Shown here piece after piece: positions 1 through 64,000 of a stretch of DNA of 64,000 nt. A model generated the notes under the pieces. That model made no database searches. It had not been told where the DNA came from and saw nothing but the letters and a program-made list of their open reading frames with translations. The DNA is from Brevundimonas sp. (GTDB lineage: Bacteria; Pseudomonadota; Alphaproteobacteria; Caulobacterales; Caulobacteraceae), in NCBI RefSeq assembly GCF_016742135.1, contig NZ_JACVCG010000006.1, forward strand, positions 51,525 to 115,524, given 5' to 3'. Position 1 is the first letter of the stretch. Every line of letters begins with the position of its first letter. Position numbers and translations under genes: made by a program.

Positions 1-1
1 C

Positions 2-949
<948 letters not shown>

Positions 950-955
950 GGGGGG

Positions 956-1693
956 CTACTGCTCTGAGCCTGCGCTCTCGGCACCTGGCTCTTTTTCGAC
1001 CGACATAGCCCCGCCCAGTGCTTGGAAGCGCCGATCCGCCAGCCATTGGATGCGCTTAGCTTGAGTAAGCAACACGCGCCGAAGGCCGGTCTGCACTTTT
1101 CGCTCTGAGATCACCTGAGCCAGTCGCGAGATGACTAACGCGCGTCTCGCAATACGAAAGTCGGGATGAGATCGAAGCTCGAAGACGCTTTCAGACACAA
1201 TGCTTCCCCTAAATGAGGTTGGCACATCAACCGAGAGCTCTCCGGGCGGCGGGTCTTTCTCGTTCAGGATGGCATGGAACTGGGACTCGGCGATTGCCTT
1301 TGCGGTGATGACTCGCTCGAGAGCATTCAGGTGTTGGCAAGCATCCTTGTCCTTGCCTCCAACGCCTTCAAATTCAGGCAGCGGCCATACTTCGATTTCG
1401 AATACCTCAAACGGATCTAACACTGACATCGCCACAGCGTCGGTTCGCTGGTTAGTCAGGTGGCGTCTGATACGTGTTCGAAGCTTTTCGTTCGTCTGCC
1501 CGACGTAGATAGGCTCTCCCTCGTAATCGAAGAAAGCGTACACGCCCCATTTGAAGTCCCCAACCTTCCGCACATCGCCGTTGGGCAACGTAAAGGGCGC
1601 GTCCAGAAACTGGGAAAGCTGTTTCCTGAGTTCTTCCGTTTCGAACGGAGGTGTGTTGATTGCGTCCGGCTTCTGGTCGGCCATTCCTGTCAT
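956..1693 (-). CDS. GIY-YIG family nuclease, candidate restriction endonuclease
   Basis: A 245-residue protein with a GIY-YIG nuclease core in the middle. The GVY triad is at about residues 50-52 and YVG at 63-65. Arg72/Arg74 and His78 follow in the usual helix, a candidate metal-binding Glu is at 126 (ALERVI) and Asn144 follows. About 100 C-terminal residues of unknown fold could provide DNA specificity. The start codon overlaps the methyltransferase stop by 4 bp (ATGA), so the two are translationally coupled. A nuclease coupled to a C5 methyltransferase fits a type II restriction-modification system; GIY-YIG restriction enzymes such as Eco29kI and Hpy188I are known. I see no clear likeness to Eco29kI outside the core, so specificity is unknown. 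Base composition is less GC-rich than neighbouring housekeeping genes, which suggests transfer. Alternatives are a solitary GIY-YIG protein or a nicking enzyme. Confidence 0.8.
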   Translation of the reverse strand: MTGMADQKPDAINTPPFETEELRKQLSQFLDAPFTLPNGDVRKVGDFKWGVYAFFDYEGEPIYVGQTNEKLRTRIRRHLTNQRTDAVAMSVLDPFEVFEIEVWPLPEFEGVGGKDKDACQHLNALERVITAKAIAESQFHAILNEKDPPPGELSVDVPTSFRGSIVSESVFELRSHPDFRIARRALVISRLAQVISERKVQTGLRRVLLTQAKRIQWLADRRFQALGGAMSVEKEPGAESAGSEQ

Positions 1694-2835
1694 GCTGCCT
1701 TGCGGTGCATGAATGTCGATGATGCGACGGGTTCGAAGATGTGCTGCGCCAAATGCCTAACGACAGGCACCGCGACACCATCGCCAGTGAGGTGATAAGC
1801 TTCGTTGTAGTTTCGTGGCAATTTGTAGGAATCCTCTAGCCCCATCAGTCGGGCAGTTTCGCGTGCAGAAATTAGACGCGAGCGGAGGCTGCTTCCGTCA
1901 ACCACTATGATCACCTGCCTACTCGAACCACCAGCAGGCGTCCGCAAACATCCGGCCACGTCATCAAATCGGACTTCCGCGCGCTGAACTTTATGACCAC
2001 GCTCGTCAATCCGCGTCCGACGATAGATACACCCCACCATACGACGTCCAGCACGTTTCGCTTGGTTGATCTTCGCAAGATTGATTGGCGACATCATCGC
2101 CACGAGCTTCTGAGTTTCTTCCGGCGTATGCCAACTGACGCTATCGGGCCGGTCCTCGATGAGGTCAGCGAATGTGCTCAGCCGGCGCTCAGGTGTCGGC
2201 ACGTTCCACCAAATGAGGTGCTTTGAAACATCCGCTGGGAGCCCCCCCACAGCGCGGTTGAGGGCACCAGTGTGGAAGGGTTCAATGGGTCCCGGTGCGA
2301 GCAAGGACGCATCCAACTCAACACTCTTGTGAGCCCCTATCACAAAAAGGCGGGGCCTCGATTGCGGCACAAAGAGATCGGCATTGATGACAAGTGCACC
2401 GAACCGATAGCCCGCTTCCGCGAATGTCTGGCAAATTGCCCGAAAGTCGCTACCACCGCGCGACGTCAGGGTGCCGCAGACATTTTCTACAGCCACGAGC
2501 TTCGGCGCTCGTCCGTCTTCGACCAAATCCGAGATGACCCGCCAAAAAGGGTAAAAAGTGCCGGAACGATCGCCCCCCAGACCGGCACCGGCACCAGCCA
2601 ATGACAAGTCCTGACAGGGAAATGAGCCCCATACCAAGTCTGGGTGGCCGAGCACGTCCGATGCCTTGACGTTTGCAACATCGCCAATGGAAAGTTCGCC
2701 TTTAACCCCCCAGTTCGCTTGATACGAAAGACCCTTCTTGGCGTCGAAATCGTTTGCAAACAGGCAATCCCACCCGTCGCCGAGTCCAGCGCGAGCCATG
2801 CCGCCGCCAGCGAAGAATTCCAGAAATGATGGCAT
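1690..2835 (-). CDS. DNA (cytosine-5-)-methyltransferase
   Basis: This 381-residue protein transfers a methyl group from S-adenosylmethionine to C5 of cytosine in a specific sequence. The conserved motifs appear in order: motif I FAGGGMARAGLG (residues 8-19), motif IV with PCQ (73-75, nucleophile Cys74), motif VI ENV (117-119), motif VIII QSRPR, and motif X near the C-terminus (GDGVAVPV). The segment between VIII and IX, the usual target-recognition region, is about 100 residues. I chose ATG at 2835 because GGAGG lies 5 nt upstream; an in-frame GTG at 2847 overlaps that ribosome binding site. The stop overlaps the start of the downstream GIY-YIG nuclease gene. With lower GC than its surroundings, the pair looks horizontally acquired. 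The recognition sequence cannot be read from the protein. Confidence 0.93.
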   Translation of the reverse strand: MPSFLEFFAGGGMARAGLGDGWDCLFANDFDAKKGLSYQANWGVKGELSIGDVANVKASDVLGHPDLVWGSFPCQDLSLAGAGAGLGGDRSGTFYPFWRVISDLVEDGRAPKLVAVENVCGTLTSRGGSDFRAICQTFAEAGYRFGALVINADLFVPQSRPRLFVIGAHKSVELDASLLAPGPIEPFHTGALNRAVGGLPADVSKHLIWWNVPTPERRLSTFADLIEDRPDSVSWHTPEETQKLVAMMSPINLAKINQAKRAGRRMVGCIYRRTRIDERGHKVQRAEVRFDDVAGCLRTPAGGSSRQVIIVVDGSSLRSRLISARETARLMGLEDSYKLPRNYNEAYHLTGDGVAVPVVRHLAQHIFEPVASSTFMHRKAA

Positions 2836-3012
2836 CGGTTCCTCCACCCCGAATCAGGCTGCCCCAGTTTGGGTAATGATCCCGCCTCAAGCGAGGTAGA
2901 TCACCAAAAACCTACCAGCACCTGAATTTCAGCCGACCTTGTTCGCCAAATGTTCTCGTAATGTCAAGTTGCGGCATTCGCGCTAAGATGAGTCGGGCTT
3001 TGAGGAGGAGCG

Positions 3013-3702
3013 ATGTCGGATAGAATTTTCGAAGTGAACATTCGCCGGAACCTCGATGGAGCACAGTTGGGCTGGCCCGAGCGCGGCGAGGCTATGCCCG
3101 AGTCCACTTTGGGTGGGAACCAATCCTACTGCGACCTCCGTGGCATCCGGTGGCGCGAAGTCGGTGAGGTTCTCACGCGTGAGCGGGTGTATCTGGACCG
3201 CTTGCTATCAGACCAGATCAACGAAGATGATTTGGATGAAGAACTTTGGAGTGCAGCTGACAGAGGCGAGCCTCCGTTAGAGGGGTTGGACCCTGGGGTG
3301 GCGAGCGCGGTTTTTGCTTTGTCCGCGTCAGGGGCCGTCACAGCCTACAGCTGCAACGGCGGCGCGTTTGGAAACCGGCACAATTCAAAGCACCCCGTCG
3401 TAGCATTCTTTACTCGCCAAAGGATGGTCCCTCTGCTGCTTGCATGTGCTGAGAAGGCTGACATTGGCTTAGAGAATGCAACCAATGGCATTGCAATTGC
3501 TTACGCCGACCGAGTGACCAAGTTATACGATTTTGCCGTCGAGATTTACGAAAATAGAAGCTCGTTCAATCGCTTGAAGCGAAATATTTCTGCTTCGAGC
3601 ATCGATCGTAACACCTCTGAGTCAAACGCCGCAATCGCTACTGGCCGAGGCCAACGGACCCAATGTCCCCGAGCGGAATGTAGCCTTGACAAGGCAGGCT
3701 AG
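3013..3702 (+). CDS. Uncharacterised protein beside the methyltransferase/nuclease pair
   Basis: I do not recognise this 229-residue protein. It starts 4 nt after a strong GAGGAGGAG ribosome binding site. A central stretch (about residues 105-135) has a pattern ending in YSCNGGAFG followed by a His-rich HNSKHP and a hydrophobic strand VVAFF, which looks like a small folded domain with a possible Cys/His site. The first 100 residues are acidic and probably soluble. The last 35 residues are polar, low in complexity and look poorly conserved. No signal peptide or membrane segment is visible. It is transcribed divergently from the methyltransferase across 177 bp. Local base composition is the least GC-rich in the window (near 43 percent around 3541-3600), so it probably arrived with the restriction-modification pair. 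A defence or phage-related role is only inferred from context. Confidence 0.75.
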   Translation: MSDRIFEVNIRRNLDGAQLGWPERGEAMPESTLGGNQSYCDLRGIRWREVGEVLTRERVYLDRLLSDQINEDDLDEELWSAADRGEPPLEGLDPGVASAVFALSASGAVTAYSCNGGAFGNRHNSKHPVVAFFTRQRMVPLLLACAEKADIGLENATNGIAIAYADRVTKLYDFAVEIYENRSSFNRLKRNISASSIDRNTSESNAAIATGRGQRTQCPRAECSLDKAG

Positions 3703-3797
3703 AGCCCGGCGATCATTCGCAGAACCAGCGCAGCCTGCGCCGCAGTCCCCAATGTCAGCAAGCCCACCAAAGCCCACTCTGTCCTGTCTCGCCCCAT
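3699..3797 (-). CDS. Possible 32-residue membrane micro-ORF
   Basis: A short frame encodes a 32-residue peptide with a polar start (MGRDRTEW) and one hydrophobic stretch long enough to span the membrane (about residues 9-31). Its stop overlaps the end of the convergent gene at 3702. The upstream sequence has only a G-rich stretch and no clear ribosome binding site. It lies in the otherwise gene-free 250 bp between the accessory block and the phage-type methyltransferase-like gene. It could equally be a chance frame. Confidence 0.25.
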   Translation of the reverse strand: MGRDRTEWALVGLLTLGTAAQAALVLRMIAGL

Positions 3798-3953
3798 AGC
3801 GCGGCCCCGACGGCCCTAACGGTGAACCGTTCAGACAACCTATCCTGGTATTTCCTTAACCGCTATCGTTGAGCTTCAACCGCACCGCTTTGCGAGCCCA
3901 TCCTCGGACGTCGCCACGTGAATCCCTACCGCCCTCTGGCGGGGCTCCAGAGC

Positions 3954-4571
3954 ATGAGAGTCCTCGTCGCCTGCGAATATAGCGGCACGGTCCGCAATGC
4001 CTTCTTGGACATGGGGCATGATGCTTGGTCGTGCGATCTGTTGCCGAGCGAGGACGGGTCCAATCGGCATATCATCGGGGATGCCCGCGACCTTTTGAAT
4101 GATGGGTGGGACCTGCTGATGGTCGCACACCCGCCTTGCACGAGATTATGCAATTCGGGTGTGCGATGGCTGACGAAGCCGCCTCCCGGCAAAACCAAGG
4201 AAGAGATGTGGCGCGAGCTAGAGGAAGGCGCGGCGCTGTTCTCGGACTTTTGGAACGCCCCGATTGATCGCATTGCGATTGAGAACCCGGTGATGCACAA
4301 GCACGCCAAGGCCCGGATCGCCAACTTTGAGGATTTCGCTCAGAGCATTCAGCCTTGGCAGTTCGGGCATGGGGAGACAAAGCGAACCTGTCTGTGGCTG
4401 AAGAACCTGCCACCACTGGTGCCGACGAACATCGTCGATGGCCGGGCGCAGCGGGTTCACCGAATGCCGCCGTCCGCCGACCGTTGGAAGGAGCGTTCGC
4501 GCTTCTATCCCGGGATTGCCAAGGCTATGGCCGAGCAGTGGACCGAGGCGGCGATGGCCGAGGCCGCTTAG
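3954..4571 (+). CDS. Phage-type DNA methyltransferase-like protein
   Basis: A 205-residue protein of a family I know mainly from phages and prophages, sometimes annotated as DNA cytosine methyltransferase. It starts with a Rossmann-like strand (MRVLVACEYSG, resembling motif I). It carries HPPC at residues 59-62 where C5 methyltransferases have the PCQ motif, and IENP at 109-112 resembling the ENV motif. Further conserved stretches are GHGETKRTCLWL and the C-terminal YPGIAKAMAEQW. It is far shorter than a full C5 methyltransferase and lacks an evident target-recognition domain and motif X, so catalysis is not assured. The start at 3954 matches where the conserved part begins; an upstream GTG at 3918 would add 12 residues. 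It may be a prophage remnant next to the restriction-modification genes. Confidence 0.8.
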   Translation: MRVLVACEYSGTVRNAFLDMGHDAWSCDLLPSEDGSNRHIIGDARDLLNDGWDLLMVAHPPCTRLCNSGVRWLTKPPPGKTKEEMWRELEEGAALFSDFWNAPIDRIAIENPVMHKHAKARIANFEDFAQSIQPWQFGHGETKRTCLWLKNLPPLVPTNIVDGRAQRVHRMPPSADRWKERSRFYPGIAKAMAEQWTEAAMAEAA

Positions 4572-4620
4572 GCACCAGCTACGTCCGATCCTGACGCAGG
4601 CACCCTCTATCCTGCCCCGC

Positions 4621-5505
4621 ATGGATATGACCCTGCCCCCGGCTGTGCCTCTGCCGGATCCGCCGAGGGCGGATCGGCCGGCGCATTATCGTCTGTCGAC
4701 CGAGACCTGGCTGCTGATCCTGAAAGAGTATCGGGAGGGGGCGACGGCGCCCTTTCTGGCCGACAAGTGGCGGGTGTCGGAGCATGCCCTGCGGCGGCGC
4801 ATCACCCTGCACGGGGCGACCAAGCGCGAGTGGGGCGACAGTCAGGCGATCGCCATGGCCACAGCCCGCGAGGCCGAGCTAGAGGAGGCGCGGCGGAACA
4901 GCCCCGAGGCGGTGGCGGCGCGTCTGTTTGCCGGCCTGCCGATGCCTGCGGACGACGGGACGGTCGAGGACGGCGCTGAGGACCCGGCGGCGCTGGCGCG
5001 CATGGCGACGCTGGCGTCCGGGCGGGCCATGCGCGGGCGGCTGTGGGCCGAGGCGCGGGCGCTGGGGGCGCTGGCCGAGACCTATCAGCGGCTGGCGGCG
5101 CGGGAGGCGGAGACGGAGGCTGCGGCTGCGGGAGGGGGCGGAGGCGTGCGGGGCAGCGGGCCGGACGGGGCGCTGACGATTGCGGACCTGCCGCTGTCGC
5201 TGGTGCTGCAGGTGCTGGAGATGGGGACGGAGGAGAAGGTCGCCCTGTTCCGCTATCCGCCCGAGGGCCGACCCGACCCGGACCGGGCGGTGCGGAAGGT
5301 CTTCTGGAAGATGGACGGGCTTCACCACCGCTCTCTGAGCCGGATGCATTATCGCCGGCTGGCAACCGAGTCGTGGGTCGAGGCGCTGGAAGAGGCGATG
5401 GCGGCGGCAGGGGTGCCGCTGCCGGAGGAAGGGCATCTGCGCGGCTGGCGGCTGATGTCGGACGATGAGGTGTTCGAGGGGGCGGCGCGCGAGATGGAGG
5501 GCTGA
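4621..5505 (+). CDS. Hypothetical protein with N-terminal helix-turn-helix-like segment
   Basis: I do not recognise this 294-residue protein. The start at ATG 4621 is preferred because upstream in-frame sequence is low-complexity and overlaps the previous gene. Residues about 25-65 (starting TWLLILKEYREG, then FLADKWRVSEHALRRRI) read like a helix-turn-helix of the kind seen in terminase small subunits or transposase-like regulators. The middle is Ala/Glu-rich, probably helical, with a Gly-rich linker (AAAGGGGG). The C-terminal third is mixed and could form a second domain. GC content is high and typical of the chromosome, unlike the preceding block. DNA binding is inference from the helix-turn-helix pattern only. 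Confidence 0.75.
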   Translation: MDMTLPPAVPLPDPPRADRPAHYRLSTETWLLILKEYREGATAPFLADKWRVSEHALRRRITLHGATKREWGDSQAIAMATAREAELEEARRNSPEAVAARLFAGLPMPADDGTVEDGAEDPAALARMATLASGRAMRGRLWAEARALGALAETYQRLAAREAETEAAAAGGGGGVRGSGPDGALTIADLPLSLVLQVLEMGTEEKVALFRYPPEGRPDPDRAVRKVFWKMDGLHHRSLSRMHYRRLATESWVEALEEAMAAAGVPLPEEGHLRGWRLMSDDEVFEGAAREMEG

Positions 5506-5520
5506 GGCGGGGCCGGGTGG

Positions 5521-5568
5521 CCTCCCCCTGCCCGCTCCCTCTCGCCATTCGCGGGCGGGCGGGGTAGG
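5521..5568. repeat. Imperfect GC-rich palindrome
   Basis: Between two same-strand genes lies an imperfect inverted repeat. The left arm begins CCTCCCCCTGCCCGC and the right arm is GCGGGCGGGCGGGGTAGG, with about 15 nt between. It has no T-tract, so it is not a textbook terminator. Its C/G-rich arms resemble the palindromic repeat at 63460-63588, suggesting a related interspersed family. Confidence 0.5.
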
Positions 5569-5607
5569 TGACTGCCCTTTCCGGTTTTGCAGTACAGGAC
5601 GGCTCTC

Positions 5608-6318
5608 ATGACCGCCTCTCCGTCTCCCGCCTTTTCGCCGCTGAACGACCTCGAGGTGCTGCTGATGGCGGCCAGCTCGGGCGGGGCGGATGAGCGCGCG
5701 GCCTTTGAGGCGGCGGTGCCGGAGGGCAAGCTGTGGGCCGTGGTGGCCGAGGAGGATGCGGCGCGCGACACCCTGCGGCTGCGCACGGTGACGCCCCGGG
5801 ACGGGCGGCCGGCGACGGCGATCTTTACGGCACGCGAGCGGGCGCTGGCGGTGTTCGGCGAGGATGCGACGGCCGAGGCATTTGACGGGCGGGCGCTGCT
5901 GGAGGTGATCTGCGTCAATCCGGCGGTGCTGAACCCGGGCCAGCCCTATGGGGTGTCGTGGCCGCCGGCGGCCCTGTCGGCGATGATCGGCCGGACCCTG
6001 CCCGAGCCCGGCGCGCGCTATCCGACCCATCTGGCCAGGCCGAAGGAGACGCCCGACGGGCTGGTCGAGGGGCTGACGCGCGAGTTCGAGGCCGATCCCT
6101 CGGTCAAGGCGGCGTGGCTGGCGCTGGCGCGCTGGTCGGACAGCGAGGATGCGGGCTTCTACCTCGATGTGCGGATGCCTGAGGGCGAGGCGCAGTTGCC
6201 GGGCCTGATGAACCGGGCGCTGGCCGGTGTGGTGCTGGACGCGCGTCTGGACGCGGGGGTGCGCGCGCCCGGGGCACCCGCTGGCATCGGGCTGGAGATC
6301 GTGGCGCCGCGGGACTGA
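5608..6318 (+). CDS. SseB-like protein
   Basis: A 236-residue soluble protein whose N-terminal half fits the SseB N-terminal domain. It opens with a PLNDLEVLLMAAS helix, followed by a strand segment around LWAVV, and then FTARERALAVFG. The C-terminal half (from about residue 130) resembles the SseB C-terminal domain, with LARWSDSEDAGFYLDV. The founding member, E. coli SseB, affects serine sensitivity; its biochemical role is unclear. I used ATG 5608 with an upstream AGGA rather than the TTG at 5587. It is followed 105 bp later by the tRNA-Leu gene, which has its own promoter, so it is probably a single-gene unit or the end of one with the 4621 gene. Confidence 0.7.
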   Translation: MTASPSPAFSPLNDLEVLLMAASSGGADERAAFEAAVPEGKLWAVVAEEDAARDTLRLRTVTPRDGRPATAIFTARERALAVFGEDATAEAFDGRALLEVICVNPAVLNPGQPYGVSWPPAALSAMIGRTLPEPGARYPTHLARPKETPDGLVEGLTREFEADPSVKAAWLALARWSDSEDAGFYLDVRMPEGEAQLPGLMNRALAGVVLDARLDAGVRAPGAPAGIGLEIVAPRD

Positions 6319-6349
6319 GGGCCGCTGACGGATTTTCGTCATATGCCCG

Positions 6350-6377
6350 TTGACCGGACCCGGAGCCTGCCTTATGG
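6350..6377 (+). promoter_or_regulatory. Probable promoter of tRNA-Leu
   Basis: TTGACC (6350-6355) and TTATGG (6372-6377), separated by 16 bp, fit a housekeeping sigma promoter. Transcription would begin near 6384, giving a leader of about 40 nt before the tRNA at 6424. Confidence 0.55.
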
Positions 6378-6423
6378 GTCCGCGCCTTCCCGGACGATGT
6401 GTCGCTGATGCGTCGGCCCGAGA

Positions 6424-6510
<87 letters not shown>

Positions 6511-6520
6511 GTTCTTCGAA

Positions 6521-6557
6521 ACGGCGCTGCATCCTGACGATGCGGCGCCGTTCGTTT
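6521..6557 (+). terminator. Rho-independent terminator after tRNA-Leu
   Basis: ACGGCGCTGCATC (6521-6533) pairs with GATGCGGCGCCGT (6539-6551) with one G-T wobble and a 5-nt loop, followed by TTCGTTT. It lies 10 nt after the CCA end. Confidence 0.85.
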
Positions 6558-6589
6558 ATGGTCCTCATGCACGTGAACAGGCGGGACGC

Positions 6590-7204
6590 ATGACAGTACA
6601 TCTGCACAGGGGCGATCTGCCCGACGGTCTGGACCTCGGGGCCGTGGTGGCGGTCGATTCCGAGACCATGGGCCTGCGCTATCGCCGCGACCCGCTGTGC
6701 GTGGTGCAGCTGTCGGCCGGGGACGGGGATGCCCATCTGGTCCAGCTGGACCGCGACGCCTATGACTGTCCGAACCTGAAGCGGCTGCTGGCGGACCCGG
6801 CTGTGCTCAAGATCTTCCACTTCGGCCGGTTCGACATCGCCATGTTCCAGCTGTGGCTGGGGGTGGAGACGCGGCCGGTCTATTGCACCAAGATCGCGTC
6901 CAAGCTGGCGCGCACCTACACCGACCGGCACGGGCTGAAGGATGTGGTGCGCGAACTGGCGGGGGTGGACCTGTCCAAGGCGCAGCAGAGCTCGGACTGG
7001 GGTGCGGAGACCCTGACCCCGGCGCAACAGGAATATGCTGCGTCGGACGTGCTGCACCTGCATGCCGTGCGCGAGCGGCTGGACGCCATGCTGGCGCGCG
7101 AGGGCCGCACGGGGCTGGCGGCCCAGCTGTTCGACTTCCTGCCCGTGCGGGCCCGGCTGGACCTGGACGGCTGGGAAGACACCGACATCTTTGCCCATAG
7201 CTGA
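6590..7204 (+). CDS. RNase D-like 3'-5' exonuclease
   Basis: A 204-residue protein consisting of little more than a DEDD exonuclease domain. Exo I is DSETMGL (Asp and Glu metal ligands near residues 24-26), Exo II includes HFGRFDIAMF, and Exo III is YAASDVLHL with a Tyr, marking the DEDDy class. The C-terminal HRDC domains of full-length RNase D are absent, as in the short alphaproteobacterial ribonuclease D proteins. It probably trims structured RNA 3' ends. The ATG at 6590 is chosen because the upstream in-frame part reads through the tRNA and terminator. Its stop abuts the lptC start with no gap, so it is probably cotranscribed with the LPS-transport genes. Confidence 0.9.
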   Translation: MTVHLHRGDLPDGLDLGAVVAVDSETMGLRYRRDPLCVVQLSAGDGDAHLVQLDRDAYDCPNLKRLLADPAVLKIFHFGRFDIAMFQLWLGVETRPVYCTKIASKLARTYTDRHGLKDVVRELAGVDLSKAQQSSDWGAETLTPAQQEYAASDVLHLHAVRERLDAMLAREGRTGLAAQLFDFLPVRARLDLDGWEDTDIFAHS

Positions 7205-7855
7205 ATGACCGACACGCCCCCGCCCGAGGATCCGACGCCCGCGACCGCCGACAAGGCCCGGCGCTGGCGTGCCCATTCGCGGCGGGTGATGCTGTACCGG
7301 CGGGTGCTGCCGATGGTGATCCTGCTGCTGGCCGGGGGGACGGTCGCCTGGATCGTGCTGCGGACCGCCATTTCGGACGCCGAACGCCGCGCCGAACAGC
7401 GCACCGACGTGGCGCTGGACAATGCCCTCTACTATGGACAGGACGATCAGGGCCGGGCCTTCGTGATCGGGGCCAGGGGCGTGGTGCGGGTGGCGGAAAC
7501 CGGCCATCTGCGCCTGGTCGGGCCGGTGCTGCGCCTCAATCTGGGAGGCACCAAGGTCACCGAAATGACGGCCGACGGCGGCACCTATGACGAGGCCGCC
7601 CGCCGGGTGATCATCGGCCCCAATGTGCGGATTTCCGACGGGGGATCGGGCTTTGTGCTGACCACGCCGGAGGCCGTCGTCGATACCCGGACCGGTGTCG
7701 TCACCGGTGACAAGGGCGTTCAGGGCACCGGACCGCTTGGCACCATGGCCGCTTCGTCCTATGTCATCCGCGACCAGGGCGAGCGTATCGAGTTTCGCGG
7801 CACGGTCGACAACAAGGTGCGGGGCACCATCAATCCCGCATCGTCCCGGAGATAA
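7205..7855 (+). CDS. lptC: LPS export system protein LptC
   Basis: A 216-residue bitopic inner-membrane protein of the Lpt bridge that moves lipopolysaccharide from the LptBFG extractor to LptA. The N-terminus is cytoplasmic and basic; one membrane span lies at about residues 35-55 (VLPMVILLLAGGTVAWIVL). It is followed by a periplasmic beta-jellyroll of the OstA/LptC type, with repeated short strands such as GPVLRLNLGG and VRISDGGSGFVL. It starts immediately after the exonuclease stop and is followed by lptA 8 bp later and lptB, the usual order. It is somewhat longer at the N-terminus than E. coli LptC. Confidence 0.9.
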   Translation: MTDTPPPEDPTPATADKARRWRAHSRRVMLYRRVLPMVILLLAGGTVAWIVLRTAISDAERRAEQRTDVALDNALYYGQDDQGRAFVIGARGVVRVAETGHLRLVGPVLRLNLGGTKVTEMTADGGTYDEAARRVIIGPNVRISDGGSGFVLTTPEAVVDTRTGVVTGDKGVQGTGPLGTMAASSYVIRDQGERIEFRGTVDNKVRGTINPASSRR

Positions 7856-7863
7856 GGTCGGCC

Positions 7864-8367
7864 ATGACCCGTTCCAGCAAACTGTCCCTGACCGTCGCGG
7901 CGGCCCTGGCGCTCAGCCTGGCCCTGCCCGGCACCGGCGTATCGCAGGACCCGTCGGCCGATCCGGTCATGTATACGGGCCTGGTCTTCAGCTACACGCG
8001 AAACGGCTTTGCGCTGGAGGGCGAGGCCGAGATCCTGCAGGGCGACAACCGGCTGCGCGCCAACCGGATCGAGGCCTTCACCAACGCCAACTCCGACCTG
8101 TCGCGGGTCGAGGCGTCGGGCGAGGTGTTCTTTGTCACCCCTACACAAACCCTGCGCGGCGACCGGGCGGTCTATAATCTCTCCAGCGCCGAGGTGGTGC
8201 TGACTGGCAATGTGATCGTGACGCAGGGCCGCAACGTCATGACCGGCAGTCGACTGGTCTATAATGTCCGCACCGAGAGCGCGCGGATGGAGGGGGCCCC
8301 CACCCCGACCGGCAACCGCGTGCAGGGGGTCTTCTATCCGAACGGCACCCCGGGCCAGGGCAACTGA
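7864..8367 (+). CDS. lptA: LPS transport periplasmic protein LptA
   Basis: A 167-residue periplasmic protein with a Sec signal peptide (cleavage probably near residue 25, after the hydrophobic run LTVAAALALSLALPG). It has one OstA-like beta-jellyroll, with GFALEGEAEILQGDNRLRA and RGDRAVYNLSSAEVVLTGNV as recognisable strand pairs. It forms the filament that carries LPS across the periplasm to LptDE. It sits between lptC and lptB with gaps of 8 and 6 bp, consistent with one operon. Confidence 0.92.
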   Translation: MTRSSKLSLTVAAALALSLALPGTGVSQDPSADPVMYTGLVFSYTRNGFALEGEAEILQGDNRLRANRIEAFTNANSDLSRVEASGEVFFVTPTQTLRGDRAVYNLSSAEVVLTGNVIVTQGRNVMTGSRLVYNVRTESARMEGAPTPTGNRVQGVFYPNGTPGQGN

Positions 8368-8373
8368 TCCCCG

Positions 8374-9180
8374 GTGGCCCGCAAGGAACTCTCGGCGCTC
8401 AATCTGGATGAACGGCCAAAGGCGGCCGCGAAGGCCGCTGTGCCCAGGGCACCGGAACCCGACCGGGGTCTGAAGGCCCGCCATCTGGCGCGGTCCTTCG
8501 GCAAGCGGCAGGTGGTGCGCGATGTGTCGCTGACGGTCCACCGCGGCGAGGTCGCGGGCCTGCTGGGGCCGAACGGCGCGGGCAAGACCACCTGTTTCTA
8601 TATGATCACCGGCCTGATCCCGCCGGACAGCGGCACCATCACCATCGACGGTGAGGACATCACCCACCAGCCCATGTACCAGCGCGCGCGCATGGGCCTG
8701 GGCTATCTGGCGCAGGAAGCCTCGATCTTTCGCGGCATGACGGTCGAGGAAAATGTCCGCGCCGTCGTCGAACTGCACAAGACCGGCCAGGCCGCCGTCC
8801 GCGAGGAGACCGACCGCCTGCTGGAGGAGCTGAGCGTCAGCCACCTGAAACATGCCCCGGCCCTGGCGCTGTCAGGCGGCGAGCGGCGGCGGGTGGAAAT
8901 CGCCCGGGCGCTGGCGGGCGACCCGGCCTTCATGCTGCTGGACGAACCCTTTGCCGGCATCGACCCCCTGGCCATCGCCGACATCCGGCATGTGATCCGC
9001 TATCTGGCCGACCGGGGCATCGGCGTGCTGATCACCGACCACAATGTCCGCGAGACCCTGGACATCATCGACCGGGCCGCGATCATCGCCGGGGGCGAGC
9101 TGCTGTTCGAGGGCACCGCCGCAGAAATCGTCTCCAACCCCGACGTCCGCCGGGTGTATCTGGGCGATATGTACGGGTAG
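8374..9180 (+). CDS. lptB: LPS export ABC transporter ATPase LptB
   Basis: A 268-residue ABC ATPase that powers LPS extraction by LptFG. Visible motifs are Walker A GPNGAGKTT near residue 67, the Q-loop segment GYLAQEASIFRGMTV, signature LSGGERRR, Walker B FMLLDEPFAGID and the H-loop ITDHNVRETLDI. The LptB-typical GYLAQEASIF sequence separates it from branched-chain amino acid ATPases. The proposed start is GTG 8374; it yields an N-terminal extension of about 30 residues before the ABC domain, and no better start is visible. lptF and lptG are not in the window. Confidence 0.95.
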   Translation: MARKELSALNLDERPKAAAKAAVPRAPEPDRGLKARHLARSFGKRQVVRDVSLTVHRGEVAGLLGPNGAGKTTCFYMITGLIPPDSGTITIDGEDITHQPMYQRARMGLGYLAQEASIFRGMTVEENVRAVVELHKTGQAAVREETDRLLEELSVSHLKHAPALALSGGERRRVEIARALAGDPAFMLLDEPFAGIDPLAIADIRHVIRYLADRGIGVLITDHNVRETLDIIDRAAIIAGGELLFEGTAAEIVSNPDVRRVYLGDMYG

Positions 9181-9253
9181 TGGTTCGGACGGTCTTGCCC
9201 GCCAAGGATCGGTGTCGCCTTGACGCGTGACGCGCCGGGTGTGGCGAAGAGGT

Positions 9254-9355
9254 TCATCACAAAGAACACCAAGGAGGCACGAAGAGCACCAAGAGGGGGT
9301 GTCTGGCTCCGACCCCGTTGTGTCCTTTGTGAGGGCTTTGTGGCCTTTGTGATGG
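9254..9355. repeat. Inverted array of short CACRAAG-like units
   Basis: The 237-bp space between lptB and a convergent lipoprotein gene holds two opposed arms. The left arm (about 9256-9295) repeats units such as CACAAAGAA, CACCAAGGAGG, CACGAAGAG and CACCAAGAG. The right arm (about 9321-9355) is made of the complementary units CTTTGTG spaced by 2-4 nt. The arms can fold into a long imperfect hairpin. The composition differs from surrounding DNA. I see no gene here. Confidence 0.6.
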
Positions 9356-9417
9356 ACCCGCTTCGCGGAACGGCCGCCTGCCCGGACCGATCCCCGGGTC
9401 AAGCCATGGGTGAAGCC

Positions 9418-9888
9418 CTAGTCGGCCTCGATGTCCCGGAACCAGGGCCGGTCACAAGCTACGCCCTGCGTGGCCTTTTTCATTCGGTGGGCTGCCTTGC
9501 GCTCTGCTGAGGTGTCCGGCATGCCTTCCGTCTTGGCGCAGGCTTCGTCCGCCAACAGGAATTTCAGGTTATGCCCGGCATCTGAATGGCCAAGCGAGTC
9601 AGCAAGCCGAAGCCACCGAATAGCCTGCTCCTTGTCATGAGGCTCGTCGACGTTGGGGTCACCTTCACCACCTGCGAGGGTGTAAAAATTGGAGAGGCGA
9701 AAGGCGGCGTCCGCATCGCCGGCAAGCGCCTTTTGCTCAAGCGACATCATCTCCGCCGGAGTGAGGTCGAAGACTGTGCCGGTGCTCGCCTCGGCCACTT
9801 GCTCGTCCTGATGAGGCGTTGGCTCGCAAGCAGCGAGCGACACGGCGACAAAGCACGCCGAGAGAGACAGCAACTCGCGTCCGCGCAC
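9418..9888 (-). CDS. Sel1-repeat-like lipoprotein
   Basis: A 156-residue predicted lipoprotein. The signal peptide ends in a lipobox LAAC, with lipidated Cys21. After a Gln/Glu-rich linker, residues about 45-110 contain a helical segment (DADAAFRLSNFY, then EQAIRWLRLADSLGHSDAGHNL) resembling one or two Sel1/TPR-like repeats. Such proteins usually mediate protein contacts. Four further Cys residues (two of them in the mature protein's C-terminal part) might form disulphides. The gene is convergent with lptB and divergent from rpoN. Its precise function is unknown. Confidence 0.75.
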   Translation of the reverse strand: MRGRELLSLSACFVAVSLAACEPTPHQDEQVAEASTGTVFDLTPAEMMSLEQKALAGDADAAFRLSNFYTLAGGEGDPNVDEPHDKEQAIRWLRLADSLGHSDAGHNLKFLLADEACAKTEGMPDTSAERKAAHRMKKATQGVACDRPWFRDIEAD

Positions 9889-9977
9889 TTCAACCCCCGT
9901 TAACCGCTTCGCGACATGATGCCTCCAGCAAGTTTCGGGCCACGGTGTCCGAACGGGGTTCGGTAGGGACGGTTGCG

Positions 9978-11507
9978 GTGATCGGTCAGAGACTGGAGGT
10001 CAGGCAGGGGCAGGGGCTGGTGATCACGCCCCAGCTGCAGCAGGCGATCAAGCTGTTGCAACTGTCGAACCAGGAGCTGGAGACCTTTGTCGAGGCCGAG
10101 CTGGAACGCAATCCGCTGCTGAAGCGCGATGAGGAGGCCGACCTACCCGGCGAGGCCGGCAGCGAATTGGGCGGCGAGGCCCCGGTTGAGGCGGCGTCCG
10201 ACCCCCATGCCGAACTGAGCTTTGACGAGGCACGTCCCGATGCCGCCGAACAGGCCATGGATACGCGGGCCGACGATGTCTATGACGCCAGCCCCGGCGA
10301 ACGGGCGACGGAAGGACCCGGCGGCGGGGATGAGGCCCAGCCCGGCCTGTCGGACTGGTCGCGCACGGGCAAGGGTGGTCCCGCCCCCGAGGGCGAAGGC
10401 ATCGAACGCGCCGACAGCCGCGCGCTGACCCTGTGGGAGCATCTGCAGGCCCAGCTGTCGGGCACGCCGCTGAGCGCCGCCGACCGCGCCATCGGTCTGG
10501 CCCTGATCGACATGGTGGATGACCACGGATACCTGCGTGGTGATCTGGCCGAGATGGCCGACCGGCTGGGCTGCGGCATCGACCGGGTCGAGGCGGTGCT
10601 GGCCGTCTGTCACGGGTTCGAGCCGACCGGCATCATGGCGCGCTCGGTGCCGGAATGCCTGAAGCTGCAGCTGGTCGAGCGGAACCGGTTCGATCCGGCC
10701 ATGGCGGCGCTGCTGGACAATCTGGAACTGCTGGCGCGGCACAATCTGTCGGCCCTGCGCAGCGCCTGCGGCGTCGATGCCGAGGACCTGTCGGAGATGA
10801 TCGCCGAGCTGAAGGCCCTGACGCCCCGCCCCGGCGCGGGCTTTGGCGGCGAACCGGCGCAGACGGTGATCCCCGATGTGCTGGTGCGGCCCGACCCGGC
10901 CGGCGGCTGGCGGATCGAGCTGAACGCCGACACCCTGCCCCGGCTGCTGGTCGACAAGCGCTATCACGGCGTTGTCTCGGCGGGCGCCCGGTCGGATACG
11001 GAAAAGACCTTCGTCGCCGATTGTGCGGCCCAAGCCAACTGGCTGGTCAAGTCGCTGGACCAGCGGGCGAAAACCATCCTCAAGGTGTCGTCCGAGATCG
11101 TCCGCCAGCAGGATGCCTTTTTTGCTTTTGGTGTCGAATTCCTGCGGCCGCTGAACCTGAAGACCGTGGCCGATGCGATCGGCATGCATGAGTCGACCGT
11201 CAGCCGGGTCACCTCAAACAAATACATGGCCACGCCGCGCGGGGTGTTCGAGCTGAAATTCTTCTTCACCTCGGCGATCCAGTCGGTCGACGGCCAGTCC
11301 AGCCACTCGGCCGAAGCCGTCCGTCACCGGATCAAGGCGATGATCGATCATGAGGCGCGTGACGGCGACGTTTTGTCCGACGACCGGATCGTCGAATTGC
11401 TGAACGAGGCCGGCATCGACATCGCCCGGCGAACGGTGGCGAAATACCGGGAAGCCCTGCGAATTCCGTCCTCTGTCGAACGCAAGCGACGCCTGAAGGC
11501 CGGTTAA
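9978..11507 (+). CDS. rpoN: RNA polymerase sigma-54 factor
   Basis: A 509-residue sigma-54. Region I is at the N-terminus (GQRLEVRQGQGLVITPQLQQ, then IKLLQLSNQEL), followed by the acidic region II, the core-binding domain, and the C-terminal DNA-binding region with the exact RpoN box ARRTVAKYRE near the end. I prefer the GTG at 9978, where similarity to region I begins and an AGGGA lies upstream; GTG 9945 would add 11 residues. It directs transcription from -24/-12 promoters with AAA+ activators. It is followed by hpf and ptsN, a widespread arrangement. One candidate -24/-12 site is present in this window at 46732. Confidence 0.96.
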   Translation: MIGQRLEVRQGQGLVITPQLQQAIKLLQLSNQELETFVEAELERNPLLKRDEEADLPGEAGSELGGEAPVEAASDPHAELSFDEARPDAAEQAMDTRADDVYDASPGERATEGPGGGDEAQPGLSDWSRTGKGGPAPEGEGIERADSRALTLWEHLQAQLSGTPLSAADRAIGLALIDMVDDHGYLRGDLAEMADRLGCGIDRVEAVLAVCHGFEPTGIMARSVPECLKLQLVERNRFDPAMAALLDNLELLARHNLSALRSACGVDAEDLSEMIAELKALTPRPGAGFGGEPAQTVIPDVLVRPDPAGGWRIELNADTLPRLLVDKRYHGVVSAGARSDTEKTFVADCAAQANWLVKSLDQRAKTILKVSSEIVRQQDAFFAFGVEFLRPLNLKTVADAIGMHESTVSRVTSNKYMATPRGVFELKFFFTSAIQSVDGQSSHSAEAVRHRIKAMIDHEARDGDVLSDDRIVELLNEAGIDIARRTVAKYREALRIPSSVERKRRLKAG

Positions 11508-11545
11508 CCGCGTCCCCTTCGATGACCACAAAAATGTGAAGCCCG

Positions 11546-11566
11546 TTGACACCGAACGGCTTCGGT
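11546..11566 (+). promoter_or_regulatory. TTGACA box and 6-bp palindrome before hpf
   Basis: A perfect -35-like TTGACA (11546-11551) overlaps the first base of the palindrome ACCGAA-CGGC-TTCGGT (11551-11566), 16 bp before the hpf start. No convincing -10 is seen at the right distance. The hairpin could act as a weak rpoN terminator or an operator. Confidence 0.35.
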
Positions 11567-11581
11567 CGCGTTCTGTGTGTC

Positions 11582-12244
11582 ATGCAAGTCCAAGTCAGCG
11601 GTAAGCACGTGGATGTCGGCGAAGCGTTAGGCTCGCGCATCTCCCTGGAACTCAATGAGGGGGTCGGCAAATACTTTGAACGCGGCGGCCAGGATGCCGA
11701 GGTTGTGGTGTCCAAGGACGGGCCCGGGTTCAAGGTGGACTGCTGGGTCCGGCTGGCCTCGGGTCAGAGCCTGGTCACCACCGGGCATGGCATGGATGCG
11801 CACGCGGCCTTTTCCGACTCGCTGGACAAGCTGGAAAAACGGGTCCGGCGGTACAAGCGTCGCCTGAAGGATCACCACGCCGGGCCCAAGGGCCTGTCGC
11901 CCGAGAAGCAGGAGATGGCGGCCGCCGAAGTGGCGCGCATGACGGTCTTCCGCAATCTGGACGATGCCGATGACGAGGCCTTTGCCGACGTCGGCAAGCC
12001 GGACGGAGAGGCCCCGGCCGGTCTGGTGATCGCCGAGACCGAATCCGAACTGCGCACCCTGACCGTCGGCCAGGCGGTGCTGGAACTGGACATGACCGGT
12101 TACCCCGTCGTCGTGTTCAAGAATGCCGCGCACGGTGGTGTGGCCGTGGTCTATCGCCGTCCCGACGGCAACATCGGCTGGGTCGACCCCCGCCGGACAA
12201 GTTCACGGAACGGACACGGTTCGGTAAACGGTTCGTCGGTATAA
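11582..12244 (+). CDS. hpf: Ribosome hibernation promoting factor, long form
   Basis: A 220-residue long-form HPF. The N-terminal HPF/RaiA domain (about residues 1-110: MQVQVSGKHVDVGEALG, then strands ending with the KLEKRVRRYKRRLKDHH helix) binds the decoding region of the 30S subunit. A linker leads to the C-terminal dimerisation domain (from about residue 155: LTVGQAVLELDMTGYPVVVF through IGWVDP), which joins two 70S ribosomes into 100S particles. ATG 11582 is chosen because homology starts there. Position after rpoN and before ptsN matches many proteobacteria. Confidence 0.95.
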   Translation: MQVQVSGKHVDVGEALGSRISLELNEGVGKYFERGGQDAEVVVSKDGPGFKVDCWVRLASGQSLVTTGHGMDAHAAFSDSLDKLEKRVRRYKRRLKDHHAGPKGLSPEKQEMAAAEVARMTVFRNLDDADDEAFADVGKPDGEAPAGLVIAETESELRTLTVGQAVLELDMTGYPVVVFKNAAHGGVAVVYRRPDGNIGWVDPRRTSSRNGHGSVNGSSV

Positions 12245-12315
12245 GGCCTTTAAGGGGCCGCAAGTCGGGCCTAGAGGGCAGCCGCCCTTTGGCCCACAGT
12301 TGCGTAGTTTCGGGG

Positions 12316-12789
12316 ATGAGTATGGAAATCGGAGATCTGGTCAGCCGGGACGGCATTGTCCTGCGCGGAAGTGTCTCGTCCAGGCGTCAGGCCCTGCAGG
12401 CCGTGGCCGAGGCGGCCGCCCATGTACTGGGCCAGACCGACGCCTCGCCGTTCATGGATGCACTGATGGAGCGCGAGGCCCTCGGATCGACCGGGGTCGG
12501 CTCGGGCGTGGCCATTCCCCATGCGCGGCTGAAGGACGTCGATCACCTGTTCGCAGTTCTGGTGCGGCTGGAGACCCCCATTGCCTTTGATGCGGTGGAC
12601 GATCGCCCGGTCGATATCCTGTTCGGCCTGTTCGCACCGCCCAGCGATGGCGCCGGACACCTGCGGGCGCTGGCCGCGGCCGCGCGCGCGCTCCGCTCGC
12701 CGGAACTGCAGCAGCGCCTGCGTCAGGCCGACAGCCGCGACACCATCCACGCCCTGCTGGTACGCCAGATCGAAACGACCGCGGCCTGA
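12316..12789 (+). CDS. ptsN: Nitrogen regulatory PTS protein EIIA-Ntr
   Basis: A 157-residue EIIA domain protein of the nitrogen-related phosphotransferase system. The phosphorylated histidine is His69 in the motif VAIPHARL. It receives phosphate from PtsP/PtsO and regulates potassium transport, stringent response and nitrogen metabolism in other proteobacteria. ATG 12316 is used; another ATG lies two codons later. It is the third gene of the rpoN-hpf-ptsN cluster. Confidence 0.94.
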   Translation: MSMEIGDLVSRDGIVLRGSVSSRRQALQAVAEAAAHVLGQTDASPFMDALMEREALGSTGVGSGVAIPHARLKDVDHLFAVLVRLETPIAFDAVDDRPVDILFGLFAPPSDGAGHLRALAAAARALRSPELQQRLRQADSRDTIHALLVRQIETTAA

Positions 12790-12804
12790 GGGCCCGGTCC
12801 CGGG

Positions 12805-13074
12805 TCAGTGAACGGAGACGGGCTCCAGCTCGTGGGCCACGGCGGCGGCAAAGGCGCTTTCCCGGTCGGCCATGACCGCCAGACGCTCGCCGTCCGCGCT
12901 GTGGACCGCGTACAAGGTCTGGCGCGGATCCAGCCGGATGGGAGGTTGATCCGGGTCTGCGGCGCCGGCGACCTCGTCCATGATTTCGGACGCGGCCACC
13001 TCACGCACATAGACCAGATCGGGCGCACCCAGATCGGCAAAGGCCTTGTCCGTCATGTCGTCGGTCGTCATCAC
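12805..13074 (-). CDS. DUF1150 family protein
   Basis: An 89-residue protein typical of the small alphaproteobacterial DUF1150 family, with a conserved core around residues 20-75 (LVYVREV, then LYAVHSADGERLAVMADRESAFAAA). It has no signal peptide or membrane segment. It lies just downstream of an hsp20 gene on the same strand (89 bp), an arrangement common in alphaproteobacteria, so a link to stress or protein quality control is suspected. Its function is not established. Confidence 0.85.
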   Translation of the reverse strand: MMTTDDMTDKAFADLGAPDLVYVREVAASEIMDEVAGAADPDQPPIRLDPRQTLYAVHSADGERLAVMADRESAFAAAVAHELEPVSVH

Positions 13075-13163
13075 CTGAGTTGAGCTCCTGAAACGCGGGT
13101 ATGAAGGGTCAACGCGTGACCCCTGAAAGTGGCTCCGGAGGGATCGGAGGCTAGACCAGCCTA

Positions 13164-13589
13164 TCAGCGGGTCGTGATGGGAATGCGGCGGATCTGGGCG
13201 ACCTGTTCGGGGCGCTTGAGATCGACGTGCAGCAGGCCGTGCTCGAGGGAAGCCTCCTCGACCTCCAGGCCATCGGCCAGGACGAAGGTCCTGAGGAACC
13301 CCCGTGCCGCGATGCCGCGGTGAAGATAGGCATTCCCGCCGTCCCCCTTATCGCCGCCCTCGCGCTTGCCGGAAATGGTCAGCTGGCGGCCCTCGAGCGT
13401 GATCGACAGGTCGTCGGGGGAAAAGCCGGCCACGGCCAGGGTGATGCGAACGGCGGCTTCGCCCCGCTGCTCGACATTATAGGGGGGATAGGCCTCGGAA
13501 GCCGCCCGCGCCGCGCGGTCTATCAGGCTGCGGGTATGGTCAAAGCCCAGCAGGAACGGGCTGTCGAACAGGACTGTACGCGTGGTCAT
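13164..13589 (-). CDS. Small heat-shock protein (Hsp20/IbpA family)
   Basis: A 141-residue small heat-shock protein that holds unfolding proteins. The N-terminal arm MTTRTVLFDSPFLLGFD matches the IbpA type. The alpha-crystallin domain spans about residues 35-125, with YNVEQRGEAAVRITLAVAGF at its start, and strands ending in LLHVDLKR. The C-terminal I-x-I anchor is RIPI. The start follows an AGGAGG (near 13597), a strong ribosome binding site. No ROSE-type RNA thermometer could be confirmed by eye. It is followed by the DUF1150 gene. Confidence 0.94.
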   Translation of the reverse strand: MTTRTVLFDSPFLLGFDHTRSLIDRAARAASEAYPPYNVEQRGEAAVRITLAVAGFSPDDLSITLEGRQLTISGKREGGDKGDGGNAYLHRGIAARGFLRTFVLADGLEVEEASLEHGLLHVDLKRPEQVAQIRRIPITTR

Positions 13590-13696
13590 CGGCCCTCCTG
13601 GAAGCGACCCGGAATGCGGATCCCCGGAAGCGGCGGATCCGTCAGGCCCCTATCTGGGATGCGGCGCGCGAGCTTTCAAGCCTTGGCCCCGGAGGC

Positions 13697-14326
13697 TCAG
13701 ATCCACCAGGAGCGCGGATTGGGGATGGCCCGCCGTGACTTGAGCATCCAGCTGCCCCAGGCACCGCGCATCAGCACCCACAGAAGCAGCAGGAAGAGGA
13801 CAAATACCCCCGCGTTGACCACGATCAGGATAACCCCAAGCACCGCGACGACGGCCGCCGTCCACAGGGTGCGGACCTGAAAGACATGGTGGCTGGCGGC
13901 GACCGCATGGCTCGGCACATCGCGCATCATGACCGCCAAAAGGCCGATCACCGCTGAGACGCCGAAAGTCGGGATGGCGAAAAGGATCAGGGCATAGACG
14001 GTATAGAGGCCCATCATGCCCTCTGGCTCGGGCAGATCGTCGACCCGCTCGCGCCGGGGCGGAGCGGTCCAGGCGGGCGCCGCCGCCGGAGGGACCACCG
14101 GAGTGACGAGCGGGGCGTTCAGGGGGTCTTCCACCGGCACGGACTCGTCAGGGCGGGAGTCGGGCGCGGGCTGGAGTTCTGGCTCGGGTTCAGGCCCGGG
14201 TTCCGGCGCGCGCGGTTGGGCCGCGAGGGATGACGGCGAGCAAAAGCCCACCTCGGCGTCCGGGTCGGCCTCGGGCCGGGGGGCGGGCTGGTCCTTGAAC
14301 AGGTCGGGATCGCCGGGTTCGGCCAT
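13697..14326 (-). CDS. Membrane protein with proline-rich N-terminus (DUF4870-like)
   Basis: A 209-residue protein. The first 100 residues are acidic and proline-rich, with many PEPEP-type repeats, and probably disordered in the cytoplasm. The rest has about three hydrophobic spans (around residues 117-140, 155-175 and 175-195). The pattern GLYTVYALILFAIPTFGV followed by ASHHVFQVRTLW resembles DUF4870-type small membrane proteins. ATG 14326 is chosen because GAGGAG lies just upstream. Function unknown. Confidence 0.75.
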   Translation of the reverse strand: MAEPGDPDLFKDQPAPRPEADPDAEVGFCSPSSLAAQPRAPEPGPEPEPELQPAPDSRPDESVPVEDPLNAPLVTPVVPPAAAPAWTAPPRRERVDDLPEPEGMMGLYTVYALILFAIPTFGVSAVIGLLAVMMRDVPSHAVAASHHVFQVRTLWTAAVVAVLGVILIVVNAGVFVLFLLLLWVLMRGAWGSWMLKSRRAIPNPRSWWI

Positions 14327-14384
14327 CGGGCTCCTCACACTTCGGGGCGACAATGCCGGGGCAGGCGCGCGGGCGCAACCACTG

Positions 14385-14753
14385 TCAGACGCGCGACAGG
14401 GTGATCTCGCAGCCGGCCTCGGCCGCATCCGCCAGACAGCCGGGCTTGCCGATGCGCACCGTCACCCCCTGCACGACCGGATCGGCCATCAGCCGCTGGC
14501 CCAGCCGCTGGGCAAAGGTTTCGACCAGACCGACATGGCCTTCGGCCACCAGCTCGCGCGACAGGCGGGCCACATCCTCATAGTTCAGCGTATCGCCCAA
14601 GGCCTCGACCGGGCCGGGCGCCAGTTCCAGCGCGACATTGATCACCAGGGTCTGCAGGCGGCCCTGCTCATGGGCGTGCACGCCGATGCCCGCCTGGACG
14701 ACGAGATCGCGCACGAAGACGGTGAGGCTGCTGACGACGGCAGGCTCGCTCAC
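14385..14753 (-). CDS. folB: Dihydroneopterin aldolase (FolB)
   Basis: A 122-residue FolB that cleaves 7,8-dihydroneopterin to 6-hydroxymethyl-dihydropterin and glycolaldehyde in folate synthesis. Residues corresponding to the known active site are visible: Glu in HAHEQGR, Tyr in LNYEDV, Glu in LVETFA and Lys in IGKPG. The GTG start at 14753 overlaps the preceding stop (GTGA), so translation is coupled to the PTPS gene. It is the second FolB-fold gene in this operon, which suggests that the two copies have different jobs. Confidence 0.88.
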   Translation of the reverse strand: MSEPAVVSSLTVFVRDLVVQAGIGVHAHEQGRLQTLVINVALELAPGPVEALGDTLNYEDVARLSRELVAEGHVGLVETFAQRLGQRLMADPVVQGVTVRIGKPGCLADAAEAGCEITLSRV

Positions 14754-15286
14754 GTGGGCTCTCCGACCCGGAGGTCGTTCAGGCTGTTGTCGGCCCGGTC
14801 CATCCAGCTGTTCCGGTCCCATGTGCGCTCAGCGTCGGTCAGGTCCGGCCCCACGATCACGGCATTGGTCGGCGTCTCCTCCAGCACCAGTTCGACGCAG
14901 CGGAAGGCAGAGGCCTCGGCGGCCAGGAAGGCATCCAGCTTGCGGCGCAGGGCGATGGCCAGGGCTTCGCTGGTCGGGTCGCCGTCGAACAGCATCAGGC
15001 GCGGCAGTCGCTCGGGCTCATGGGCCGCGAACCACTGGACGAGCGGATCGGCGCGGTTGAGCTGGAAGGCGTGGTCCACGGCCTTGTCGATGAAGCCGTG
15101 CCAGCGCCCCTTCAGCTGCTCGAACGAGGCCACATAGTTGGCCGCCCCGAAGGTGATGTCGCGATCGGCGCGCAGCGTGACATGGACAAATTCATTATGG
15201 CCATGCGGCACGGCGCATTTCGAGGCCGCATCAGTGATCAGCCGATGCGCCATCGAGAAGCGGCGGGTGAAGCGGATGTCGGGCAT
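14750..15286 (-). CDS. 6-pyruvoyl-tetrahydropterin synthase / QueD family protein
   Basis: A 178-residue PTPS-fold protein. The zinc ligands are His14 (MAHRL) and His28/His30 in CAVPHGHNE, with the catalytic-type Cys24 four residues before the first of these. DPTSEALA matches the conserved PTSE turn. QueD makes 6-carboxytetrahydropterin for queuosine, while other PTPS members make 6-pyruvoyl-tetrahydropterin or 6-hydroxymethyl-dihydropterin. It is longer than E. coli QueD (about 120 residues), with an insertion around residues 75-100. The context of folB-like and FolM-like genes, and no queC or queE nearby, makes a folate or monapterin branch as likely as queuosine. Confidence 0.85.
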
Positions 15287-15301
15287 CGGGTCTCGGAACG
15301 T

Positions 15302-16201
15302 CTAGGCAGCGGGCGGGCCGGCCAGGGCCAGGGCGAAGGCCTCGGGCCCGGGAACGGCCGGTCCCGGGATCGACACGAACAGATCGGGCCGCTCGGTCAG
15401 GAAGGCGCGTAGCATGAACATCAGATCCTGGGCGAAATAAAGCTGACTGGCGCTGTCCCACAGGAATTCGTCCGAGAGGAATTTGTTGGCCACCAGCACC
15501 AGATGATCGACCCCCAGTATCCGGCGACGGATCAGTTCATCGAGGAAGGTGTAGCCGGAACTGGCCTTCTCGGGCTGGACGGGTGCACCGGCCCTGGACG
15601 CGCCCTGCAGGGTGTGGGGAAAGGCGTCGCGGAACGCCTGACCGTCCAGGGCCCGGCCCCCGGCGCGGCCCCGCACCAAGCGATCCTCGGGGATCAGCAG
15701 GGCAAAGTTCACGCGACCGACGTTCACCTCCAGATGTGCCAGCATCATCTTCCATTCGACCACCGTATCGCCCTCGCGACGCCAGGGGGCCGCCAGAAGC
15801 AGGTCAGCGTGGCACTCACCGCGGGCCAGGTTGACGAACAGACGACCGCCGCGCTCGGCCTTTGGCGCGCGCACGCGCGGGCCGGGGGCATAGAAGTCGC
15901 CGGGCGCGTCGACCACGCCGGCCAGGATCGGTGGCAGCACCTTCAGATAGAGGGTCTCGGTACGTCGCTTCAGGGCGGATACGCCGGAATCGGCGCGCCC
16001 CAGCACCACCGCCACCAGAATGACCGGCAACAGCACGCCGAACAGCTCGATGGTCGAGGACAAGAGGCTGGAGGAATCGCGCATCAACCCCCAGCCGAAC
16101 AGGATCAGATTGGCCCCGACCGACATCAGCAGCAGGACCACGACCACGATCTTGGTCGAGAAGGGCAGGGTCAGGGTTTTGAAGTCGCGAAACATGTCCA
16201 C
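15302..16201 (-). CDS. Membrane-anchored protein inside the pterin operon
   Basis: I do not recognise this 299-residue protein. Two hydrophobic spans lie near the N-terminus (about residues 17-37 and 47-68: TKIVVVVLLLMSVGANLILF, then FGVLLPVILVAVVLG). A cytoplasmic or periplasmic domain of about 220 residues follows. That domain contains GRLFVNLARGECHADLLLAA, NFALLIPEDRL, DELIRRRILGVDHLVLVANKF and LYFAQDLMFMLRAFL. No catalytic motif is recognisable. It begins 4 bp after the SDR stop and ends 15 bp before the PTPS start, so it is part of the same transcript. A role in pterin use, sensing or export is inference from position only. Confidence 0.8.
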   Translation of the reverse strand: MDMFRDFKTLTLPFSTKIVVVVLLLMSVGANLILFGWGLMRDSSSLLSSTIELFGVLLPVILVAVVLGRADSGVSALKRRTETLYLKVLPPILAGVVDAPGDFYAPGPRVRAPKAERGGRLFVNLARGECHADLLLAAPWRREGDTVVEWKMMLAHLEVNVGRVNFALLIPEDRLVRGRAGGRALDGQAFRDAFPHTLQGASRAGAPVQPEKASSGYTFLDELIRRRILGVDHLVLVANKFLSDEFLWDSASQLYFAQDLMFMLRAFLTERPDLFVSIPGPAVPGPEAFALALAGPPAA

Positions 16202-16205
16202 CCGA

Positions 16206-16958
16206 TCACACGCCGTCGAAGGCCACGTCGCGCGCCCGCCGGATCAGCGACTCCCCGCCATCCACCGTCAGCACCTGGCCGGTCAGCGAGGGCGTGGCGA
16301 TGATGTATCGCACGGTGCGGGCGATGTCCTCAATGCTCGGGCCATGCCCCAAGGGCGCGTCCGCCCATGCCCGCTCAAAGTCGTCCTGGTCCTGCGCGCC
16401 GCTGGGCAACAGCAGACCCGGCGCCACGCCGCACACCCGTACATACGGCGCCAGGGCGATGGCCAGGGTGGCGGTCAGCCCCGCCAGCCCGATCTTGCCC
16501 GCCGTATAGGAGAAGAAGTCCGGATTGGGCGCGAACACCTTTTGGTCCAGCATGTTGATCACCACCCCGCCGGCCTCGCCCACGGTGGCCGCGAAGTCCC
16601 GGATCAGAAAGACCGGCGCCGTCAGATTGGCGTCAATATGCGCCTGCCAGCTGGCATCGTTCAGCTCTGCCAGCACATCATAGGAGAACAGGGAAGCGTT
16701 GTTGACCAGCACGTCCAGCCCGCCGAAAGCCGCGTGCACCTCCGGGATCAGGCCATCGCGCTCAAGGGGATTGGACAAATCGGCCTGAAAGGTCTCGCAC
16801 CGGCCGCCCGACGCCCTGAGTTCGGCGGCAAGGGTCTCGGCCTCGTCGCGGCTGTGGCGATAGTGCAGGGCCACCCGGTGGCCGTCGGCGGCCAGCGACC
16901 GGACCAGACCCGCGCCAACGCGACGCGCCCCGCCGGTGACGAGGACGTTCAGCCCCAT
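16206..16958 (-). CDS. SDR oxidoreductase, FolM/pteridine-reductase-like
   Basis: A 250-residue short-chain dehydrogenase. The NAD(P)-binding motif is TGGARRVG near residue 8; the GGARRVG form with Arg and HYRHSRDE further on suggests NADPH preference, as in FolM and PTR1. NNASLFSYD (NNAS) and the catalytic Tyr-x3-Lys in FSYTAGKIG are present. Members of this subfamily reduce dihydromonapterin or dihydrofolate to the tetrahydro forms. It sits 3 bp after a FolB/FolX-like gene; E. coli FolX and FolM work one after the other in tetrahydromonapterin synthesis. Assignment to pterins rests on both sequence and context. Confidence 0.82.
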   Translation of the reverse strand: MGLNVLVTGGARRVGAGLVRSLAADGHRVALHYRHSRDEAETLAAELRASGGRCETFQADLSNPLERDGLIPEVHAAFGGLDVLVNNASLFSYDVLAELNDASWQAHIDANLTAPVFLIRDFAATVGEAGGVVINMLDQKVFAPNPDFFSYTAGKIGLAGLTATLAIALAPYVRVCGVAPGLLLPSGAQDQDDFERAWADAPLGHGPSIEDIARTVRYIIATPSLTGQVLTVDGGESLIRRARDVAFDGV

Positions 16959-16961
16959 GGC

Positions 16962-17360
16962 TCAGCCCGCCGGGCGCAGGCGGAACACCTCGACCCCGGC
17001 CGCGTCGGTCTCGGCGAAGATGTCCGGCTTGACGATGCGGATGCGACAGGCGGTGACCGCAGTGTCCTCGAACACGAGGTCGCTCAGTTCGGCCAGCAGG
17101 GTCTCCAGCAGATCGGTATGCGGCCGGCTGGACCAGCCGAGGATGTGATCGCGCACCCGGTCGTAGTCGACGAAGCCGGATCCGCCCGCCGGCCAGTCGG
17201 AATACATGTCGACGTCGACCTTCAGCCGGTTCGGTCGTTCGGGGTGCCGCTCCCACGGATGCAGGCCGCACCGCACATTCACCTCGACCCCGCGCAGGAT
17301 CGCCCGGGCGTGGTCGCGACCGGCTGGCGCTGCGTGCAGGGAGGTGGGTTGGTCAGTCAA
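16962..17360 (-). CDS. Dihydroneopterin aldolase / epimerase-like protein (FolB/FolX)
   Basis: A 132-residue FolB-fold protein. Active-site-type residues are kept: Glu in HPWERHP, Tyr in VDYDRV, Glu in LLETLL and Lys in IVKPDIF. It is more diverged from classical FolB than the copy at 14385, and its pairing with a FolM-like SDR fits a FolX-type 2'-epimerase of dihydroneopterin triphosphate; sequence alone does not decide. The best start is TTG 17360, which lies inside the end of the upstream micro-ORF (TTGACTGA), so initiation may depend on its translation. Confidence 0.82.
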   Translation of the reverse strand: MTDQPTSLHAAPAGRDHARAILRGVEVNVRCGLHPWERHPERPNRLKVDVDMYSDWPAGGSGFVDYDRVRDHILGWSSRPHTDLLETLLAELSDLVFEDTAVTACRIRIVKPDIFAETDAAGVEVFRLRPAG

Positions 17361-17433
17361 TCCGGCCGAACTCGAACACGTTCAGCGCGCCCAGAACGAT
17401 GACGAAGCCGAAGATGATGAAGAGCGCGGTCAT
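17353..17433 (-). CDS. 26-residue membrane micro-protein at the head of the pterin operon
   Basis: A short frame encodes 26 residues: MTALF at the start, then a continuous hydrophobic segment (IIFGFVIVLGALNVF), ending with EFGRID. It could form one membrane span. ATG 17433 is preceded by GGGAGA with 6 nt spacing, a good ribosome binding site. Its stop overlaps the TTG start of the following FolB/FolX-like gene, a typical coupling arrangement. It could be a true micro-protein or a leader that controls the operon. Confidence 0.6.
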   Translation of the reverse strand: MTALFIIFGFVIVLGALNVFEFGRID

Positions 17434-17518
17434 GGAATTCTCCCGTCGGAAATCTGGTTCTGGCCTTAAAGCGCGCCCGGCCTCTGTTCAAGGGGCGCAG
17501 GCCGGGCCATCAAGCCGC

Positions 17519-18007
17519 ATGGCCCCCTCTCCCACCCGCAACTGGCGCGAACGCATCGAGCCGTTCACGCGCCCGACCTTTCACACCCTGGCCCGGATGA
17601 CGCGCGGCATGACGCTGGGTGTGCGCGGGCTGGCGGTCGATGGCGAAGGGCGGATTCTGCTGTTGCGGCACACCTATCTGCCCGACTGGTGGCTGCCCGG
17701 CGGCGGAGTCGATCGGGGCGAGAGCCTGCACGAGGCCCTGGTGCGCGAGATGCGTGAGGAAACCGGACTGGTCCTGACCGGGCCCGCCACCCTGTTGTCG
17801 ATCCATTCGAACGAGGCCCATTTCCGGGGGGATCACGTGGCCGTCTATCTGATCCGCGACTTCACGACCGGCCCCGCCAGCCAGCACGGCGAGATCGCCG
17901 AGGTGGGCTGGTTTCCTCCCGATGCCCTGCCCGACGCCCTCAGCCGGGGCAGCCGCGCGCGCCTGAGAGAATATCTGGACGGGGTGCCCGCCGATCCAAG
18001 GTGGTGA
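17519..18007 (+). CDS. Nudix hydrolase
   Basis: A 162-residue Nudix protein. The Nudix box runs from GGGVDRGES through REMREETGL, near residues 61-83, with all the metal-binding glutamates present. The preceding strand GVRGLAVDGEGRILLLRHTY is typical of the fold. Substrate is not predictable; the WWLPGG phrase is common in NDP-sugar or nucleotide hydrolases. ATG 17519 is used because upstream in-frame residues are basic, low-complexity and overlap the divergent pterin promoter region. Confidence 0.9.
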   Translation: MAPSPTRNWRERIEPFTRPTFHTLARMTRGMTLGVRGLAVDGEGRILLLRHTYLPDWWLPGGGVDRGESLHEALVREMREETGLVLTGPATLLSIHSNEAHFRGDHVAVYLIRDFTTGPASQHGEIAEVGWFPPDALPDALSRGSRARLREYLDGVPADPRW

Positions 18008-18050
18008 GGGCGGCGTTCCCATTCGCGCCGCCGGGTGCTAGCCAGCGCGG

Positions 18051-18497
18051 ATGAACCCTGCACTGCTTGCCATGCTGGCCGTCGTTCTGGCGGGAGGGGC
18101 CACCGCCCTTCAGGCGCCGACCAATGCGCGGCTGGCCGAGGCCGTGGCCTCGCCGGTCAATGCGGCCTTTATTTCGTTTGCGGTCGGCACAGTGGCGCTG
18201 GGGATGCTGGCGCTGATGCTGCAGACCCGGCCGGACATGGCGGCGACGCGGGCCCTGCCCTGGTGGGTATGGATCGGCGGGCTGTACGGTGCCGTGTTCG
18301 TGGTGGCAGCCGCCTGGGGCGTGCCGCGGCTGGGGGTGGCGGTGACCATTACCCTGATGGTGGCCGGGCAGCTGCTGATCAGCCTGTTCCTCGACCATTT
18401 CGGGGCCATGGGCGTGCCCAAGCAGCCGATGAACGTCATGCGGGTGGCCGGTATCCTGATGGTGATCGGCGGCGTGGTTCTGGTCCGCAAGGGCTGA
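18051..18497 (+). CDS. DMT-family membrane protein (YdcZ/DUF606 type)
   Basis: A 148-residue hydrophobic protein with about five membrane spans. The opening MLAVVLAGGATALQAPTNARL and the end GILMVIGGVVLVRKG fit the half-size DUF606 (YdcZ) branch of the drug/metabolite transporter superfamily. Such half-size proteins probably act as dimers. The substrate is unknown. It ends 33 bp before uvrC. Confidence 0.85.
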   Translation: MNPALLAMLAVVLAGGATALQAPTNARLAEAVASPVNAAFISFAVGTVALGMLALMLQTRPDMAATRALPWWVWIGGLYGAVFVVAAAWGVPRLGVAVTITLMVAGQLLISLFLDHFGAMGVPKQPMNVMRVAGILMVIGGVVLVRKG

Positions 18498-18530
18498 TCA
18501 AACCCGGGGGCTGACCCTATATTGGGGCGG

Positions 18531-20411
18531 ATGACTGCCCTGCCCCCTGATTCCTCCACGGTAAGGCCGCCCCTGACCGGCGCGGACCTGATCCGCGACG
18601 AGGCCCGGCGCGCGCCCGACAAGCCGGGTGTCTATCGCATGTATGGCGAGGACGGGACGTGCCTGTACGTCGGCAAGGCCAAATCGCTGAAGAAGCGCGT
18701 GCTGCAGTATGCGCAGGGGCGGGTGCACAGCCAGCGCACGGCCCTGATGGTCAACCAGACGCGGTCGATGGAGCTGGTGCTGACGGCGTCGGAGACCGAG
18801 GCCCTGCTGCTGGAGGCGACCTACATCAAGTCGCTGAAGCCGCGCTACAATGTGCTGCTGCGCGACGACAAGAGCTTTTCCCAGCTGATGATCCGGCGGG
18901 ACCACCCGGCGCCCCAGATCCGCAAGCACCGGGGCGGGCGCACCATCAAGGGTGACTATTACGGACCCTTTGCCTCGACCTGGGCGGTCAATCGCACCCT
19001 GACGACCCTGCAGAAGGCCTTCCTGCTGCGGTCGTGCTCGGACAGTGTCTATGAGGGACGCACCCGGCCCTGCATGCTGCATCAGATCAAGCGCTGTTCG
19101 GCGCCCTGCACCGGCCTGATCTCGCTGGAGGACTACAACCGGCTGGTCGGCGAGGCGGCGGCCTTTCTGAACGGCAAGTCGGATGCCGTGGTCGGGCGGC
19201 TGTCGCGTGACATGCAGGCAGCGTCCGAGGCCATGGACTATGAGCGCGCGGCGCGGCTGCGCGACCGCATCCGGGCGCTGACCGCCATTTCGATGGAGTA
19301 TTCGCGGCTGGCGGGCGGCGTGTCGGAGGCCGATGTGTTCGCCCTTCACACCGACGCGGGGCAGGCCTGTGTGCAGGTGTTCTTCTATCGCGCGGGCCAG
19401 AACTGGGGCGGGCGGGCCTATTTCCCGCGTATCGACAAGAGCGACAGCGATACGGAGATCCTGTCGGCCTTCCTCGCGCAATTCTATGAGGACAAGCCGG
19501 TCCCGCGCCTGATCCTGACCAATCTGCGGCCGCTGGAGTTGGAACTGTTGCAGGAGGCCTTCAGTCTCAAGGTCGGGCACAAGGTCGAGATCGCCATTCC
19601 GAAGCGCGGCGACAAGCTGAGCCTGGTGGACCATGCCCTGACCAACGCGCGCGAGGCGCTGGGGCGGCGGCTGGCCGAGACCTCGGCCCAAGGCAAAATT
19701 CTGGACGAGGTAACCGAGGCCTTTGGTCTGGAGGCCCGGCCCGAACGGATCGAGGTCTATGACAATGCCCACATCTCGGGTTCGAACGCGGTCGGCGGCA
19801 TGATCGTGGCGGGGCCCGAAGGCTATCGCAAGAACCAGTATCGCAAGTTCAACATTCGCGATCAGGACCTGACCCCCGGCGATGACTACGGCATGATGCG
19901 CGAGGTGCTGACCCGTCGCTTTGCCCGCCTGCTCAAGGACGAGGAGGCCGGTCAGACGGCCGAGCGGCCCGACCTGATCCTGATCGACGGCGGCGCGGGC
20001 CAACTGGCCGAGGCCGTGCGCGTGCTGGACGAGCTGGAGATCGACGATGTGACCGTGGTCGGGGTGGCCAAGGGCCCCGACCGGGACGCCGGGCGCGAGC
20101 GCTTCTTCATGCCGGGCAAGCCGCCCTTCATGCTGCCGCAGAAATCACCGGCCCTCTATTACCTGCAGCGGCTGCGCGACGAGGCCCACCGCTTCGCCAA
20201 CGGTGCCCACGCCACCCGCCGGTCGATGGACATCAAGAAGAATCCGCTGGACCAGATCGAGGGCATCGGCCCGGGCCGCAAGAAGGCCCTGCTGCAGGCC
20301 TTTGGCTCGGCCAAGGGGGTGTCACGCGCCGAGGTGGTGGACCTGGCCAAGGTGGACGGCATCAGCCAGCAGACCGCCGAACGCATCCACGCCTTTTTCC
20401 GCAAGGGGTGA
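18531..20411 (+). CDS. uvrC: Excinuclease ABC subunit C
   Basis: A 626-residue UvrC, the dual-incision nuclease of nucleotide excision repair. The N-terminal GIY-YIG domain has GVYRMY and [13 protein letters not shown] (residues about 27-50). A Cys-containing segment [15 protein letters not shown] follows, then a UVR motif ([12 protein letters not shown]) for UvrB contact. The RNase H-like endonuclease part has DNAHISGS and [11 protein letters not shown], and a C-terminal helix-hairpin-helix pair has [13 protein letters not shown]. The ATG at 18531 follows a -10-like TATATT at 18518-18523, so the mRNA may be leaderless or nearly so. Confidence 0.97.
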
Positions 20412-20458
20412 GGACGGGACCGGTTGGCGATTCCCTCGGTCGCCGCTAGAACCGTCCC

Positions 20459-21082
20459 ATGATCGATACCGCGACCGACCCCCTGCTGGCGGGCTACCGC
20501 CGCTTCCGCGACCGCAAATGGCCCGAGGCGCGGCAGGCCTATGAGACCCTGGCCCAGGCGGGACAGACGCCGCACACGCTGTTCCTCGCCTGTTCGGACA
20601 GCCGGGCCGACCCGGCGCTGATCTTTGACGCCGCCCCGGGCGATCTGTTCGTGGTGCGCAATGTCGCCAATCTGGTGCCGCCCTATGCGCCCGACGGCGG
20701 CCTGCACGGCGTGTCGGCTGCGCTGGAGTTCGGGGTCAAGGCGCTGAAGGTCTCCCGCATCGTCGTCATGGGGCACGCCCTGTGCGGCGGGGTCCAGGCC
20801 ATGCGCTCCGACAGTCCGCCGCCGGGCCTTGATTTCGTCGAGGCCTGGATCGACCAGGGGCGGCCTGCGGTGCGCGAAGCGCTGCACAGCTGTGGCCACG
20901 ACCATGCCGTCCAGGCCAGTGAGGAGGCCATTGTCCGGCTGTCGATCCAGAACCTGCGGACCTTTCCCTGGATCGCCGAGCGCGAGGCGGCCGGTGCGCT
21001 GACCCTGACCGGCCTGCATTTCGGCATCGCTGACGGGGTTCTGCGCGTGCTGGGAGAAGACGGAGTCTTCCAGCCGGTCTGA
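20459..21082 (+). CDS. Beta-class carbonic anhydrase
   Basis: A 207-residue enzyme interconverting CO2 and bicarbonate. Zinc ligands are Cys45 (CSDSR), His106 and Cys109 (GHALCGG); the Asp47-Arg49 dyad of the same CSDSR motif is present. Length and motif spacing match beta carbonic anhydrases. It lies 47 bp after uvrC and 47 bp before pgsA on the same strand. Bicarbonate supplied here also feeds carbamoyl phosphate synthetase, whose genes are in the window, though no link is shown. Confidence 0.94.
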   Translation: MIDTATDPLLAGYRRFRDRKWPEARQAYETLAQAGQTPHTLFLACSDSRADPALIFDAAPGDLFVVRNVANLVPPYAPDGGLHGVSAALEFGVKALKVSRIVVMGHALCGGVQAMRSDSPPPGLDFVEAWIDQGRPAVREALHSCGHDHAVQASEEAIVRLSIQNLRTFPWIAEREAAGALTLTGLHFGIADGVLRVLGEDGVFQPV

Positions 21083-21129
21083 ACGGCTCGCCAGCGCCCG
21101 CGAAGCATGGCACACCGAGGCAATCGGAG

Positions 21130-21783
21130 ATGACCATGCCCCAGTCGGACACAGCCCCCCACCCTCACGCCAATCCCATCCCCAACATCCTGACCGGCAT
21201 CCGCCTGGCGGCCGGGGTGGTGATGTTCCTGATCCTGGCCGGGGCCACGGGCGGCATACCGATCGTGTCGTCCTATCTCAGCCCCGAGGACCAGTTCGGC
21301 CTGTATCGCGCGGCCTTCTTCATCTTTGTGGTGGCGGCCTCGACCGACTGGATAGACGGCTATCTGGCCCGGCGCTGGCATGCGACCACGCGCTGGGGGG
21401 CGATCCTGGATCCGATCGCCGACAAGGTGCTGGTGACGGGCGCCATCCTGGGGGTGCTGACCTCGGGCTCGGTGCCGCAGATCGCCATTCCCTGCGGCCT
21501 GATCCTGTTCCGCGAATTCGCCGTCTCGGCCCTGCGCGAGACGGTGGCCGGCAAGGTCAAACTGCCGGTCACCCTTCTGGCCAAGTGGAAGACCACCCTG
21601 CAGCTGGTGGCGCTGGGCGCCCAGCTGTTCGCGCGCAACTGGGACGGCTTTGGTCTGGAGTTCGACTATTATCCGTACTTCCAGATGTTCGCCGACATCC
21701 TGATCTGGGCAGCCGCACTCATCACCCTGTGGACGGGCTGGCAGTATTTCTCCAAGGCCCGGCACAAGATGGCGCACCTCTAG
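21130..21783 (+). CDS. pgsA: CDP-diacylglycerol-glycerol-3-phosphate 3-phosphatidyltransferase
   Basis: A 217-residue integral membrane enzyme that makes phosphatidylglycerophosphate. The CDP-alcohol phosphotransferase motif DGxxAR-x8-Gx3Dx3D is complete (DGYLARRW, then GAILDPIADK). About five to six membrane spans are visible. PgsA next to uvrC is a widespread arrangement. An ATG two codons downstream is also possible. The 57 bp after it hold only two copies of the heptamer CTACTGC and no clear terminator. Confidence 0.94.
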   Translation: MTMPQSDTAPHPHANPIPNILTGIRLAAGVVMFLILAGATGGIPIVSSYLSPEDQFGLYRAAFFIFVVAASTDWIDGYLARRWHATTRWGAILDPIADKVLVTGAILGVLTSGSVPQIAIPCGLILFREFAVSALRETVAGKVKLPVTLLAKWKTTLQLVALGAQLFARNWDGFGLEFDYYPYFQMFADILIWAAALITLWTGWQYFSKARHKMAHL

Positions 21784-21840
21784 GGCCGGGGCAGCAGGCG
21801 GCAGGGCATCGCTACTGCCTACTGCCTGTTCCCTACCCCC

Positions 21841-23916
21841 TCACTCGACCCCCAGCTCGGCCAGCAGGCTGTCCATGCCGTAGACGTCGCGGAGGGCCAC
21901 GGTGATGGCACCGGTGGTGACGATGACGCTGCGGTTGACCTTGGGATCATAGCCATAGGCATTGCGCTGGGTCAGCACGGTCGAATCGAAATTGGCCCCG
22001 ATGATCTCGCCGCGCGCATTGATGGCGGGAGAGCCCGATGAGCCGCCGATGGTGTCGGTCGAAACCGACATGTTCAGCACCGTATCCGGGTCGATCCGGT
22101 CGCGGGCGGCCAGCAGCTTCGGTGCCACATCGAAGGGCGGGGCCCCGGTCGCCCGGTCCCACAGCCCGCCGAAGGTGGTGAAGGGCTGAACCATCGCGCC
22201 CTGATATGTCCAGCCCTCGACCCGGCCCCAGGTCAGACGGAGAGTGCCGGTCGCATCGGGATAGACGCTGTCGCCATAGGCGGCGAAACGGGCGGCGGCC
22301 AAATCCTCGGACGCCTGGGCGGTGGGGGCCTCGACGGTCTCTTCCCACTCGGCGCGCACCGACCGGGTGACGTCCTGGATCGACAGGACATAGCGGATCA
22401 GCGGATCGTCCGAAGCCATGATGGCCGGGAGGCCGCCGTCCCACAGGGCCTTGCGCACGGCGGGGTCGGCCAGGGTCGTGCCGCGAATGACGCGGTCCGA
22501 CAGGCCCTCGGGCGATTCACGGCCCAGCAGGGTGCGGATTCGCGGATCGTCGACCGTCAGCCATTCACGCGATTTCGACAGCCACCACTCCATGCGCAGC
22601 TGTTCCAGGTCGGCATAGACCGGGCGGTCGGCCATGAGGCGCGACTCGATGCCACCGAGGCGGGTGTCAGCATATTCGGGCAGGCGTTCGGCCGAGGGCT
22701 TCTCCCGCTCCTGGGCTGCGCGCACGAGGGTCTCGGCCCAGCCATAGAGGGTGGAGCCACCGCCCGCGCGGCCCACCAGCAGGGCATAGGCCGGGTACAG
22801 CCGCCGGACATCGTCCTGCACGGCGGACAGGGTGGTCCAGGGGTCCGCGCCGCCGGCCGCCACATGGGCCGCCAGCCAATCGCCCGAGCGCCCCCGGAAG
22901 TCGGCTTCCTGCCGGGCCTTGGTCGCCATGAAATCGGCGTCGATCAGGGCGCGCATGCGGCCGATACCGCGCTTGTAGCTGTTCTCGAGACCCACCAGCG
23001 GGTCCATGACGATGAAGGCGTTCTCGTCGCTTTCCGCGCCGAAGCGGATCATGCGGCCGCGCAGCTCGGACATGATCAGCTGGTCCAGCGGCAGCTGAAC
23101 GTCGCGGACGGTCAGCAGCTGATCCATGGTCAGCAGGCGCTGGGTCGCCCCGGGGCTGCCCGAGACGAACACCGGCTCACCCGCCGTCGGGCGGTTCGGG
23201 TTCCAGGTGAAATGGGTCGGCGTCGCGACCGGCTGTCCATTTTCATAGAGGCGGATGAAGGCCGCATCGATGGAGAAGCGGGGGAAGTTGAAGTTGTCGA
23301 GGTCCCCGCCGAAGGTCGCGGCGCGATCCTCGGGCGCGAAGGCCAGGCGCACATCGGTGAAGCGACGATAGCTGTAGAGCTTGAACTGGCCACCCCGGTA
23401 CAGGGACACCACCTGACAGCGGCGTTCGGGCTGGTCCTTGCAGTACTCGGCCTCGATGGCCGCTGCCTCGGCGTCCCGCGCCCGATTGAAGGCCTGACCG
23501 CTCAGGCCGCGCCCGGCCGCCTGCATGCGCGCGGTGACGTCGGTGATGTCCATCAGGATCTCGGCCGTGGCCCCCGGACAGCGCAGCTCTTCCTCGCGCG
23601 TGGCCGGGGTAAAGCCGGTCTCGGCATAGTTGATGGCCGGGGTCGACAGCTGGGCGACACAGCTGGCGACACAGTGGTTGTTGGTCAGCACCAGTCCCTC
23701 GCCCGAGACCACGCCCGCCGAACAGCCGCCGAACTTGACCGAACTGCGCTGCACCCGGTCCAGCCAGGCCTGGTCGATGGCCGTGCCCAGGGCCGCATTG
23801 GCGCGGGCGATAGGGAAGTTGTCAAAGGTCCACATCCCCTCGTCCGCAGCGGCGGACGAGGGAACGGCGGCGAGGGCGAGGACAGCCGCCGATGCGGCAA
23901 GGGCGAGGTGACGCAT
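21841..23916 (-). CDS. S46 family dipeptidyl-peptidase (copy 1)
   Basis: A 691-residue secreted serine peptidase with a Sec signal peptide (about residues 1-24). The catalytic His is His81 in VLTNNHCV, the Asp lies in the conserved DLDNFNFPR segment, and the nucleophile Ser is in IGGSSGSP. DPP7/DPP11-type enzymes release dipeptides from peptide N-termini in the periplasm. At the residue after FD near the C-terminus that sets S1 specificity (Gly in DPP7, Arg in DPP11) this copy has Ser. It is about 20 bp downstream of its paralogue at 23937, probably as one transcript. Confidence 0.93.
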   Translation of the reverse strand: MRHLALAASAAVLALAAVPSSAAADEGMWTFDNFPIARANAALGTAIDQAWLDRVQRSSVKFGGCSAGVVSGEGLVLTNNHCVASCVAQLSTPAINYAETGFTPATREEELRCPGATAEILMDITDVTARMQAAGRGLSGQAFNRARDAEAAAIEAEYCKDQPERRCQVVSLYRGGQFKLYSYRRFTDVRLAFAPEDRAATFGGDLDNFNFPRFSIDAAFIRLYENGQPVATPTHFTWNPNRPTAGEPVFVSGSPGATQRLLTMDQLLTVRDVQLPLDQLIMSELRGRMIRFGAESDENAFIVMDPLVGLENSYKRGIGRMRALIDADFMATKARQEADFRGRSGDWLAAHVAAGGADPWTTLSAVQDDVRRLYPAYALLVGRAGGGSTLYGWAETLVRAAQEREKPSAERLPEYADTRLGGIESRLMADRPVYADLEQLRMEWWLSKSREWLTVDDPRIRTLLGRESPEGLSDRVIRGTTLADPAVRKALWDGGLPAIMASDDPLIRYVLSIQDVTRSVRAEWEETVEAPTAQASEDLAAARFAAYGDSVYPDATGTLRLTWGRVEGWTYQGAMVQPFTTFGGLWDRATGAPPFDVAPKLLAARDRIDPDTVLNMSVSTDTIGGSSGSPAINARGEIIGANFDSTVLTQRNAYGYDPKVNRSVIVTTGAITVALRDVYGMDSLLAELGVE

Positions 23917-23936
23917 GGATGACTCTCCGGTCCGGA

Positions 23937-26024
23937 TCAGCTGACGACCAGCTCGCGCAGCAGGGCGGGCTGGTCATAGACGACCCTCAGGGCCTCGGTG
24001 ATGGCCGCGGTCGAGACCGTCACCGTGCGGTTGAGGTTTCCGTCATAGCCGAACGATCCCCCCAGCGAGTGGATATTGCCGTCGAAGGCCGCGCCGATCA
24101 CCTCGCCCCGGGCATTGATCACCGGTGAGCCCGAGTTGCCGCCGATGATGTCGTTGGTCGAGACAAAGTCATAGACGGTGTTCGGGTTGATCCGGTCGCG
24201 GGCCGCAAGGAACCGCGGGGCCGCATTGAACGGCTCGGAGCCGGTCGCCCGGTCGAACAGCCCGCCCATATAGGTGAAGGGCGGCACGTCGACGCCGCGA
24301 TAGCTCCAGCCCTTGACCTGGCCGTAGCTGAGGCGGAGCGAGAAGGTCGCGTCCGGATACTGGTCGGTGCCATAGACGGCGAACCGGGCCTGGGCGATGC
24401 GCTCGGCGGCCTGGGCGGTCGGAACCGTGACGCCCTCCTCCCACGCGCGCGCGGCCGCCACGGCATTGGCGTTATTGGCGATGATCAGCGCCAGCAGGGG
24501 ATCGGCGGCGGCCATCTGCTCGGGCGTCATCATCGCGGCCTGACGACGGAATTCGGGATCATTCAGCCGGGTGTTGGCGATCAGCCGCTCGGCCAGGGCC
24601 TCGGGGCTCTCCTTGCCCAGCAGGGCCTGCACCGCCGGATTGTCGACGGTCAGATACTCGCGGGTCTTGGACAGCCAGAAGGTCAGCTGGATCTTCTCAA
24701 TGCCTTCATAGATCGGGATGTCGGCCCCGACCCGGTCGGCAAAGCCGGCCAACTGGGCTTCGGTCATCGTGCTGCCGGGTGCCGCGCGCGAAATGCCGGT
24801 CCGGGAGATGGCGCGACCGATGGCATAGAGGGTGGATCCCCCGCCGGCGCGCGATTCCAGCTGATAGAAGGGCAGGAACAGCTCGCGCGCGACGGCATCG
24901 ACGGCTTCCAGCTCGGCCCATGGATCGCCGATGCGTTGGGCCAGGGCCGGATCGGCGGCCACGGCGGCCCGCAGCTCGGCCTCTTCGCGGCGCTTGGTGG
25001 CCATGAAGGCCGGGTCCAGCAGGGCCTGCTGCTGGCCGAACCAGACCTTGAAGCTGTTCTCGAGGCCGAAGATGGTATCGACCGAAACGCGCTTGGCCTC
25101 CTCACCCGAGGCCGAATAGTTGAGCAGGCGGCCGCGCAGTTCCGAGCCCTGGATCAGCTGCAGCGGCAGTTGCTGGTCGCGCAGGCGCTCCAGCTGCGAC
25201 ACCGTCAGCAGGCGCTGGGTCGAGCCGGGATTGCCCGAGACGAAGGTCACCTCGCCCTCGGTCGGGGCGTTCGGATTCCAGGTCAGGTGGTTGGGCGTCT
25301 CGGCCGGCTTGCCGTCCTCATAGGCCCGCAGGAAGGCGGCATCGAGCGCATAGCGGGGGAAGTTGAAATTGTCGGGGTCGCCGCCGAAGAAGGCCGCCTG
25401 GAACTCGGGCGCGAACACCAGCCGGACATCGTCATAGCGCCGGAATTTGTAGAGGGCGTACTGGCCGCCGCGATAGAAGCTGATGACCTGGCAGTTCATC
25501 TTCTCGTCGCCGCCGCAGGCCTCGGTCTGGATAGCCCGGATCTCGGCGGTGCGGGCCTGGGTGAAGGCCTGGCCGCTCAGACCCTGACCGGCGGCCAGCA
25601 CCCGATCGGTGACGTCGACGATCTCCATCAACACATCCGCCGTCTGGCCGGGGCAGACCTTTTCCTCTTCCCGGCTGGCGGTCATCCAGCCGTCCTGCAC
25701 ATAGTCATTCTCGGCGGTCGACAATTCCTGGATGCAGGACACCACGCAATGGTGGTTCGTCAGGATCAGCCCCTCGCCGGAGACGAAGGAGGCCGAGCAG
25801 CCCTGGATGCGGACGGAAGCCAGCCGCACCCGGTCCAGCCAGGCCTGATCGATATTGGTGCCGTACTGCGCATTGACCCGGGCGATCGGGAAGTTGTCGA
25901 AGGTCCACATGCCCTCGTCGGCCTGCACCGGGGTGCCCGGCATCAGGGTCAGGGCCGCACCCAGTCCAAGGGCGGCAAGCGAGGCGGTCACCGTAGCGGC
26001 GAAGCGAAGCGGGCGGAATGTCAT
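23937..26024 (-). CDS. S46 family dipeptidyl-peptidase (copy 2)
   Basis: A 695-residue secreted S46 peptidase, paralogous along its full length to copy 1. The signal peptide ends near residue 35 (before ADEGMWTFDNFP). Catalytic His92 is in ILTNHHCV, the Asp in DPDNFNFPR, and Ser in IGGNSGSP. The S1 specificity position has Gly (AAFDGN), as in DPP7, which prefers hydrophobic P1 residues. ATG 26024 has AGGAA 7 nt upstream; the long N-terminal extension possible from an earlier start is not signal-like. Tandem copies suggest duplication followed by a change in specificity. Confidence 0.94.
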   Translation of the reverse strand: MTFRPLRFAATVTASLAALGLGAALTLMPGTPVQADEGMWTFDNFPIARVNAQYGTNIDQAWLDRVRLASVRIQGCSASFVSGEGLILTNHHCVVSCIQELSTAENDYVQDGWMTASREEEKVCPGQTADVLMEIVDVTDRVLAAGQGLSGQAFTQARTAEIRAIQTEACGGDEKMNCQVISFYRGGQYALYKFRRYDDVRLVFAPEFQAAFFGGDPDNFNFPRYALDAAFLRAYEDGKPAETPNHLTWNPNAPTEGEVTFVSGNPGSTQRLLTVSQLERLRDQQLPLQLIQGSELRGRLLNYSASGEEAKRVSVDTIFGLENSFKVWFGQQQALLDPAFMATKRREEAELRAAVAADPALAQRIGDPWAELEAVDAVARELFLPFYQLESRAGGGSTLYAIGRAISRTGISRAAPGSTMTEAQLAGFADRVGADIPIYEGIEKIQLTFWLSKTREYLTVDNPAVQALLGKESPEALAERLIANTRLNDPEFRRQAAMMTPEQMAAADPLLALIIANNANAVAAARAWEEGVTVPTAQAAERIAQARFAVYGTDQYPDATFSLRLSYGQVKGWSYRGVDVPPFTYMGGLFDRATGSEPFNAAPRFLAARDRINPNTVYDFVSTNDIIGGNSGSPVINARGEVIGAAFDGNIHSLGGSFGYDGNLNRTVTVSTAAITEALRVVYDQPALLRELVVS

Positions 26025-26215
26025 GGGGGGTTCCTGGGGGTATTTCCTGGACGACGTCGGGCCACCGGGCCCGCCGTGCCGCAGAGTTAAACCGTCCGGA
26101 GGCCTGTCGTCCATGCCGATCATGCGGGGTGGGCGCGACCCTTACCCCGATTTAACTTGGCCTGTCGCTTCATGACCTTCAGAACCGGGCCAAGGTCAGG
26201 GGTTTGGCACCACAT

Positions 26216-27388
26216 ATGTCGCTTGCACTTTCCACACTGCTGTATGAATGGCGGCGCTATATGGCGGCCGTGATGGCGCTGGCGCTGTCCGGCCTGCTGG
26301 TGCTGGCCATGACCGGTGTCTTCATCGGCATCGGCAAGGGCTTTACCGCGACCATCGAGCGGTCAGGTGCCGACATCATGATCATGCAGCCCGGCGCCAC
26401 CAGCCTGATCGGGGGACCCTCGGGCGTGCCGCGCCGCTTCATCCCGCTGGCCTATCGCCACCCCGAGGTGGTCGAGGTCAAGCCGCTGGACGGCGCCGGC
26501 GGCACCTTCCAGAGCATCAAGAACTACGACCCCACCCTGTCGCAGGCCGAGCGGGCCAGGACACGGGCCCCGCGCCAGCAGTTCGTCCAGACCTCCATCA
26601 TCGATACCACGCCGGGTGCCGTCACCATTCCGCAGGACTATTCCGAGGAACTGGTCGATGCCCTGCGCCAGCCCTTCACCGTCGCGGTCGACGAAACGGC
26701 CCTGACCAAGCTGGGGGTCAAGCTGGGTGACCGTGCCCTCTACAACGGCCGGACCGTGACGGTGGTCGGCGTCACCCGCGGCTATCCCAATATGATGCAG
26801 GCCACCATCGTGATGTCGCGCGATACCTTGCGCATGGTCGGGCAGTCCGACGAAGGTCCCCGCGTCGGCCCGCTCATGATCAAGGTCAGCGATCCCGCCC
26901 GGGCCAAGATCGTCGCCGCCCAGCTGACCGCCATGGGCGATGGCCAGTGGAAGGCCTGGACCCGTCAGGAACTGGCCGACGCCAATGCCGGTGCCATGTT
27001 CGAGGAAGGCATCCTGGTGATCATCATCGGCGGCTGCGTGGTGCTGGGCACCATCATCGGCGTGGCCATCACCTGGCAGACCCTGCGCGGGGCCATCATG
27101 GCCAACATCAAGGAATTCGCCTCGCTGCGCGCGCTGGGCGTCGGCATGGGATCCCTGCGCCGCATCGTCATGGAACTGAGCTTCTGGGTCGGTCTGGTCG
27201 GCGTGGCCGCCGCCATCGGCCTGACCATGCTGGTCCAGTGGTTTGCCCTGTCGAACGCCGTCATCATCGCCCTGCCGCCTGGCCTGCTGATCGTGGTCGG
27301 GGGCGGACTGATCATCATCGCCATGCTGTCGGGCCTGCTCTCGATGGGCGTCCTCAAGAACAGCCAACCGGCGGACCTGCTGCGATGA
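26216..27388 (+). CDS. ABC transporter permease (MacB/FtsX type)
   Basis: A 390-residue permease with an N-terminal span (residues about 18-42), a large periplasmic domain, and three C-terminal spans carrying the FtsX-like fold (ILVIIIGGCVVLGTIIGVAI onward, with EFASLRALGVG at the coupling helix). This fits MacB or DevC-type exporters. The ATPase gene starts in its stop codon (ATGA), and an HlyD-like gene follows, so the three form one export system. ATG 26216 is used instead of TTG 26204. The substrate is not predictable. Confidence 0.9.
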   Translation: MSLALSTLLYEWRRYMAAVMALALSGLLVLAMTGVFIGIGKGFTATIERSGADIMIMQPGATSLIGGPSGVPRRFIPLAYRHPEVVEVKPLDGAGGTFQSIKNYDPTLSQAERARTRAPRQQFVQTSIIDTTPGAVTIPQDYSEELVDALRQPFTVAVDETALTKLGVKLGDRALYNGRTVTVVGVTRGYPNMMQATIVMSRDTLRMVGQSDEGPRVGPLMIKVSDPARAKIVAAQLTAMGDGQWKAWTRQELADANAGAMFEEGILVIIIGGCVVLGTIIGVAITWQTLRGAIMANIKEFASLRALGVGMGSLRRIVMELSFWVGLVGVAAAIGLTMLVQWFALSNAVIIALPPGLLIVVGGGLIIIAMLSGLLSMGVLKNSQPADLLR

Positions 27389-28137
27389 ACGCCACCAAGA
27401 CCCACGGCAAGCACGGCGACTTCGCGATCGAGGCCAAGGGCCTGGTCAAGCGGTTCAAGTCCGGCAAGGCCTTCATCGACGTGCTCAAGAACGTCGATTT
27501 CGACGCCCGCCACGGCGATCTGACCATGGTCATGGGCCCTTCCGGTTCGGGCAAGTCGACGCTGATCGCCGCCCTCTCGGGCCTGCTGCGCCCCGAGGAG
27601 GGCAAGGTCAGTGCGCTGGACGTCGACAATCTGTGGAAGATGTCGTCCGGCAAGATCGACAAATTCCGTCTCGACCACTGCGGCTTCATCTTCCAGGGCT
27701 TCAACCTGTTCCCGGCGCTCTCGGCCCTGCAGCAGGTCGAGATCGTGCTGAAATTCCAGGGCCTGTCCAAGTCCGCTGCCCGCAAGCAGGCCATGATCAC
27801 GCTCAAGGAAGTGGGGCTGGGTCACCGCCTGCACCAGCGCCCCTCCATCCTGTCCGGCGGTGAGAAGCAACGCGTGGCCATCGCCCGGGCGCTCGCCAAG
27901 AATCCGCAAATCCTGTTCGCCGACGAGCCGACCTCCGCCCTCGACGGCGAGAACGGCCAGATCGTCATCCAGCTGCTGCGGCGCGCCGCCACCGAACACG
28001 GTGCCGCCGTCATCTGCGTCACCCACGACCCGCGCCTCGAGGCCTGGGCCGACCGCGTCATCAAGATCGAGGACGGCATCATCATTTCCGATGAGCGTCG
28101 CGTGCCGGACCCGAACGCCGCACTCGCCCACCATTAA
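27385..28137 (+). CDS. ABC transporter ATP-binding protein (MacB/LolD/DevA type)
   Basis: A 250-residue ATPase. Walker A is GPSGSGKST, the Q-loop is IFQGFNLFPALSALQQVE, the signature LSGGEKQRVAIARAL, Walker B ILFADEPTSALD and the H-loop VTHDPR. The FQ-FNLFP-L-x3-NV-like segment is typical of the LolD/MacB/DevA clade. It overlaps the permease stop by 4 bp and is followed 27 bp later by the membrane-fusion protein. Confidence 0.94.
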   Translation: MNATKTHGKHGDFAIEAKGLVKRFKSGKAFIDVLKNVDFDARHGDLTMVMGPSGSGKSTLIAALSGLLRPEEGKVSALDVDNLWKMSSGKIDKFRLDHCGFIFQGFNLFPALSALQQVEIVLKFQGLSKSAARKQAMITLKEVGLGHRLHQRPSILSGGEKQRVAIARALAKNPQILFADEPTSALDGENGQIVIQLLRRAATEHGAAVICVTHDPRLEAWADRVIKIEDGIIISDERRVPDPNAALAHH

Positions 28138-28164
28138 CCCTCTCTCAGAGACCGAAAGACCGTC

Positions 28165-29175
28165 ATGCCCGCCTTCCTGAAGAACAAATGGCTCTGGATC
28201 GGCCTTGTCGTCATCATCGTCGTCGTCGTTGGCTGGACGATGATGCAGGGCGCCAACAAGGCCAAGAAGGCTGAAATGGCCGAGGCCGTCGCCAACGCCC
28301 CCGTCAGTCCCTATGCGGCCGTCGCCAATGGCAAGGCCGACGTCGAGGGCGGCATCATCCAGGTCGCCGCCCGGCGCGGTGGTGTGGTCAAAGCCGTCTA
28401 TGTCGAGGAAGGCGAACTGGTCACCGCCGGCCAGATCCTGGCCAGACAGGAAGATGACGAACCCCGCCTGGCCGTTCAGCGCGCCCGCGCAGAGGTGGCC
28501 CAGGCCCGTAGCCAGCTGGCCGCCCTGCGCGTCGATCTGAGCGCCGCGCGCCGCGAATATCAGCGTATGCAGCAGCTGGCGGACAGCAACTATATCGCCG
28601 CCCAGCGTCTGGATCAGGCTCGCGACGCGGTGGCCATGGCCGAAGCACGCCTGGCCAGCCAGGAAGCGTCCGTCCGCACGATCGAGGCGCGACTGACCGA
28701 GGCGGAATACAATCTGGAACTGACGGTCATCCGCGCACCCATGAGCGGCCGGATCGTGCGCCGTTATGCCAATCCGGGCGCTGGCGCCTCGACCCTGAAC
28801 GTCTCGACCATGTTCGACCTCGAGCCCGATGCCCCGCGCATTGTGCGCGCCGAAATCGTCGAGGCCGACATCCCCAACATCACCATCGGCCAAGCCGTCG
28901 AGATCAGCCCCGAGGGCGACCCGTCCAAGGTCTATGTCGGCCGGGTGCTGCGTCGTGCCGCCGTGTTCGGGGCTCGCAAACTGTCCTCGGACGATCCCTC
29001 GCAACGCTCTGACGAGCGGGTCATCGAAGTCGTCGTCGCCTATGAAGACGCGCCCCTGCTGATCGGTCAGCGCGTGCTGGTCAAGTTCATGAAGCCGGGC
29101 GAGACCGCCGGAGCCGCCCGCGACGTGCCAGTCGGCGTCGGCCCCAACCGCGCCATGCGTCCGACCGGCGGCTGA
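28165..29175 (+). CDS. HlyD-type periplasmic adaptor (membrane fusion protein)
   Basis: A 336-residue adaptor with one N-terminal membrane anchor (residues about 8-26, LWIGLVVIIVVVVGWTMM). A biotinyl-lipoyl-like domain split around a coiled-coil hairpin follows: GGVVKAVYVEEGELVTAGQIL before the hairpin, and LTVIRAPMSGRIVRR after it. The helical hairpin spans about residues 105-185 (VAQARSQLAALR to EAEYNLE). It links the ABC pair to an outer-membrane channel not found in the window. The organisation recalls DevBCA exporters. Confidence 0.92.
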   Translation: MPAFLKNKWLWIGLVVIIVVVVGWTMMQGANKAKKAEMAEAVANAPVSPYAAVANGKADVEGGIIQVAARRGGVVKAVYVEEGELVTAGQILARQEDDEPRLAVQRARAEVAQARSQLAALRVDLSAARREYQRMQQLADSNYIAAQRLDQARDAVAMAEARLASQEASVRTIEARLTEAEYNLELTVIRAPMSGRIVRRYANPGAGASTLNVSTMFDLEPDAPRIVRAEIVEADIPNITIGQAVEISPEGDPSKVYVGRVLRRAAVFGARKLSSDDPSQRSDERVIEVVVAYEDAPLLIGQRVLVKFMKPGETAGAARDVPVGVGPNRAMRPTGG

Positions 29176-29193
29176 TCCGGGCTAGCTGATCGC

Positions 29194-29994
29194 TCAGGAC
29201 CCGCTGAAGCGGCCCGGTCGTTTCTCCAGCGCGGCGGCGACGCCCTCGGCGTGGTCGTCGGTCAGATGGGCCAGGGCCTGCATGGCGGCGGTCATTTCGA
29301 GAATCTGGTCGAAGGTCAGGTCGCGGCCCTGACGCAGTAGGGCCTTGGTCATGCGCAGGGCCTGCGGAGGCTGGGCAGCGATCTTGCGGGCCAGGGCCAG
29401 GGCCTTGTCCATCAGGGTCGCGGCGGGCACCACCCGGTTGACCAGCCCCCAGTCCAGCGCGGTGGCCGCGTCGATGGACCGGGCCGTGAACAGCAGTTCG
29501 GCCGCCCGGGCATAGCCGACATTGCGCGGCAACAGCCAGGCGCCCCCATCTCCGGGAAGGATGCCCAGCTTCAGGAAGGGCGCCCCGAAACTGGCCGCGT
29601 CCGAGGCGATGCGGATGTCGCCCAGACCGGCGATGTCTCCGCCCAGCCCCATGGCAGGCCCGTTGATGGCCGTAACCATCGGCACCTCAAGCTCGTACAG
29701 GCTGCGCACGATCCGGTGCACTACCCGGCGATAACGCTCGCGGATGGCGGTGCCCGGCCCCTCGAACAGCTCGCGCCGATCACGCATGGCCTTGAGGTCG
29801 CCGCCGGCGGAAAAGGCCCGGCCTGCCCCGGTCAGCACCACGACCCGCACCTCCGGATCGGCATTGACCGCCTCACACGCGGTGGCAAAGGCCTCGCCGT
29901 CCTCCAGATCGGGCAGGGCATTCAGCCGCTCGGGCCGGTTCAGGGTCCAGATGACGATCGGCCCGTCGCGCCGCGTCTCGATCAATGCCGTCAT
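29194..29994 (-). CDS. Enoyl-CoA hydratase/isomerase family protein
   Basis: A 266-residue crotonase-fold protein. The oxyanion-hole segments are visible: RAFSAGGDLKAM (first) and GPAMGLGGDIAGLGDIRI (second). The Glu at the first catalytic position is replaced by an Asp-containing sequence (GGDIAGLGD), so the exact reaction is uncertain. ATG 29994 is used; TTG 30000 is the only earlier alternative. It is convergent with the ABC exporter operon and probably monocistronic. Confidence 0.88.
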   Translation of the reverse strand: MTALIETRRDGPIVIWTLNRPERLNALPDLEDGEAFATACEAVNADPEVRVVVLTGAGRAFSAGGDLKAMRDRRELFEGPGTAIRERYRRVVHRIVRSLYELEVPMVTAINGPAMGLGGDIAGLGDIRIASDAASFGAPFLKLGILPGDGGAWLLPRNVGYARAAELLFTARSIDAATALDWGLVNRVVPAATLMDKALALARKIAAQPPQALRMTKALLRQGRDLTFDQILEMTAAMQALAHLTDDHAEGVAAALEKRPGRFSGS

Positions 29995-30008
29995 CCGCAA
30001 CTCCCAAA

Positions 30009-30043
30009 CGAAAAGGCCCCGGCCTTTTCAGGTCCGGGGCCTT
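30009..30043 (-). terminator. Rho-independent terminator after the 51-residue gene
   Basis: Read on the minus strand, AAGGCCCCGG pairs with CCGGGGCCTT around an 11-nt loop and is followed by TTTTCG. It lies 30 nt after the stop of the small gene at 30073 and just before the enoyl-CoA hydratase start. Confidence 0.85.
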
Positions 30044-30072
30044 CTGATGCAAGCGGTGATCACCGACGGCGA

Positions 30073-30228
30073 TCAGCGGCGCTTCTTGATCGGATAGGGC
30101 ACGAAATTCGACGGGTGGCTGACCACGCGGTCGCCCGCCCCGTTGGTATTGCGTGTGTCCACCAGAAGCCCGCCCCAGAGGGCAAAGGACATCATGGCAT
30201 GCTGGAGGTTTTTCTCTTTCCTGTTCAT
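30073..30228 (-). CDS. Small basic protein of 51 residues
   Basis: A short gene encoding 51 residues. It starts MNRKEKNLQHAMMS, has a short hydrophobic stretch FALWGGLLV and ends in a basic tail YPIKKRR. ATG 30228 has GGAGA 7 nt upstream, and a strong terminator follows 30 nt after the stop, so it looks like a complete transcription unit. No known family is recognised. Confidence 0.65.
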   Translation of the reverse strand: MNRKEKNLQHAMMSFALWGGLLVDTRNTNGAGDRVVSHPSNFVPYPIKKRR

Positions 30229-30296
30229 GGTGGCGTCTCCTTTCGCTGAACGATGAAAAGAGACGCGTCGTGCTCACAGGGGTTTTCACCCTCTCA

Positions 30297-30325
30297 GTCG
30301 TTTCGCGTCCTTTACAGGAAACGAC
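30297..30325. promoter_or_regulatory. 8-bp inverted repeat between divergent genes
   Basis: GTCGTTTC (30297-30304) and GAAACGAC (30318-30325) are exact inverted copies separated by 13 bp. They lie in the AT-richer 152-bp space between the 51-residue gene (minus) and the DUF1289 gene (plus). A -10-like TATATT at 30367-30372 precedes the DUF1289 gene. The repeat may be an operator or a hairpin. Confidence 0.4.
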
Positions 30326-30380
30326 AGTTTTGTGACGGACGCAAGTTTTTTCGTCTGTTGCCGGATTATATTTGCGGTTG

Positions 30381-30614
30381 ATGTCACATATGCGCACCCC
30401 CTCTGACGGCCCTCCCAAGCCCATCAAGACCCCCTGCACCAAGGTCTGCACGGTCGATGGCGCCTCCGGTCTTTGCCTCGGCTGCCTGCGGTCGCTGCAG
30501 GAGATCGCCGAATGGAGCCGCCTGGATGACGCCACCCGGGAGGCCATTCTGGATGCGCTACCCGGCCGGGTGACCCGCCTCGATCCTGCGCTTCAGGGGC
30601 TGGTGCCGCGCTAA
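30381..30614 (+). CDS. DUF1289 family cysteine-rich small protein
   Basis: A 77-residue protein of the DUF1289 family. Four cysteines in the pattern CxxxC-x9-CxxC (PCTKVCTVDGASGLCLGC) suggest a metal or Fe-S site; the following helix RSLQEIAEWSRL is conserved in the family. Starts at 30381 or 30390 are both possible; a near-leaderless transcript would begin around 30378. Function unknown. Confidence 0.85.
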   Translation: MSHMRTPSDGPPKPIKTPCTKVCTVDGASGLCLGCLRSLQEIAEWSRLDDATREAILDALPGRVTRLDPALQGLVPR

Positions 30615-30724
30615 CCTTTTGTCAGCCATGACGCTTCACCGCATCCCAACGTCCATGCCCTAGACCGGGTCAAGGATTGCCGCAGAAGCGGCGCGTATAC
30701 ACGGGTGTCCGAGTGAGTATCGAC

Positions 30725-31231
30725 ATGTCCGGCAGCGTTTCCGGAAGTGCTGTTCTGGCCGCAGCGGTGGGGACCTCCCTGCTGGCGGCCTGGGGCTTTG
30801 GGGCCCTTTCCGACAAATCCGCCCAGGCGGCGGCCCAGCCCGTACCGGTGGTGCGGAACAGCGAAGCCGCCACGCCCATACAGCGGGGGCCCGATGGCCA
30901 TTACTGGGCCCGGGCGCGCATCGGCGACCAACCCATCGCCCTGCTGGTCGACACCGGGGCCGCCGCCGTGGTCCTGCGTCCGGCCGATGCGCGCGTTCTG
31001 GGCCTGAACCCCGAGACTCTCGACTACAGCCAGTCGATCCGGACAGCGTCCGGAATGGCGCAGGCCGCCTCGATCACCCTGTCCCATGTGACGGTCGCGG
31101 GGGTCGAGGTGCGCGACGTCGCGGCCCTGGTGGTCCAGGCCGACCTGCCGCACTCCCTGCTGGGGATGAGCTTCCTCGGCCGCCTGTCGGGTTTTGAAGC
31201 CACCCCCGAAGGTCTGGTTCTCAAACCCTGA
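30725..31231 (+). CDS. Membrane-anchored retropepsin-like aspartic protease
   Basis: A 168-residue protein with an N-terminal hydrophobic anchor (about residues 8-30) and a single retropepsin-like domain. The catalytic motif is LLVDTGAAAVVL (Asp-Thr-Gly), and the second hallmark is HSLLGMSFLGRL. This fits the TIGR02281-type clan AA proteases of alphaproteobacteria, which probably work as dimers in the periplasm. A GTG at 30713 is an alternative start. No substrate is known. Confidence 0.88.
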   Translation: MSGSVSGSAVLAAAVGTSLLAAWGFGALSDKSAQAAAQPVPVVRNSEAATPIQRGPDGHYWARARIGDQPIALLVDTGAAAVVLRPADARVLGLNPETLDYSQSIRTASGMAQAASITLSHVTVAGVEVRDVAALVVQADLPHSLLGMSFLGRLSGFEATPEGLVLKP

Positions 31232-31323
31232 CAGAGACGGTCACCCGGAAGGGATGTGTCCGGGGAAGGGTCGAAGTCCGAAAACCGCGAGACAGGGCAT
31301 GAGGGCCGGGGCATGGTTCCGGC

Positions 31324-32436
31324 ATGGACGCCCCGCCCCCCCTGTCGGCTGAAGCCTGTTACCGCGCCGTCGTCGCACGCGACGCGCGGTTCGACGGGCG
31401 GTTTCACACCTGTGTGAAAACGACGGGCATCTATTGCCGTCCGGTGTGCCCGGCGCGGACGCCGCTGTTCGCCAATGTGGAGTTTGTCGCAAGCGCCGCC
31501 GAGGCCGAGGCGCGGGGCTATCGCCCCTGTCTGCGCTGCCGGCCCGAGACGGCACCGGACTATTCCGCCTGGCGCGGTGAGCTGGCGACCGGCGGGGCCT
31601 GGCGCGGGACGGCCAATACGGTCAGCCGGGCCTTGCAGATGATCGATGAGGGGGCGCTCGACGACGGCGATCTGGAGCGTCTGGCCGGCCGGCTGGGGGT
31701 CGGCGAACGGCACCTGAGGCGTCTGTTCCGGGCGCATCTGGGGGCGTCGCCCGTGGCGGTGGCCCAGACCCGGCGGGTGCGCTTGGCCAAGGCCCTGCTG
31801 CACCAGACGCGCCTGCCGATGGCCGAGGTGGCGCTGGCCTCGGGCTTTGGCAGTGTGCGGCGCTTCAATGAGACGTTTCAGGCCCTGTACGGACGTGCGC
31901 CGTCGGCCCTGCGGCGCGGGGCGGGCGAGGAGGCCGGGGCGGGGGTCGAGCTGTCGCTCGCCTGGCGGCCGCCGTATGAGCTCGATGCCCTGATGGCGGC
32001 GCTGGCGGGCCGGGGCGATACAGTCGGGGGCGGGATCTGGTCGCGCGCCCTGGACCGCGACGAAGACGGCACGGCAGGGCGGGTCGAAGCGCGGGCGGGC
32101 AGCGGCCATGCCTTGCGGGTGCGGGTCGAAGCCGAGCGGCTGGAGGCCCTGCCCCGGGTGCTGGCGCGGGTGCGGCGGGTGTTCGACCTGGGCCATGACC
32201 CCGAGGCCCTGATGCGAGATCTGGGCAGCGATCCCGTACTGGGGCCGAGGTTGGCCGCGCGGCCCGGGCTGCGCCTGCCGGGCCTGTGGGTGCTGGACGA
32301 CGGTGCGGTGGCGCCTGCCGACCGCTGGCCCGATCCCGACACCGAAACCCTGGCCGAAGGCTGGCGCCCGTGGCGGGCCTATGCGGCCCTGTATCTGAAG
32401 ATCGATGAGGAGAGACCCGATGCGAAACGCGCCTGA
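31324..32436 (+). CDS. Ada-type methylation sensor fused to an internally deleted AlkA
   Basis: A 370-residue protein of the Ada-AlkA fusion type. Residues 1-80 form the Ada zinc domain that takes methyl groups from DNA phosphotriesters, with Cys38, Cys42, Cys69 and Cys72 in place. Residues about 95-195 are an AraC-type DNA-binding domain. Residues about 207-310 match the AlkA N-terminal domain. The usual continuation, the roughly 120-residue glycosylase core with its helix-hairpin-helix, is missing. The sequence jumps from LAARPGLRLPG to LWVLDD and then to GWRPWRAYAALYL, which matches the extreme end of AlkA. The frame is open across the joint. Sensing and gene activation could remain, but base excision should be lost. 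The ogt gene overlaps its end. Confidence 0.88.
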   Translation: MDAPPPLSAEACYRAVVARDARFDGRFHTCVKTTGIYCRPVCPARTPLFANVEFVASAAEAEARGYRPCLRCRPETAPDYSAWRGELATGGAWRGTANTVSRALQMIDEGALDDGDLERLAGRLGVGERHLRRLFRAHLGASPVAVAQTRRVRLAKALLHQTRLPMAEVALASGFGSVRRFNETFQALYGRAPSALRRGAGEEAGAGVELSLAWRPPYELDALMAALAGRGDTVGGGIWSRALDRDEDGTAGRVEARAGSGHALRVRVEAERLEALPRVLARVRRVFDLGHDPEALMRDLGSDPVLGPRLAARPGLRLPGLWVLDDGAVAPADRWPDPDTETLAEGWRPWRAYAALYLKIDEERPDAKRA

Positions 32437-32953
32437 GCTTTGGCTGGACCGGGTGCAGTCGCCCGTCGGCCAGATGCTGGTCGTCACCGATGCAAAGGGC
32501 GTGGTCCATGCGCTGGACTTTGCCGATTTCGAGCTGCGCATGCGCCGGCTGATGCGGCTGCGGCATGGAGGCAGCGACCTGTCGGAGGGGGGCGAGACGG
32601 GGCCGGTCCGGGCGGCACTGGCGGCCTATTTCGCCGGAGACGCCACCGCGCTGCACGGGCTGGCCGTCCAGACCGGGGGCACGGCGTTCCAGCGGGCGGT
32701 GTGGCAGGCGCTGCGCGCCATTCCGCATGGCCAGACCCGCACCTATGGCCAGCTGGCTGCGGCCATCGGTCGCCCGACCGCCGTACGCGCCGTGGGGCTG
32801 GCCAATGGCGCCAATGCCATCGCCCTGATCGTGCCCTGCCACCGGGTGATCGGCCGCGACGGCACCCTTACCGGCTATGCGGGCGGGCTGGAGCGGAAGC
32901 AGTGGTTGTTGCAGCACGAGGGCCGAACCCTTGACGGGAACGGATCGTCCTAG
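32420..32953 (+). CDS. ogt: Methylated-DNA-[protein]-cysteine S-methyltransferase
   Basis: A 177-residue suicide repair protein that takes O6-alkyl groups from guanine. The acceptor is Cys140 in IVPCHRVIG; the helix-turn-helix RTYGQLAAAIGRPTAVRAVG and the asparagine hinge GLANGAN are visible. ATG 32420 has GAGGAGA just upstream; translation begins inside the 3' end of the Ada-type gene (17-bp overlap). The two together form an adaptive-response operon. Confidence 0.95.
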   Translation: MRNAPELWLDRVQSPVGQMLVVTDAKGVVHALDFADFELRMRRLMRLRHGGSDLSEGGETGPVRAALAAYFAGDATALHGLAVQTGGTAFQRAVWQALRAIPHGQTRTYGQLAAAIGRPTAVRAVGLANGANAIALIVPCHRVIGRDGTLTGYAGGLERKQWLLQHEGRTLDGNGSS

Positions 32954-32986
32954 TGAACTGGCGACGGGCAGCCGGGGAGCAAGACC

Positions 32987-33751
32987 ATGAAGACAGCGAT
33001 TGCGGCGGCGGTGTGCGCCGTCCTGTGCTCGACCGGACAGGCGGCAGCCCAGGAGGATGACTGGGAGTTCGCCGAGGACCCGGCTGAGGAACTGACAGTC
33101 GCCGCAGCGCGGTACGAAGGCGGCCAGATGATCGTGGCCCAATGTAGGCGCGGAGGTCTGACGCTGGTTGTCACCGGCCTGCCGGAGAGCCCGCAGATGC
33201 TGCGCCTGTCAGCGACCCGGGCGGATGGGCGCGCCGCGGAGCAGATCTGGATTTCGGCAGGAGCGGCCGGAGCGTATCGCAGTACGGCCCCGGGGCGGGA
33301 GGCACGCTTTATGCGGGGCGGCGGGGCCTATACTGTCCGGACGGCGGCTGGCGCTCGCACGCCCGTAAGTGCGACCTTCGACCTGCCGACCCAGTCCGCC
33401 AATCTGGATCGCGTGCTCACGGCATGCGGATGGACACTCGAGGATGAGCGGGACCTGTTACCCGAGGCCACCGTGACGCTAGACCGTCCGCGCGGCGGTT
33501 ACAGACCGCCCCCCTACAGGCCACCGGCGGTGCCAGAACGGGAGATCAGCTGTGTGGTCCGGGAAATGACACTACGCGACTGTCGAACGGACCATCCCCC
33601 CTATGCGGAGGAGCCCCGGGCGATATCCATGATTGAGTATCTCGAAGGTAAGCAGGTTTATGCGCTGCCGGGGACCGATCCAGCCGCAGCCGAGGGTAGC
33701 GTCTACCATGTGATCGCCAACAATCAGGTGTTGATCCTCGTCAACCGATAG
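32987..33751 (+). CDS. Hypothetical secreted protein
   Basis: A 254-residue protein with a Sec signal peptide (cleavage likely after AQAAAQ-like residues near 21). The N-terminal half (about residues 35-145) alternates short strands and may be one beta domain. A proline-rich linker (RPPPYRPPAVPE) separates it from a C-terminal part with two cysteines (ISCVVREMTLRDC). I do not recognise the family. It ends 55 bp before the nad operators and is probably not part of that operon. Confidence 0.75.
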   Translation: MKTAIAAAVCAVLCSTGQAAAQEDDWEFAEDPAEELTVAAARYEGGQMIVAQCRRGGLTLVVTGLPESPQMLRLSATRADGRAAEQIWISAGAAGAYRSTAPGREARFMRGGGAYTVRTAAGARTPVSATFDLPTQSANLDRVLTACGWTLEDERDLLPEATVTLDRPRGGYRPPPYRPPAVPEREISCVVREMTLRDCRTDHPPYAEEPRAISMIEYLEGKQVYALPGTDPAAAEGSVYHVIANNQVLILVNR

Positions 33752-33806
33752 ACCGAAGCGCCTTCCCCCTTGCAATTGGGTCGGAGGAGCCTAGATTGTG
33801 TCCACT

Positions 33807-33825
33807 TATGCTGAAAGTGAGCATA
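33807..33825. promoter_or_regulatory. Operator-like palindrome 1 upstream of nadA
   Basis: TATGCTGA-AAG-TGAGCATA, a 19-bp palindrome with a 3-bp centre and one mismatched pair (G/G) per half; one more base pair extends each end. It shares the layout TWTGCTSA-N3-TGAGCAWA with the site at 33872. It lies 77 bp before the nadA start, where a repressor would control transcription. Confidence 0.7.
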
Positions 33826-33871
33826 AGGAGGGCGGCCGGGGCGATCCCGCCGTCCTGTTTCAGGCCTCATA

Positions 33872-33890
33872 TTTGCTCAGATTGAGCAAA
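33872..33890. promoter_or_regulatory. Operator-like palindrome 2 upstream of nadA
   Basis: TTTGCTCA-GAT-TGAGCAAA, a perfect 8+3+8 palindrome. It begins 65 bp after palindrome 1, roughly six helical turns, and ends one base before the AGGAG ribosome binding site of nadA. Alphaproteobacterial NAD synthesis genes are known to be controlled by NadQ or NrtR; assignment to one of these is inference. Confidence 0.75.
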
Positions 33891-33901
33891 AGGAGAGTGA
33901 G

Positions 33902-34981
33902 ATGGCAGACGGCGCATTCGGACTGAACCCGGCGACCAAGGCGGCCACGGCTGCCATCTGGCCCAAGGTTCGGGATCATGTGACGCCGCTGGAATGGCCG
34001 GCGCAGGCCGAGCTGATCGTCGAGATCAACCGGCTGAAGGTCGAGCGGAACGCCGTCATCCTGGCCCACAACTATATGACGCCGGACATCTTCCACGGCG
34101 TCGGCGACTATGTCGGCGACAGCCTGGGGCTGGCCAAGGAGGCCGCAAAGTCCGAGGCGAAGGTGATCGTCCAGGCCGGCGTGCACTTCATGGCCGAGAC
34201 CTCGAAGATCCTGTCGCCCGACAAGACGGTGCTGATCCCGGACCTGCGCGCCGGATGCTCGCTGGCGGCCTCGATCACGGGGGCGGATGTGCGGCTGATC
34301 AAGGCGCGCTATCCAGGCCTGCCGGTGGTCACCTATGTGAACACCACCGCCGATGTGAAGGCCGAGACCGACATCTGCTGCACCAGCGCCAATGCGGTGC
34401 AGGTGGTGGAATGGGCAGCGAAGGAATGGGGCGTCGACCGCGTCATCCTGATCCCCGACGAGTTTCTGGCGCGAAATGTCGCGGCCCAGACCTCGGTCGG
34501 CATCATCGCCTGGAAGGGCCGCTGCGAGGTGCATGAGCGCTTCACCGCCGCCGACATCGCCGAGATGCGCGCCGCCTACCCCGGGGCCGAAATCCTGGCG
34601 CACCCGGAATGCCCCGAGGAGGTGCTGGCGGCGTCCGACTTTGCCGGATCGACGGCGGCCATGAGCGACTATGTCACCCGGCGGAAGCCCAAGCAGGTGG
34701 TGATGGTCACCGAATGCTCGATGGCGTCGAACGTGGCAGCGGACTCTCCGGACACCCGCTTCATCGGCCCGTGCAACCTGTGCCCGCACATGAAGCGGAT
34801 CACGCTGGAGAACATCCGCGACTGCCTGCTGAACATGCAGTTCGAGGTGACGGTGCCGGAGGCGCTGATCGAGCCCGCGCGGCTGGCAGTTCAGCGGATG
34901 GTCGACCTGCCGCCGCCCGAGAAGCCCGCGCGCTATGATCTGGTGCGAGCCCGCCATCATGTCGATGTGGAGCTGATCTGA
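33902..34981 (+). CDS. nadA: Quinolinate synthase A
   Basis: A 359-residue enzyme that condenses iminoaspartate with dihydroxyacetone phosphate to quinolinate, using a [4Fe-4S] cluster. Three cysteines fit the cluster ligands: one in DLRAGCSLA, one in VTECSMASNV and one in FIGPCNLCPHMK. AHNYMTPDIF and GDSLGLAKEA are further family motifs. AGGAG lies 7 nt before the ATG. It is the first gene of the NAD operon with nadB and nadC, and the two palindromes upstream probably control it. Confidence 0.96.
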   Translation: MADGAFGLNPATKAATAAIWPKVRDHVTPLEWPAQAELIVEINRLKVERNAVILAHNYMTPDIFHGVGDYVGDSLGLAKEAAKSEAKVIVQAGVHFMAETSKILSPDKTVLIPDLRAGCSLAASITGADVRLIKARYPGLPVVTYVNTTADVKAETDICCTSANAVQVVEWAAKEWGVDRVILIPDEFLARNVAAQTSVGIIAWKGRCEVHERFTAADIAEMRAAYPGAEILAHPECPEEVLAASDFAGSTAAMSDYVTRRKPKQVVMVTECSMASNVAADSPDTRFIGPCNLCPHMKRITLENIRDCLLNMQFEVTVPEALIEPARLAVQRMVDLPPPEKPARYDLVRARHHVDVELI

Positions 34982-35094
34982 TGTACTATGTGGCCCCGAC
35001 CCGGGTGGTGGCGAAGATCGAGCCGCGCACCCTGAAACTGATGACGCTGATTGCATTGTGGCTGGGCGTGACACGGCCCACATTGCTGAAATGA
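34981..35094 (+). CDS. 37-residue micro-protein between nadA and the site-2 protease
   Basis: A short frame encodes 37 residues beginning MYYVAPTRVVAKIEPRTLK, followed by a hydrophobic segment (LMTLIALWLGV) and a short basic tail. Its ATG shares one base with the nadA stop (TGATG) and its TGA overlaps the next ATG (ATGA), so it fills the gap exactly and would keep ribosomes moving between nadA and the protease. No ribosome binding site of its own is needed in such a layout. It could be a small membrane protein or only a coupling frame. Confidence 0.6.
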   Translation: MYYVAPTRVVAKIEPRTLKLMTLIALWLGVTRPTLLK

Positions 35095-35939
35095 GCGACA
35101 CCCTGCCTCCGACCCGTCCGACCCGCCCCGGCCCCTGGGACTCCGTCCCGACCCCAACCGCTGCAGCCCCCGGGACGCGCGCCACGACGGCCCCCGAGGA
35201 CAAGGGGCAGGGGCTGGTCTGGTCGGTGCTGTCGACCCTGTTGCTGGGCGGATTCATCTGGTGGATCAGCGGCAGCTGGGTGATTGCGGTGGCGGCCATT
35301 GTCGGCCTGTTCGTGCACGAGTACGGCCATGTGCTGGCCATGAACCGGCTGGGGATGGGCCCGGCCAAGGTCTATATCATCCCCTTCCTCGGCGGACTGG
35401 CGCGTGGGCAACGCATGCCGAAGAGCGAGTGGGACGGGGTGCTTGTGTCGCTGGCCGGGCCTGCTTTCGGCCTGCTGGCCGCCCTGCCCTTTTTCGCCCT
35501 CTATTTCGGGACCGGTCAGACGATGTGGCTGAACGGCGTGTTCGCCATCGGCATCATCAACCTGGTCAATCTGGCGCCGGCGCCGCCGCTGGATGGGTCC
35601 AAGGCGCTGGGCCCGGTGCTGGCCCGTATCCACCCCATGGTTGAGTATGCCGTGATGATCGCCATCGGGGCGCTGGTCGTCTGGTGGGGCATTTCGAACG
35701 GCAGCTTCATCTTTGCCGCCTTCCTGGCCATCGCCCTGATCGGTCACCTGAGGCGGGGACAATGGCGGCCCGAGGGCCGGCGGCTGAGCTGGCGCGAGGC
35801 AGGCTACAGCGTCGGCCTGTTCGGGGTGACGGCGACCGCCTGTCTGGGGGTCACGGCCGCGGCCTTCCTGGTCCCCACCGGCGGCGATGTGGAGGGGGCC
35901 CTGGATCTGGTCGGCCGCTTCCTGTCGATCGGCCGATGA
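35091..35939 (+). CDS. Site-2 protease family (M50) membrane protein
   Basis: A 282-residue intramembrane metalloprotease-like protein. After a Pro/Thr-rich N-terminus (about 40 residues), about six spans are visible. The zinc-binding HEYGH is at residues 76-80 inside a hydrophobic segment, and the third ligand motif is NLAPAPPLDGSKAL. There is no PDZ domain, unlike RseP. It lies inside the nad operon with 4-bp overlaps on both sides, which is unusual, so it may process a membrane protein related to NAD metabolism or simply be carried along. Confidence 0.9.
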   Translation: MSDTLPPTRPTRPGPWDSVPTPTAAAPGTRATTAPEDKGQGLVWSVLSTLLLGGFIWWISGSWVIAVAAIVGLFVHEYGHVLAMNRLGMGPAKVYIIPFLGGLARGQRMPKSEWDGVLVSLAGPAFGLLAALPFFALYFGTGQTMWLNGVFAIGIINLVNLAPAPPLDGSKALGPVLARIHPMVEYAVMIAIGALVVWWGISNGSFIFAAFLAIALIGHLRRGQWRPEGRRLSWREAGYSVGLFGVTATACLGVTAAAFLVPTGGDVEGALDLVGRFLSIGR

Positions 35940-37480
35940 AAACCCTTCGTCATGACGGCCCCCTGGTCATCGGAGGCGGCCTTGCCGGATTGTCAGCGGC
36001 GCTGGAGGCGGCCCCGGCCCCGGTGCTCGTCGCCACGCCCGCGCCCCTGCTGGAGGCCTGTGCCTCTGCCTGGGCGCAGGGCGGGATGGCGGCGGCGCTG
36101 GCGGAGGATGACACCTCGGGGCTGCACGCAGACGATACTGTGGCGGCCGGTGCGGGACTGGTCGAGCCGGAGCGGGCCCGCGCCCTGACAGACGCGGCGC
36201 GCGAGACGATCGAGTGGCTGGACCGGCTGGGTGCGCCTTTCGACCGGGAGGCCGACGGCCATTATCACCTGAGCCGGGAAGCGGCCCATTCGCGGGCGCG
36301 GGTGGCACGGGTCGGGGGAGACGGGGCCGGACGGGCGATCCTGTCGGCGCTGGTCACGGCGGTCCGGGCCAGCGCCCATGTGACGCTGTGGGAAGACGCC
36401 CGCCTGACCGGACTGGTCCGGGACGCGGATGGTCGCGTGCGCGGGGCGATCCTGACGCGCGGGGCGCGGCGGGTGCGGGTCATCGCGCCGGCCGTCATTC
36501 TGGCGACCGGGGGGATCGGCGGCCTTTACGGGCGGACCACCACGCCGGGAGCCCTGCAGGGGGCGGGCATGGCGCTGGCCTGGCAGGCCGGAGCCGAGAT
36601 TCTGGACCCGGAGTTCGTGCAGTTCCACCCGACGGCCATCCGCCTGACGACGGCAGGGCCGGACAGCGAACTGGTGTCGCCCCTGCCCTTGGCGACCGAG
36701 GCTCTGAGGGGCGAAGGGGCCCGGCTGGTGGACCGCACGGGACGTTACCTGCTGGGCGAGGAAGACAGTGCCGATCTGGCGCCCCGCGATCAGGTGGCGC
36801 GCGCCGTTCATGCCGCCGAGAGGGGCGGGCGCGGGGCTTTTCTGGACGCGACACAAGCCATCGGCACCGCCTTTCCCACGGCGTTTCCGGCGGTCTATGC
36901 GGCCTGTATGCGCATGGGGCTGGACCCGCGCAGCCAGCCGATCCCGGTCGTGGCCGCCGCCCACTATCACATGGGCGGGATCGCCGCTGATGCCGATGGT
37001 CGCACGACGATCGAGGGGCTTTATGCCGTGGGCGAGTGCGCGGCGACCGGCGTGCATGGTGCGAACCGGCTGGCCTCCAACTCGCTTCTGGAGGCCGCCG
37101 CCTTTGGCCGGAGGGCCGGGCGGATGGCGCGGACCGAAAGCCTGCCCGGGCCATCGCCGCTGATCGATATCAAAGGGGCGGACCTGCCCGAGGCGGACCT
37201 CGCCCGGGTCCGCGCGCTCATGGATCGCCATGCCGGCGTAGTGCGCGACGCGGACGGCCTGACGGCAGCCCTGGCCGGGATTGAGGAGATCAAGGCGCGT
37301 CATCCCGAGGCCCTGCCAGTCATCGCCGCCACCCTCGTGATCGAGGCGGCCTTGGCCCGCGAGGAGAGCCGGGGTGGCCACTTCCGCGCAGATTATCCGC
37401 AGACGCTCGCTGTAGCGCGCCACAGCCGGATCGTGCGCCCCCCGGCCGAGGTGCCGCAGCCGCTGCTGGCCGCTGAATGA
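35936..37480 (+). CDS. nadB: L-aspartate oxidase
   Basis: A 514-residue flavoenzyme that oxidises L-aspartate to iminoaspartate for NadA. The FAD motif GGGLAGLSAAL is near residue 18; ASAWAQGGMAAAL, the substrate-binding RARVARVGGDGAGRAI and AAHYHMGGIAADADGRT are family motifs. GVHGANRLASNSLLEA marks the conserved FAD-contact region. It starts in the stop codon of the protease gene (ATGA) and its own stop overlaps nadC. Confidence 0.96.
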   Translation: MKTLRHDGPLVIGGGLAGLSAALEAAPAPVLVATPAPLLEACASAWAQGGMAAALAEDDTSGLHADDTVAAGAGLVEPERARALTDAARETIEWLDRLGAPFDREADGHYHLSREAAHSRARVARVGGDGAGRAILSALVTAVRASAHVTLWEDARLTGLVRDADGRVRGAILTRGARRVRVIAPAVILATGGIGGLYGRTTTPGALQGAGMALAWQAGAEILDPEFVQFHPTAIRLTTAGPDSELVSPLPLATEALRGEGARLVDRTGRYLLGEEDSADLAPRDQVARAVHAAERGGRGAFLDATQAIGTAFPTAFPAVYAACMRMGLDPRSQPIPVVAAAHYHMGGIAADADGRTTIEGLYAVGECAATGVHGANRLASNSLLEAAAFGRRAGRMARTESLPGPSPLIDIKGADLPEADLARVRALMDRHAGVVRDADGLTAALAGIEEIKARHPEALPVIAATLVIEAALAREESRGGHFRADYPQTLAVARHSRIVRPPAEVPQPLLAAE

Positions 37481-38340
37481 AGGATGTGACGCCCATGGCC
37501 CCTGCCCTGCCCGACCTGTTGATCGAGCCGGTGGTGCGCGCCGCCTTGGCCGAGGACCTGGGCCGGGCGGGCGATGTGACGGCGGCCGCCTGCATCCCCG
37601 AGGACGCGCGGATGAAGGCCGTGTTCGCAGCCCGCAGGGACGGAGTGATGGCCGGGAGTGCCTGCGCGCGACTGGCCCTGCATGCGCTGGATGCCGGGGC
37701 CATGGTCGAAGTACGGGTCGCCGATGGCCAGCCCTTTGGGGCCGGCGATATCCTGATCATCGTCGAGGGCCGTGCGCGGGCCATCCTTGCCGCCGAGCGG
37801 ACGGCCCTGAACCTGCTGGGCCGATTGTGCGGGATCGCAACCCTGACGCGGACCTATGTGCAGGCGATCGAGGGCACGGGCGCGCGGATCGCGGACACGA
37901 GGAAGACTACGCCGGGCCTGCGCGCCCTGGAAAAGCACGCCGTGGCCTGCGGCGGCGGCATCAACCACCGCTTCGGCCTGGATGACGCCATCCTGATCAA
38001 GGACAACCATGTGGCCGTCTGTGGCGGCGTGGCCGAAGCCGTGCGGCGTGCCAGGGCCCATGCCGGGCATCTGATGAAGGTCGAGGTCGAGGTCGACGGT
38101 CTGGATCAGCTCGACGCGGCGCTGGCCGAAGGGCCGGACGTCATAATGCTGGACAATTTCAGCCTCGAGCATCTGCGCGAGGCGGTGTCGCGGACGGCGA
38201 GGCGGGTGACGCTGGAAGCCTCGGGTGGGGTCACGCTGGAGTCGGTGCGCGGGATTGCGGAGACCGGCGTCGACGTCATCTCGGTCGGGGCCCTGACCCA
38301 TTCGGCGCCCAATCTGGACATCGGGCTGGACGCGGCCTGA
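37477..38340 (+). CDS. nadC: Nicotinate-nucleotide pyrophosphorylase (carboxylating)
   Basis: A 287-residue enzyme converting quinolinate and PRPP to nicotinate mononucleotide. Motifs include RTALNLLGRLCGIATLT, DTRKTTPGLRALEKHAV, GGGINHRFGLDDAILIKDNH and the C-terminal EASGGVTLESV. The ATG overlaps the nadB stop by 4 bp; another ATG lies six codons later. It is the last gene of the operon and converges on a cell-wall hydrolase 7 bp away. Confidence 0.96.
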   Translation: MKDVTPMAPALPDLLIEPVVRAALAEDLGRAGDVTAAACIPEDARMKAVFAARRDGVMAGSACARLALHALDAGAMVEVRVADGQPFGAGDILIIVEGRARAILAAERTALNLLGRLCGIATLTRTYVQAIEGTGARIADTRKTTPGLRALEKHAVACGGGINHRFGLDDAILIKDNHVAVCGGVAEAVRRARAHAGHLMKVEVEVDGLDQLDAALAEGPDVIMLDNFSLEHLREAVSRTARRVTLEASGGVTLESVRGIAETGVDVISVGALTHSAPNLDIGLDAA

Positions 38341-38347
38341 GGGGGCT

Positions 38348-39529
38348 TCAGCTTTCCGAGGCGGCGGGGGAGGCTGGAACCGGGGTCGCCTGGCGACGCG
38401 CGGGCGTTTCACCCGCAGTGGGGGTGGGCGATGCAGGAGCAGCGCGCGGAGCCGCCGGGGCGGCGGGCTGGACCGGAGCCGGAGCCGCCTCTGCCCGGAC
38501 GTCGGCCTCGGTGCGGCCTTCCTGGGCCAGCAGCAGGCTGTAGGCCACCGCCTGACCGACCTGACGGACGGGCTCGGTCGGATCCAGACCGGCCTGGACC
38601 AGGCGCGGCTGATCGCCACTGGTCGAGGGGGCCGGGTCATAGGCGAAGGCGCGGCTGGAGCCCGAACGTCCGCCGAAACGATAGAAGACGTGATCGCCGA
38701 CCTGACCGACGCGGATCAGGGAAGTGCGCCAACCCGGGCTGACACGGGTGGTGTGGAAATGGGTGGCGTTGCCGACGGGGGCATAGACCGAGCCCGACAG
38801 GGCCTCTGAGGCGACCTGACGCGCGCGGTTCCAGGCCCCCCGATTGATGCCTCTGCGCATGGAGCCGTCACAGGTGAAGCTGAACTGGCAACCGGTGCTG
38901 CGACCGGCGCCCTGGAAGACCACGGCGCAAACGGTCTTGGGGAAGGCGGGATGGCGCGCCCGGTTGAGCACGACCTGGGCCACTGCGCGCTGGCCGTCGC
39001 GCCCCTCGCCCCGCGCTTCATAATAGACCGCCTGGGTCAGGCATTCGAGATCCCGGCTGGCGTCCAGCGCATTGCCCAGGCGGAAGGGCTGGGCCGCCGG
39101 ATGCGAGGGGCCGGTCGAGGCCGTACGCAGGCCGGGCGTCATGTTCGGGCCTGTCGGGCGCAGCTGTTCCAGACGCGCGGTCAGAAGCTCGGCCTGACGG
39201 TCGCGGCGGCTGGGACCGGCGACGGTATAGGGATCATGGCGGCGGGCGATGGCAAGGGCGCTGGCGTTGAGGCCTCCGGCCGCAGCCGCCATGGCTTCTT
39301 CGGTAAAGCCCGCCGAGGCGGCACCATCCAGCCGGATCGCCTGGGCGCGAAGGGTCGTGGCCTTGGCCACCGTCCCGCCCAGATAGGCCACACCGATCGC
39401 CAGACCGAACACGCCACCCACGAGCGCCGCGGCAACACCGGGCGTCAGTCGTGAACGGGTAGCCGAGGTGTCGGGCGTTCGGGGCGACAGGGGCGATGAC
39501 AAAGGCTTTATCCAGTCCGCAGGGCGCAA
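38348..39529 (-). CDS. SleB-type cell wall hydrolase (copy 1)
   Basis: A 393-residue protein with one N-terminal span (about residues 33-55) and a hydrolase_2 (SleB-like) domain around residues 160-290. That domain starts LECLTQAVYYEARGEGRDGQ, with the likely catalytic Glu in the YYEARGE segment, and ends GDHVFYRF. An Ala/Pro/Thr-rich tail of about 70 residues follows. It probably cuts peptidoglycan in the periplasm. The start is TTG 39529, supported by AAGGGG upstream; no ATG lies near. A paralogue is at 43898. Confidence 0.86.
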   Translation of the reverse strand: MRPADWIKPLSSPLSPRTPDTSATRSRLTPGVAAALVGGVFGLAIGVAYLGGTVAKATTLRAQAIRLDGAASAGFTEEAMAAAAGGLNASALAIARRHDPYTVAGPSRRDRQAELLTARLEQLRPTGPNMTPGLRTASTGPSHPAAQPFRLGNALDASRDLECLTQAVYYEARGEGRDGQRAVAQVVLNRARHPAFPKTVCAVVFQGAGRSTGCQFSFTCDGSMRRGINRGAWNRARQVASEALSGSVYAPVGNATHFHTTRVSPGWRTSLIRVGQVGDHVFYRFGGRSGSSRAFAYDPAPSTSGDQPRLVQAGLDPTEPVRQVGQAVAYSLLLAQEGRTEADVRAEAAPAPVQPAAPAAPRAAPASPTPTAGETPARRQATPVPASPAASES

Positions 39530-39679
39530 TGCCGCCCCTTATTTAGTCTGTCGATGGGCGAGGTTTTCGCGAAACCACGCACACGACGAGGCCGACGCAC
39601 CGGCAGTCCGCCGATCATCGGGGACGCGCCTTTAACATAGCCAATGTGACCCAAATAGGGTTGATTCGCAAGAATCAGA

Positions 39680-39707
39680 GGGGGTGAAGCATTTTTGCCC
39701 CACCCCC
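39680..39707. repeat. 7-bp inverted repeat in the noncoding region
   Basis: GGGGGTG (39680-39686) and CACCCCC (39701-39707) can pair around a 14-nt loop containing TTTTT. The 460-bp interval 39530-39990 has no convincing long gene, and this is one of its few structured parts. Confidence 0.35.
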
Positions 39708-39758
39708 TGCCGCCACTATAGATGATCCATGCGCGTTTCATGTTGTGAGGGGCAGATC

Positions 39759-39854
39759 ATGACACGATATCTGGTCTTTCCGGCTCAAGCTCAGTTCAAA
39801 TGTCGGATGGCCGCATTCTTGGTGCGCTCAAGTGCAGCGAGACTGAAACCTTGA
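39759..39854 (+). CDS. Possible 31-residue micro-ORF
   Basis: An ATG at 39759 preceded by GAGGGG opens a 31-codon frame (MTRYLVFPAQAQFK, ending AARLKP). It has an Ala/Arg-rich second half and no clear membrane segment. It lies in the long noncoding interval; a small RNA is an equally good reading. Confidence 0.25.
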   Translation: MTRYLVFPAQAQFKCRMAAFLVRSSAARLKP

Positions 39855-39902
39855 ACAACTTACTGTTCCGGGAGGATTTCTCAAAGGCTCTCACCCGCTG
39901 AG

Positions 39903-39928
39903 GGAACCGTGGCCCGGAGGGCCACGTT
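39903..39928 (+). promoter_or_regulatory. EcfG-type general stress promoter, overlapping a hairpin
   Basis: GGAAC (39903-39907) and CGTT (39925-39928), separated by 17 bp, match the EcfG consensus GGAAC-N16/17-CGTT of alphaproteobacteria. A start near 39935 would give a 55-nt leader for the small lipoprotein at 39991. The spacer contains CGTGGCCC-GGA-GGGCCACG followed by TTTG, a strong hairpin that could instead terminate an upstream transcript. Confidence 0.55.
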
Positions 39929-39990
39929 TGATCGTCGACCCTGAAGCGTGACCGGGATTGGCCCGGATCGGCTTCCGAGAAGGTAATGCC

Positions 39991-40182
39991 ATGACCCGCA
40001 AGACCCTGATGACCACCGCCGTGCTCTCAACCCTTGGCCTGGCCCTGGCGGCCTGTGGCAGCACCATCGAACAGAAAGCCGCGACCGGGGCGGTCGCCGG
40101 AGCCGTCGTAGGTGGACCGGTCGGCGCGGCCGTGGGCGGCGCGGCCGGCACGGCAGTCGGCCAGGCCACCAAGGACGACTGA
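39991..40182 (+). CDS. Small glycine-rich lipoprotein
   Basis: A 63-residue predicted lipoprotein. The signal peptide ends in a lipobox ALAAC; the mature part is short and rich in Gly/Ala/Val (GAVAGAVVGGPVGAAVGGAAG), as in glycine-zipper envelope proteins, and ends KDD. A 44-nt stretch upstream contains the EcfG-like promoter, so it may be a stress-induced entericidin-like or zipper lipoprotein. ATG 39991 has AAGGTAA upstream. Confidence 0.75.
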   Translation: MTRKTLMTTAVLSTLGLALAACGSTIEQKAATGAVAGAVVGGPVGAAVGGAAGTAVGQATKDD

Positions 40183-40356
40183 CCCGAAGGCCACACGACC
40201 CGGTCGACCCGTCGCGGAGGCTGGGTCGCGACTTGATCCGCACGGGCTTGAGCCCTAAAGCCCCCCGGTCGATGCGCCCATGCCATCGACCGGGCCTGGC
40301 CAACCGTCAGGACCGAGCGGATTCCTGTACGCCCCACCCTAACCGACCGAGACTTG

Positions 40357-40737
40357 ATGAGAGATCTGAAGCAGACCGGCTTTGCCGATCGCCTGGCCGC
40401 ACAGGCCGAAGCCAAGAAGGCCCTTCTGGCCCGATTCAAGCCCAAGCCCTCCATTCCGGATCCCGATTTTGACCGGCGCGCTGAAAAGCTGGCCGCCGAG
40501 AAGGAAGCCGCGCGTCTCGAAAAAGAGCGACTGAAGCAGGAAAAGGAAGCCGAGAGGCTGGCGGCCAGGGAGAAGGCGCGCCTGGAAGCCGAAGCGAAGA
40601 AGGCCGCAGCCGAGCAGGCCAAGGCCCAGACCGCCGAGCAGATCGAGGAACAGCGCCGGGCAGAGCGCCGCGAACGCAAGGCCGCGATCAAGGCGGAACA
40701 ACGCGCCCGGCGGGCCGAAAAGAAGATGCGTCGCTAA
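40357..40737 (+). CDS. DUF6481-like charged coiled-coil protein
   Basis: A 126-residue protein made almost entirely of Ala, Glu, Lys and Arg after residue 45, predicted to be one long helix or coiled coil (AAEKEAARLEKERLKQEKEAE and similar). The N-terminal 40 residues (GFADRLAAQAEAKKALLARFKPKP) fit the DUF6481 family of alphaproteobacteria. No membrane segment. Function unknown. It converges on the hybrid kinase gene 17 bp away. Confidence 0.75.
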   Translation: MRDLKQTGFADRLAAQAEAKKALLARFKPKPSIPDPDFDRRAEKLAAEKEAARLEKERLKQEKEAERLAAREKARLEAEAKKAAAEQAKAQTAEQIEEQRRAERRERKAAIKAEQRARRAEKKMRR

Positions 40738-40754
40738 GCGGTCGCGGTTCCGGG

Positions 40755-43160
40755 TCAGGCGTCCAGAACCGTCCTCAGCGTGTCAATCGCGAAGGGCTTG
40801 CGCACCAGGGGCCAGGGCGCGTCGCGCAGGGCGGCATCGACGTCATCCCCCGCATAGCCGGTGGCCAGCATGATCCGCATCTCCGGATAGAGGATGCTGG
40901 CGTGGCGGGCGAGATCAAGGCCAGACATCTCGCCCGGCATGACGATGTCCGTCAGCAAAATGTCGAACCGCCCGGCCTTGAGCCGCTTCAGGGCCGTCGC
41001 CGCGTCCGACGCCGTGGTCACCGTCAGGCCCATGGTTTCCAGCAGCGCCACGGCGATGGCCTGGACCTCCATATCGTCCTCGACCAGCAGCACCGACCGG
41101 GCTCCATCCCGGACCGGCGACAAGGCCCCGGAGGAAGGCGCCCCGGTCGCGCTCTCGCCCCCGTCCACCGGCAGGTACATTTCCATGCGGGTGCCTTCGC
41201 CCGGGGCGCTCACAACATGGATGGCCCCGCCGCTCTGTTTCAGGAAGCCGTACACCTGTGACAGGCCAAGACCTGTGCCCTTGCCGACCGCCTTGGTCGT
41301 ATAGAAGGGCTCGAAGATGCGATCGCGAACATCCTCCGGAATGCCCGGCCCGTCATCGCTGACGGAGATGCGGATATAGTCGCCCCCCTCAAGATCACTG
41401 ATCTCGCCAGCCTTGACCCTGACCTGGCGGGTCTCGACCTCGACGCGGCCCTGGCCGGCAACGGCATCGCGCGCGTTGACCAGCAGATTGAGCAGGGCCG
41501 CCTCGAACTGGGCCGTATCGACGCGCACGCGGGCCCCGCCCCGGCGGAGACGCGTGCGGTAGGTCATACCGCCCCCCAGCGCGCCCCGGATCAGGGGCTC
41601 TCCCTCGCGGATGAGGGCATTGACGTCCACGGACTCCGGCCGGAGCGCCTGTCTGCGCGAGAAGGCCAGCAACTGATGGGTCAACCGCTCCCCACGGCGC
41701 GCCGCACTGAGGGCCGCCTCGGTCAGCTTCAGGCGTTTGGCTTCGTCGACCTTGTTGTTGAGCAGCATGTCCAGGCCGCCGATGACCACCGTCAGCAGAT
41801 TGTTGAAGTCATGGGCCACCCCGCCGGTCAGGCGACCGACCGCTTCCATTCGCTGCGCATGCATCAGGTCGGCCTCGGCCTGGGCCTTGTCCATCAGTGC
41901 CTTGCCGACCCGTTCCTCGAGCAGTTCGTTGATCCGCTTGAGGTCGTCTTCCGCCTGTTTGGCATCGGTGACATCGAAGGCGACACCGACAAAGCCCCGG
42001 ACCTTGCCCTGGGCATTGAGGCGCGGACGGGAAAAGGATTTCAGCCAGCGCCAGACGCCGTCCCGCCGACGATAGCGTGCCTCGAGGCTGAAGGGCTGGC
42101 CGGTGGCCTCGCCGGCCAGGGATTCCGCGATGATCCGGTCGCGGTCGTCGGGATGAATGAACGCGCGCCAGTCCGTCTTGAGGGTCGCCGCATCCTCAAC
42201 CCCCATGAAGTCGATGTAAGCCTGATTGACGAACTCGCGCGTGCGGTCCTCGGCCGTGACCCAGATCAGGACGGGCGCATCATCGGCCATGGCGCGGAAA
42301 CGCTGCTCGCTTTCGCGCAAGGCGGATTCGACCTGACGGACCTCGGACAGGTCGATATTGGCTCCGACCATACCGAGGAAGTTGCCTTCGGTATCGAAGC
42401 GCGGTCGGGCATGGGTCGACAGGATGCGCCACTCGCCATCCTCTCGCAGATAGCGGGCCTCGATCTCCATCGGCGTGCGGGACTCCAGGGCCTTGAGACA
42501 GGCCGTCCAGACGCGCTCCCGGTCGTCGGGATGAATGGCCTCCATCCAGGGCCCCGGATCGGCGAGGTCCGCCGGGCGGTCCCCCCAGAACCGGCGAAAC
42601 TCGGCGTTGAGATAGACCCGGCCCCCGGTATCGGCCGTCCACAGCATGACGGGAGCGACATCGGCGATGTCGCGAAAGCGGGCCTCATATTCGTCGACGC
42701 GGGCCGCCGCCGCGCGAAGGTCGGCCACGGTGGTATCGAGACGGCGCATGGCCCGCCGGAGCGCCGACGCCACCCAGGTGACGAACAGGCCGACTACGAT
42801 GAAATTGACCGTCGCAACCCGACCGAGGTTGCTGGCCAGCCCCACGCCGGCGGCATTCGGGCCGGCCACGTACCATCCGCCGAACAGGCACAGGATGACG
42901 GCTACGACACCGGCGATCCGTCCCCCCGCAAGCGCGGCCAGCACCACGGCCGGCAACAGGATCATGAAGCCGGTGACCTGAGCATAGAAGTTGTTGAGCC
43001 CCCAGCGCACCGCAAGGGCGGCCAGGGCTGCGAGGATACCGATCAGGACGGCTTGGAGGATCGTCGGAGGGGGTGTGCGGGCGAGCCGTGCCAGGAGAAT
43101 GTCCGCGCTGAACCACGCACCGTCGACGGAGCCCTTGCTCCGATCCTGGTCCTGATTCAT
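40755..43160 (-). CDS. Hybrid sensor histidine kinase with two PAS domains
   Basis: An 801-residue sensor. The N-terminal membrane part (about residues 30-150) has four or so spans of DUF4118-like type. Two PAS/PAC units follow (about 165-290 and 295-420). The dimerisation/phosphoacceptor helix has GRLTGGVAHDFNNLL with the His, then a GHKL ATPase domain with DDGPGIPEDVRDRIFEPF and GTGLGLSQV. A C-terminal receiver has VLLVEDD and phospho-Asp in LLTDIVMPG. ATG 43160 is used. The signal is unknown; the architecture suggests an internal or redox cue through PAS. Confidence 0.93.
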   Translation of the reverse strand: MNQDQDRSKGSVDGAWFSADILLARLARTPPPTILQAVLIGILAALAALAVRWGLNNFYAQVTGFMILLPAVVLAALAGGRIAGVVAVILCLFGGWYVAGPNAAGVGLASNLGRVATVNFIVVGLFVTWVASALRRAMRRLDTTVADLRAAAARVDEYEARFRDIADVAPVMLWTADTGGRVYLNAEFRRFWGDRPADLADPGPWMEAIHPDDRERVWTACLKALESRTPMEIEARYLREDGEWRILSTHARPRFDTEGNFLGMVGANIDLSEVRQVESALRESEQRFRAMADDAPVLIWVTAEDRTREFVNQAYIDFMGVEDAATLKTDWRAFIHPDDRDRIIAESLAGEATGQPFSLEARYRRRDGVWRWLKSFSRPRLNAQGKVRGFVGVAFDVTDAKQAEDDLKRINELLEERVGKALMDKAQAEADLMHAQRMEAVGRLTGGVAHDFNNLLTVVIGGLDMLLNNKVDEAKRLKLTEAALSAARRGERLTHQLLAFSRRQALRPESVDVNALIREGEPLIRGALGGGMTYRTRLRRGGARVRVDTAQFEAALLNLLVNARDAVAGQGRVEVETRQVRVKAGEISDLEGGDYIRISVSDDGPGIPEDVRDRIFEPFYTTKAVGKGTGLGLSQVYGFLKQSGGAIHVVSAPGEGTRMEMYLPVDGGESATGAPSSGALSPVRDGARSVLLVEDDMEVQAIAVALLETMGLTVTTASDAATALKRLKAGRFDILLTDIVMPGEMSGLDLARHASILYPEMRIMLATGYAGDDVDAALRDAPWPLVRKPFAIDTLRTVLDA

Positions 43161-43321
43161 CGGATCGGTCCCCACCCGCGCAACTACACGCTCGCGGCAC
43201 AGTGAACGCAAGCGTGGCTGTTGCGTTCCCTCCGGAGACGTGAAGCGACCCGCCGGGTTGCTCAAGCCTCGACCCACCCTATCTCTGGTTCCGACCGAGA
43301 CCCGTATTCCCAGGAGACTCC

Positions 43322-43804
43322 ATGACCACCGCCACCATCCAGACCGGCCTGAAGAAGGCCGACCGCAGCGAGGTTTCGCAGGCCCTGACCAAGGTGCTGG
43401 CCGACAGCTTTGCCGTCTATCTGAAGACCCACGGCTATCACTGGAACGTGCGGGGCCCCGAGTTCTTCACCCTGCACAATCTGCTGGAACAGCAGTATAC
43501 CGAGATCTGGGGCGCGCTGGACGACATCGCCGAGCGCATCCGCGCGCTCGGGGTTCTTGCACCCCAGGGCTATGCGACCTTTGGCAATCTGACGGCGATC
43601 AAGGACGGCGATCCCGAACAGGACGCTGCCGCCATGCTCAAGGAGCTGATGCGCGACCATGAAACCCTGATCGCCACCACCCGCGATACGCTGTCTCTGG
43701 CCGATGAGGCAGGCGATGAGGCCACCGCCGACCTGATGACCCAGCGTCTTGCGGCGCACGAAAAGTTCGCCTGGATGCTGCGGTCCACCCTGGGCGGCCG
43801 CTAA
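43322..43804 (+). CDS. dps: DNA starvation/stationary-phase protection protein Dps
   Basis: A 160-residue ferritin-like Dps that stores iron and protects DNA. The ferroxidase-site motifs are SFAVYLKTHGYHWNVRGPEF (His and Trp) and EQQYTEIWGALDDIAERIR (Asp and Glu). Length is typical. It has a good ribosome binding site (AGGAGA) 5 nt before the ATG. No OxyR or EcfG site was recognised upstream. Confidence 0.95.
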   Translation: MTTATIQTGLKKADRSEVSQALTKVLADSFAVYLKTHGYHWNVRGPEFFTLHNLLEQQYTEIWGALDDIAERIRALGVLAPQGYATFGNLTAIKDGDPEQDAAAMLKELMRDHETLIATTRDTLSLADEAGDEATADLMTQRLAAHEKFAWMLRSTLGGR

Positions 43805-43897
43805 GCCGGGAGTAACGCGCGCCTGCCTGCCCGAAATTCGCCGGGTTAAGCCCCTATAGGTGTAGCCCAAGCCAAGGAAAGTCTTCTATTTCGCCCC

Positions 43898-45100
43898 ATG
43901 CGACGGATCGCGCCCATTCTCGACTGGCTGAAGGCCCGCTTTCCCGACGGACGGGGAACGGGACTGAGCCTTGTCGCCCTTCTGGCGCTGTCGGGCGTGA
44001 CCATGACGGCCAGTTCCGCAGTGCGTCCGGAGATGGACCTGCGCGTCCAGTCGGTGATGGACATCACCCGGGGTGATCTGGGGTCCGGGGGGCTGGAGGC
44101 CATGGCAGCCCGCATGAGTCCGGCCCAGTTGGCACTGGCCATGCGCCATGACCCGGACGTCCAGCGGGTGGGCCATTTTGGCATGACGCCGGGGTGGGAG
44201 ACCCTATCACTGGGGGGCAGGCCCTCGCTGGAGGCCGGCGAGACCGGACTGGAGGCCCACCGCCTGAACGCCGCCCGACCGGTGGCCCGGAGCCTGCTGC
44301 GGCCCGCGCGGCCCTTTACGCTCGGCAAGATCTCGACCGCGGACCGTGATCGGGCCCTGCGGTGCCTGACCCAGGCGGTCTATTATGAGGCGGCGCTGGA
44401 GCCGCGCCCCGGTCAGGAGGCCGTGGCCCAGGTGGTGCTGAACCGGGTGCGCGACCCGAACTTCCCCAACAGCATCTGCGGCGTGGTGTTTCAGGGTGCC
44501 GAGCGCGTGACCGGCTGCCAGTTCAGCTTTACCTGCGACGGTGCCCTGTCACAGGCTCCGGTGGCCTGGGCCTGGACCCGGGCCGAGGATGTCGCCCGTC
44601 GCGCCCTGGACGGCTATGTCGCCGAACGGGTCGGCACCGCCACCCACTATCACGCCGATTATGTGCATCCCTGGTGGGCCCCCAGCCTGGGCAAGATCGA
44701 CCAGATCGGCGCCCACATCTTTTATCGCTGGAAGGGCTATCCCGGCGAATCCGCGGCCTTTTCCCAGGCCTATGCCGGGCGCGAGCCGGTGATCGACGAG
44801 GCCCGCTTTTCCCGACCGCGCCTGTTGCGGGCGGATACCGCACCGGACGGCACCGTGGAAACCACCCCGGACGGCACGATCGTGGGGGCCGCTCCCCGTA
44901 CCGTCGAGATCAATGGCCAGACCCGGGTGGTGGGTGCCGTCAGCCTGGGCGGGCGTCGTCAGCCGACCGCCGAGGAAGTCGCCGCGATCAACCGCAACCT
45001 GGCCGAATTCGAAGGCAAGGACGCCCCCTCGGCGGCGGCCACGCCGGTGCCCGGCGTCGTCAGTCTGGACGTCGAGGAAGTCGGCCGCCCCTCGCGATGA
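43898..45100 (+). CDS. SleB-type cell wall hydrolase (copy 2)
   Basis: A 400-residue paralogue of the protein at 38348. It has an N-terminal span (about residues 22-42) and the hydrolase_2 domain around residues 145-275 (LRCLTQAVYYEAALEPRPGQ to GAHIFYRW), with FQGAERVTGCQFSFTCDG in common with copy 1. The tail of about 125 residues differs from copy 1. The likely catalytic Glu in YYEAALE is kept. A -10-like TATAGG lies about 45 bp upstream. Confidence 0.87.
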   Translation: MRRIAPILDWLKARFPDGRGTGLSLVALLALSGVTMTASSAVRPEMDLRVQSVMDITRGDLGSGGLEAMAARMSPAQLALAMRHDPDVQRVGHFGMTPGWETLSLGGRPSLEAGETGLEAHRLNAARPVARSLLRPARPFTLGKISTADRDRALRCLTQAVYYEAALEPRPGQEAVAQVVLNRVRDPNFPNSICGVVFQGAERVTGCQFSFTCDGALSQAPVAWAWTRAEDVARRALDGYVAERVGTATHYHADYVHPWWAPSLGKIDQIGAHIFYRWKGYPGESAAFSQAYAGREPVIDEARFSRPRLLRADTAPDGTVETTPDGTIVGAAPRTVEINGQTRVVGAVSLGGRRQPTAEEVAAINRNLAEFEGKDAPSAAATPVPGVVSLDVEEVGRPSR

Positions 45101-45188
45101 GTGGACTTGGCAAGACCCGGGTTGAAACCGCAACGCTCTCCCCGCATTGATAGGCAATCGGGCGCACAGCGCCGCTTTTGAGATACGG

Positions 45189-46721
45189 ATGTCCGACCCG
45201 TCGCCCGTCAGCCCATCCTGGACCGAAGCCGAACGGCTGGCCGCGCTCCACGATTACGAGATTCTGGACACGGAACCCGAGCGCGCCTTTGACGACATTG
45301 TGGATCTGGCCGCGACCCTGTTCGATGCGCCGATCGCCGTGGTCAATCTGATCGATGAGGACCGCCAGTGGTTCAAGGCCGAGAAGGGTCTGGGCGTGCG
45401 CGAAACGCCCTTGGACACCAGCTTCTGCGCCCATGCGATTCTGCAAGCCGACCAGATGGTGGTGCCCGACGCGACCCGGGACCCGCGCTTCGACTGCAAC
45501 CCCTTGGTGACGGACGCCCCCGGTCTGCGCTTCTATGCCGGCCGGTTGCTGAAGTCGGCCGAGGGCCTGCCGCTGGGCACCCTGTGCGTGCTGGATACCG
45601 AGGCCCGGCCCGAGGGTCCGACCGACGTCCAGATGAAGGCGCTTGAGGTGCTGGCCGCCCAGGTCATGACCCAGCTGAACCTGCGCAGGGCGCTGAAACA
45701 GCAACAGCGCTCCGAGGCGGAATTCCGCGCCATCGCGGACTCCCTCCCGCAGATGGTCTGGGCGACCCGCCCCGACGGCTTCCACGACTACTATAACGCC
45801 CGCTGGTATGAGTTCACCGGGATGCCGCCCGGTTCAACCGACGGCGAAGACTGGAACGACGTCTTCCATCCCGAAGATCAGCAACGGGCATGGGGATTGT
45901 GGCGCCATTCACTGGCGACGGGCGAGCCCTATGAAATCGAATACCGTCTGAAACGGCATGACGGGGTCTATTGCTGGACGCTGGGCCGGGCGATGCCGGT
46001 CCGCGACAGCACTGGCCGGATCGTGCGCTGGTTCGGGACCTGTACGGACATCGACGATCTGAAGCGGATGGATCAGGCCAAGGAGCTGCTGAGCCAGGAA
46101 CTGAGCCACCGCATCAAGAACATCTTTGCCGTGGTGTCGGCGCTGGTGGCGCTGTCGGCACGCCAGTATCCCGAAGCCAAACCTTTTGCCCAGGCGCTGC
46201 GGACCCGGATCAATGCCCTGGCACGCGCGCATGAATTTGTTCGGCCGCACAGCGATGTATCGCAGCCGCTGATGGGCAATATGACCCTGCACGGGTTTCT
46301 CACGGCGCTGTTCACCCCCTATACGGACGAGACGGGCGGACCCCGGGTGCGGATCAGCGGCGACGACGCCGCGTTTGACGATCAGGCCGCGACCTCGGTC
46401 GCCCTGCTGTTTCACGAACTGGCGACCAATGCCTCGAAATACGGGGCCCTGTCGGTGTCGGGAGGATATGTAGAGGTCACAACCGAACAGACCGCAGGCG
46501 GCGATTTCCATCTGGCCTGGCGGGAGCGCGGGGGACCGGAGGTCAGGGGCGTGCCCTCGACCGTCGGCTTCGGCTCGTCATTGGCAACCCTGTCGGTGGA
46601 GGGTCAGCTGGCGGGCAAATTGTCGCGCAACTGGAACCCGGATGGCCTGGAAGTGCTCATCGAGCTGCCCGGCACGGCCCTGTCCCGCCGGAAAGCAGCC
46701 CGAGACCTTACAAAGGCGTAA
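45189..46721 (+). CDS. Sensor histidine kinase, GAF-PAS-HWE/HisKA_2 type
   Basis: A 510-residue soluble kinase. A GAF domain (about residues 20-165: LDTSFCAHAIL, DPRFDCNPLV) is followed by a PAS domain (about 175-300: LPQMVWATRPDGFHDYYNARW). The kinase core has the phosphoacceptor His307 in ELSHRIKNIFAVV and the HELATNASKYGAL N-box typical of the HWE/HisKA_2 family. Many members of this family have light- or stress-sensing inputs. A single-domain receiver and a BLUF photoreceptor follow on the same strand, so the three may form one signalling unit. Confidence 0.93.
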   Translation: MSDPSPVSPSWTEAERLAALHDYEILDTEPERAFDDIVDLAATLFDAPIAVVNLIDEDRQWFKAEKGLGVRETPLDTSFCAHAILQADQMVVPDATRDPRFDCNPLVTDAPGLRFYAGRLLKSAEGLPLGTLCVLDTEARPEGPTDVQMKALEVLAAQVMTQLNLRRALKQQQRSEAEFRAIADSLPQMVWATRPDGFHDYYNARWYEFTGMPPGSTDGEDWNDVFHPEDQQRAWGLWRHSLATGEPYEIEYRLKRHDGVYCWTLGRAMPVRDSTGRIVRWFGTCTDIDDLKRMDQAKELLSQELSHRIKNIFAVVSALVALSARQYPEAKPFAQALRTRINALARAHEFVRPHSDVSQPLMGNMTLHGFLTALFTPYTDETGGPRVRISGDDAAFDDQAATSVALLFHELATNASKYGALSVSGGYVEVTTEQTAGGDFHLAWRERGGPEVRGVPSTVGFGSSLATLSVEGQLAGKLSRNWNPDGLEVLIELPGTALSRRKAARDLTKA

Positions 46722-46731
46722 GGTGGCAACC

Positions 46732-46746
46732 GGCACGCAGATTGCA
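46732..46746 (+). promoter_or_regulatory. Sigma-54-like -24/-12 element
   Basis: GGCACG-N4-TTGCA has GG at 46732-46733 and GC at 46744-46745, 12 bp apart, as the TGGCACG-N4-TTGCW consensus requires; the leading T is C here. Transcription would start near 46756, about 50 nt before the receiver gene. No activator site was recognised upstream. Confidence 0.5.
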
Positions 46747-46804
46747 CGTTCTTTTAGACAACGTCCCTCAACCCTCTTACTGGACCCCAACCCCGATTAT
46801 CCCA

Positions 46805-47227
46805 ATGCCCGCCCGTATCCTGATCGTCGAAGATGAAGCCCTTGTGGCCATGGAGTTGCGCTTCGTGCTCGAAGACCTCGGGCACGAGGTGGTGGGCACG
46901 GCTGCGGATTCGGCTGCGGCGCTGAAGATCGCCAAGGAAACCGACGTCGATCTGGCCCTTGTCGATATTCACCTGTCCGACGGCCCGACGGGGGTGACCA
47001 TCGGTCACGAGCTGGCGGTCGATCACAAGGTGGCCGTGCTGTTCATGACGGCGAACCCCGGCATGGTCCGGGACGGCGTGGCCGGGGCCATTGGTGTGCT
47101 GTCCAAACCCACGGACGAACGGATCGTGCAGGACGCGGTCGCCTATGCCCTCGACCGCCGCAGCGGACAGATCCGCAACATGGCACCTCCGCAGCTACAG
47201 CTGTTCGAAGACAGTCCCCGGGCCTGA
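46805..47227 (+). CDS. Single-domain response regulator
   Basis: A 140-residue protein consisting of a receiver domain. The acidic pocket is EDE (residues 9-11), the phosphoacceptor is Asp54 (LVDIHLSDG), the Thr switch is in FMTANPG and the conserved Lys is in LSKPT. There is no output domain, so it probably relays phosphate or acts by protein contact. ATG 46805 is chosen because the receiver fold starts there. It lies between the HWE kinase and the BLUF gene. Confidence 0.92.
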   Translation: MPARILIVEDEALVAMELRFVLEDLGHEVVGTAADSAAALKIAKETDVDLALVDIHLSDGPTGVTIGHELAVDHKVAVLFMTANPGMVRDGVAGAIGVLSKPTDERIVQDAVAYALDRRSGQIRNMAPPQLQLFEDSPRA

Positions 47228-47253
47228 ACATGCAAGACCTGAAAGGCTCGGCT

Positions 47254-47733
47254 ATGGAGCAGCTTGTGTATGTCAGCCGCAGCGTCCGGGCCGTAAACAG
47301 CGCCATCGCCATGTCGGACATTCTGGCCGAGGCGCGCCCGAACAATGCGCGCGACGGGATCACCGGCTGCCTGACGGCGATAGATGGTCGCTTCGTTCAG
47401 GTCATTGAGGGCGAGGCCGACAAGCTGGACGACCTGATCAACCGCCTGCTCCGCGACGAACGCCATACCGAGCTGCGGGTGCTGGAGCGACGCACGGTCG
47501 CCGAGCGGGCCTTCCCGCAATGGGACATGCTGAGCCCCGTGCTGGTCACCGCCGAGATCGACGACCTGCGACGGCTGATGCGCGACGATTCGGGCGGGGG
47601 TCTGGACGACTTCATCGGCCCGCTGAAGACCGCGCTTGAGCGGCAAAGCGAGGTCTTGCACGAGGCCCGGACGCTGAGCGACAGGTCCACTCTCGAAGCG
47701 TCGAATGATGATGAGGCCGAGCGTACGGCCTGA
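47254..47733 (+). CDS. BLUF-domain blue-light receptor
   Basis: A 159-residue protein with an N-terminal BLUF domain (about residues 1-95) that binds FAD and responds to blue light. The photocycle residues are all present: Tyr6 (LVYVSRS), Asn31 (NNARDGITG), Gln49 (FVQVIEG), and Trp90/Met92 (QWDML). A C-terminal helical extension of about 60 residues, rich in charged residues, has no known output domain. It starts 26 nt after the receiver stop, so it may tune the adjacent two-component pair. Confidence 0.93.
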   Translation: MEQLVYVSRSVRAVNSAIAMSDILAEARPNNARDGITGCLTAIDGRFVQVIEGEADKLDDLINRLLRDERHTELRVLERRTVAERAFPQWDMLSPVLVTAEIDDLRRLMRDDSGGGLDDFIGPLKTALERQSEVLHEARTLSDRSTLEASNDDEAERTA

Positions 47734-47739
47734 TCCCGC

Positions 47740-48762
47740 CTACCAGGCGCCGATCTTTTCGGCCTCGGCATGGGAGATAGGGTTACCAGCTCGCGCGTGG
47801 TCGACCTCGGCCAGATAACGGGCCGCCTCCAGCGCCGCCATACAGCCCATGCCGGCCGCAGTGACCGCCTGACGATAGACGTCGTCGGTCACATCCCCCG
47901 CCGCATAGACCCCCTCGATCGAGGTCGCCGTGGTCCCCGGCTTGACCACCAGATAGCCGCCCGCCTTGGTTTCCAGCTGACCGGCGAACAGTTCCGACGA
48001 AGGCGCATGACCAATGGCGATGAAGACGCCGTCGGCAGGCAGATCGCGGGTCTCCACCCCGTCGGTCGCGCGAATGCGGACACCCGTCACGTTCGAAGCG
48101 ATGCCATCCGTCTGGCCCAGAATCTCGTCGACGACATGGTTCCAGATCACCTCGATCTTCGGATGGGCGAACAGTCGTTCCTGCAGGATCTTCTCGGCCC
48201 GGAACTCGTCGCGGCGATGGACGACCGTCACCCTTGAGGCAAAATTGGTAAGGAACAGCGCTTCCTCGACGGCGGTGTTGCCGCCCCCGACCACCACCAC
48301 CTGTTTGCCCCGATAGAAGAAGCCGTCGCAGGTCGCGCAGGCCGAGACGCCGAAGCCCTGATATTTCGCCTCGCTTTCCAGCCCCAGCCATTTGGCCTGG
48401 GCGCCCGTCGAGATGATCACCGTCTCGGCCAGGATTTCCGTGCCGGAGTCGAGCGTCAGCCGAAACGGGCGCTGCGACAGATCGGCCTTTGTCACGATGT
48501 CATGGATGACTTCGGTCCCGACGTGCTCGGCCTGGGCCTGCATCTGTTCCATCAGCCAGGGGCCCTGAATGACCTCGGCAAAGCCCGGATAATTCTCGAC
48601 ATCGGTGGTGATGGTCAGCTGACCCCCGGGCTGAATGCCGGCGATCACCACGGGATCCAGCGAGGCGCGGGCCGCATAGATGGCGGCCGTCCAGCCGGCG
48701 GGGCCGGACCCGATGATGGCAACACGAACAGTGCGGGGCTGGGTCGGAGACAGTTTGCTCAT
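47740..48762 (-). CDS. trxB: Thioredoxin reductase
   Basis: A 340-residue FAD/NADPH enzyme that reduces thioredoxin. The FAD motif IIGSGPAGWTAAIYAARA is near residue 16, the redox pair CATC is in SACATCDGFFYRG, the NADPH motif is VVVGGGNTAVEEA, and the C-terminal GVYAAGDVTD contacts FAD. Length is slightly above E. coli TrxB. It is convergent with the BLUF gene (6 bp apart). Confidence 0.96.
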   Translation of the reverse strand: MSKLSPTQPRTVRVAIIGSGPAGWTAAIYAARASLDPVVIAGIQPGGQLTITTDVENYPGFAEVIQGPWLMEQMQAQAEHVGTEVIHDIVTKADLSQRPFRLTLDSGTEILAETVIISTGAQAKWLGLESEAKYQGFGVSACATCDGFFYRGKQVVVVGGGNTAVEEALFLTNFASRVTVVHRRDEFRAEKILQERLFAHPKIEVIWNHVVDEILGQTDGIASNVTGVRIRATDGVETRDLPADGVFIAIGHAPSSELFAGQLETKAGGYLVVKPGTTATSIEGVYAAGDVTDDVYRQAVTAAGMGCMAALEAARYLAEVDHARAGNPISHAEAEKIGAW

Positions 48763-48833
48763 GGTGCCTATTTAGGGGCTGATTCCCGATCATGCGATGG
48801 TTAGTGTGCCCGGGAACGGCGAAGGAGCTGGGG

Positions 48834-49115
48834 ATGAGTGACAACAAGAACGGGGCCTTCCTGCCGCTGGGCATGGGGGCTGGCATCGCCATCGGTGTGG
48901 CGCTGGGGACCGCCCTCGACAATCTGGCGCTCGGACTGGCGCTGGGCGTCGCCATCGGCAGCGGCCTGGGCGTCGCCGGCATGGCGGCCGGCAGATCGAA
49001 AAAGAAAGACGGCGACGGATCGGCGGGTGGTCCGGCCAGCGACACCGGCGAGCGGGCCCCGAGGGACGTCGATGCCGGGGACGGCGGCGGCGATGGGGGC
49101 GGTGGGGGCGACTGA
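48834..49115 (+). CDS. Small glycine-rich membrane-associated protein
   Basis: A 93-residue protein. After a short polar start (MSDNKNGAFLPLGMG) comes a Gly/Ala/Leu-rich hydrophobic segment (about residues 14-50, with GLALGVAIGSGLGVAGMAAG) that may pair two helices in the membrane. The tail is rich in Gly and Asp (GDGGGDGGGGGD). A purine-rich GAAGGAGCTGGGG stretch lies directly upstream of the ATG. Family unknown; glycine-zipper type proteins of this size occur widely. Confidence 0.65.
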   Translation: MSDNKNGAFLPLGMGAGIAIGVALGTALDNLALGLALGVAIGSGLGVAGMAAGRSKKKDGDGSAGGPASDTGERAPRDVDAGDGGGDGGGGGD

Positions 49116-49117
49116 CC

Positions 49118-50131
49118 TCAGCCGCGCCAGGCGTCGTAGCGGCGAAGCAGTTCCTGCGCGGCGCGGTCCGTTTCGGCCAGGGGCCGGCGTGCTACGTCCG
49201 GCCAGACCAGGCTGCCGTCGAAGGGCCGGGCCAAACCCCGATCCAGCAGGGATTGCCTGAGGCGATCAAACTTGGGCTGCGGCTTGCGCGCGACCATGGG
49301 CAGGAGATGCACCGGCTTGCCGGTCGAGGCCGCCTCGGTCGCCATATTGGCGCTGTCCTCGGTGACCAGCACATGACCGGCGGCACCGAGAAAGGCGAAA
49401 TAGGGATTGTCACCCTGCCCGTCCCAGACCCAGCCGGGCAAGGTTTCCAGACGCTGGCGGATGATGGCTTCGGCCCTGGACGGCGTGCGGCGTGACAGGG
49501 TGACCATGACCGACCCGTTCACAGCCCTCACGGCCTTCGCGATCCGGTCGGCCAGCCACGCCGCATGGTCGGGTGGCAGGTCGTGACTGGCCGAGCGTCC
49601 GCCGATCAGCACCGCCACACGGGGATGGGGCAAGGGGTCAAGGCGATCCGCGAAGGCCGCTACGGCGTTGGCGATGCGGGTCGGCGTGATGCGATGGGGT
49701 GAGCCGAGGATCGACATGACATTGGGGCCACTCAGGCCGTCGTGCTCGGGCGCGATGATCAGATCGAAGCGGCCGGTCCGCCAGCGGGGATCCTGCGTCT
49801 GGACGACGAAGGGCCGCCCCGGCCCAGCGGCCGCGGCCCGCACGGACAGGGGCAGGGAAGCGCGGCCGGTGGCGATCCAGATATCCGGCCAGGACGCCCC
49901 GTCAGACGGCAGAACGGCGTCGGATGCGGGGTCGCGCATCCACGGCTGTTTCAGCGCCGACGGCCATTTGTCGAACCCGCGGCGCCAGCGTATGCGGCAC
50001 AGCTCGATATCGGCGGGACGCAGGCGCTGGACGGCCTCGGCCAGCCCCAGCGCCTGATTCTGGATGCCGGCCCGACCGTCAGAGACGACCCGGATCCGGA
50101 GGGGATACGCGCTGTCGCGTGTCAGATCCAC
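49118..50131 (-). CDS. ELM1/GtrOC1-family protein
   Basis: A 337-residue protein related to the mitochondrial fission protein ELM1 family, which has a GT-B glycosyltransferase-like fold in bacteria. Family traits include [19 protein letters not shown] at the start, [24 protein letters not shown], and near the end [23 protein letters not shown]. The start is GTG 50131, overlapping the greA stop by 10 bp. Its role in the bacterium is not known. Confidence 0.85.
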
Positions 50132-50595
50132 TCGACCTTGAGGATTTCATAGGCCTTCACGCCCCCGGGCGTGTTGACCTCGACGACGTCGCCGACCTCC
50201 TTCGAGATCATGGCGCGCGCCAGCGGGGAGGTGATGGAGATCCGCCCCTGTTTCACATCGGCTTCGTGTTCGCCGACGATCTGGTAGCGGGCCTCTTCCT
50301 CGGTGTCCTCGTCAACGACGGTGACCGTGGCCCCGAATTTCACCTGCGTCCCCGACAGCTTGGACACATCGATCACCTGGGCCCGCGACATGCGGTCCTC
50401 GATCTCGGCGATCTGACCTTCGATCCAGCCCTGGCGCTCCTTGGCGGCATGATATTCGGCATTCTCGGACAGGTCGCCGTGTTCACGGGCCTCCGAGATC
50501 GCCGTAATCACCGCGGGACGTTCCACGGACTTCAATTGCTTGAGCTGATCGTCCAGGGCGCGATAGCCCGGGGCCGTCATCGGCACTTTTTCCAT
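50122..50595 (-). CDS. greA: Transcription elongation factor GreA
   Basis: A 157-residue factor that rescues backtracked RNA polymerase by stimulating transcript cleavage. The N-terminal coiled coil carries the acidic tip ([20 protein letters not shown], with the DLSENAEY motif), and the C-terminal globular domain contains [11 protein letters not shown] and [11 protein letters not shown]. Length is typical. It is followed by the overlapping ELM1-like gene. Confidence 0.97.
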
Positions 50596-50708
50596 AGGAT
50601 GGTGAGTTTCTTGTTTCGCCCGACTGCGGAGAGGAAGGTCAACCTTGAGAGAAGGTCGCGGGGCGCGCGCGACCGGGGCAAAGAGGATAGGTCACGATTT
50701 CGCTGAAC

Positions 50709-50897
50709 TCAAGCCGTTGGACGTATCGTTGTGCGGCGTACCTTGCGGATCAGGCTGCGGGTCAGCCACCCCAGGGCCACCAGAGCCACGACCATGAAGA
50801 CGGCGGACACGAGGGCCAGCTTGGCGAACATCAGCGCGAGGCTGAAGGCGATCACCACGAGCCCGAGGGCGACAAGATAAACGACAGCGATCTTCAT
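50709..50897 (-). CDS. Small membrane protein of 62 residues
   Basis: A 62-residue protein with two hydrophobic spans (about residues 4-22 and 28-46) and a basic tail (RSLIRKVRRTTIR). A ribosome binding site is not obvious. Family unknown. The 113 bp between it and greA contain no clear gene. Confidence 0.6.
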   Translation of the reverse strand: MKIAVVYLVALGLVVIAFSLALMFAKLALVSAVFMVVALVALGWLTRSLIRKVRRTTIRPTA

Positions 50898-50955
50898 GCC
50901 GGGTTAACGCTCTGCCGCGCCGCGGGTTTCACCGGCATGTCCTCGCGCGGGACGG

Positions 50956-51621
50956 TCAGGCGTAGCTGTAGGGTCCCCCGCGCTCAAGGGCGCGCTGCCA
51001 GGCCGGGCGGGCGTGAATGGTTTCGAGGAAGGCCTTGAGCTTGGGGCGGCGGTCAAAGCCGGGAATACGCTGGGCACCCGCCTCGATCGGAAAGCTCATC
51101 ATGATGTCGGCGGCGGAAAAGGCCCCGCCCGCGAACCACGGGTGGGCGGTCAGTTCGGCCTCCCAGAAGTCGATATGGGTCTGGAGCTGCGGATCGATGA
51201 AGCCGGACTGGGCCTTGCCGGCGATGGACTTGACCAGCGGTCGCACCAGGCCGGGGGCGCGTTTCGGCAGCTGACTGAACACCAGCTTGAGCAGCAGCGG
51301 CGGCATGGCCGAGCCCTCGGCATAGTGCAGCCAGTAGCGATAGCGGCGACCCGCCTCGGTGCCCGAAGGGGGTGCCAGCCTGCCCTTGCCGTGGGTCTCG
51401 ACCAGATAGTCGACGATCGCCCCGGTTTCGGCGACCCGGATGTCACCGTCATCGACCACCGGCGACTTGCCGAGTGGATGGATGGCCTTGAGCTCGGGCG
51501 GGGCCAACATGGTTTTTGCATCGCGCTGATAGCGCTTCACCTCATAGGGCAGGCCCAGTTCCTCGAGCAGCCACAACACCCGTTGGGACCGGCTGTCGTT
51601 GAGGTGATGCACGGTGATCAT
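50956..51621 (-). CDS. Glutathione S-transferase family protein
   Basis: A 221-residue GST. The thioredoxin-like N-terminal domain starts MITVHHLNDSRSQRVLWLLEELGLPYEV, with Ser in DSRSQRV as the likely glutathione-activating residue, and HPLGKSPVVDDGDIRVAETGAIVDYL carries the cis-Pro and glutathione-binding motif. The C-terminal helical domain starts near residue 88. Substrate unknown. Confidence 0.93.
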   Translation of the reverse strand: MITVHHLNDSRSQRVLWLLEELGLPYEVKRYQRDAKTMLAPPELKAIHPLGKSPVVDDGDIRVAETGAIVDYLVETHGKGRLAPPSGTEAGRRYRYWLHYAEGSAMPPLLLKLVFSQLPKRAPGLVRPLVKSIAGKAQSGFIDPQLQTHIDFWEAELTAHPWFAGGAFSAADIMMSFPIEAGAQRIPGFDRRPKLKAFLETIHARPAWQRALERGGPYSYA

Positions 51622-51630
51622 GAGGGCGGC

Positions 51631-52083
51631 CTAGTAAGCGTTCTGGGGCTGGTCGGTAAAGGTCAGGCGCGTCACCTTCCAGCCGGTCGGTGCGCGGTAG
51701 GTGTCAAAGGTGAAAAACACCGGGACCTGAGGCGTGTGAACGACATAGAGAACCCTGCATACACTTTCAGCAAGACACACAGAGTCGACCTCTTCCCACC
51801 CCAGAATACCTTCGTACATCGTCACCATGCTTCGCGACTGTCCGATCAGGGTGGGCAGGACAGAATCGCGCGTCGGCATGGGGGTGTCGCCGAGCAGGCC
51901 GTCATAGGCCAGCTCGAGCTGGTCCGACTGGAGCCGGGACAGGAACAGGTCGATGATCGGGGCGATCCCCGCCCGCTGCTCTGCGGTAACAGGCGGCAGT
52001 TCATGCTCCTGCGCCAGCGCCGGTGTCGCGAAAAGTCCGAGCGCAACGGCCGCGACCAGTGCCGGCAGCGATGAATGACGCAT
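51631..52083 (-). CDS. Hypothetical secreted protein
   Basis: A 150-residue protein with a Sec signal peptide cleaved after ALA near residue 24. The mature part begins with a helix (AEQRAGIAPIIDLFLSRLQS) and ends in a beta-rich half (VFFTFDTYRAPTGWKVTRLTF) that resembles the SnoaL/NTF2-like or DUF4864-like fold. Two cysteines (SVCLAESVC) are close enough for a disulphide. No catalytic motif is visible. It ends 9 bp before the GST gene. Confidence 0.75.
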   Translation of the reverse strand: MRHSSLPALVAAVALGLFATPALAQEHELPPVTAEQRAGIAPIIDLFLSRLQSDQLELAYDGLLGDTPMPTRDSVLPTLIGQSRSMVTMYEGILGWEEVDSVCLAESVCRVLYVVHTPQVPVFFTFDTYRAPTGWKVTRLTFTDQPQNAY

Positions 52084-52112
52084 GGATGTCCCTCCCCTGT
52101 TGATCTCCTGCC

Positions 52113-55100
52113 TCAGGCGTAAGCCTGCAGCGGGCGGACGTCCAGATCGTCGTTGCGGATGGCGGCGATGGCGTGGACAGCGGCAAGGGCGCCGGCGGTC
52201 GTGGTGTAGTAGGGGATCTTCATCATCAGGGCTGTGCGCCTCAGGCTGAAACTGTCCTGCAGGGACTGTTTGCCCTCCGTGGTGTTGAAGACCAGCTGGA
52301 CGTCGCGGTTCTTCATGGCGTCGACGATATTGGGGCGGCCCTCCAGAACCTTTTTCACATGCCCGACGGGGAGGCCCTGCTGGACCAGCCAGGCGTGGGT
52401 GCCACCGGTGGCGATCACCTCGAACCCCTGTTTCAGCAACAGGGCGACGGGTTCAACGATGAAGGGCTTGTCGGAATCCTTGACCGAGACGAAGGCGCAG
52501 CCCTTGACCGGCAGGGTGGTGCCGCCGCCGATCTGGCTCTTGGCAAAGGCACGGGCGAAGGCCTCGGCCATGTCGGGTTCGCCCTCGCGCTTCCAGTCCA
52601 GACCCATGACCTCGCCGGTCGAGCGCATCTCGGGCCCCAGCACGGTGTCGACCCCGGCAAAGCGGGCGAAGGGGAAGACCGCTTCCTTGACAGCAATATG
52701 GTCATAGGGGCGGTGCTCCAGACCGAAGGAGGCCAGCGGCACACCGGCCATGACCTTGGCAGCGATGGCGGCGATCGGCTGGCCGATGGTCTTGGCGACA
52801 AAGGGCGCCGTGCGGCTGGCGCGCGGATTGACCTCCAGCACGAAGATGCGCGGGTTTTCCGAGTGTGGCTCCTCGATGGCGAACTGGACGTTCATCAGGC
52901 CACGCACCTTCAGCGCCTTGGCCATGGCCTCGGTCTGGCGCATCAACTCGGCCACCACCCCGGAGGACAGGGAATAGGGCGGCATGGAACAGGCGCTGTC
53001 GCCCGAGTGGACGCCGGCTTCCTCGATATGCTCCAGCACCCCGGCGACGAAGACGGTCTCGTCATCGCACAGGGCGTCGACGTCGACCTCGGTCGCGCGG
53101 TTCAGATAGTGGTCGATCAGGACGGGATCGTCGCCGGACACCCGCATGGCCTCGCCGACATAGCGGTCCAGCTGTTCGCGGTCGTGGACGATCATCATGC
53201 CGCGTCCCCCCAGCACATAGGAGGGGCGCAGCACGACCGGATAGCCGACCGCCTCGGCCTTCTGCGCGGCTTCCTCGGCCGAGCGGGCGAGCGCATTGGG
53301 CGGCTGCATCAGTCCGATGTCGTGCAGCATCACCTGGAACCGCTCGCGATCCTCGGCGAGGTCAATGGAGTCGACACTGGTGCCGAGGATCGGCACGCCG
53401 TCTTCCTGCAGGGCGTGGGCCAGCTTCAGCGGCGTCTGGCCTCCGAACTGGACGACCACACCGATTAGGTCGCCGGCCCGGCGCTCGACGTCGATCAGCT
53501 CCAGCACATCCTCGGCCGTCAGCGGCTCGAAATAGAGACGGTCCGAGGTGTCATAGTCGGTCGAGACGGTCTCGGGATTGCAGTTGACCATGATCGACTC
53601 GACGTCGATCTCGGCAAAGGCAAAGGCCGCGTGACAGCAGCAGTAGTCGAACTCGATCCCCTGTCCGATCCGGTTCGGACCGCCGCCGAGGATGATGGCC
53701 TTCCGGCGATCCGAGGGGCGGGACTCGCACTCCGGCACCTGGCCGAGCGCGCCGGTCTCATAGGTCGAATACATATAGGCGGTGGCGGAGGCGAATTCGG
53801 CGGCGCAGGTGTCGATGCGCTTGAACACCGGTCGCACGTCCAGCGCGCGGCGGGCCTTCCTGACCGCAGCCTCGGTGGTGCCGGTCAGGGCCGCCATGCG
53901 GGCATCGGAGAAGCCCTTGGCCTTGAGCTGGCGGAAGGCGTGGGCGTCGGTCGGCAGACCCCTCACCCGCAGGTGGCCCTCGTCGCGGATCAGCTCCTGG
54001 ATCTGGCGCAGGAACCAGGGCTCGTACGAACAGGCGGCCTGGACTTCTTCCACCGTGAGGCCGTGGCGGAACGCCTGGGCGATGACGCGGATACGGTCGG
54101 GCGTGGGCGTGCCCAGAGCCCGCACCACGGCGGCGCGGATGGCACCCTCGTCGTCCGTATCGGTGGTGCCGTCGATCTCGATCTCGTCGAAGCCCGACAG
54201 GCCGGTCTCGAGACCCCGCAGGGCCTTCTGCATCGACTCCTGGAAGGTCCGCCCGATGGCCATGACCTCGCCCACCGACTTCATCGAGGTCGACAGCAGC
54301 GGCTCCGACCCCGGATATTTCTCGAAGGCGAAGCGCGGGATCTTGGTGACCACATAGTCGATCGAGGGCTCGAACGAGGCCGGGGTCACGCCAGTGATGT
54401 CATTGGTCAGTTCGTCCAGCGTATAGCCGACAGCCAGACGGGCGGCGACCTTGGCGATCGGAAAGCCCGTGGCCTTGGACGCCAGCGCCGAGGACCGCGA
54501 CACGCGCGGATTCATCTCGATCACCACCATGCGGCCGTCGGCCGGATTGATGGCCCACTGGACGTTCGAACCGCCGGTCTCGACCCCGATTTCGCGGAGC
54601 ACATTGATCGAGCCGGTCCGCATCCGCTGATACTCCTTGTCGGTCAGCGTCAGGGCGGGGGCGACGGTGATGGAGTCGCCGGTGTGCACCCCCATGGGGT
54701 CCACGTTTTCGATCGAGCAGATGATGATGCAGTTGTCCGCCTTGTCGCGGACGACCTCCATCTCATACTCCTTCCAGCCGAGGACGCTTTCCTCGATCAG
54801 GACCTCGGTGGTCGGCGACAGGTCGAGGCCCCGCTCGACGATCTCGCGGTATTCCTCCACGTTGTAGGCAATGCCGCCTCCGGTGCCGGCGAGGGTGAAG
54901 CTGGGGCGCACGATGGCCGGCAGGCCGACGAACTCCAGCGCCTCCTCGGCCTCGTCGATGTGATGGATGGCGCGCGAGCGGGGGCTTTCCAGACCCAGCT
55001 TGTCCATGGCGTCACGGAATTTCTGGCGGTCCTCGGCCTTGTCGATGACCTCTGCGCGGGCACCGATCATCTCGACTCCCAGCCGGGCCAGAACGCCCGA

Positions 55101-55412
55101 TTGTTCGAGGGCGAGGGCGGTGTTGAGGGCCGTCTGGCCGCCCATGGTGGGCAGAAGGGCGTCGGGCCGCTCCTTTTCGAGGATTTTCTCGACGAACTCG
55201 GGCGTGATCGGCTCGATATAGGTGGCGTCGGCCACCTCCGGATCGGTCATGATGGTGGCCGGGTTCGAGTTGACCAGAATGACCCGGTAGCCCTCGGCCT
55301 TCAGCGCCTTGCAGGCTTGGACGCCCGAATAGTCGAATTCGCAGGCCTGGCCGATGACGATCGGGCCGGCGCCGATGATCAGGATCGACTGGATGTCTGT
55401 GCGTCTGGGCAT
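52113..55412 (-). CDS. carB: Carbamoyl phosphate synthetase large subunit
   Basis: A 1099-residue enzyme making carbamoyl phosphate for pyrimidines and arginine. Two ATP-grasp halves are visible: the first begins [24 protein letters not shown] and has [14 protein letters not shown]; the second begins [21 protein letters not shown] and has [12 protein letters not shown]. The oligomerisation region lies between, and the C-terminal allosteric MGS-like domain ([23 protein letters not shown]) is complete. It is somewhat longer than E. coli CarB. The small subunit gene carA is 2.9 kb away on the opposite strand. Confidence 0.97.
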
Positions 55413-55428
55413 CGCGGGCCTCGTCTTG

Positions 55429-55743
55429 TCAGTTCGTCACGACCGCACACTCCCAGCCGTCATAGTCCAGCTGGAAGGCCGCGGCCCAGGATTGCATCAT
55501 GGCGGAAACGGGCGCGAACGAGGCTTCGTCCACCGCCATGGTCGTTTCCAGAATGGTCGAGTCGTCGGAACCGCGCGTGACGAAGCCGGCCCGGCGGGCC
55601 ACCTCGTTCAGGTCGTCGTGATCGCCCTCGCCATAGAAGTAGAACAGAGTGTGGCGCGGGGTCAGGCCACTGTCGCCATGCTCCGCCAGGGCCGCCCGGA
55701 TCATGGCATCACGCTCGTCATGCGGGATATCGGCAGCGGTCAC
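55429..55743 (-). CDS. RraB-like ribonuclease E inhibitor family protein
   Basis: About 104 residues with the RraB-like fold: [25 protein letters not shown] at the start, then [23 protein letters not shown] and the terminal DYDGWECAV. RraB binds RNase E in E. coli; in this lineage the role is untested. GTG 55743 is preferred since the upstream 20 residues (from GTG 55803) are basic and low in complexity. It ends 16 bp before carB. Confidence 0.8.
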
Positions 55744-55863
55744 GGAACGGCGGTCCTTTGGCGCACGAAAACCCGACGGAGGAGAAGCCCCCGGCGCGGT
55801 CACGTCTGGTTGTCGGTTAAGCGGCCGGTCTAAAGACGCGGGGGCGCGCTAGCAAGGCCTGAA

Positions 55864-56568
55864 TCAGTCCGTGTGACGTTCAATCCGCGCCAGCCATTCC
55901 GGCAGTTCATCGAAGCAGGCAAGCGTGACATAGCGGGGGTGGCCTTCTGGGGCGTCGGCCAGTTCATGGGCCCAGGTGACCTCATACGGAATATGCACGC
56001 CCCAGGCCCCGGCCTCGATCGCCGGCAGGACGTCCGAGCGCATGGAATTGCCGACCATGACGCCCTCGTCCGGACCGGTGCCGTGGCGGGTGAAGACCCG
56101 CTCGTAGGTGGAACGGTCCTTTTCCGAAACGATCTCGACGCCCGAGAACAGGTCGCCGAGGCCGGAGGCAGCCAGCTTGCGCTCCTGATCCATCAGGTCG
56201 CCCTTGGTCACCAGCACCAGCCGGTAGGTGTCGGTAAGTTGCGCCAGGGTCTCGGCCACACCCGGCAGGGTCTCCACCGGATAGGCCAGCATTTCCCGAC
56301 CGGCGGCCAGAATCTCGCGGATGGCCGAAGACGGGGGATCGCCGTCGCACAGCTCCATGGCCGTCTCGATCATCGACAGGGTGAAACCCTTCACCCCATA
56401 GCCATAGAGGCGCAGGTTGCGACGCTCGATCTCGGCCAGCCTGTGCGCGATCACCGCATTGTCGTGATCGGTCAGAAGGTCGAGAAAGCGGGCCTGGGTG
56501 AGGCGGAAGATCGTCTCATTGTGCCAGAGGGTATCGTCGGCATCGAGGCTGAGGGTGGTGATGCGCAT
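55864..56568 (-). CDS. HAD-family hydrolase
   Basis: A 234-residue HAD phosphatase. Motif I is LDADDTLW, with the nucleophile Asp followed by the acid Asp two residues later. Motif II is LVLVTKGD (Thr/Ser), motif III a Lys near SEKDRSTYERVF, and motif IV is MVGNSMRSDVLPA. The helical cap between about residues 18-90 is of the C1 type, as in YjjG-like enzymes. Substrate unknown. Confidence 0.9.
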   Translation of the reverse strand: MRITTLSLDADDTLWHNETIFRLTQARFLDLLTDHDNAVIAHRLAEIERRNLRLYGYGVKGFTLSMIETAMELCDGDPPSSAIREILAAGREMLAYPVETLPGVAETLAQLTDTYRLVLVTKGDLMDQERKLAASGLGDLFSGVEIVSEKDRSTYERVFTRHGTGPDEGVMVGNSMRSDVLPAIEAGAWGVHIPYEVTWAHELADAPEGHPRYVTLACFDELPEWLARIERHTD

Positions 56569-56609
56569 GGGCGCTGCCTAACACCGGAATCAGGCGTTTG
56601 GGAGAGGTG

Positions 56610-57299
56610 ATGAGCGACACATCTGCCGTGGTGATCGGGGCGTCGGGCGGGATCGGCGCGGCCTTGGTACGTCAGCTTGAAAACGCCGGGCACCATTCCA
56701 ACGTCCACGCCCTCTCGCGCTCGGGCACCGGGCTAAATCTGGAGGATGAGGAGTCAATCGCGGCAGCCGCCTCGCGGATCGCCGACGGGCCGCCCCCTGC
56801 CCTGGTGATCGTCGCCACAGGGGTGCTGCACGGGGCCCATTCGCCCGAGCGGACCTATCGCGCCCTTTCGGCCGAGCACCTGATGCGGGACTATCGACTG
56901 AATGCCATCGGCCCGGCGCTGGTGGCCAAGCATTTCCTGCCCCTGATGCCGCGCGAAAGCCGGGGCGTGTTCGCGGCCCTGTCGGCGCGGATCGGGTCGA
57001 TCGGTGACAACCGGCTGGGCGGCTGGCACGCCTATCGGGCATCCAAGGCGGCGCTGAACATGCTGATCCGCAACCTGGCCATCGAACATGGCCGAACGCA
57101 CAAGGGCGGAATTGTCGTCGGCCTGCATCCCGGCACGGTGGCGACCGGACTGAGTGCCCCCTTCCAGGCCGGGGTACCTGCCGAAAAGCTGTTCACGCCC
57201 TATCATTCCGCCGAACAGCTTTTACGTGTAGTTTCAGTACTTGATGCGTCTGACAGCGGTGGCGTTTTCGGTTGGGACGGGCGACGAATCCCGGCCTGA
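56610..57299 (+). CDS. SDR family oxidoreductase (CsgA/YwfD-like)
   Basis: A 229-residue short-chain dehydrogenase. The cofactor motif is VIGASGGIGAALV, the NAG-like motif is degenerate (VIVATGVLHG), and the catalytic Tyr-x3-Lys is in HAYRASKAALN with Ser in ALSARIGSIGD. HPGTVATGLSAPFQ is shared with the C-factor-like SDR group. ATG 56610 has GAGAGG upstream. A good terminator follows. Confidence 0.9.
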   Translation: MSDTSAVVIGASGGIGAALVRQLENAGHHSNVHALSRSGTGLNLEDEESIAAAASRIADGPPPALVIVATGVLHGAHSPERTYRALSAEHLMRDYRLNAIGPALVAKHFLPLMPRESRGVFAALSARIGSIGDNRLGGWHAYRASKAALNMLIRNLAIEHGRTHKGGIVVGLHPGTVATGLSAPFQAGVPAEKLFTPYHSAEQLLRVVSVLDASDSGGVFGWDGRRIPA

Positions 57300-57338
57300 A
57301 GAAAAAGACGGTGAACGGCGCATTCACCGGGTTTCTTG
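57299..57338 (+). terminator. Terminator after the SDR gene
   Basis: CGGTGAA (57309-57315) pairs with TTCACCG (57323-57329) around a 7-nt loop; an outer A-rich stretch (GAAAAAGA) before it and GTTTCTT after it extend the hairpin and supply the U-tract. Confidence 0.75.
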
Positions 57339-57405
57339 ACCGTCCGTAGACAATCACAGGCGCATTCTGTGAGCGTCGGGGACCAACTGTCATCCGGGGG
57401 GCCTT

Positions 57406-58209
57406 ATGGGGACCTTTCCTTATGACCCGGTGGAGTCCGCCGGGTTTGTTGATGCTACCATGGCGAGCATGAGCGGCTCGTCGCAAGCGCCGCTGCATTT
57501 CGACGCCCAACAGGCGGGCTTTGAGATGGTCACGCGCGGACGACGGGGCCTTTCGGTCAGCCTGATCGCCCAGGACATTGTCGCGCTCGACAGCGGTCAG
57601 GCGGTCTCCCGCCGCGTGCGCCGGATCATTCGACACACCGGGGGCGAGGCCGGGCTGAACCTGTTCGGTCGGGGCACGCTGGAGGGCGGGGACCTGCGCC
57701 GCATCGACCTGCAGTCCCTGCGCATCGGGCTGGACCTGCTACGCCGTACGCCGGGGCTGACCGGCGTCCTGCCGGTCTTCTGGCGGACCCTGGCCACCAG
57801 CCATGGTCGGTTCGCCCTGCTGTACGCCGGGACCAATGACGAAGCTCGCCCCGCGGGCTTGTCGATGGAGATCATGGGCGGCACGGAGACGTCACGGCTG
57901 GACATGGTGGCCGAGGTCATCGAACAGTTCCAGACAGGCCCGATCGGCATGATCCTGCACGCCGCGCCCGATATCGGCGTCGTCCGGCAGGCGGCGCTGG
58001 CGCGGGCCTCCTGCCTGTCTCTGGATTTTGCCGGCGTCGATCACCTGTCGCCCGAGGGCAAGGCCGAGGCCCGGGACCTGATCGCCGCTGCCCGACAGGT
58101 GGCGCCGACGGTGCTGCTGGTCAACCTCAGACCCGACTGGGCCCCCGCCGCCCACGAGGCCGGGGCCACCCATGCCGTCTTTGCCCCGATGGAGCCGCTC
58201 AGCCTGTAG
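57406..58209 (+). CDS. Uncharacterised protein, possibly a degenerate EAL-like domain
   Basis: A 267-residue soluble protein I do not firmly recognise. The C-terminal half alternates strand-helix units: GLSMEIMGG, RLDMVAEVIEQF, GPIGMILHAAPDI, SLDFAGVDHL, ARDLIAAARQVAPTVLLVNL and HEAGATHAVFA. This looks like a TIM-barrel tail of the EAL type, but the Glu-Ala-Leu motif and metal ligands are not present. If so, it would be a non-catalytic c-di-GMP binder or a scaffold. GGGGGG lies 6 nt before the ATG. The EAL reading is tentative. Confidence 0.65.
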   Translation: MGTFPYDPVESAGFVDATMASMSGSSQAPLHFDAQQAGFEMVTRGRRGLSVSLIAQDIVALDSGQAVSRRVRRIIRHTGGEAGLNLFGRGTLEGGDLRRIDLQSLRIGLDLLRRTPGLTGVLPVFWRTLATSHGRFALLYAGTNDEARPAGLSMEIMGGTETSRLDMVAEVIEQFQTGPIGMILHAAPDIGVVRQAALARASCLSLDFAGVDHLSPEGKAEARDLIAAARQVAPTVLLVNLRPDWAPAAHEAGATHAVFAPMEPLSL

Positions 58210-58316
58210 CGGCAAAGGTTGACCGGGCGGGGTATGCCCCCTAACACCCGGCCGCTTCCGGCCCCCGTCGACACGCGACGGGTGCACGGGGGCGAACTCC
58301 GCGATAGGATGCCGCC

Positions 58317-59474
58317 ATGACCCGAACCCTCCCCGGCGTAACCGGCGTGCTGGCGCTTGCCGACGGCACCATCCTGCAGGGCCTTGGCTGCGGGGCCGAA
58401 GGATCGGCGCTGGGCGAAGTCGTCTTCAACACCGCCATGACGGGCTATCAGGAGATTCTGACCGACCCTTCCTACATGAGCCAGATCCTGGCCTTCACCT
58501 TCCCCCACGTCGGCAATGTCGGGGTGAATGCGGAAGACGTCGAGCAGATGGGCGAAAGCGCGGCCACCTCGGCGCGCGGGGCCATTTTCCGCGATGTGCC
58601 GACGGCGCCGGCCAACTGGCGGGCGGGTCAGTCCTTCGACGACTGGATGAAGAGCCGCCATGTGGTGGGGCTTGCCGGGGTCGACACCCGCGCCCTGACC
58701 GCGCGCATCCGCGAAAGCGGCGCGCCCCATGCGGTGATCGCCCACAGCGCCGACGGACAGTTCGATCTGGATGCCCTGGTGGAACAGGCCCGCGCCTGGC
58801 AGGGGCTGGTCGGGCTGGACCTGGCGAAGGACGCCTCGACGCTTCAGGCCTTCGACTGGGACCAGGGGCTGTGGGACTGGCCCGAGGGCTATCCGCGGGT
58901 CAACGCCGCCGACAAATCGGTGGTCGTCGTCGACTATGGGGTCAAGAAGAACATCCTGCGGGCACTGGCCTCGACCGGCGCCAGGATCACCGTGGTGCCC
59001 GCTACGACGCCGGCCGAGGACATCCTTGCGCGCAAGCCGGACGGCGTGGTCCTGTCGAACGGTCCGGGCGACCCGGCGGCGACCGGCGAATATGCCGTGC
59101 CGGAGATCAGAAAGCTGGTGGCCTCGGGCACGCCGGTCATGGGCATCTGTCTGGGTCACCAGATGCTGGCGCTGGCCATGGGTGCCCGGACCATCAAGAT
59201 GGATCAGGGCCACCATGGGGCCAACCATCCGGTCAAGGACCTGACAACCGGCAAGGTCGAGATCGTCTCGATGAACCACGGCTTTACGGTCGACCGGGAC
59301 AGCCTGCCGGACGCGGTAACCGAAACCCACATCAGCCTGTTTGACGGCACCAACTGCGGCATCGCGCTGAAGGACAGGCCTGTGTTCAGCGTCCAGCATC
59401 ACCCCGAGGCCAGTCCCGGGCCGACCGACAGCCTGTATCTTTTCGGACGCTTTGCCCGGATGATGCAGGGCTGA
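58317..59474 (+). CDS. carA: Carbamoyl phosphate synthetase small subunit
   Basis: A 385-residue glutaminase subunit that supplies ammonia to CarB. The N-terminal domain is typical ([36 protein letters not shown]). The class I glutamine amidotransferase domain has SNGPGDPAA, the nucleophile Cys in [14 protein letters not shown], and His/Glu in [11 protein letters not shown]. It is transcribed toward dnaG, with the stop 33 bp before the dnaG start. Confidence 0.97.
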
Positions 59475-59507
59475 GGGCCCCCCCGGTCCCGCAGAGGTCA
59501 GGACGCG

Positions 59508-61385
59508 GTGAAATTCGACGAACGATTCATCGAGGAACTGAAGTCCCGGCTCAGGCCGTCGGACGTGATCGGCCGGACGGTGAAGCTGAAGCGGCAGGGG
59601 CGCGAGTTCGTGGGTCTGTCGCCCTTCACCAGGGAGAAGTCGCCGTCGTTCTTCGTCAATGACGAGAAGGGGTTCTTCCATGATTTCAGCTCGGGCAAGC
59701 ACGGCGACATCATCAGCTTCCTGCAGGAAACCGAGCGGCTGAGCTTTGTCGAGGCGGTCCAGCGGCTGGCGGGCGAGGCGGGTCTGGCCCTGCCGGCCGA
59801 GGACCCGCAAGCCGCCGCGCGCGAACAGCGCCGCAGCACCCTGTTCGACTGGACCGAACTGGCGATGAAATGGTTCTCGGCCAATCTGCGCCGATCGGTG
59901 GGGGCAAGCACGCGTGAGTACCTGAAAAGGCGCGGCCTGCCTGAAGACCAGTGGGACCGGTTTGGTCTCGGCTATGCCCCGAATGACCGCGAAGGGCTGA
60001 AGGCCGCCCTGGTTCAGAAGGGTGCCACGCCGGGTGACCTTGTGGAGGCGGGCCTGCTGATCGCGCCGGAGGGCGGGGGTGCCCCCTATGACCGGTTCCG
60101 CGATCGGCTGATGTTTCCGATTCTGGACGACCGCGGACGGGTGGCCAGCTTTGGCGGCCGGGCCATGAATCCCGACGACCGGGCCAAATATCTGAATGGC
60201 CCGGAAAGCCCGCTGTTTCACAAGGGGGCCACGCTCTATGGCATGCCGGAGGCGCGCAAACTGCTGGGCGCCTCGAAACAGGCCGGTCTGGTGGTGGTCG
60301 AGGGCTATATGGATGTGATCGCCTGTCAGCGGGCGGGCATCCCGGCGGTCGCCCCCATGGGCACAGCCCTGACGGAGGAGCAGATGGCGCGTCTGTGGCG
60401 GGTCACGCCCGAGCCCATCCTGTGTTTTGACGGGGACGCCGCCGGCCAGCGCGCCGCCGGCCGCGCGGTCGAACGCGCCCTCCCCCTGCTGAAGCCGGGG
60501 CGGAGTTTCCGGTTCTGCCTGCTGACCGACGGGCGCGACCCCGACGACATGCTGCGCGAGGCCGGCGCCCCGGCCCTGCGCGAGGCCCTGTCCCGCACGC
60601 GGCCGTTCGTCGAGGTCCTGTTCCAGAAGGAGGCCGAGGCGGAGCCCCTCGACACCCCCGAACGGAGGGCTGGACTGAAGGCCCGGCTGCGGCAGGCGTC
60701 CGAAGCCATCACCGACCGGGACCTGGCGGAACAGTACCGGCGCGACCTGTTCGAGCGGTTTGATGCCGTGATGCCGGGGCGTGGTGCGAAGTATACCCCC
60801 CGCAACGACGGCAGCTCCCCCGGCAACTGGAGGCGGGGCGTGGTGCCTCCCCTGGCCGGTCAGACGCCAGAGGGGGCCGAGGCGCTGCATGCCTTCAACC
60901 GGTCCATAGAGCCGATGGCGGCCGCTCTCGCCCTTGCGGCCCTCGATGACGTCGAGCGGCTGGACGTCCATCTGGAGACCGTAGCCGGAGCCGGCTTCGG
61001 CGATCCCGCGCTGGACGGCCTGGCCCAGGCGCTGGTCCAGCAGCGCCTGGGAGGGGGAGCGTCCCTTGACTCTGTCGCGCTTCGTCGCCATCTGGCCCAA
61101 TCGGGTTACGAGGCCCTGTTGCACGAGGTCGAGAAGGCGGCGGCGAAGTCCGGTGCGCCATTCCTGGCAGAAGATCTGCCCCTCGGCGAGGCACGGACCC
61201 TGTGGTCGCAGGCGTTTGACGCCCTGACGCGGATCTCCGCGTTGGAGCGGGCGCTGGCCATGGCGAAGTCGGAGGCCCACCGGGCGTTCGACAGCTCTGC
61301 CTTCACACAGCTGAAGGCAGAGCGCGATGCCCTGCGACGTGCGATCAAATCGGGAAGCCTTTGGGAAGATGCCGCAGGAGCCTAA
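59508..61385 (+). CDS. dnaG: DNA primase
   Basis: A 625-residue primase that makes RNA primers at replication forks. The N-terminal CHC2 zinc-ribbon region is present, but the four metal ligands are replaced: Ser38, Thr41, Asp59 and Ser62 stand where E. coli DnaG has Cys40, His43, Cys61 and Cys64. Loss of these ligands is known in alphaproteobacteria. The TOPRIM core has VVVEGYMDVIA and CFDGDAAGQRA. The C-terminal helicase-binding domain is at about residues 460-625. The start is GTG 59508 with AGGTCAGGA-like upstream sequence. rpoD follows 76 bp later. Confidence 0.96.
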   Translation: MKFDERFIEELKSRLRPSDVIGRTVKLKRQGREFVGLSPFTREKSPSFFVNDEKGFFHDFSSGKHGDIISFLQETERLSFVEAVQRLAGEAGLALPAEDPQAAAREQRRSTLFDWTELAMKWFSANLRRSVGASTREYLKRRGLPEDQWDRFGLGYAPNDREGLKAALVQKGATPGDLVEAGLLIAPEGGGAPYDRFRDRLMFPILDDRGRVASFGGRAMNPDDRAKYLNGPESPLFHKGATLYGMPEARKLLGASKQAGLVVVEGYMDVIACQRAGIPAVAPMGTALTEEQMARLWRVTPEPILCFDGDAAGQRAAGRAVERALPLLKPGRSFRFCLLTDGRDPDDMLREAGAPALREALSRTRPFVEVLFQKEAEAEPLDTPERRAGLKARLRQASEAITDRDLAEQYRRDLFERFDAVMPGRGAKYTPRNDGSSPGNWRRGVVPPLAGQTPEGAEALHAFNRSIEPMAAALALAALDDVERLDVHLETVAGAGFGDPALDGLAQALVQQRLGGGASLDSVALRRHLAQSGYEALLHEVEKAAAKSGAPFLAEDLPLGEARTLWSQAFDALTRISALERALAMAKSEAHRAFDSSAFTQLKAERDALRRAIKSGSLWEDAAGA

Positions 61386-61461
61386 CGGGGCCGCGGCCGT
61401 TTTCCCGTTCATATAGTGCCGTTTAGCCACAGTGCGGCGGCGGGTCGGAGACGAACACGGG

Positions 61462-63411
<1,950 letters not shown>

Positions 63412-63421
63412 TCGCCGACGT

Positions 63422-63444
63422 CCTTCTCCCCCCGTGGGAGAAGG
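63422..63444 (+). terminator. GC-rich hairpin after rpoD
   Basis: CCTTCTCCC and GGGAGAAGG form an exact 9-bp stem with a 5-nt loop, starting 10 nt after the rpoD stop. There is no T-tract, so it may end transcription weakly or protect the mRNA 3' end. It adjoins the repeat element that follows. Confidence 0.55.
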
Positions 63445-63459
63445 TGTCAGGCGGAGCGG

Positions 63460-63588
63460 CTGTGGTCGCCCCCTCCACCGCTACGCGGTCCCCCTCCCCC
63501 GCCTTGCGGGGGAGGAGCCGCTGCTTGATCCTCCTCCATAGCGGAGCGTATGGGGGAGGGGGACCGGCGAAGCCGGTGGAGGGGGCGG
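63460..63588. repeat. Composite palindromic repeat element, copy 1
   Basis: About 129 bp built of nested inverted repeats. The outer left arm (63467-63500) and outer right arm (63552-63587) are complementary over 14 and 15 bp on either side of a short variable core (CTACG against GCGAAGC). Inside lie two smaller hairpins: an exact 10-bp stem CCTCCCCCGC/GCGGGGGAGG with a CTT loop (63493-63515), and an 11-bp near-perfect stem CCTCCTCCATA/TATGGGGGAGG (about 63530-63560). The first 37 bp recur exactly at 63964-64000. The end of the right arm contains the ribosome binding site of the DUF559 gene. Confidence 0.85.
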
Positions 63589-63954
63589 ATGCGCGCACCA
63601 ATCCTCACTACAAAACGGGCCAGGGCAGGCCGTCAAAAAATGACATTGCCCGAGGTTTTGCTCTGGAACGATCTGAGACGCGGTCGTCTCGGGGGATTGC
63701 GTTTCCGTCGCCAGCATCCGGTCGGCCCCTATATTCTGGACTTTTATCTGCCGTCCCACTGTCTCGCCATCGAGGTCGATGGACGGATCCATGAGCATCC
63801 CGATCAGGCCGGACATGACCTGCATCGGGATAACTGGCTGGCCGAACAGGGTATCCGGGTGATGCGCTTTGCGGCACGACATGTGCTGAATGACGAGGCC
63901 CGGGACGGTATTCTCGCCGCGATCCTTGAGGTGGCGAAGGGTCAAGAGGGTTAG
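63589..63954 (+). CDS. DUF559-family endonuclease-like protein
   Basis: A 121-residue protein of the DUF559 family, related to Vsr-like and other PD-(D/E)xK nucleases. The candidate catalytic set is Glu22 (LPEVLLW), Asp51 (YILDFYLP) and Glu62-x-Asp64 (IEVDG), followed by His68. The basic N-terminus (KRARAGRQK) may bind nucleic acid. GGAGG in the repeat arm lies 6 nt before ATG 63589; ATG 63640 is an alternative start at the domain edge. It fills the space between two copies of the palindromic repeat, ending 9 bp before the second. The function of DUF559 proteins is not established; mobility or repair is inference. Confidence 0.88.
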   Translation: MRAPILTTKRARAGRQKMTLPEVLLWNDLRRGRLGGLRFRRQHPVGPYILDFYLPSHCLAIEVDGRIHEHPDQAGHDLHRDNWLAEQGIRVMRFAARHVLNDEARDGILAAILEVAKGQEG

Positions 63955-63963
63955 GCGTTCTGC

Positions 63964-64000
63964 CTGTGGTCGCCCCCTCCACCGCTACGCGGTCCCCCTC
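63964..64000. repeat. Palindromic repeat element, copy 2 (cut by the window end)
   Basis: 37 bp identical to 63460-63496, in the same orientation, running into the window edge. The sequence starts CTGTGGTCGCCCCCTCCACC and continues with the ACCGCTACGCGGT mini-stem. The two copies are 504 bp apart and bracket the DUF559 gene. Confidence 0.9.

What the first reader, a model, noticed from the sequence alone, without database searches (positions are those of the whole stretch)
63460..64000. DUF559 nuclease-like gene bracketed by direct copies of a composite palindromic repeat
The gene is packed between a 129-bp nested palindrome and an exact 37-bp direct copy of that palindrome's beginning, with 9 bp or less to spare at the 3' side. 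This recalls units in which a nuclease or REP-associated transposase is carried with its own palindromes (REPtrons with RAYT genes). DUF559 has the residues expected of a PD-(D/E)xK nuclease. A repeat-nuclease partnership would explain how such repeats spread or are kept uniform.
Basis: partly seen in the sequence, partly recalled or inferred. Interest (0 to 1): 0.8.

Follow-up and report, generated by a model that had tools for sequence, protein, structure and literature searches.

The report
Nuclease gene between triplex-forming DNA repeats
A small nuclease-family gene in Brevundimonas lies between inverted copies of a DNA repeat predicted to fold into a triple helix, the same pairing was found in proteobacteria, cyanobacteria and Deinococcus and beside E. 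coli ycjD, and this nuclease is likely what spreads these long-unexplained repeats.

Summary
The gene (63589-63954) encodes a DUF559 protein whose predicted fold matches a homing endonuclease and, more weakly, Vsr. The functional flanks are inverted arms (R - gene - R'); the direct 37-bp copy is a second R'. Of 202 DUF559 loci with readable flanks, 190 carry such arms or an inverted repeat, against 22 of 615 control placements. Arms keep a hairpin plus a G-rich tail mirroring the hairpin's purine strand (143 of 172 perfect; permuted mean 46), the signature of the intrastrand-triplex repeats (BoxC/PIT/TM) of E. coli, for which no mobility gene had been found. The published E. coli motif no. 9 lies 168 bp from ycjD, E. 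coli's DUF559 gene. Arm type follows the nuclease tree far better than the host genome does. A sister unit in the same genome is absent, arms and gene together, from the same site in a relative; a solo arm pair likewise. It works like a RAYT/REP unit but shares neither its enzyme nor its repeat head. Nuclease activity and mobilisation are inferred, not shown.

The parts
63422..63457 (+). Truncated arm of another type (type B, CCTTCTCCC...GGGAGAAGG), remnant of an earlier element at the same site (inferred)
   Evidence: 36 bases identical to the arm beside the antisense DUF559 gene downstream of rpoD in G004 (L216); coordinates
63468..63516 (-). Arm R' (left copy; outer arm of the composite palindrome)
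   Evidence: called as a triplex arm by script (row G000_L037)
63529..63586 (+). Arm R: hairpin CCTCCTCCAT..ATGGGGGAGG, second hairpin, third-strand tail GGTGGAGGGGGC; two bases before the start codon, so its G-run could serve as Shine-Dalgarno (inferred)
63589..63954 (+). DUF559 (PF04480) nuclease-like gene, 121 aa
   Evidence: Pfam; AlphaFold model pLDDT 88.4, pTM 0.82; Foldseek hits 3hrl, I-Bth0305I 3r3p, weaker Vsr 1vsr/1cw0; invariant D51, E62, D64, H68 in 44 sequences
63972..64000 (-). Arm R' (right copy), cut by the end of contig C6 = end of window; probably continues at the start of contig C2

Best explanation
The DUF559 gene and the inverted repeat arms on either side of it likely make up one mobile unit, whose Vsr-fold protein is predicted to recognise the folded arms and cut DNA there, which would let the unit and its gene-less two-arm derivatives move between intergenic sites. 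Anatomy shown: R - gene - R', each arm being a C/T-rich hairpin followed (often after a second hairpin) by a G-rich tail that mirrors the hairpin's purine strand, i.e. the sequence of an intrastrand purine triplex. Shown by comparison: the sister unit at G000 C3:584136-584623 (488 bp) is absent as a block from the same site in G016, and a solo R-spacer-R' pair is likewise absent as a block from relatives. Inferred: the arms fold when the strand is single (replication, repair), the nuclease nicks or cuts at their base, and repair or copying then inserts the unit elsewhere; solo pairs are MITE-like passengers moved in trans. The system would work like RAYT/REP, with an unrelated nuclease and unrelated repeats.
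For: Association: arm or inverted repeat in 73 of 78 named loci, 63 of 67 Brevundimonas, 27 of 30 class, 27 of 27 phylum loci (12 of these 27 from outside the class); control placements 22 of 615; 28 of 28 viral-contig loci. Own genome: 5 of 6 DUF559 genes have inverted arms by eye, the sixth another repeat. Arm types agree on the two sides in 40 of 41 loci with arms called on both (shuffled mean 15.9, max 26). Third strand: 143 of 172 hairpins have a perfect 9/9 mirror tail, permuted mean 45.6, max 61; 108 of 127 mirror versus 10 of 127 direct copy. Co-occurrence in 190 genomes of the class: 26 of 29 with >=5 motifs have a strong DUF559 hit, 21 of 161 with fewer. Arm type needs 9 changes on the nuclease tree (shuffled 23.9, 0 of 200 as low), host genome 28. 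Block absence: unit, solo pair. Solo pairs join unlike arms in 60 of 63 (shuffled 37.8, max 51). No Y1/RAYT gene in the genome. E. coli: published triplex motif no. 9 lies 168 bp from ycjD. Fold: homing endonuclease and Vsr.
Against: No cutting, binding or movement was shown. No near-identical copies within a genome (best 62% in 50 within-genome pairs), so the gene-bearing unit does not multiply visibly (RAYTs are also single-copy, passage). No consistent target duplication, and the unit's exact end is uncertain by about 12 bases because the target resembles the arm's end. Some genomes hold many motifs without a strong DUF559 hit: G216 (26), G071 (9, 77% complete), G203 (25, weak hit only); G041 (17 type-B motifs). 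12 of 202 loci show no arm or inverted repeat. The gene's own right arm scored best for its left arm in only 9 of 28 genus, 11 of 30 class and 11 of 27 phylum loci, since arms of one type are shared between loci. Deinococcus units have the arms the other way round, and a Thermoactinomyces gene has none. Holder 2015 states that its in vivo data do not support stable triplex formation (passage).
Confidence: 0.66

Rival explanations
1. Passive cassette: the DUF559 gene has no role in movement; it is carried about by homologous recombination between abundant repeats, and any gene caught between two copies would look the same.
For: Repeats are common; at one site (glyS-ppdK, gene names by eye and recall) two different DUF559 units (38-40% identity) with different arms alternate between 89-97% identical flanks, as recombination could produce.
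Against: Other genes in the same loci are rarely so flanked (1 of 100 ORFs at IR>=30; 2 of 615 placements with arms on both sides); arm type follows nuclease clade; no arm is left at the empty site in G016, whereas recombination between resident repeats would leave repeats behind.
Confidence: 0.15
2. Caretaker: the nuclease is a structure-specific repair enzyme that resolves triplex or hairpin arms; arms next to its gene serve autoregulation, and repeats spread by another means.
For: Vsr-like fold; C. crescentus VsrA, a DUF559 protein, is induced with the DNA-damage response and is needed for the SOS response seen when methylase ScmA is lost (PMC12907096, passages).
Against: Does not explain a block of arms plus gene present or absent at a site, arms on both sides, or the matching of both arms in type; no Y1 transposase found in this genome (other transposases not searched).
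Confidence: 0.14
3. Arms are merely strong bidirectional terminators or insulators that accumulate around short foreign genes.
For: Arms are GC-rich hairpins, often placed between a stop codon and the next start (by eye).
Against: Terminators do not need a mirrored third strand (143 of 172) nor type agreement between the two sides; Holder 2015 cites earlier work finding no promoter or terminator activity for the E. coli motif (passages).
Confidence: 0.05

Closest known systems
RAYT (TnpA_REP, REP-associated tyrosine transposase) with REP/REPIN
   Same: Single nuclease gene flanked by two inverted copies of a dispersed palindromic repeat (PMC2817692, abstract and passages); solo inverted pairs elsewhere, suggested co-evolution of repeat and protein, and no two like protein copies in a genome (PMC3116915, passages).
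   Different: Enzyme is a Vsr/homing-type-fold DUF559 protein, not an HUH tyrosine transposase (genome has no Y1_Tnp); arms lack the GTAG head and carry a third strand.
BoxC / PIT / TM intrastrand-triplex repeats of E. coli and other bacteria (Hoyne 2000, known here only as cited; Holder 2015, PMC4666352)
   Same: Same core: C/T hairpin plus mirror G-rich tail; pairs join two different arm types (E. coli A+B in 5 of 5, section 18; here 60 of 63).
   Different: Brevundimonas arms have a second hairpin between hairpin and third strand; and here a partner gene is found, where the paper reports no mobility gene.
Homing endonuclease I-Bth0305I (PDB 3r3p; EDxHD type, recalled) and Vsr endonuclease (1vsr, 1cw0)
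   Same: Predicted fold.
   Different: No intron looked for or seen; no homing site or mismatch-repair partner shown; flanked by own repeats.
VsrA of Caulobacter crescentus (CCNA_02930)
   Same: DUF559 protein, studied in vivo (PMC12907096, passages).
   Different: Described as a partner of methylase ScmA; no repeats mentioned in the passages seen; its flanks were not examined here.

Membership tests
RAYT / REPtron | Y1 HUH tyrosine transposase domain | tested here: not met
   Only PF04480 passes its cut-off; no PF01797 hit in the genome
RAYT / REPtron | Gene flanked by two inverted copies of a genome-wide repeat | tested here: met
RAYT / REPtron | GTAG/GTGG head at the repeat's edge | tested here: not met
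   Arms begin TCCTCC/CCTTCTCC; no GTAG head by eye
REPIN (two inverted repeats with spacer as the replicative unit) | Inverted doublets inserted as blocks | tested here: met
   One solo pair tested: absent as a block in 17 of 29 relatives, site contiguous (not examined further) in 7, longer other DNA in 5; doublets seen
Intrastrand-triplex repeat (BoxC/PIT/TM) | Hairpin plus third strand mirroring its purine strand | tested here: met
   143 of 172 perfect; permutation max 61
Intrastrand-triplex repeat (BoxC/PIT/TM) | Triplex actually forms | not testable with these tools
   Shown in vitro for the E. coli motif by others (passages); not for these arms
DUF559 / Vsr-like nuclease | Profile match, fold and conserved acidic residues | tested here: met
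DUF559 / Vsr-like nuclease | Endonuclease activity | not testable with these tools
   none
Classical insertion sequence / MITE | Target-site duplication of fixed length | tested here: not met
   None evident at the unit's empty site; a possible TGA repeat at one solo pair that may only keep stop and start codons. Two sites only
Homing endonuclease gene | Insertion splits and destroys its own recognition site | tested here: inconclusive
   Different units alternate at one site; G004 keeps a lone hairpin where G000 has a unit, the next gene also missing there; target resembles the arm's end; no recognition site defined

The most novel reading that the evidence does not exclude
A previously unrecognised class of mobile element: a Vsr/homing-type nuclease that mobilises DNA ending in intrastrand triplexes, present in at least three phyla and, in worn form, at E. 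coli ycjD, and the source of the BoxC/PIT/TM repeats whose origin has been open since the 1990s.
Probability: 0.58. Interest if true: 0.95.

Novelty: categorically new. Interest (0 to 1): 0.88.

Why it matters
[quoted passage not shown] coli K-12, and the authors found no activity that would move them. A linked nuclease family with its own repeat type makes the question directly testable, gives a likely function to a widespread 'domain of unknown function' nuclease, and would be a second, unrelated solution to the problem that RAYTs solve for REP repeats. It also points to a natural family of enzymes likely to read folded DNA.

Tried and rejected
Rejected: RAYT in trans in this genome (no PF01797; other genomes not tested). 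Rejected: direct repeats as the functional pair (inverted pairs dominate; direct-repeat scores are high in some loci because a second arm is present). Rejected: third strand as simple direct repeat (10 of 127 against 108 of 127). Defence-system reading: PADLOC gives only partial hits (DpdF 1.2e-5, mREase_II 0.012), not pursued. The rpoD site gave no clean empty allele for the window's own unit because intergenic DNA there differs widely: of 30 loci fetched, 5 on the minus strand were printed from the wrong end and not read; of 25 read by eye over about 430 bases, 2 have DUF559 (G000, G004), 2 an arm pair without gene (G041, G018), 21 neither (G003 and G017 hold another inverted repeat); G034 has DUF559 beside rpoD by coordinates. 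The second empty-site search (L042) gave only unclean junctions.

Errors on the way: one search assumed that genome-search loci are re-oriented; they are not, so offsets of a few contig-edge minus-strand loci were wrong there and in the genus/class/phylum lines; onward uses corrected offsets, and the survey counts quoted come. A first covariation count listed each hairpin twice; one search replaces it. One search counted an AC/non-AC rule on 39 pairs of six genomes (37 mixed) and left out G044, whose pairs lack the AC type; on all 63 pairs shown for nine genomes that rule holds in 43 of 63 (shuffled within genome 24.4, max 35), and a three-class rule, drawn up after seeing the data, in 60 of 63. 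Arm-type labels are crude (the window's arm is labelled C though close to A).

Rows seen and dropped: of 222 genus matches 68 were examined, the best-scoring ones and those in genomes with few contigs; 2 contig-edge loci left out. Class and phylum loci are the best match of the 30 top genomes each (3 phylum loci already in the class set). Weak hits, mostly pieces of long proteins, were not examined. One search leaves out 3 loci with short flanks. One search uses 48 of 68 rows (16 same-site relatives and 4 without a called arm left out). examines 11 loci of 43 plasmid hits (12 fetched, chosen for non-proteobacteria plus one Azospirillum; one giant fused protein left out). In one search, 17 genomes with only weak hits (E 1.5e-12 or worse) count as without DUF559. 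The named, genus and viral sets may share species and are not independent.

Full report
1. What is there. Downstream of rpoD (stop at 63411) the window holds a truncated arm (63422-63457), arm R' (63468-63516), arm R (63529-63586), a DUF559 gene (63589-63954) and the first 29 bases of another R' (63972-64000), where both contig and window end. Contig C2 starts with the same arm and a gene that by eye resembles the one after rpoD in relatives, so it is probably the continuation.

2. The protein. 121 residues, PF04480 at 2.4e-27 (on the longer frame from 63550); 890 relatives at E <= 1e-3 in the protein search; invariant D51, E62, D64, H68 in a 44-row alignment. AlphaFold2 gives pLDDT 88.4, pTM 0.82. 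Foldseek's best solved structures are 3hrl (annotated endonuclease-like; the only good sequence match), the homing endonuclease I-Bth0305I catalytic domain (3r3p, E 4.9e-4), chains of a Toxoplasma mitoribosome (1e-3) and, weakly, Vsr (1vsr 0.033, 1cw0 0.093). That it cuts DNA is inferred from family and fold. In 66 of the 120 proteins listed (the window's own among them) the last 25 residues hold Pro/Ser tails such as APST or PPPP, as expected if the reading frame runs into an arm (loose motif, no control).

3. The association is general. The own genome has 6 DUF559 genes and 91 alignments to the palindrome, strands counted apart; five genes lie between inverted arms and the sixth beside another repeat (by eye). 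In Brevundimonas 57 of 61 genomes searched have DUF559. A uniform script (triplex arm within 230 bp, or inverted-repeat score >=30 between flanks) finds 63 of 67 genus loci, 27 of 30 class loci, 27 of 27 phylum loci (12 from outside the class) and 73 of 78 named loci positive, against 22 of 615 random placements in the same loci; arms on both sides 40, 13, 13 and 34 against 2. Gene-anchored controls: 1 of 100 ORFs reach score 30, 0 reach 40, against 32 and 26 of 49 DUF559 genes. All 28 viral-contig loci are positive. On plasmids, 7 of 11 loci examined score >=30 (all 4 Deinococcus, Pseudanabaena, Picosynechococcus PCC 7003, Azospirillum), Picosynechococcus PCC 7002 and two Synechocystis loci show arms by eye only, Thermoactinomyces none.

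4. The arms are triplex sequences. Across families the arm is hairpin + tail, e.g. CCCTCTCCC..GGGAGAGGG..GGGTGAGGG, CCTTCTCCC..GGGAGAAGG..GGATGAGGG, CCTCCCCC..GGGGGAGG..GGAGGGGG. The tail mirrors the purine strand of the same hairpin, with A or T opposite A, as an antiparallel purine triplex needs (recalled chemistry). Of 172 non-redundant hairpins near 125 DUF559 genes 143 have a perfect 9/9 mirror; shuffling hairpins among tails gives 45.6 on average and 61 at most in 300; outside the genus 64 of 79 against 21.1 (max 31). For asymmetric stems the mirror is perfect in 108 of 127 and a direct copy in 10. This is the BoxC/PIT/TM motif of Holder et al. 2015 (PMC4666352: abstract, sections 12, 15, 18 and passages seen), who report 23 copies in E. 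[quoted passage not shown] Their motif no. 9 (1351239-1351204) lies 168 bp downstream of ycjD (1351407-1351760), annotated DUF559; the 3' end of ycjD itself reads through an arm-like CACCCTCTCCC. With 18 motif sites and some 4300 genes the chance that a named gene borders one is about 1% (own estimate).

5. Arms and nuclease belong together. Left and right arm types agree in 40 of 41 genus loci with arms called on both sides (shuffled mean 15.9, max 26 in 2000). On a nuclease tree of 48 rows arm type needs 9 changes (least possible 4; shuffled mean 23.9; 0 of 200 as low), host genome 28. Linkage of a unit that stays together would also give this; it does not prove recognition. Across 190 class genomes, 26 of 29 with five or more motifs have a strong DUF559 hit, 21 of 161 with fewer (p 4e-16; 23 of 26 without the own genus and G116, whose reversed-pattern control also matched). 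In the genus, type-B motifs are absent in 2 of 4 genomes without DUF559 and 1 of 57 with it; G041 keeps 17 and G025 (70% complete) 6 without the gene.

6. Presence and absence as a block. For the sister unit at C3:584136-584623 (488 bp), G000 reads GGCAAG[TATTCCTCC...GGAGGAATG]CTAACCCGTC and G016 reads GGCAAG-A-CTAGCCCGTC, without arm or gene. The two G016 alignments overlap by 12 bases because the target's GGGGGAGGCAAG resembles the arm's end GGGGGAGGAATG, so the exact ends are uncertain by that much; no target duplication is evident. G004, where the next gene is missing too, keeps one hairpin at that point; G050 and G037 are occupied. Other relatives have diverged or longer DNA there. The solo pair at C7:220627-220761 is absent as a block in 17 of 29 relatives (e.g. 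G004, G016, G010, G003, G025, G006, where stop and start codons overlap or nearly so), the site is contiguous in 7 and holds longer other DNA in 5. At one site (glyS-ppdK by eye and recall) two different units (38-40% protein identity, different arms) sit between 89-97% identical flanks. Of 28 nuclease pairs at least 79% identical between genomes, 7 share no flank on either side (e.g. G057/G042 85%, G044/G046 83%), pointing to different sites, though diverged flanks could be missed. Within a genome no two examined copies exceed 62% (50 pairs).

7. Two kinds of end. Solo pairs shown (63 pairs, nine genomes) join arms of different class by their second hairpin in 60 of 63 (shuffled within genome 37.8, max 51; classes drawn up after seeing the data), echoing the E. 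coli rule that each of five pairs joins a type A and a type B motif (section 18). The pair, not the single arm, is thus the likely unit, with unlike ends as in IS200/IS605 elements (recalled).

8. Reading. The shown facts are those of a unit with terminal inverted repeats and dispersed short derivatives. The step from there to 'the nuclease moves it' rests on constant linkage, matching of arm type and nuclease clade, block presence and absence, and fold. It is organised like RAYT/REP (PMC2817692 abstract and passages; PMC3116915 passages) but fails that family's defining enzyme and repeat head. Literature: the term DUF559 occurs in 14 papers of the library, none about repeats by title and listing, and the searches listed no paper that by title or abstract start links DUF559 or Vsr-like nucleases to such repeats; most subscription papers and bioRxiv preprints are not held.

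Noticed in passing
L422 (IMGVR_UViG_2928531327_000003) 1-2336: A DUF559 unit with arms sits between a large terminase (PF17289, PF03237) and a portal gene (PF04860), a gene-transfer-agent-like or prophage cluster; 28 of 28 viral-contig loci with DUF559 have arms or an inverted repeat.
   Followed up: partly
L399, L401, L402 (Deinococcus plasmids): In three Deinococcus species the unit lies in different gaps of the same 4-hydroxyphenylacetate (hpa) gene cluster.
   Followed up: no
L395, L396 (Synechocystis sp. B12 plasmids): DUF559 genes with one arm visible by eye lie in or beside DUF1156 / PglX methylase genes, as if inserted into them.
   Followed up: no
G000 C3:36300-36984 (L043): A pseudopilin-like gene (by eye) is flanked by two solo arm pairs whose last bases supply a Shine-Dalgarno-like GGGGAGG next to ATG.
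   Followed up: no
G216, class survey: A 95% complete genome with 26 triplex motifs but no DUF559 hit: recent loss, missed gene or another mover.
   Followed up: no
G003 (L198) and G017 (L197), downstream of rpoD: A different inverted repeat (TTTCGTCAT..ATGACGAAA ends) occupies the gap after rpoD.
   Followed up: no
E. coli control of the genome search: The PF04480 control search did not ring for E. coli although MG1655 carries ycjD, annotated DUF559; family counts by that search may be slightly low.
   Followed up: no
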